Source: a virus
IMG/VR virus record: IMGVR_UViG_3300037189_023411
Span: 1-20,161 of that record
Strand: one strand, 5' to 3'
Length of the DNA: 20,161 nucleotides
This document shows, piece after piece, positions 1 through 20,161 of this stretch. How positions within the stretch are numbered: the first letter of the stretch is position 1; the number at the start of each line of letters is the position of its first letter. The notes under the pieces were generated by a model. That model made no database searches, was not told the DNA's origin, and saw nothing but the letters and a program-made list of their open reading frames with translations. The position numbers and the translations under genes are program-made.

Positions 1-1
1 G

Positions 2-292
2 AATAATTCTAACGATATGTACATTTACAATGCATTAAGAGCATGGGCTGATCTAATTTACAACCCACTAACTGGTCGTCAAGGTCTAAAAACTGATTAC
101 GCTGATGCTAGCATTCAAGTAACTCAGTTCAACCGAGCAGGTCTAATCTTTAGAGATTTTATGTTCTCGCCAGTATTCATTGGACCAAACAAAATGACAG
201 AAACCGTTCTTGATTACACAAGTGAAGGTATCTATAAATTAACTGTACAATTCACAGCTGATTCTTATACAGAATCACGAATTGGACAATAA
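2..292 (+). CDS. Tail tube protein (gp19-like), 3' part
   Basis: This is the C-terminal part of a structural protein, probably the tail tube subunit that stacks in hexameric rings inside the contractile sheath. The reading frame is open to the left edge of the window: codons before the ATG at 17 read N-N-S-N-D and continue the same fold. The true start is therefore probably outside and the gene is cut. The visible 96 residues have a helix rich in aromatic residues (YIYNALRAWADLIYN), then alternating beta strands (IQVTQFNRAGLIFRDFMFSPVFIG, then YKLTVQFTADSY). This resembles the last half of T4 gp19, where an 'I.G..P' turn is followed by a strand ending in an aromatic residue. It is followed after 18 bases by a plus-strand gene. 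A gp54/gp48-like or other tube-fold baseplate protein is possible. Confidence 0.6.
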   Translation, partial: NNSNDMYIYNALRAWADLIYNPLTGRQGLKTDYADASIQVTQFNRAGLIFRDFMFSPVFIGPNKMTETVLDYTSEGIYKLTVQFTADSYTESRIGQ

Positions 293-310
293 AAATAATC
301 ATCTAAAGGT

Positions 311-967
311 ATGGACATGTTCAACACTAAAGACAGACGTAATCCTTCAATGGATGATTACATGAATCCTAAGAAACCTAGTTTCGGAGGCCCAAATTCA
401 AAGAAAGACTTTGATACATCAAAAAGAGAAACATTGAAAGGCTACCAGCGAGTAATCGACAGAAATGCCGATTTTGAAGGTGGAAAATTCAATCATAATT
501 ATGACCCAACTTGGAAGGCAGTAACTCGTGACCTAATTTCAAGAACGGCAAAGAAAAAACCATTTGACCCAATGTACGCAAAACCAACAATCGCAACAGT
601 TGACGCTGTTGAAGAAGGAAAAATCCTTCGCTTTGAACAATTCGTTAACGAAGACTTCAACATGTTCGCTGAAGCAGAAGAAGAAATGCCAGCAAACGAT
701 GACATGCCAACTGATGACGATATGCCGTCTGACGAGCCAGTAATCGATGAAGAACAATTAGCCACTTTGATGGAAGAGTTCGGAGATGATCTTAAAGACA
801 TCATCGAAGACATCGCTGAAAAGATGGAAATGGCAAAAGAAGACATTTGCGATCTATTATGTGCAGCAGTTAAGAAACTTTGCACAGAAGAAAGCGATGA
901 GGACGAAAACCAGGACGATGACGATAACGCTATCGGAGACGACGAAAACCAGGACGAAAACGCATAA
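311..967 (+). CDS. Acidic virion-associated protein candidate with internal capsid-targeting-like motif
   Basis: I do not recognise this 218-residue protein as a family. It has two parts. Residues 1-104 are polar and slightly basic (many Lys, Arg, Asn, Pro). Residues 115-218 are very acidic, with Met-Pro-Asp repeats near 126-143, a helical stretch near 147-193 and an Asp/Glu/Asn tail. Between them, residues 105-115 read ILRFEQFVNED, closely similar to the N-termini of two other proteins in this window and to the T4 internal-protein leader MKTYQEFIAE. An acidic tail is also seen in T4 gp67, a prohead core protein, but I see no clear homology. The AAAGG at 305-309 is one base from the ATG at 311 and seven from the ATG at 317, so translation may begin at 317. 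It lies between a tube-like gene and another tagged gene, which supports a structural or head-core role. Function is inferred. Confidence 0.75.
   Translation: MDMFNTKDRRNPSMDDYMNPKKPSFGGPNSKKDFDTSKRETLKGYQRVIDRNADFEGGKFNHNYDPTWKAVTRDLISRTAKKKPFDPMYAKPTIATVDAVEEGKILRFEQFVNEDFNMFAEAEEEMPANDDMPTDDDMPSDEPVIDEEQLATLMEEFGDDLKDIIEDIAEKMEMAKEDICDLLCAAVKKLCTEESDEDENQDDDDNAIGDDENQDENA
902..957 (+). repeat. Direct repeat, 17 bp, two copies
   Basis: GACGAAAACCAGGACGA occurs at 902-918 and again at 941-957, in the same reading frame. It encodes DENQDD and DENQDE in the acidic C-terminal tail of the gene at 311-967. This looks like a small in-frame duplication that lengthened the tail. Confidence 0.85.
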
Positions 968-971
968 TTAG

Positions 972-1322
972 ATGATGCTCAAATTATTTGAACAATGGTT
1001 AGCTGAGGAAGATATGGCAACTTCTCCAAAAAAGGAGGAGCCGGCTAATTCTGCGAAACCTGGTTCTTATAAGCTTACAATCACAGCAGACGGAAAATCA
1101 TTTGAAGTTGAAGGAACTAGCGATAGCGAATTCACGACAAAAGAAATGATCTCGTTTAACGTGATAAACTCAACGAATCCTAGCATTAAAGGCGGTGCAA
1201 CCATTGCAATTTCGCCAAAAGCGGATAAAGATGGAGATTTCGATATTGTTGCAGTTAATGACAAGAATAAACCGGAAGATGCATTGATTTATTCAGGAAA
1301 GGTTGAGAAAGTTAAAGCATAA
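972..1322 (+). CDS. Small protein with N-terminal capsid-targeting-like leader; putative internal head protein
   Basis: The product has 116 residues. Its N-terminus, MMLKLFEQWLAEED, matches the pattern of T4 internal-protein leaders (MKTYQEFIAE, cut after the Glu by protease gp21 at L/I-x-E); here the site would be L-A-E after residue 12. A Lys/Pro/Ser-rich linker follows (residues 14-30), then a small beta-rich domain (about 31-116: YKLTITADGKSFEVEG and later strands) that I cannot assign. No transmembrane segment or catalytic motif is visible. The start is ATG-ATG at 972/975 without a clear Shine-Dalgarno sequence, 4 bases after the previous stop codon. A rho-independent terminator follows directly, so it is the last gene of the plus-strand unit. 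The leader assignment is inference from pattern similarity. The body could instead be a head decoration or core protein. Confidence 0.75.
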   Translation: MMLKLFEQWLAEEDMATSPKKEEPANSAKPGSYKLTITADGKSFEVEGTSDSEFTTKEMISFNVINSTNPSIKGGATIAISPKADKDGDFDIVAVNDKNKPEDALIYSGKVEKVKA

Positions 1323-1343
1323 AATCTGAATTAATAAAATACG

Positions 1344-1367
1344 AAAGGGGCTTAATGCCCCTTTTTT
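1344..1367 (+). terminator. Rho-independent terminator between convergent genes
   Basis: AAAGGGGC, loop TTAAT, GCCCCTTT, then further T residues: an 8-bp stem with a T-rich tail for the plus strand. On the minus strand the same stem is followed by only three T, so it should be weaker there. The TAA stop codon of the minus-strand gene (1352-1354) lies in the loop, and its last codons (K-K-G-H) are encoded by the stem. Confidence 0.85.
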
Positions 1368-1753
1368 ATTGTTTCTACTCCTGAAAGTTCTCCAATTTCA
1401 AAATCTCCGTCTATTAATTTGGGAACAAATTCGATTGTTCCATACGCGGTATTTAGAAACTTGATCGTGTTGTTGATATTGCTAACGCTGAGTCCAGCAT
1501 TAACGTAAATTATTCGGTTGTACTTACGATTCCTAACATTGATCGCTTTATCAATTAATTTCTTAATCTCATAATTTATTAGGAATGCTTGGATTTTATT
1601 CGGCACAAGTATTTCGTGATCGAATTTCTCCTTTATTATTTTATTCACATTTAGTAAATAATCGCATTTCTGCTTTTTATTAAAAGCTTGAATGAACTGC
1701 TTTTGATCTCGTACGAAAACTATCTCTAGCTTTCTTTCTAATGAATCGATCAT
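1352..1753 (-). CDS. Hypothetical protein, last gene of the replication operon
   Basis: I do not recognise this 133-residue protein. The N-terminal half is Lys-rich and predicted mostly helical (residues about 20-75). The C-terminal half has a strand-helix-strand pattern (RIIYVNAGLSVSNINNTIKFLN, then TIEFVPKLI) that could be part of a small alpha/beta fold. There is no P-loop, metal-binding cluster or signal peptide. The ATG overlaps the stop of the dCMP deaminase gene by four bases (ATGA), so it is translationally coupled to it. A role in nucleotide metabolism is suggested only by this neighbour. Its 3' end runs into the terminator. Confidence 0.7.
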   Translation of the reverse strand: MIDSLERKLEIVFVRDQKQFIQAFNKKQKCDYLLNVNKIIKEKFDHEILVPNKIQAFLINYEIKKLIDKAINVRNRKYNRIIYVNAGLSVSNINNTIKFLNTAYGTIEFVPKLIDGDFEIGELSGVETIKKGH

Positions 1754-2223
1754 AGGGTTTCTGGGTCGATTTTTTTGACTTCAACGCCAGCTCTTCTTAA
1801 GAACTCAAGGCCGGCAATATCTCGGTATTCTTCCAAATATACGACTCTTTTGATTCCCGCCTGTAAAATTAATTTGCTACAATCTGTGCATGGAGAGTAA
1901 GTAATATAAAGAGTAGCGCCTTCACTACTTTGAGTCGATTTAGCAACTTTAGCCAGTGCATTGGATTCAGCGTGCAAAACGTACCATTTAGTTTGGTACT
2001 CTTTGAATGAACCGTCCTCATGGTTTATTGCAATCTCACATTCATTTTCAAAACCGGAAGGCGTGCCATTGTAACCATCCGCGATGATCGTATTGTTCTT
2101 CACGATTAGAGCTCCAACCTTTTTACGAATTGCATGAGAAAGGCCTGACCAAGTTTGGGCCATTTTGATGTAGGTAACATCAATTAGATGCTGCCGCTGT
2201 ATGCTAGTTGAGTTAATTGACAT
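1750..2223 (-). CDS. cd: dCMP deaminase
   Basis: This enzyme deaminates dCMP to dUMP, the substrate of thymidylate synthase, in the cytoplasm of the infected cell. The 157 residues carry the cytidine/deoxycytidylate deaminase signature: His84-Ala-Glu86 (zinc ligand and proton shuttle) and Pro111-Cys112-x-x-Cys115 (the other two zinc ligands). The N-terminal region has VGALIVKNNTIIADGYNGTPSG, typical of phage dCMP deaminases. Length is a little under T4 Cd (193). The start codon lies 11 bases inside the preceding TS-family gene, so the two are coupled and act in consecutive steps, if the TS-family enzyme really uses dUMP. No Shine-Dalgarno sequence is visible. Confidence 0.95.
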   Translation of the reverse strand: MSINSTSIQRQHLIDVTYIKMAQTWSGLSHAIRKKVGALIVKNNTIIADGYNGTPSGFENECEIAINHEDGSFKEYQTKWYVLHAESNALAKVAKSTQSSEGATLYITYSPCTDCSKLILQAGIKRVVYLEEYRDIAGLEFLRRAGVEVKKIDPETL

Positions 2224-3106
2224 TCGTATCGTCTTTTAGTTTTTCAAAAATCCATTTCAAAAGATCATTGTCCTGTTGGAAAAGTACAAGTTCATTAGTT
2301 TGACCAGTAGAAGCTGCGAATACAATACTAAAATCTTGACTTGGAGATCCGTCTATTTCTATTAGATCTGTATTTACTGACGGCAGCGAGGCTGGCACAA
2401 AGTCTGAGCTAATCATCCTTTGAGCTAAATCATAGTGTCTATCGTAAACATGATAAGAATTTGCAACATGAGTATATGTGCCAAGTTCAAGATCCGGATA
2501 GATTTCCTTTAGATGAGCGTGAATTTGCATTTGCAAAGAACAAAAGAAAGCAACGTCGGTCGGAGTACCCCAAATCGCATCATTACTTCTCATATAGACG
2601 CTCATGTATAGCTTATTTTGACGAATGTGAAGATTTGCGTACATTGTGCATACAAAGTCCTTATTTGTCAAGTATTGATGAGTCGGTTTGTTAAAGTGAA
2701 GAATTGCTTGACGAGTATTCGAATCATTCATTAAGCTTTGAATTGCCCATTGATATTGAGTAAGCCCGTGATTATTCTTTTCGTTAAAAATTAAATTTCC
2801 GTAGGCAGAATTAGCAGTTCCGTCTGGGTTCTGAATGGTTTCCCAAAACTTTGCCCATTTTGAAATGAATGCTACGTCATTTCTACCAGCATAATACCAT
2901 AGAAATTCAGCAGCGATGTACTTTTGCTGGGAGCCTCTAACTTCATTTTCGTAAAGACATTGGGCTGGATCTTCAACAACAATGGCAACATCAAGCAATT
3001 CTTTACTAGTAGTGCCCCTGGCATTATTGATCATCCCGTTCTGCAATAGGTACTCAATTGACTCTTTGTATGCTTGGGCAAAAGTGTGCCCCTTAAATGT
3101 AATCAT
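2213..3106 (-). CDS. Thymidylate synthase / dCMP hydroxymethylase family enzyme
   Basis: The 297-residue protein belongs to the ThyA fold family, which transfers a one-carbon unit from methylene-tetrahydrofolate to C5 of a pyrimidine deoxynucleotide. Visible elements are Arg132 in a phosphate-binding segment (NTRQAILHFNKPT), the catalytic Cys153 in DFVCT, Arg173-Ser-Asn-Asp176, and His219-Val-Tyr221 near the C-terminal sugar-binding region. ThyA enzymes have GLPFN, in which Asn selects dUMP. Here the stretch reads WGTPTDVAFF with Asp184 at that position. T4 gp42 (dCMP hydroxymethylase) also has Asp there, and shares the DFxCT and MRSND segments. The enzyme could therefore be a thymidylate synthase, as the adjacent deaminase suggests, or a dCMP-directed enzyme. 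The family is certain, the substrate is not. It starts after a 55-base gap with a promoter-like element, not a Shine-Dalgarno sequence. Confidence 0.88.
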   Translation of the reverse strand: MITFKGHTFAQAYKESIEYLLQNGMINNARGTTSKELLDVAIVVEDPAQCLYENEVRGSQQKYIAAEFLWYYAGRNDVAFISKWAKFWETIQNPDGTANSAYGNLIFNEKNNHGLTQYQWAIQSLMNDSNTRQAILHFNKPTHQYLTNKDFVCTMYANLHIRQNKLYMSVYMRSNDAIWGTPTDVAFFCSLQMQIHAHLKEIYPDLELGTYTHVANSYHVYDRHYDLAQRMISSDFVPASLPSVNTDLIEIDGSPSQDFSIVFAASTGQTNELVLFQQDNDLLKWIFEKLKDDTNVN

Positions 3107-3126
3107 AATTTGGAAATAATACTATT

Positions 3127-3134
3127 CAAATATA
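3127..3134 (-). promoter_or_regulatory. Possible Bacteroidetes-type -7 element upstream of the TS-family gene
   Basis: On the minus strand the gap between the gp46 stop and the TS-family start contains TATATTTG, a full match to the Bacteroidetes -7 consensus TAnnTTTG. Only a weak T-rich stretch lies about 17-20 bases upstream where TTTG would be expected. A match this short in AT-rich DNA can be chance. Confidence 0.3.
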
Positions 3135-3161
3135 ATACTAAGAAAATGAGAAAAGGTTAGC

Positions 3162-4823
3162 CTAAACGATCTTTAGGTCAGAAAAATGATCAGTATTTTC
3201 AACCTGTATCTTGGTATCAAAATACTCTTCAGGTAAAGGATCATGAGAAATAACAAAAACTGTCATTCCGTACTTTTTAGCAAAAGTTTTCAAAAGGTCG
3301 ACTACTCTGAATATTGAATCAACGTCTAGCGAAGAAAACACTTCGTCCAAGAAGAGTAGATTTACTTTATTATGTTTTAGTTTAATTAATTCGAGTATGC
3401 AGAGTAAAACAATTAGATTCATCTTCTTTTGTTCACCAGCTGATAGAGAGTCTGGAGAAACCTGCATCCCTAAATGAGTTATTATTGGATTGAATTCCAG
3501 ATCGAATTCAAAGGCGAATTTAAACTCTAGAACTTTAGCAGTCTTTAGTATCTTCTTATTTAGTAATGGAATGATTTGACTCATTAGCATCTTCTTCATG
3601 CCATTGTCTGATAGAATCATTTCCATTTCTTGTGAAACTTTCAACTTTTCTTGGCGGTCCAATAGGCTAGAACTCGAGGTTTGAATCTCTGCTTTGATGC
3701 TATTGATGACCTCGGTCAAATGCTTATCCGACGTTTGAGTACCCTGTCTACTCAGCTCAGATATTTCACGTTTAGCGGCTGTGATTTGAGCCTCAATTTG
3801 ATAATACTTTCCTTTCGCTTCGCTAGATTCATTCTCTACCGAAGATAAGGTCTTTTCGTGAGCTTTGATTTTTTCCGATATTTCAGGAAATGTTGATTCC
3901 TGTTCAATCTTTTTTGCAACAAGTTTGTCCTTGATTTGAGAATGAACTTCATCAGTTAAGTCAGAAAGGCAATGAGGGCATTTATTCTTATTGTAAATGT
4001 CAAGCTTCTTTTGAATTTCAGAAATGTTTGCTCTAACTGTGCTTAATTTTTCCTGTTCGGTTCGAATGTTTTGCCTAATTTCAGAAATCTTACCTGAAAA
4101 GCTGCTAGCTTCAGCATGAGCGGACTTTTTATCGTTCAATAGTTGGTCAAGTGCTGAGTTTAACTCCGTGATCTTTGCATCATTGCTCGTCTTTATCTCA
4201 GATTTCAGGGCTTCAAGTTGAGAAATTGAAGATTCTAATAGTCTTTGATTGCTGGCAATTGAAGATTCAAGCGGCAGAATTTCTCCCTTAATCTTTTTAG
4301 ACTCTTCTTTTGCGACCTTTGACATGTCATTGACTATGTCTAGCCCGAATATTTTATCAATGATTTGACGCTTATCTGCTGGGCTCAGTTTGACAAAGCT
4401 CTTGAAATCGTTAACCGACAGGCTGATCGTGTTTGAGAAAACGTTAAACGGTATCTTGGTCAATTCGTCTTCAATGAATTCATCAACTCTTCGTTTGTCC
4501 GGCAAGTTGTACTCAACTCCGTCTATTGAAAGTTTAGAAAAGTTAGGTTCAATTCCTCTCTCGATGTCTATTAATTGGCCGTTTCCGGTAACGAACTTAA
4601 TTTGAGTATAGGCATTCTTATTGATACGATTTGGAATTTCCTTTGTCTTACGAATCGCTGATTTACCGTATATTGAAACGGTCAATGCATCGGAAATCGA
4701 AGATTTACCGCTACCGTTTTTACCCTGTACAAGGATTAATCGCGGATCGTCTGTGAATTTAAAGGTCTGCAATTTATTGCCGTACGAGCAGATGTTTCTA
4801 AAAGAAAATTCTTGTATCTTCAT
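3162..4823 (-). CDS. 46: gp46 recombination nuclease subunit (SbcC/Rad50-like ATPase)
   Basis: This is the ATPase subunit of the gp46/gp47 complex, which resects DNA ends for recombination-dependent replication and degrades host DNA. In order it shows: Walker A at residues 34-41 (GKNGSGKS), a long coiled coil (about 170-400), a zinc hook Cys282-Pro-His-Cys285 in the middle of that coil, the ABC signature LSAGEQ at 460-465, Walker B ending in Asp493-Glu494, a D-loop (SSLD), and the switch His527 in VFVISHDP. The 553-residue length is close to T4 gp46 (560). Its start lies two bases after the stop of the SET-like gene, which itself overlaps gp47, so all three are probably made together. Confidence 0.97.
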   Translation of the reverse strand: MKIQEFSFRNICSYGNKLQTFKFTDDPRLILVQGKNGSGKSSISDALTVSIYGKSAIRKTKEIPNRINKNAYTQIKFVTGNGQLIDIERGIEPNFSKLSIDGVEYNLPDKRRVDEFIEDELTKIPFNVFSNTISLSVNDFKSFVKLSPADKRQIIDKIFGLDIVNDMSKVAKEESKKIKGEILPLESSIASNQRLLESSISQLEALKSEIKTSNDAKITELNSALDQLLNDKKSAHAEASSFSGKISEIRQNIRTEQEKLSTVRANISEIQKKLDIYNKNKCPHCLSDLTDEVHSQIKDKLVAKKIEQESTFPEISEKIKAHEKTLSSVENESSEAKGKYYQIEAQITAAKREISELSRQGTQTSDKHLTEVINSIKAEIQTSSSSLLDRQEKLKVSQEMEMILSDNGMKKMLMSQIIPLLNKKILKTAKVLEFKFAFEFDLEFNPIITHLGMQVSPDSLSAGEQKKMNLIVLLCILELIKLKHNKVNLLFLDEVFSSLDVDSIFRVVDLLKTFAKKYGMTVFVISHDPLPEEYFDTKIQVENTDHFSDLKIV

Positions 4824-4825
4824 GA

Positions 4826-5317
4826 TTAAAAATAAGTAAGTTCGCTATTTGCGCCAACATCTTGAGTTGTATAAAACTTATAGAGTTTAGACTCGCTATC
4901 GTATTCCCAAGTGATATTAGGTAATTCGCTTCGGCGATACAATGAGCCAAATCCCAATAGTATTGCATGAGATGAGACACTTAATAGTTTAGTTGGATTC
5001 GCCACCTCAATTAAAATGGCTTTGAATTGTTCTGACGATATTAGTCCTCGATCCAATCTCTCTTGTAGATCAAGTTCAGCAATCTTAGCCGCAAATTGGC
5101 GTTCCTTTTCAAGGCCGTCAGGATTAACGAATAATTTCTGGCCCAAATTGGCATCGTTTTTATCAATCAGGATCTGAAGCTTTTGACTAACTGGTAACCA
5201 CGCACAAAACTCAATGACTGAATCTCTATAAAGAGGAGCAGACGTAAACACGCCGAACTCTTTATCATTAATCGGTTTTACATAGAGGTTAGATAAAATC
5301 TTGGGTGTTCTACTCAT
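4826..5317 (-). CDS. SET-domain-like protein between gp47 and gp46
   Basis: The 163 residues resemble a minimal SET domain, the fold of protein-lysine methyltransferases. The N-terminal strand block is LYVKPINDKEFGVFTSAPLY (GVF and 'I..g..I' pattern), followed by VIEFCAWLPV. After a helical insert (about 65-110) come HAILLGFGSLYRRSELPNITW and an end block AxxELTYF (Tyr162). SET domains normally have Asn-His-Ser in 'NHS..PN' for S-adenosylmethionine binding. Here it reads Arg128-Arg129-Ser130 with Pro133-Asn134 kept, so activity may be lost or changed. The gene overlaps gp47 by 8 bases and ends 2 bases before gp46. AAGGA five bases before the ATG is one of the few Shine-Dalgarno-like sites here. 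The fold is inferred from motif pattern; the role next to the nuclease genes is unknown. Confidence 0.65.
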   Translation of the reverse strand: MSRTPKILSNLYVKPINDKEFGVFTSAPLYRDSVIEFCAWLPVSQKLQILIDKNDANLGQKLFVNPDGLEKERQFAAKIAELDLQERLDRGLISSEQFKAILIEVANPTKLLSVSSHAILLGFGSLYRRSELPNITWEYDSESKLYKFYTTQDVGANSELTYF

Positions 5318-6422
5318 GTGATCCTTCTTGTTTTACAATATTATGAATTTCTACAAACTTTCTAGCAAGATCCGTTTTGAATGTTTGAGAATATTCCTTT
5401 GACTTAAGAAAACTCTTGAAAATATCAATTATGTTGAATTGATCTTCTGGATTAAAATCAACTCCAGCCGTTTCCTCTTTAACTTGGTCAACATACGTAA
5501 AAAATTCAATCTTACGGTGTGTTGATTTAGAGACAGCTTCAATGAATCGAGTAACTGGGAACTTATTGACGAAATTCACGCTTATCATCACATCAACGAA
5601 AGCATTGCTTAAATTTGAAATGACTTGCTCTACTGGCATCTCTAAAAGCTCGTAAATATCAAACTTCTTGTAAACTGGAGACTGGGTATTTTCAACGAAC
5701 CTTTCGACGATTGAATCCTTGGCTAAGGATAATTCATAAAAGCCTTTAACGTTATCTCTATCTCCACGGTCCATTTGATATGGGGTTCCAGTATAGAGAA
5801 CGTTTTTAAATTCTTGCCGATGATGAATGTGTCCAGCATAAACTCTCTTATAAGAGGACAACATATCAACTTCGATTCCATGCTCAACCTTTGTCCATTT
5901 GTTGAAGCGGAGCCCCTTGATGTCAGCATGACAAACAATATATTCGCACAAATCTTTATGATCGGTTATGATCTGATTAATTCGATTGACATCCTCAACC
6001 CAAGGTAACATCAAGAAGTTATGAGTTCCGTTGATTGTTAGAATTTCAGGATTTTCAAAAACGTGAATGTTGTCAGCAATATGAGAAATTGACTTGAGTG
6101 AATGAACTACATTTCGGTCTTTGTAGTAAACATCGTGATTGCCAATAATGATGTAGATTCCCCTTTTGAACTTTTGAGCAAGCTTCTTGAATATTGTCAA
6201 GGCTTCGTCATGGATTCTAACATTGATTGATTCTCTAGAATGAAAAATATCCCCTTCTAAAAAGAGGATGTCTCGATCTTCATCAAAGTCTTCATCGACC
6301 TTTTTCAATAAAAAGTCCAGTAGAAAGTCCTTTTGAATCTGGAGCCATTCTATTGAATTGTTTTTTATTCCAAGGTGAAGATCTCCAACTAAAGTTATTT
6401 TTCGGATATTAGTTAGTTTCAT
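5310..6422 (-). CDS. 47: gp47 recombination nuclease subunit (SbcD/Mre11-like)
   Basis: This is the nuclease subunit of the gp46/gp47 DNA end-processing complex. It is a calcineurin-type metallophosphoesterase with all the metal-binding motifs: Asp14-x-His16 (GDLHLG), Asp58 (GDIFH), Asn95-His96 (GNHD), His165 (CHAD), and His198-x-His200 (GHIHH). The C-terminal 150 residues form the capping and gp46-binding part. Length is 370, against 339 in T4. Its ATG directly abuts the stop of the acidic gene upstream, with no Shine-Dalgarno sequence. Its last codons overlap the SET-like gene. Confidence 0.96.
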   Translation of the reverse strand: MKLTNIRKITLVGDLHLGIKNNSIEWLQIQKDFLLDFLLKKVDEDFDEDRDILFLEGDIFHSRESINVRIHDEALTIFKKLAQKFKRGIYIIIGNHDVYYKDRNVVHSLKSISHIADNIHVFENPEILTINGTHNFLMLPWVEDVNRINQIITDHKDLCEYIVCHADIKGLRFNKWTKVEHGIEVDMLSSYKRVYAGHIHHRQEFKNVLYTGTPYQMDRGDRDNVKGFYELSLAKDSIVERFVENTQSPVYKKFDIYELLEMPVEQVISNLSNAFVDVMISVNFVNKFPVTRFIEAVSKSTHRKIEFFTYVDQVKEETAGVDFNPEDQFNIIDIFKSFLKSKEYSQTFKTDLARKFVEIHNIVKQEGSHE

Positions 6423-7097
6423 TTAGAATATTTTATAGTTCTTGCCGGTATTATCTAGAAAACCGTACTTGTTGTTTAATTCTACCAATAAAATCTCCTT
6501 ATTGTCATAGCTTAATTGGTCGAATATTTTTTTGTACTCCATGTTTATCAATGAAGAGATTGAATCAAGTACATGGATTGGATTTATGAAGACGTTGCCG
6601 GTTGCACCGTTTGATAATCCCAAATTTAAAATCTCAAAAAGTTCGTTGATCTCTGGCTTAGTGAATTTCTTTTTATCAGGTTCATTTCCGAGTATAGCCT
6701 TCACCCTCGAATTGGATTGGATGAATTCATATATGTCTCGTTGAACTATCTTAAGATCGAGGCTTTCTGAGAACTTTTCCGGATCGTACATGTGATAATC
6801 TGGAGATCCACTGTCGAGCTTTATCTCAGAATTACTTGGCCTTGGAGAACCTTCATCCTCATCATCAGAGGTGTCTAATCCAAAGTTATATGTATTATTA
6901 AATATTTTGTCGTTTTTCTTTAGATCTGCATAAGCGGCTCTACGTCTTTCTAGCTCATCATCATCGTAATCTTCAGTTAGAAGATGGTCATCTAGTAGAT
7001 CTTCATCGTCGCCTTCAAATAAAAAATCATCATCATGAGAATTCAACGAATTAAAATCGTCATCTTCTAGGCGGGCATCGTTTTGTCTAGGTATCAC
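6423..7097 (-). CDS. Acidic hypothetical protein between gp41 and gp47
   Basis: I do not recognise this 224-residue protein. Residues 1-55 are extremely acidic (runs of Asp and Glu), residues 56-110 are polar and probably disordered, and residues 115-224 look like a folded helical domain with conserved-looking hydrophobic positions (IYEFIQSN, INELFEILNLG, IHVLDSISSLINMEYKKIFDQL). The only start that fits is GTG at 7097; the next in-frame Met is near residue 100. Acidic tails of this sort in replication proteins often bind single-strand DNA-binding or helicase partners, or mimic DNA, but nothing here proves that. It sits between helicase and nuclease genes in the same operon. Confidence 0.7.
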   Translation of the reverse strand: MIPRQNDARLEDDDFNSLNSHDDDFLFEGDDEDLLDDHLLTEDYDDDELERRRAAYADLKKNDKIFNNTYNFGLDTSDDEDEGSPRPSNSEIKLDSGSPDYHMYDPEKFSESLDLKIVQRDIYEFIQSNSRVKAILGNEPDKKKFTKPEINELFEILNLGLSNGATGNVFINPIHVLDSISSLINMEYKKIFDQLSYDNKEILLVELNNKYGFLDNTGKNYKIF

Positions 7098-7112
7098 ATT
7101 ATTTGTGTTTTT

Positions 7113-8636
7113 TTAAATTGAATTGAGCAGATCATCGTAATCGCTTGGCGATTTGTATTGAGGAGCTGGTCGATTCATGGCCTCTTCCATTGTAATTAAG
7201 TTTGGAGGTAAGGTCGTTGTTTGAACAGTATGGTACTGAGTTCTCATTTGATTTTCAAGAGACTGCGTATCATCGTCATCTGAATAAAATTCAGAAGCTG
7301 GATCAGTTTCTTCGGTCAATTTCGCGAATTCGTAACTCATTCTAAACATTTTAAAGCTTTCAGTGTATCCACCATCGCGGTTCGCAATCAATTTGATTTT
7401 CATGCGCTTTTCCATCGGTCCTCTAATCAAACCGAACAGGGAGTCAACTGTGTGTACCAAACCGAAAGATTCAGCAATGTCTGACATGCTTAGATCCTGA
7501 TCATCTACTGCATCTCTTTTGATTTGAGTTGCAGTGATAATACACCATTCATTTCTGATTGCAACAGCTCGTAGCTCTTCTGAAATGACCTTGATTTTTT
7601 CATAAACGTTTCCTTGTTCTCTCATTGGCCTCATCAAGTTGATGTAATCCACAACTATTACTGTGAATTTTTTGCCGGTATTTTGCTGAACTTTTAGAAA
7701 GTAATTTTCAACATCAATAGCTGAAGCAGTTCCAGTTGGAAATTCTTTTACTATTAATTCTCCAAGAGTAGGAACTGTGCTCTTTAAGTTGGCCATTTTA
7801 CCGGCAACTTCTGCAGTTTGAGTATTATCTAGCATTGAATCATAGTCTTTGAATGGAATATCCAAAATCATTGATCCAAGGCGTTTCATATACTTTCTAT
7901 CAGATAGCTCAAGAGTTGCGATTCCGACATTACATCCTGAAACAAACGCTCTACCTGCAATATTAGAAAGCACCATTGATTTACCTACCTTAGGTCGGCC
8001 TTGGAAAACTACCAAAGTTTTTGGATTCCAACCTCCGCCTAATGTCTTATCAAAAAACTTGAATCCACTTGGGTTACCGATTTTTGATAGTTGAACGTGA
8101 TCTATTGGATTGAAAAAGTTTAGTCCTGATTCGGCATTCGTGAAAGAGACGTTTAATTTTTCATTGAATTTTTCTCTAACTTCATTGGTGATCAATTCAA
8201 CATTTTCTGGATTAATCTCAGTTGTTTTTAAATAAGAGAGAACGTCAATTACTGACGCATTTAGATTCTTATAAAATATGAATGCTTTTGTGTACTTAAA
8301 TAGAAAATCGTAGTTATAGCTGGACAAATCAACTGCGAACAATGCATTAAATTTTGCTTCAGGGATGTCTAAGTTTGAAAGATTGCAAAGTTCTCTAAGT
8401 TCATTTCTAGTTGGAACTTTTGAGTATTCAACAAAAAACTTTTTAGCAACTCGATAGACTCTCTGTAACGTATCATCATTGAAATAATGGGCTTTAACTA
8501 AAGGCAAGATTTCACGTTTGTCCATTGAATCATAGTTCTTTGGCTTTATCACGACATCTCCATCGTCTTCGGTTAAAACAAAGTTAAAGATTATTTTTTC
8601 GAGAAGCTCAATGTTCTCTTTGAAGTCTATCGTCAT
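7113..8636 (-). CDS. 41: gp41 replicative DNA helicase (DnaB family)
   Basis: This is the hexameric 5'-3' helicase of the replication fork. The N-terminal domain (about 1-165) is helical and is followed by a linker (166-190). The RecA-like motor has Walker A at 213-220 (GRPKVGKS), the Glu in TLELS at 243, Walker B ending in Asp330 (VIVVDYINL), and the sensor Gln371 in ITATQIKRD. The last 70 residues are acidic and low in complexity, a usual place for partner contacts. Length is 507, against 475 in T4. In T4 this helicase works with primase gp61 and loader gp59; neither was recognised in this window. It starts three bases after the stop of the small gene at 8640. Confidence 0.96.
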   Translation of the reverse strand: MTIDFKENIELLEKIIFNFVLTEDDGDVVIKPKNYDSMDKREILPLVKAHYFNDDTLQRVYRVAKKFFVEYSKVPTRNELRELCNLSNLDIPEAKFNALFAVDLSSYNYDFLFKYTKAFIFYKNLNASVIDVLSYLKTTEINPENVELITNEVREKFNEKLNVSFTNAESGLNFFNPIDHVQLSKIGNPSGFKFFDKTLGGGWNPKTLVVFQGRPKVGKSMVLSNIAGRAFVSGCNVGIATLELSDRKYMKRLGSMILDIPFKDYDSMLDNTQTAEVAGKMANLKSTVPTLGELIVKEFPTGTASAIDVENYFLKVQQNTGKKFTVIVVDYINLMRPMREQGNVYEKIKVISEELRAVAIRNEWCIITATQIKRDAVDDQDLSMSDIAESFGLVHTVDSLFGLIRGPMEKRMKIKLIANRDGGYTESFKMFRMSYEFAKLTEETDPASEFYSDDDDTQSLENQMRTQYHTVQTTTLPPNLITMEEAMNRPAPQYKSPSDYDDLLNSI

Positions 8637-8639
8637 ATT

Positions 8640-8984
8640 TTAATTATTCGAAATTGTGTAAAGTTTTAAAAATTCGAGTTGGCTAATTACTAGATTTTCT
8701 CCAGATTTGACCAAACTACCATCTTCTATCATGTCTTTCATAATAAGTTTTATCCTATCACGAAATTCATCATCGTTCATCTTATCGTTAAAAACGTATT
8801 TTAGAGTTTTTGTTGAAAACTTTAGATCCTCTGGGTCTAGTTTTCTGGACTTACTTTCAGAAACTCTAATTAGGTATGAAGCTATATCGAACACAAAGTC
8901 CTGCCTAGTTGGATATGCTGGCAGGGCAATGTGAGCTTCAAGAGAATATTTAAGAGGAGCTAGCGCGCTCAGTTTAAAGGTCAT
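8640..8984 (-). CDS. Hypothetical protein in the position of T4 gene 40 (between uvsX and 41)
   Basis: The 114-residue protein sits exactly where T4 has gene 40, between uvsX and 41, and has a similar length, but I cannot see sequence homology and do not claim it. Residues 29-100 look helical, with a final helix-strand-strand arrangement (LIMKDMIEDGSLVKSGENLVISQLEFLKLY) that could be a winged helix. The gene overlaps the 3' end of uvsX by 11 bases and ends three bases before gp41, so it is co-expressed with both. A helicase-loading or accessory role is possible from context only. Confidence 0.75.
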   Translation of the reverse strand: MTFKLSALAPLKYSLEAHIALPAYPTRQDFVFDIASYLIRVSESKSRKLDPEDLKFSTKTLKYVFNDKMNDDEFRDRIKLIMKDMIEDGSLVKSGENLVISQLEFLKLYTISNN

Positions 8985-10164
8985 TATCCGAATCTGTTAA
9001 GTCTTCTAATTCTTCTGTTTCCATGTTATCGATTCCATCCTGAGTTTCCGGAAACTTAAAGGTTGGCTTGATTACCTTTTCATCGAGTTCAGTCAAAACC
9101 TCGTTGGTGAAAAGTCTTGCTGAGAAAAATTCCTTGACTGGAACAGCGTCACCGTTATGTCTAACAATATAAGTTTTACCCAATTTTTTGGGTAAGAAGT
9201 AAAAAGTCTCTCCATCTACTTCAAACTTAGAACATAGTTCAGCTTCGTCAGATTTAAGCTTAGCGAATTCTTTCTCCGTTAATTTATTACCTCTACCGAC
9301 TCCGCAATTTTCCCAACTAACGTATTGTTCTAAGCCAACGAACGGATTCATACCCTTATGAAAAGAGATATGGAACTCGATATCGATAGGTCTAGCCAAA
9401 CGGTTCTTTTTAGTTTTAGAACGAACGATAATTCCAGTAGTTGTCTTAGCCTCATCTCTCAGAGTTCCTTTACTCAACATCAAGATAATTGAGGCAGAGA
9501 ATTCTGGACCTCCACCGCCTGACATACCCTTTGGAGTATATTGATCCATTGAGGCATAGGTGTGATTAGTGAAGATGAAAGGAATCTTGTAATTTGAAAG
9601 ATCCAAGGTCAATGACTTAAACAGTGATCTCATTTCTTTTGCACGAAGACCCATGTCTGCCGCATTTTTACCCGCATCCATATCACGTTTGCTCTTATCA
9701 GTATCTAACATGCCGACTGAATCGACAAATAGTGCAATCTTAAGGCCTGGGTTTTCTTTGATCGTTTCGATTAGATCATTCACAAAAAACTTAACCTCAC
9801 TGATCATACCCATACGAAGGTATTTTAATTTAGATAAATCTACTCCAAATTTCAAGTAGTCACTAGAATCGATTGCACCTTCGGTATCAATGTAGATTAC
9901 CATATAGTCTTTCTTTTGAAGCTCGCGAACCGCGTTTAGGCAAAGAAATGTTTTACCTGCTCCAGAATCTCCAGCAATACCGATGCTTCTGGTGTTGGGA
10001 TAACCTCCGAACACTGAGCCTGACATTTGAGCGTTTAGCAAGTAGTTTCCAGTTGGAATATACTCTTCGATGTCTGAGAATCCACGAATCTCAATTTTAG
10101 ATTTGACTTTCTTTTCGAGCAAGTCGTTAAACTTGGCGAATGCGTCCATTGTTGATTTTGCCAT
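8974..10164 (-). CDS. uvsX: UvsX RecA-like recombinase
   Basis: This recombinase forms filaments on single-stranded DNA and catalyses strand exchange for recombination-dependent replication and repair. The RecA core shows Walker A at 65-72 (GDSGAGKT), the catalytic Glu95 in IDTEGA, Walker B ending in Asp148 (IALFVDS), and a glycine-rich DNA-binding loop (GMSGGGGPEFSAS, about residues 213-225). Length is 396 (T4 391). It ends in an acidic tail (ETEELEDLTDSDNDL). It starts after a 51-base leader that holds a hairpin and no Shine-Dalgarno sequence. In the cell it works with gp32, gp46/gp47 and gp41, all encoded in this window. Confidence 0.96.
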   Translation of the reverse strand: MAKSTMDAFAKFNDLLEKKVKSKIEIRGFSDIEEYIPTGNYLLNAQMSGSVFGGYPNTRSIGIAGDSGAGKTFLCLNAVRELQKKDYMVIYIDTEGAIDSSDYLKFGVDLSKLKYLRMGMISEVKFFVNDLIETIKENPGLKIALFVDSVGMLDTDKSKRDMDAGKNAADMGLRAKEMRSLFKSLTLDLSNYKIPFIFTNHTYASMDQYTPKGMSGGGGPEFSASIILMLSKGTLRDEAKTTTGIIVRSKTKKNRLARPIDIEFHISFHKGMNPFVGLEQYVSWENCGVGRGNKLTEKEFAKLKSDEAELCSKFEVDGETFYFLPKKLGKTYIVRHNGDAVPVKEFFSARLFTNEVLTELDEKVIKPTFKFPETQDGIDNMETEELEDLTDSDNDL

Positions 10165-10184
10165 GTGTATAAAAATTAATCTTT

Positions 10185-10206
10185 AGTATCTTTTACAAAG
10201 GATACT
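10185..10206 (-). other. Hairpin in the leader of uvsX
   Basis: On the minus strand AGTATCCTTT and AAAGATACT form a 9-bp stem (one G-U pair) around a four-base loop, about 20 bases before the uvsX start. No T-run follows, so it is not a normal terminator. It could be an RNA processing or translational control site, or protect the uvsX mRNA end. Function is not known. Confidence 0.5.
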
Positions 10207-10215
10207 GAATTGGAT

Positions 10216-10779
10216 TTAGTTGAAATATGAAACTAATAAAAATGAACCCGCTAAAATAGTAGAGTCCGGAAAGTCTCCATTTACTACTTGGTGAAAGCCT
10301 ACCTTTTTGATAGATGAGCTTTCCTTTGTGAAATGGTCTTTTGATAAATTTCTTGTGAATTCAAGAACTGATTTGCTTGTAATATCGACTCCGTAACAGT
10401 GCATCTTGCATGACATTGGTGAGCTAGTTTGAATGTCTCCCAAATAATAAATGCTATTTTCGGTGAGCCCTAATTCGTCAATGTTCAAGCCGGCTTCTTC
10501 AATTAGAGCACGACATACGCTATCGTATGGAGTTTTATCAAGATCAGGATTGACGGTGTCAATGATCAAGGATTCGGTTTGAGAATCCGATACTGGATTT
10601 AGATAATCTAGTACATAAATTGACTTAATTGAGTTTTCTGAGGACTTTTCAAATGGAATTAGGCAAATGTAGTCAAGATCGTCAGCCAAGTATTGATTAG
10701 AGTGCTGATCCTTGGTCAAGGTCAGTACATTGAATCTACCTAATTTGCTGGTTTCTTTTGAGATTAGCGGCTTATTCAT
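10216..10779 (-). CDS. Nudix-fold-like protein with degenerate Nudix box
   Basis: The 187-residue protein (from the ATG at 10779) has the order of strands of a Nudix hydrolase. A segment YDSVCRALIEEAGL matches the end of the Nudix box (RExxEExGx), keeping Arg, Glu-Glu and Gly. However, the first Glu of the box is Lys, the leading Gly is Val, and the Glu after Arg is Ala. The two metal-binding Glu of the EE pair remain, so activity is possible but uncertain. After the box, YYLGDIQTSSPMSCKMHCYGVDI is like the strands that follow in Nudix proteins. A GTG at 10806 would add nine residues. I prefer the ATG, which overlaps the stop of the upstream gene by 8 bases. A nucleotide or ADP-ribose substrate is inference. 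Confidence 0.6.
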   Translation of the reverse strand: MNKPLISKETSKLGRFNVLTLTKDQHSNQYLADDLDYICLIPFEKSSENSIKSIYVLDYLNPVSDSQTESLIIDTVNPDLDKTPYDSVCRALIEEAGLNIDELGLTENSIYYLGDIQTSSPMSCKMHCYGVDITSKSVLEFTRNLSKDHFTKESSSIKKVGFHQVVNGDFPDSTILAGSFLLVSYFN

Positions 10780-11461
10780 TTGGAGTTGTCTTCTTTTTAG
10801 CGTCACCAGCTAATGCCTTCTTCATGGTTTTCTTGATAGCATCGACTGTTACGTTATTATTTATATAGTTTGATAGTTTGGTCAAAAACTCTTCCTTGTT
10901 CTTTGAATTCTGATACATCATCTTTAGTAGAGTTTTACTCGGCAGCTTAATTCGAACTGATAAGTTTAAATCGGTGTCCTCGAGTGAAAACATTCCAAAT
11001 AGATCTCCAGGATCGACATCTAACTGAAATTTTGATGGAGCTTGTACAATTTGAGCGGGCTGACCACTAAGAATAGGTTGAGGAGCTTGTGCCTTAATTT
11101 CATCTACAAATTCAGTAGGAATATCTTTTGAAACTTGTACATCTTCTGACAAAGAAGGAATGTAGTTAATTGATCTAATTTCATCAAACGATAATGGGTC
11201 TTGCCCATCAGTTATCATCATTAAATTAGATGAAACTAGGTCAGTATCGATCTGAGAACCATCTGACAGCATTGCGATCAATCTGCCATTTCGACCTGGA
11301 ACAACGTCCCTAACTTCAACGATCTTACCCATTTTGTTTGGATCGTTTGTTTTTATCCACTGAAACTTATTAGCCTGAAAACTTGATTTTACGGCAATCA
11401 GTGTGTCTATATCATATCCGTTCATAATTTTACGTAGTATTTTTTTGAGTTTAGTTAGCAT
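10772..11461 (-). CDS. Hypothetical protein coupled to the split DNA polymerase
   Basis: I do not recognise this 229-residue protein. Residues 35-85 may form a small SH3/KOW-like barrel (KMGKIVEVRDVVPGRNGRLIAMLSDG). Residues 115-145 are a Pro/Gln/Ala-rich linker (QAPQPILSGQPAQIV). The last 80 are helical and Lys-rich. No polymerase motifs B or C are present, so it is not the missing half of gp43. The ATG overlaps the gp43 fragment by 11 bases and is preceded by AGAAGAG, so it is translated together with it. It could be an accessory subunit of the polymerase or an unrelated passenger gene. Confidence 0.7.
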   Translation of the reverse strand: MLTKLKKILRKIMNGYDIDTLIAVKSSFQANKFQWIKTNDPNKMGKIVEVRDVVPGRNGRLIAMLSDGSQIDTDLVSSNLMMITDGQDPLSFDEIRSINYIPSLSEDVQVSKDIPTEFVDEIKAQAPQPILSGQPAQIVQAPSKFQLDVDPGDLFGMFSLEDTDLNLSVRIKLPSKTLLKMMYQNSKNKEEFLTKLSNYINNNVTVDAIKKTMKKALAGDAKKKTTPNE

Positions 11462-12824
11462 TTAATTGCTCTTCTAGTTTTTTCATTTCATTCTTGGTGT
11501 CAACGCGACCGTTGTACAAACGGGTTAAGATTGTGCGAGCAGCAGAATCAAACTTTTTAGTAAATAGTGTGTTGTTTTTTGTCAGAATTTGACCATCAGT
11601 TGGTTGCTGCTCAGGTTTAATTTTTCCCAAGTAAGCGTCCGGTGAAATATTAAACTGAATTTGAATGTTCGGATACATTGAGGCAAAGTCAAAACATGAC
11701 ACGTATTTGTAATATCCAGGTTCAGGTTTTGCAACGTACGCGCCATCATAGGTTGCATCCTCTTCAAGATCTCTTCGATCGTTTGCCATGTACAGGCCAC
11801 GCTCTAAGAATTCTCGGCACATTAACGTCTCTGTAATGAATACTGCCGAGAACACCTTTGAAACATCGACTCTTGCAAACTTAGAGATTGCAAAAGCGAC
11901 ATCAAGTAGGCCAAGCTTATCTTCTATCAATTTGATAAGAATAGTATCAATGATGTTGTACTTGATAAAATTCTCAACATCCTGTTGAGCTTCTAGCATC
12001 GTTGCGTATTCACTGTGTAGTTTGGTGGTTCCAAGCACAAGATTTGCAATATAATCTAACTTGTAATTTTCAACAACCTTATACGGCTTTGTGTTCATAA
12101 AAACTTCCATGTAATCCAGAAGTCCCATGTGAACTGGCATTTTAGCTTTACCGATCAATGTCTTAGATGGCATTTGCGCCATTGGATCAATTCCTAAATT
12201 CTTACAGCGATTGATCAAATACAACCAGTCAAATCCGATTACGTTCCAGCCTGTCAAGAATGGAATCTTTGGAAGCACTTTGTGAAAAAAGGTAGTCATC
12301 ATCTCTTCCTCTGTCTCAAAAAACAGATACTTAAGAGTGAAATCTTGGCCGTGAGCCTTAAAGTAATCGTTAACCTCATCTTGCATTTGCGAAATTACTG
12401 GATTCTCTAAGTTCTTCATGGTTGACATTACGAAACAGATATTATCCTCATTCACGAACGTTATTAAATTAACTGGCATCGCTGCTTTATTTGGATCCGG
12501 GAAGTCAGTTGATAACAACTGGATCTCAATATCGAGATAGTACTTTTTTGGACTATCATCAGAGTAGATGGAATCTAACTCGGTTTGGTCTAATCGAGTT
12601 TGGGTTAACTCTTCAAGTCTAAAACGACTTAACCACTTACCTTGGACTTTTTTTAGAAACTTTCCATCCCAGTTACGATTCTCGGTTGGGGTTGGAGTTA
12701 AGTTCCAGTTATAAAGATCATGCGGTAGAATCGGCTTCTTCATGAATCCAATTGTTCCATCTGGCTTATAATACGAAATGACTAACGTTGAGTCTTCCGT
12801 GTGAAATTCAGTACTTACAATCAT
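11451..12824 (-). CDS. 43: DNA polymerase gp43, N-terminal half (split gene)
   Basis: This is a family B DNA polymerase that ends early: 457 residues against 898 in T4. The N-terminal and 3'-5' exonuclease domains are complete: Exo I Asp98-Ile-Glu100, Exo II in GWNVIGFD, Exo III in YNIID. The palm begins with motif A (FDFASMYPNI, catalytic Asp379) and NISP follows as in T4. The protein stops about 77 residues after motif A, within the fingers region, before motif B (KxxxNSxYG) and motif C (YGDTDS). The final residues (TKNEMKKLEEQLNAN) end at an ordinary stop codon that overlaps the next gene, without intein-like residues. The remaining half is not in this window, so the enzyme is probably assembled from two polypeptides, as described for some Aeromonas T4-like phages. 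Confidence 0.93.
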   Translation of the reverse strand: MIVSTEFHTEDSTLVISYYKPDGTIGFMKKPILPHDLYNWNLTPTPTENRNWDGKFLKKVQGKWLSRFRLEELTQTRLDQTELDSIYSDDSPKKYYLDIEIQLLSTDFPDPNKAAMPVNLITFVNEDNICFVMSTMKNLENPVISQMQDEVNDYFKAHGQDFTLKYLFFETEEEMMTTFFHKVLPKIPFLTGWNVIGFDWLYLINRCKNLGIDPMAQMPSKTLIGKAKMPVHMGLLDYMEVFMNTKPYKVVENYKLDYIANLVLGTTKLHSEYATMLEAQQDVENFIKYNIIDTILIKLIEDKLGLLDVAFAISKFARVDVSKVFSAVFITETLMCREFLERGLYMANDRRDLEEDATYDGAYVAKPEPGYYKYVSCFDFASMYPNIQIQFNISPDAYLGKIKPEQQPTDGQILTKNNTLFTKKFDSAARTILTRLYNGRVDTKNEMKKLEEQLNAN

Positions 12825-12842
12825 GTTTTAATATTTTACCAA

Positions 12843-13322
12843 TTAATAACCGTTCTGTTGACGAGCTCGATTCTCCTCATTCTTAGACATGTACATGTTG
12901 TACATCTCCTGAGGAGTCATTCCGATTGAAATGGCATAGTTCATAAAGAAGTGTAGCATGTCAATCACCTCAAATTTGCACTCAAGTTGATCTTCGTCTG
13001 ATAAATCCGAGAATTTCTTATCAGAATAGCTCTCGTGAGCCTTTTTCCATCGTTTCCAGATGGCATTGCCGTTCCCGTCCTTGATTCCGCCTAGAGCATC
13101 GGTTGCTTCGTGAATCTCATCGATCATTGCATGATTGTTCATGTGCCAGAATGTCATTAGGTCACGCAAAGTCATGTTTTTGAAGTCATATCCGTAGACA
13201 TTTTTCTGTGTATCGGCTTGTAAGTTCATAATGTCGCCGAGAGTGTCCTTGTTAGGTTCGGTACGGTCTGACCAAAGATCCTTAATTTCTAATTTTGCGC
13301 AGGAGTTGTCTGTATTTGCCAT
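12843..13322 (-). CDS. 56: dCTPase/dUTPase (gp56-like)
   Basis: This all-alpha NTP pyrophosphatase hydrolyses dCTP and dUTP to monophosphates. It keeps dUTP out of DNA and, in T4, removes dCTP so that hydroxymethyl-dCTP is used. The 159 residues align clearly with T4 gp56. The shared features are a Trp-Lys-x-Trp-Lys block (IWKRWKK, about 88-94), SDEDQLECKFEVIDMLHFFMN with metal-binding Glu118 and Asp121, the earlier pair Glu69 and Glu72, and the identical style of C-terminus (MSKNEENRARQQNGY). T4 gp56 has 171 residues. It is the first gene of the leftward replication operon and supplies dCMP and dUMP to the deaminase and TS-family enzyme at the other end. The start has no Shine-Dalgarno sequence. 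Confidence 0.95.
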   Translation of the reverse strand: MANTDNSCAKLEIKDLWSDRTEPNKDTLGDIMNLQADTQKNVYGYDFKNMTLRDLMTFWHMNNHAMIDEIHEATDALGGIKDGNGNAIWKRWKKAHESYSDKKFSDLSDEDQLECKFEVIDMLHFFMNYAISIGMTPQEMYNMYMSKNEENRARQQNGY

Positions 13323-13391
13323 ATTTAGTTAGTTTTACAAGATCTTTTACCCCAAAAGTGAAAAAAGTTTAAGTTTATTGTGCTAGTTGCT

Positions 13392-13399
13392 GATAAATA
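13392..13399 (+). promoter_or_regulatory. Late-promoter-like box (distal) upstream of gp18
   Basis: GATAAATA differs at one base from the T4 late promoter TATAAATA and matches the looser nATAAATA described for T4-like cyanophages. It lies about 90 bases before the sheath start and faces it. Confidence 0.5.
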
Positions 13400-13451
13400 A
13401 CTACAGACGCGACTAGCCCAAGTTCAAAAAGTATGAATTTGGACTTAATGC

Positions 13452-13463
13452 GATAAATAAATA
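13452..13463 (+). promoter_or_regulatory. Late-promoter-like box (proximal) upstream of gp18
   Basis: GATAAATAAATA contains a second GATAAATA (13452-13459) and an overlapping AATAAATA. Initiation several bases downstream would leave a leader of about 20 bases before the ATG at 13488, typical for a phage late gene. Confidence 0.6.
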
Positions 13464-13487
13464 ACTTCAAAATAATACGCAAAAGCG

Positions 13488-16400
13488 ATGGCAGAAAAAT
13501 TAAATCTGAACCGATTCAAGTCAAGCGGTGTTTACACGGTCGAAATCGACGAAAGCACTAATCTCAGCTTACCTTTATCGACAGGCAGACTCGTAATAGG
13601 ATCCAGCAAAAAAGGACCTATCAACTCAGTAGTACTAATTAACGACTTACGTTCATTAACCGCAGTATACGGAGAAAATGATTCTAAACTAGAAAAGAAC
13701 GGAAGCTTCTTTCATAGAACGATAGAAGTAGCATTGAGACAAGGCCCAGTTTACGCTTTGAATCTTTTACCGGTTGCAGATACTGATGTTGCATACTTTA
13801 CAACATTTAATACTGAATCGGCATCAAATAATTCAAATTGGGCGGCTAATCTTTATCAAGATAGTCTTTCACATTTCTACAATACTCAGAAACTATGGTT
13901 TGCTGATGTTGATGCGGTTAACAAATACAAAAACATTCAGTTAGGAGATTCTTTCCCAGCTACTGGTACAGCGGATCGTGATGCTAATAAGCTATTAAGC
14001 TTAGTAAACCTTTCTAAGAAAGCAGTGACTGCATGGGTTAGAGTAGCCGATACTACCGGATATGATATTAAAGTTAAGGAATACTACAAGCTTCTAGGAG
14101 AAAAAGTAGAAATTCCTGAATTTTTACACCCAGACGACTACGTTTCTGACTACTTTGTCGAAATCGCAGTAGTTGAAGGCGATTGGACCGATTACATCAG
14201 ACTTTCTAAAGACCCAATTTACGGGCAGTTCTTTAATCCATCAGGTATTGAACTCGCTAAGATGAACGATTTCCTTTCACTTAGAGAAATTTCAGTAATA
14301 AACCGTACAATTGGAGCAATGATCCCAGATTTCAGAGATTTAACTGGAGCAGTCTCTTCAATTGACACATTATTCAACAGAAAATTCAGCCAGTGCGGAG
14401 TATTTTGTGCAATCGACTACAAGAAAGTTGACATGATCGACTTAACTAATTCTACTTTTGATAGCGGTAGCTCAACCGAGCCGATCGCAGAACAACGAAT
14501 TGACTTAGTAGGTTACGGTTTTGACGAACTTAACACGACTGACAATACTAAACAACTTTACACAGTAGATAACGGAATCAGTACAGTTGATCCAGTTGCT
14601 CTGATCGACGTATTAAGTTACAGAAAATCGGCTGGCTACGAGTATTATTTCGCATTGGATAACGTTGATTACAATTCAACTTATGCCGCTGGCGAAACAT
14701 ACACAGTTCAAAAGCTTTCAGGTCCATCAAATTTACCAACTGGCGACAAGTACATTGTTGCAACTATCGGAAGTAAATTGTATAACGCATGGGCAAATGG
14801 ATTCATCAAAACTGGAGATACTCTACACTACTTAGCTGCTCCATCTAGCACGCCTACTACTCTTTACTTATCAACCGATGGCTTAGTCAAAACTCAAAGC
14901 ACCGGACAAATCAAGTACATCGAGTTTTACGCTTACCAAGATGCAGCATTCCAAAATCAAGTTGACGTTGAGTACATAACCGACGGAGCTGTTAGCCCGG
15001 CACCGGCATACTTGCACATCAAATCAACTAACACTACTCAATTCAAAGCAGATTTCGATTTGACTGATTCTAACTACTTCATCACTACTGGAGCCAGCAA
15101 CTACAAGTTCTTCTCTCCAAATCAAGTGGTATTTACGTTAAATCCTTCACTTTACGGAAACGTAGCTAAGAAAGAAACTGCAAATACTGGATACACATAC
15201 GATTCAGCTAAGAGAACTCTAGTAGATTCATTCTTTAAAGTCGGTCAATGGGTTAAAGCTGGAATAGTCAAAGATGCAAATGGCGACCAAGTAATTCGTA
15301 ATCGTGCACTAAGAATTAAGTCAGTTTACTCTCAACTAGTTACTGTAAACTACGGACCTTCTAGCTTACCGGTTAAGACTCTAAAATACACAATCACAGT
15401 CGATACGGCTGCTGATTCAAACATTACAGGCATTGACATTACGCCAGCTTCATTAGCTGGAAATGCAGGCCTTAGCGTTTACAAAGGAATCAAAAACTAC
15501 GTAACTGATCTTAGAGGTTTCTACGTACCTGCAATGCAAGTTGATGAAAGCGGATTGTATCCTAACGGAACAGCTGAGCGTCAAAATACTATCTTGGACT
15601 ACATGTTCAACGATACTAACATTGCTTCTACACTAGCCGATAATGAAACATTAGACTATCGTTACATCATCGATTCTTATGAAGGTCAAATTTGGAGCGC
15701 GTCTAAGCAGCAACTTGCTCAGCTTGCAGCAAATCACGGAAAAGCCTTAGCTATCCTAAATGCTCCATCCTTTGCACAATATGAGAAATCAATTGATCCA
15801 AGCTTCATTGATGTTAACACAAACCTAGTATCGGCTGAATACATTTCAACTGGTGGTAATTTATCATCTAATCCATCTTACACATTTGGATTTGCAACAG
15901 GAGAGAAAAACGGTATTTCGATTGCATCTTATGCTGCATACTTCATGCCTAACTTAGTAATCTTTGAAGGCGGTAGAAATAAATCAATTCCACCAGCATC
16001 ATACGTTGCAAACACGTACATGAAGAAATACAGTAGCGGTAATACTTTCTCAATCGTAGCAGGTAAAAGAGGTATCATTACTGAACCTGAAATTACAGGA
16101 GTTGAATACGACTTAACTAATGACGACAGAGACTTCTTGGAACCAGCAGGTTTCAACTTGATCGTTAGACGTAGAGGTTTCGGTGTTATGATTTTCTCAA
16201 ACAACACCGGATACCAAAGAGTTAAATCAGCGCTGAACAACGTTCACGTAAGAGAAGCCTTAGTAACGATTGAAAGAGACATTGAACGTATCTTATTGAA
16301 CTTCCTATTTGATTTCAACGATACTACGACTAGATTAAGAGTTAAGACTCTCGTTAAGAACTACTTAACTGCGGTTCAAGACGCTAGAGGTATCTCAACA

Positions 16401-16580
16401 TTTGACGTAGTCTTTGATGATTCAAATAACGGAACTGAAGTTCTTGAAAATAATGCAGGTATCATCGATATTATCGTTGACTTCCCAAGAGGTATTCACA
16501 AGTTCATCAACCGTATCACAATCACAAGAGCTGGAGGTCAATTGGCTTCTCAATCTACTGGATTTACACCATCGTTCTAA
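13488..16580 (+). CDS. 18: Tail sheath protein (gp18-like), enlarged
   Basis: This protein forms the contractile sheath around the tail tube. The N-terminal region (about 10-105: SSGVYTVEIDES, LVIGSSKKGPIN, FHRTIEVALRQGPVYALNLLPV) and the C-terminal 250 residues (GFGVMIFSNNTGYQRV, NNVHVREALVTIERDIERILLNF, IDIIVDFPRGIHKFINRI) fit sheath proteins, in which the terminal arms link neighbours. At 1030 residues it is far longer than T4 gp18 (659). The extra length appears to be a beta-rich, Ser/Thr/Tyr-rich part near residues 385-665, probably exposed on the sheath surface. It starts with ATG, without a strong Shine-Dalgarno sequence, downstream of two late-promoter-like boxes. It is the only plus-strand gene between two minus-strand blocks and ends at a terminator; a tube gene does not follow it as in T4. 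Confidence 0.93.
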   Translation: MAEKLNLNRFKSSGVYTVEIDESTNLSLPLSTGRLVIGSSKKGPINSVVLINDLRSLTAVYGENDSKLEKNGSFFHRTIEVALRQGPVYALNLLPVADTDVAYFTTFNTESASNNSNWAANLYQDSLSHFYNTQKLWFADVDAVNKYKNIQLGDSFPATGTADRDANKLLSLVNLSKKAVTAWVRVADTTGYDIKVKEYYKLLGEKVEIPEFLHPDDYVSDYFVEIAVVEGDWTDYIRLSKDPIYGQFFNPSGIELAKMNDFLSLREISVINRTIGAMIPDFRDLTGAVSSIDTLFNRKFSQCGVFCAIDYKKVDMIDLTNSTFDSGSSTEPIAEQRIDLVGYGFDELNTTDNTKQLYTVDNGISTVDPVALIDVLSYRKSAGYEYYFALDNVDYNSTYAAGETYTVQKLSGPSNLPTGDKYIVATIGSKLYNAWANGFIKTGDTLHYLAAPSSTPTTLYLSTDGLVKTQSTGQIKYIEFYAYQDAAFQNQVDVEYITDGAVSPAPAYLHIKSTNTTQFKADFDLTDSNYFITTGASNYKFFSPNQVVFTLNPSLYGNVAKKETANTGYTYDSAKRTLVDSFFKVGQWVKAGIVKDANGDQVIRNRALRIKSVYSQLVTVNYGPSSLPVKTLKYTITVDTAADSNITGIDITPASLAGNAGLSVYKGIKNYVTDLRGFYVPAMQVDESGLYPNGTAERQNTILDYMFNDTNIASTLADNETLDYRYIIDSYEGQIWSASKQQLAQLAANHGKALAILNAPSFAQYEKSIDPSFIDVNTNLVSAEYISTGGNLSSNPSYTFGFATGEKNGISIASYAAYFMPNLVIFEGGRNKSIPPASYVANTYMKKYSSGNTFSIVAGKRGIITEPEITGVEYDLTNDDRDFLEPAGFNLIVRRRGFGVMIFSNNTGYQRVKSALNNVHVREALVTIERDIERILLNFLFDFNDTTTRLRVKTLVKNYLTAVQDARGISTFDVVFDDSNNGTEVLENNAGIIDIIVDFPRGIHKFINRITITRAGGQLASQSTGFTPSF

Positions 16581-16597
16581 TCTAATAATAATTTCAC

Positions 16598-16627
16598 AAA
16601 AAAAGGACTCATTAGAGTCCTTTTTTA
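16598..16627. terminator. Bidirectional rho-independent terminator after gp18
   Basis: GGACTC and GAGTCC form a 6-bp stem with loop ATTA, extended by A-runs and T-runs on both sides (six T on the plus strand, eight on the minus strand). It can end the sheath transcript and, from the other side, the HAD gene transcript. Confidence 0.9.
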
Positions 16628-16636
16628 TTTAGAGCC

Positions 16637-16678
16637 GACCGGATTGGTCAGAGTTCCACCACTCGGTTTGAGTCCGAG
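16637..16678 (+). other. Two small hairpins, one resembling a tRNA T-arm
   Basis: GACC-GGATT-GGTC (16637-16649) forms a 4-bp hairpin. CTCGG-TTTGAGT-CCGAG (16662-16678) forms a 5-bp stem with a seven-base loop, like a tRNA T-arm with one change from the usual TTCGANT. Between them TGGTCAGAG is like a D-arm. No acceptor or anticodon stem can be built, so this is not an intact tRNA. It may be a remnant or simply a structured 3' region of the HAD transcript. Confidence 0.4.
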
Positions 16679-16682
16679 AACT

Positions 16683-17282
16683 TTAGTCTTCAACTGGACC
16701 TAAAATTTCCTCAACTACTCGAATCGTGTCGGTCGAATCGTTGTGTAAAATTCCAATTCCTCCAGCCTTAGTCCATTTTTCTAATTTTCTATCGAAATCA
16801 TCGATTAGAATAGGTTCTTTATCTAATAGGGTTTTTGCAGGCTCAACGTAATCATGCTTGTGATTAGCTAAGATGAACCGTGTATCCTTTGTGAAATTCG
16901 CAGGATCCTTTACTGGATCTTGGTCAATTCCCAAATGGCGCTTTACCCATTTAGCTTTTCCTGTAAAACAGCCAGGGTGTTTACTCGGAGAGGACAGAAT
17001 TATCGGATCGTATCTTTTAAGATAGTCCCATAGCTCTCGACCGTCTTTCATCCATTGTAGATTTTCCCAGAAGGCCTCGCCTAATTCATCGATTAACGGC
17101 CATAACGAATCCTTACCGTGAGCCGTTTCATAGGCTTTAGGAGAAAGTTTTTCAGTATTGCTCGGAAGCTCAATAAATCCTCTGTCGAAATCAACCAGAA
17201 CTCCGTCAAGATCACAAAAGATCCTGAAATCGTTTGATTTTTCCTCGTTCACGAATTGCGCGAAACTTTTAAGATTGCTCAT
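16683..17282 (-). CDS. HAD-superfamily 5'(3')-deoxyribonucleotidase-like phosphatase with N-terminal capsid-targeting-like motif
   Basis: The 199-residue protein has the HAD phosphatase core: motif I FCDLDGVLVDFD (nucleophile Asp24, acid/base Asp26), motif II near Ser97-Ser98 (IILSSPS), Lys109, and motif III Asp161-Asp162 (PILIDDFDRKLEKW). The pattern DLDGVLVDF and the helical cap after it fit the 5'(3')-deoxyribonucleotidase family, which removes phosphate from dNMPs; the substrate is inferred. Before the domain begins at about residue 19, residues 4-14 read LKSFAQFVNEE, the same motif as in the two left-end genes. No tag is expected in a soluble HAD enzyme. The start overlaps the GroES gene by 14 bases, so it is coupled to it, and it is the last gene of this leftward group, which also contains gp32. 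Confidence 0.88.
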   Translation of the reverse strand: MSNLKSFAQFVNEEKSNDFRIFCDLDGVLVDFDRGFIELPSNTEKLSPKAYETAHGKDSLWPLIDELGEAFWENLQWMKDGRELWDYLKRYDPIILSSPSKHPGCFTGKAKWVKRHLGIDQDPVKDPANFTKDTRFILANHKHDYVEPAKTLLDKEPILIDDFDRKLEKWTKAGGIGILHNDSTDTIRVVEEILGPVED

Positions 17283-17601
17283 TTAATTCAAATTGGGTTT
17301 CTTGATCCTTATTGATTATGGCTAAGAGATCGTTTGCCATTACCAGATGGTAGTTTTGACCATCCCATTTTACGTCTAGTCCCGAATATCTTTGATATAG
17401 AACTCTGTCTCCAACTTTGACTGGGCATTTTGAATTATCTGCGACTAGGTGGCCCAGTCCAATAACTTTACCCGTATTAGGACGCTTTCTAGCATCTACT
17501 GAAAGTAGGATCCCCGTCTCAGTTTTTACCTCTACGCTATCAGGTAGAATCAGGAGTCTTTCAAATAATGGAATGAATCCTTGTTGAACTTCTATGCTCA
17601 T
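17269..17601 (-). CDS. GroES-type co-chaperonin (Cpn10)
   Basis: This 110-residue protein is a clear Cpn10 homologue and should cap the host GroEL to help fold phage proteins, above all the major capsid protein, as T4 gp31 does. Features: the opening strand PLFERLLILPD; the mobile loop VEVKTETGILLSVDARKRPNTG with the hydrophobic tripeptide ILL at 31-33 that binds GroEL; GKVIGLG; VKVGDRVLYQRYSGLDVKWDG; and a final DLLAII strand. It looks more like bacterial GroES than like T4 gp31. A short polar tail (residues 98-110) is added. The ATG shares its A with the stop codon of RNase H (TAATG). Confidence 0.94.
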   Translation of the reverse strand: MSIEVQQGFIPLFERLLILPDSVEVKTETGILLSVDARKRPNTGKVIGLGHLVADNSKCPVKVGDRVLYQRYSGLDVKWDGQNYHLVMANDLLAIINKDQETQFELNEQS

Positions 17602-18710
17602 TAGTTCTTGTAATTTTTTTTGAATTTGTAATAGTTAAACTTACGTCTAGCTGTTAAGTCAACGCTTTGTTTGATCGATTCTAGCACATCAGTTGGAAAA
17701 ACTGCCGTGCTTAAACGAATTAGTGTCTTATTACGATTAAGATTATTCTCGATCGTCTGCCATTCACCAGGTTCCTTTATCTTTAGAACGTCACATGTAA
17801 CTTCACGTAAAATATCAATGAAACCCTGATCACCTGAATCAATTAAAGAGGTGATGTCTTTCCAATCATAAGATTCACGTAAGTAATCGATTATCTTGCT
17901 TACTTTGGCTGGAGTCATTTTTGGATGAACTCTTGGGATATTATCCGAAGCATCACCAGATAAACACTTAGTTAGAATGTCTAGGGTTGGATCAACGGTT
18001 AAGTGCTTGTAGTCCTTTTGCGTTAAATCATTAATTATATTAATGATTGCTGAATTGTCAATAGATTCAATGTCAAAATTGAATAAGTCTACTTCAGTTT
18101 CTTGGACTTGACCAAAATCTTCAGTTGTGTAGATCTTTTTGTATTTAGTCATTTGTTTAGGCATAATTAGAATTACTTTACGTTTGTTACTTTCAAGTAA
18201 TTGTGTTAAATCCTTGTCTACCGACCAAATACAGATGTCCTCCTTTAGATTTTCGCAAATGTAGGCAATTAAGTCATCACCTTCCGCTCCTGGAACTCTA
18301 TTAACAACGATTCCGTATTCATCGGAGATTGTGTTTAGAATTTCGGTTTGAAAGTACTCAAAAAAGAGATAGATCTTATCGTCGTACTTACGCTGGCCCT
18401 TGTAAGAGAAATCTCCCTCACCGTGAGTTTCAAAATGTTCTTTAATGTACTTCTTTCTCCAACTCTTAGAGTCGAATACGAAAAACACTGAACTGATATT
18501 TTCCTTAAACGGAGCAAGAATACTTCCAAGATAGTTTACTGAAAACGCTCTGAAAGTATCCTTGCTTGCCTGTTTAAGCATGAATTTATCGTCATTCAAC
18601 AGATCAGAGACGTAATACTTTTCGCCCACGCGTTTATCATTAGCCAAGATGTTCTTTGCTATGCTAACTGCGACATTAAGAAAGGCATTTCCATCAATGA
18701 TTAAATTCAT
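17601..18710 (-). CDS. rnh: RNase H / FEN-like 5' nuclease
   Basis: This enzyme removes RNA primers from Okazaki fragments at the fork, with gp32 as partner in T4. It is a flap-endonuclease-type 5' nuclease with the usual acidic metal ligands: Asp6 (LIIDGNA), Asp80 (FVFDSKSWRKKY), Glu143, Asp145 and Asp146 (AEGDDLIAYI), Asp165 and Asp167 (SVDKDLTQLL), and Asp253/Asp256 in LSGDASDNIP, the helix-hairpin-helix region. Length is 369, against 305 in T4; the additions are spread through the C-terminal half, including an Asn/Lys-rich end. The start lies one base after the preceding stop. Confidence 0.94.
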   Translation of the reverse strand: MNLIIDGNAFLNVAVSIAKNILANDKRVGEKYYVSDLLNDDKFMLKQASKDTFRAFSVNYLGSILAPFKENISSVFFVFDSKSWRKKYIKEHFETHGEGDFSYKGQRKYDDKIYLFFEYFQTEILNTISDEYGIVVNRVPGAEGDDLIAYICENLKEDICIWSVDKDLTQLLESNKRKVILIMPKQMTKYKKIYTTEDFGQVQETEVDLFNFDIESIDNSAIINIINDLTQKDYKHLTVDPTLDILTKCLSGDASDNIPRVHPKMTPAKVSKIIDYLRESYDWKDITSLIDSGDQGFIDILREVTCDVLKIKEPGEWQTIENNLNRNKTLIRLSTAVFPTDVLESIKQSVDLTARRKFNYYKFKKNYKN

Positions 18711-18711
18711 G

Positions 18712-19014
18712 TTAGTTTTGTTTAGGTTGTTCTACATTAGGTTGAGGTTTACTCAACGTTTTAATAGCTTTTGCAATCAATTCAGCTTCGTCCAAATTAA
18801 ATACTCCTTTAGCTTGACAGTGGTTAGCTGATGAAACTAGCACAAGAACTGCATGCTCTGGAGTTAAATTTGCCAAGAACTTTTCGTAGTCTTCTTGGTT
18901 AGTGTAGCTGATTGAAGATAGTAAAGTTGCGATGGGTTGCTGTGCCTCCGCTTGAGGAGCCTCAACTTCGCCTTTATTAACTTCTGCTTGATTAGCGTTT
19001 TTCTTATTTGCCAT
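18712..19014 (-). CDS. Hypothetical protein between gp32 and RNase H
   Basis: I do not recognise this 100-residue protein. Residues 1-26 are an Ala/Glu/Gln-rich, probably disordered leader. Residues 27-88 look like a compact helical domain (SYTNQEDYEKFLANLTPEHAVLVLVSSANHCQAKGVFNLDEAELIAKAIKTL). The tail is Pro/Gln-rich. In T4 this interval holds dsbA, 33 and 59, but I see no homology to those proteins. It is part of the gp32-RNase H operon, with 15 bases after it from gp32 and 1 base before RNase H. Confidence 0.75.
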   Translation of the reverse strand: MANKKNANQAEVNKGEVEAPQAEAQQPIATLLSSISYTNQEDYEKFLANLTPEHAVLVLVSSANHCQAKGVFNLDEAELIAKAIKTLSKPQPNVEQPKQN

Positions 19015-19029
19015 GGTATTTGGATATTT

Positions 19030-20082
19030 TTATAGGTCTGCGAACAAATCGTCTAGATCATCAGACTTAGCTGGAGCAGATTTAACTGGTTCAACCTTTG
19101 CTGATGGAGCTGGGTCACTTGCAAAATCATCATCAAGATCAATTGACATTGCGCTTGATTTTGAAGCTGGAGTAGAACCGAATTCAATATCTTCTCCCAT
19201 TGGGGCTTGAGAACGATTTACTGGTTTTGAGTTGGTGAAGTGCTTCTTCATTCTCTCATCCTTTGTGTTCGCAACAAGATTCTCAATGATTTGTTTGTAA
19301 GGAACGATTGCTTTAATGTATTCTGCAACCTTTTCGTACTCATTGTCAGTCCATTCTTTTAAGAAATACTGACTCATGTCCGGTGAATTCTTTTTGAAGT
19401 ACTCGCTAGTGAACTGCATTACTTTAGGATCAGTAGAAACTGGGATTTCTTTACCTCCGTGAGTAATGATCAATGGGCTAACTTCATTCATGAATTTACT
19501 TGAACTGAAATCTCTCCATGCTTTGGTTTTACGCTTGATAACCAATACGAAATCCTTACCTTGAGTAAGTGAGAACGGATTGATTTTTTGAGTTGTTACC
19601 AATTCTGATTCTGGATTGATTTCTTGCTGAATCAAGTTGTCAATTGTGTAACCGTAAGAGTACACCTTGATTTGTCCTTCTAAGTTAGGGAACTGAGGAT
19701 CTTTCTTGATGTAAACACAAGAATAATAGTTGTAATAGCGATTGAAGTACTTTTGGATTTCCTCAACGATTTGAGGCTCCTCATTTTTCAAACGTTTTAA
19801 CTCTAGGTCCAAAGTCCAAAGAATTGATGAAGCTCCCGTAGTTGAAGGGCAATCTACATACAACTTCTCATTGGTTAGAGGGTTGATAAGTTTAGCAGCA
19901 TACTTTTTGTAGCGGCTTTTAGACGGATCCGTTACCCATGGGATAAAACGAATTACCGATTTGTAAATACCGTTCTGACCTTGGTCTGGACCGGGATTGT
20001 ACATGTTCTCGTCGACTTTACGAGCAGCAGATGATGATTTTCCTGAGAAATCATCGAGATTGAGATTGAATAGATCTTCCAT
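19030..20082 (-). CDS. 32: gp32 single-stranded DNA-binding protein
   Basis: This protein coats single-stranded DNA in replication, recombination and repair and recruits fork proteins by its acidic tail. The OB-fold core is visible (SVIRFIPWV near 42-50, LYVDC near 74-78, then VYIKKDPQFPNLEGQIKVYSYG as in T4). The tail AKSDDLDDLFADL matches the T4 end TDLDDLLNDL. Length is 350 from the ATG at 20082 (T4 301). A TTG two codons earlier is also possible. T4 gp32 binds zinc with His64, Cys77, Cys87 and Cys90. Here only Cys78 lines up; the other cysteine (Cys122) is far away, so the zinc site appears lost. The leader is A/T-rich, without a Shine-Dalgarno sequence. Confidence 0.95.
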   Translation of the reverse strand: MEDLFNLNLDDFSGKSSSAARKVDENMYNPGPDQGQNGIYKSVIRFIPWVTDPSKSRYKKYAAKLINPLTNEKLYVDCPSTTGASSILWTLDLELKRLKNEEPQIVEEIQKYFNRYYNYYSCVYIKKDPQFPNLEGQIKVYSYGYTIDNLIQQEINPESELVTTQKINPFSLTQGKDFVLVIKRKTKAWRDFSSSKFMNEVSPLIITHGGKEIPVSTDPKVMQFTSEYFKKNSPDMSQYFLKEWTDNEYEKVAEYIKAIVPYKQIIENLVANTKDERMKKHFTNSKPVNRSQAPMGEDIEFGSTPASKSSAMSIDLDDDFASDPAPSAKVEPVKSAPAKSDDLDDLFADL

Positions 20083-20107
20083 GTTCAAAATGATTTTAAT
20101 TTATAAA

Positions 20108-20137
20108 ATTGTACTAAAAAACCGTAAGTAGTTTCAA
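20108..20137 (-). promoter_or_regulatory. Possible promoter of the gp32 group
   Basis: On the minus strand TTGAAA and TACAAT are 18 bases apart, fitting a sigma70-type -35/-10 pair, about 26 bases before the gp32 ATG. A late-like TATAAATT lies just downstream (20105-20098). Both are short matches in AT-rich DNA. Confidence 0.4.
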
Positions 20138-20161
20138 AAAATAAGGGCGAGTTTTTTAGAC

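Follow-up and report, generated by a model that had tools for sequence, protein, structure and literature searches.

The three internal proteins (IPs) of phage T4 have been reported to act as injected inhibitors of host restriction systems; they have only their leader in common and are otherwise without mutual homology, and at least 10 IPs are reported among T4 relatives (PMC12373910). As described for T4 mutants, the first 10 residues of IPIII are enough for packaging, the aromatic residues 4 and 7 govern targeting, residues 8 and 10 govern processing, and the two functions are separable, with gp21 cleaving after L/I-x-E (PMC9026906). The ejection proteins of the giant Salmonella phage SPN3US and of phiKZ-like phages offer a second described system, in which several head propeptides are cut after Glu by a gp21-related protease; these inner-head propeptides are far longer than the 10-20 residues of T4, several exceeding 100, and the phiKZ site reads S/A-x-E (PMC5694885, PMC9026906). 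The virus group described here resembles the T4 IPs in a propeptide-like N-terminus, about 10 residues long, that has its aromatics at 4 and 7 and an I/L/V-x-E site, in fast-changing bodies that occupy an accessory slot, and in a gp21-type protease; it would share Glu-directed propeptides with the phiKZ-like system and differs from it in the short tag (about 11 residues) and the [LIV]-x-E site.

The window, the whole stretch of DNA analysed, is a virus record of 20,161 bases. It is a fragment, since its start lies inside a tail tube gene whose 3' end occupies 1..292 (+; phrog_45 tail tube, with a full 194-aa copy in the 180-kb relative G001).

A small gene with a T4-like N-terminal tag

The open reading frame (ORF) at 972..1322 (+) translates to MMLKLFEQWLAEEDMATSPKKEEP..., just as the first-pass annotation had read it, and encodes a propeptide-like tag, a linker and an all-beta domain. 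Translation most likely begins at the second ATG (975), because in 12 of 14 related IMG/VR loci (L004-L015) the equivalent Met is the first residue, reading MIKLFEQWLAE without an in-frame start farther upstream; the two remaining loci, L002 and L003, match the window exactly. The alignment query gave 18 loci, 14 of them on the same contigs. Judged from these sequences, the product probably begins MLKLFEQWLAE (975..1007, +; matrix score 21.9), and the predicted protease cut would fall after Glu11 counted from 975 (nt 1007), the residue first numbered Glu12, so that the mature product would begin EDMATSPK... at residue 12.

The T4 ipII and ipIII ORFs start MKTYQEFIAE, and alignment places K-L-F-E-Q-W-L-A-E of the window over K-T-Y-Q-E-F-I-A-E of T4, such that F5, W8, L9 and E11 correspond to the T4 determinants 4, 7, 8 and 10. 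The tag therefore has an aromatic-x-x-aromatic pair near the N-terminus, with L/I-x-E just after it, which occurs in this gene and its relatives as L-A-E, I-E-E and L-S-E. Across eight aligned sequences, window included, M1 and the nine consecutive residues K3-E11 are invariant, F and W among them, and further relatives have F/Y and W. Tags of farther relatives, such as KLFEQWIEE and KLYEQWLSE, retain all four determinant positions, the changes being at the free position 9, of one aromatic for another, or between L and I.

Behind the tag, residues 12-30 (1008..1064, +) form a variable and probably disordered linker: 16 of its 19 columns vary and 3 are invariant in the same eight sequences, its length varies among relatives, and the AlphaFold2 model has pLDDT <50 over nearly all of residues 1-28, including 11-28. 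Residues 31-115 (1065..1319, +) make up an all-beta body without a recognised fold, in which the model places six beta strands (residues 31-114, mostly at about 90 pLDDT), so the linker and small beta domain proposed from the sequence are backed by the model. The product gave no PHROG match, no Pfam match over cut-off, no PADLOC match and no match at E 1 in the annotated phage collection; in the viral library at E <0.001 it matched only A0A6J5SU90, from an uncultured relative, with 56% identity. The solved-fold search with the body found nothing convincing (Foldseek best E 0.15), and the best structural hit, to Sm-type proteins, has a middling Z of 4.7. The basic mature part typical of T4 IPs is absent: IPII and IPIII have pI 9.6 and 9.7, whereas the body after the tag is acidic (pI 4.8, net -4). 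By PHROG and Pfam it has no detectable homology to them, though Ip1-3 are themselves unrelated to one another beyond the leader.

The tag recurs at the N-termini of unrelated proteins

We derived a position matrix from 17 seed tags of G001 and then froze it, counting as a hit any score of >=14 in the first 32 residues; the matrix thus comes from one genome, and ORFs were called mechanically. Two N-terminal tags stand out in the window, those of the 972 gene (21.9) and of a nucleotidase gene at 16683-17282 (22.4), the next best of 23 ORFs scoring 5.3; these two scores are not independent, since the seeds include G001 orthologues of both genes. Both of the other window proteins that had been credited with the motif exist, but only the nucleotidase carries it N-terminally, the copy in the acidic protein at 311-967 being internal. 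The claim that these copies make chance less likely is weak within the window alone (2/23 N-termini vs 1/151 internal windows, p = 0.046) and decisive across relatives: in G007, 21 of 346 ORFs score against 2 of 1894 internal windows (Fisher p = 1e-15), with p = 1e-5 when only the 8 proteins non-homologous to G001 tagged proteins are counted. G011 gives 4/62 ORFs vs 0/281 internal windows, and G001 itself 18/228 vs 3/1277, a circular count because the seeds come from that genome. Over ten group contigs the matrix picks out 78 of 1155 ORFs, counts that are not independent because the contigs share genes.

Among thirteen other phages, 8 of 3724 ORFs score. All eight belong to T4 (3/282), KVP40 (3/414) and P-SSM2 (2/352; together 8/1048), the three T4 hits being ipII, ipIII and the hypothetical 61.1; the other ten (immuto, Cellulophaga, PTm1, Melnitz, PAU, MaF61, SPO1, HTVC008M, RM378 and CBB) give 0/2676, a set that was grouped once nine of the ten were known to score zero. 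The T4 ORF at 73591, which we take to be IPI, starts MKTFKEFTSTTTPVSTITEA and falls below the matrix threshold. T4 has three IPs; by contrast, strict N-terminal tags number 18 in a 180-kb genome of the group and 21 in a 271-kb one.

Simple patterns were also applied. The genome-wide scan suggested by the first-pass annotation, with [LK]xFxQ[FW][VL][NA]E, proved too narrow, finding 3/228 N-termini in G001. Pattern B, [KR]x[FY]xx[FW][ILV]xE, was devised with the G001 tags already known and finds 8/228 N-termini vs 1/1100 internal windows there, and 2/23 vs 0/126 in the window. Pattern C, which permits Leu at position 4, is near the shuffled rate in most other phages and higher in immuto and Melnitz; we base our conclusions on the frozen matrix together with patterns A and B, not on pattern C.

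The tag sits on many unrelated bodies. The 56 ORFs of G000-G005 scoring >=10 form 25 families whose bodies have no mutual match at E 1e-3, two of the families (G001 120196 and G003 70955) being likely false hits. An exact DNA scan for KLFEQWLAE returned 21 contigs, of which the two new to earlier scans were inspected: L211 has the nonamer on the same syntenic gene, and in L219 it stands at the front of a 355-aa protein of unrelated sequence and different gene surroundings, beside two further tagged ORFs. Among 82 distinct tags scoring >=12, the commonest residue at position 9 is N (26/82) and the commonest just past the tag is S (15/82).

Prohead protease and capsid genes in relatives

The gp21-type protease that the first-pass annotation proposed to look for was found: Peptidase_S77 (the gp21 family) scores over cut-off in 5/6 relatives, among them G003 and G006, both of which have an identical 972 gene, and the sixth, G005, starts about 1.9 kb before its 972-type gene, so that the S77 region lies outside the contig. 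It is also over cut-off in 5/6 further contigs, three of them of one 271-kb type. In G001 the S77 match is a 663-aa ORF, a PHROG head maturation protease, which adjoins the major head protein 5-7 kb upstream of the tagged gene; in the relatives the gp21-type protease and a T4-type capsid gene lie 3-7 kb upstream in the same gene cluster. The protease thus occurs in the same virus as the tag in relatives, the 20-kb window itself being without S77.

T4 gp23 is cut at FLTE-AEIGG. In 7/7 group genomes the capsid protein has a conserved [IL]-N-E-[SA] about 50 residues in, which we take as the end of a propeptide; as it resembles the commonest tag ending, a single protease would seem to recognise both. 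S77 is not sufficient for the tag: CBB, PTm1, PAU, immuto, Melnitz, HTVC008M and RM378 have S77 and score 0 at threshold, and Lak-B1 has S77 without a tag-pattern match. For CBB a table of 55 virion proteins is published (PMC5259590), and this proteome was considered as a blind test of the tag; it was uninformative, CBB having no ORF at threshold. Its S77 gene with zero tags indicates that the protease alone does not imply tags.

We consider it probable that the tag is a T4-type capsid-targeting propeptide, used genome-wide to load 18-21 (about twenty) clearly tagged, non-homologous proteins, some of them enzymes. From the tag's sequence, conservation, modularity and N-terminal enrichment, together with the nearby protease and capsid genes in relatives, we infer docking, cleavage, packaging and injection in the following form. 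The first 11 residues would be the propeptide; late in infection its two aromatics would dock the protein on the prohead scaffold core, the gp21-type (S77) prohead protease would cut after [LIV]-x-E and release the small beta protein within the head, and this protein would probably enter the next host together with the DNA. About twenty virus proteins without mutual homology would then share this one propeptide as their general code for loading. The T4-like targeting and protease site proposed at the outset is borne out by the match of the four T4 determinants, by retention of the tag while the body changes, by the S77 and capsid genes of relatives and by the genome-wide N-terminal enrichment; the initial interpretation as a whole is supported in part, its internal head protein, cleavage and injection being predicted, and the acidic body is unlike T4 IPII and IPIII. 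The observation at 972 was real, and larger than first noted.

An exchangeable slot behind an acidic protein

Between the tail tube gene and the tagged gene lies an acidic protein gene (311..967, +; 32 related loci) with an internal copy of the motif, ILRFEQFVNE, at residues 105-114 (623..652, +; internal matrix score 22.9). The protein halves at this motif into a basic part (pI 9.3, net +4) and an acidic part (pI 4.1, net -37). The motif is present in 22/23 relatives examined of the 32 related loci, the remaining one, L207, stopping before it; the site scores in nine of ten group contigs scanned, window included, and accounts for nine of the 16 internal matrix hits in the group. The window copy has no PHROG or Pfam match and the G001 copy no PHROG match. 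By analogy the product is a candidate prohead-core protein of the T4 gp67/gp68 kind, possibly cut into its basic and acidic parts.

With the acidic upstream gene as query, the slot survey gave 32 loci, of which 23 were examined and, with the window, make 24 copies. The following gene is tagged in 15/24 copies, a tagged following gene is missing in 7/24 (L206 plus six loci that share a single 271-kb type), and the contig ends in 2/24. In L175-L177 (L192-type) the slot body is 27% identical to the query, whereas the upstream protein is 74% identical; in L195-L197 and L205 the body or linker of the slot gene differs. A fixed leader with exchangeable bodies in a slot matches what is reported for T4 IPs. 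The small body is likely a fast-evolving accessory protein (anti-host or anti-defence), a role suggested by the behaviour of the slot only, and what it might do after delivery is a guess.

The slot also bears on whether the product leaves the head at all. It could instead be a prohead-core or head-assembly component that is docked and cut but works in assembly and is not delivered, an alternative that has targeting and cleavage in common with propeptide-directed delivery, so that the odds of the two overlap, and which we regard as possible though rather unlikely. Its position directly after the acidic core-like and tail tube genes, 5-7 kb downstream of S77 in G001, fits such a role, as do related motifs on other proteins of the head gene cluster; but the absence of a tagged gene from the slot in those 7/24 copies, six of one 271-kb type, means that it is not needed for assembly there, and the divergence of the L175-L177 body beside a well-conserved upstream protein likewise tells against an assembly function.

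Tagged enzymes and retention of the tag in orthologues

Delivery by the propeptide would extend to proteins with recognisable domains. The HAD-type 5'-deoxyribonucleotidase of the window (16683..17282, -; phrog_2643 from residue 17) starts MSNLKSFAQFVNEEK, its tag being MSNLKSFAQFVNE (17244..17282, -), and it is, with the 972 ORF, the only protein of the window with an N-terminal tag. The determinants of this tag are retained in the G007 and G008 orthologues. The enzyme matches 61 phage records, and 31 of the best 40 align only from residue 18-21 on; for a tagged MoxR-type AAA ATPase, the best 40 of 637 homologues align only from residue 96 or later. Since these homologues align only behind it, the tag is sequence added ahead of known domains.

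Orthologues were then compared by searching the post-tag part of the G001 tagged proteins in other genomes and looking for the aromatic pair in the first 45 residues. G007 has orthologues of 15/21 G001 tagged proteins, and [FY]xx[FW] is retained in all 15, compared with 24/112 among the untagged proteins' orthologues; 8/15 vs 1/112 have the full motif, the remaining 7/15 having lost the full cleavage motif and kept the aromatics. In G008 the aromatic pair is found in 5/6 vs 12/56 untagged and the full motif in 2/6 vs 1/56, and in G011 the aromatic pair and the full motif alike give 1/1 vs 0/8. The aromatics thus outlast the cleavage site, in keeping with the separable targeting and processing of T4; part of the cargo may therefore escape cleavage or be cleaved at another site.

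Most proteins scanned for families have no known family. Those that pass the matrix with a family match are the HAD-type 5'-nucleotidase, the MoxR-type AAA ATPase, a NUDIX protein, a VanY protein and a phage lysozyme; a protein with an Acb1 / 2_5_RNA_ligase2 match and a nucleotidyltransferase (NTP_transf_2) pass the matrix with family matches below the curated cut-off. The tag of a PAP2 protein scores 13.9, slightly below threshold, and leaders picked out by eye with the aromatic pair but a score <8 head a DUF2201 metallopeptidase that adjoins the ATPase, a YkuD protein and a DUF5824 protein. These sub-cut-off annotations are not relied on, nor is an ADP-ribosyltransferase-like assignment of G001 132814, for which there is only a phrog_5470 match at E 0.025. 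Many tagged proteins of the group are larger than T4 IPs and, unlike them, some are recognisable enzymes.

We read the enzymes as cargo because their tags are N-terminal, modular and protease-site-like. The refuting case named by the first-pass annotation, a random scatter of the motif over non-structural proteins, applies in part, in that the tagged set includes the nucleotidase, the AAA ATPase and the NUDIX protein. Counting against capsid loading, some of the tagged enzymes have plausible cytoplasmic jobs. The nucleotide metabolism enzymes and the ATPase would suit a tag that docks elsewhere, in a phage replication compartment, at the host membrane or on a protein complex, with its resemblance to T4 convergent, but we hold this to be improbable: it leaves unexplained both the [LIV]-x-E end with its likeness to the capsid [IL]-N-E-[SA] and the internal motif in the acidic protein of the head gene cluster. 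A short N-terminal likeness without function, from chance or shared ancestry, could be entertained for only ten residues and p = 0.046 inside the window, but is very improbable given the enrichment in relatives on non-homologous bodies, the zero reversed-pattern matches in LR756500 and the retention of the motif in orthologues.

Occurrence in a huge phage and reach of the proposed code

In LR756500, a 462-kb uncultured phage, the pattern M-K-x-[hydrophobic]-x-x-[FY]-x-x-F-[hydrophobic]-x-E has 16 start-codon matches vs 0 when reversed; the same pattern gives 5 matches in LR756502 and 0 in Lak-B1, PTm1, PAU and CBB. LR756500 has an S77 match over cut-off, and in 200 kb of it 14/249 ORFs score >=12 vs 1/1379 internal windows; at least 2 of its tagged bodies look alike, and these counts are of ORFs, not of homology-sorted families. 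LR756502 shows no enrichment in 100 kb at score >=12 (2/125 N-termini vs 2/689 internal windows), and 50 kb of Lak-B1 has 0 matrix hits, two results that count against a wide spread of the tag in huge phages.

It is an even call, in our judgement, whether one short cleavable N-terminal code serves to head-load about twenty or more unrelated proteins both in the whole group of uncultured T4-like phages, 180-270 kb in size, and in remote huge phages like LR756500, with cargo that includes enzymes (the MoxR-type ATPase, nucleotidase, NUDIX protein, lysozyme, VanY-type peptidase and Acb1-like RNA-ligase-fold protein). On the best-supported account, a T4-type propeptide used genome-wide, T4 supplies the known mechanism; new are its breadth, the enzyme cargo and the occurrence in an uncultured group and a huge phage. 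Among the openly accessible journal papers listed in the literature searches, no title or abstract beginning mentions genome-wide deployment of this kind beyond the T-even and phiKZ-like phages. If true, the virion would deliver proteins as a vehicle, and its load could be deduced from the genome sequence; a tag recognisable from sequence in uncultured and huge phages would make a virus's injected arsenal predictable, and many proteins annotated without function would become testable candidates for counter-defence or entry.

Further observations

T4 gene 61.1 (NC_000866 18966-19130) starts MKTFKEFIKED and scores 20.5, compared with 18.0 for ipII and ipIII, and its product is, going by this start, a possible unrecognised head protein; '61.1' is absent from the main text of PMC5694885, and 'gp61.1' was not found among the matches listed in the literature search. 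A G007 protein at 196983-197534 is tagged and has a sub-cut-off match to Acb1 (anti-CBASS) together with a phrog_755 RNA ligase match at 2e-10, making it a candidate pre-packaged counter-defence enzyme.

Four ORFs of Flavobacterium phage immuto (MW353176; 1803, 103762, 117587 and 118588) have NFDLKKFLVENKL, or a near variant of it, as their N-terminal peptide. Like the tags of the group, this repeated peptide ends in F-L-x-E and accompanies an S77 protease; unlike them, it has Leu in place of the first aromatic, and it may be a targeting tag of that lineage's own. The name 'immuto' was not found among the matches listed in the literature search. In Flavobacterium phage MaF61 there is neither an S77 match nor a hit by pattern A, pattern B or the matrix. 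The nucleotidases of Melnitz, immuto and HTVC008M have a short leader with a possible I/L-x-E (INE, LLLEE, LVQE) and no aromatic pair.

Upstream of the tail tube gene, the head gene cluster (L211, L174, L175, G004 19692, G002 66208) has a small tagged protein with repeats such as LPKGKGSK, which in L211 starts SVLNYSQFLLEKK; the gene after it has a related motif ahead of a conserved body, ENS[LI]KDLVGK. A second internal motif, FxxFV[NT]ECW, recurs in four genomes (G001 108191, at residue 126; G002 108266; G003 48042; G007 246301) and is possibly a further internal protease site.

The tail sheath gene of the window (13488-16580, +) is long (1030 aa), lies away from the tail tube gene and is on the strand opposite to the surrounding replication genes. 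A 457-aa ORF at 11451-12824 (-) resembles the N-terminal half of DNA polymerase; its G001 counterpart is at 50081-51457 (+), some 50 kb from an ORF with the sequence INSFYGAFGN at 100564-102192 (+). A split gp43 occurs in some T4-like phages, and the DNA polymerase looks split in the window and G001 as well.
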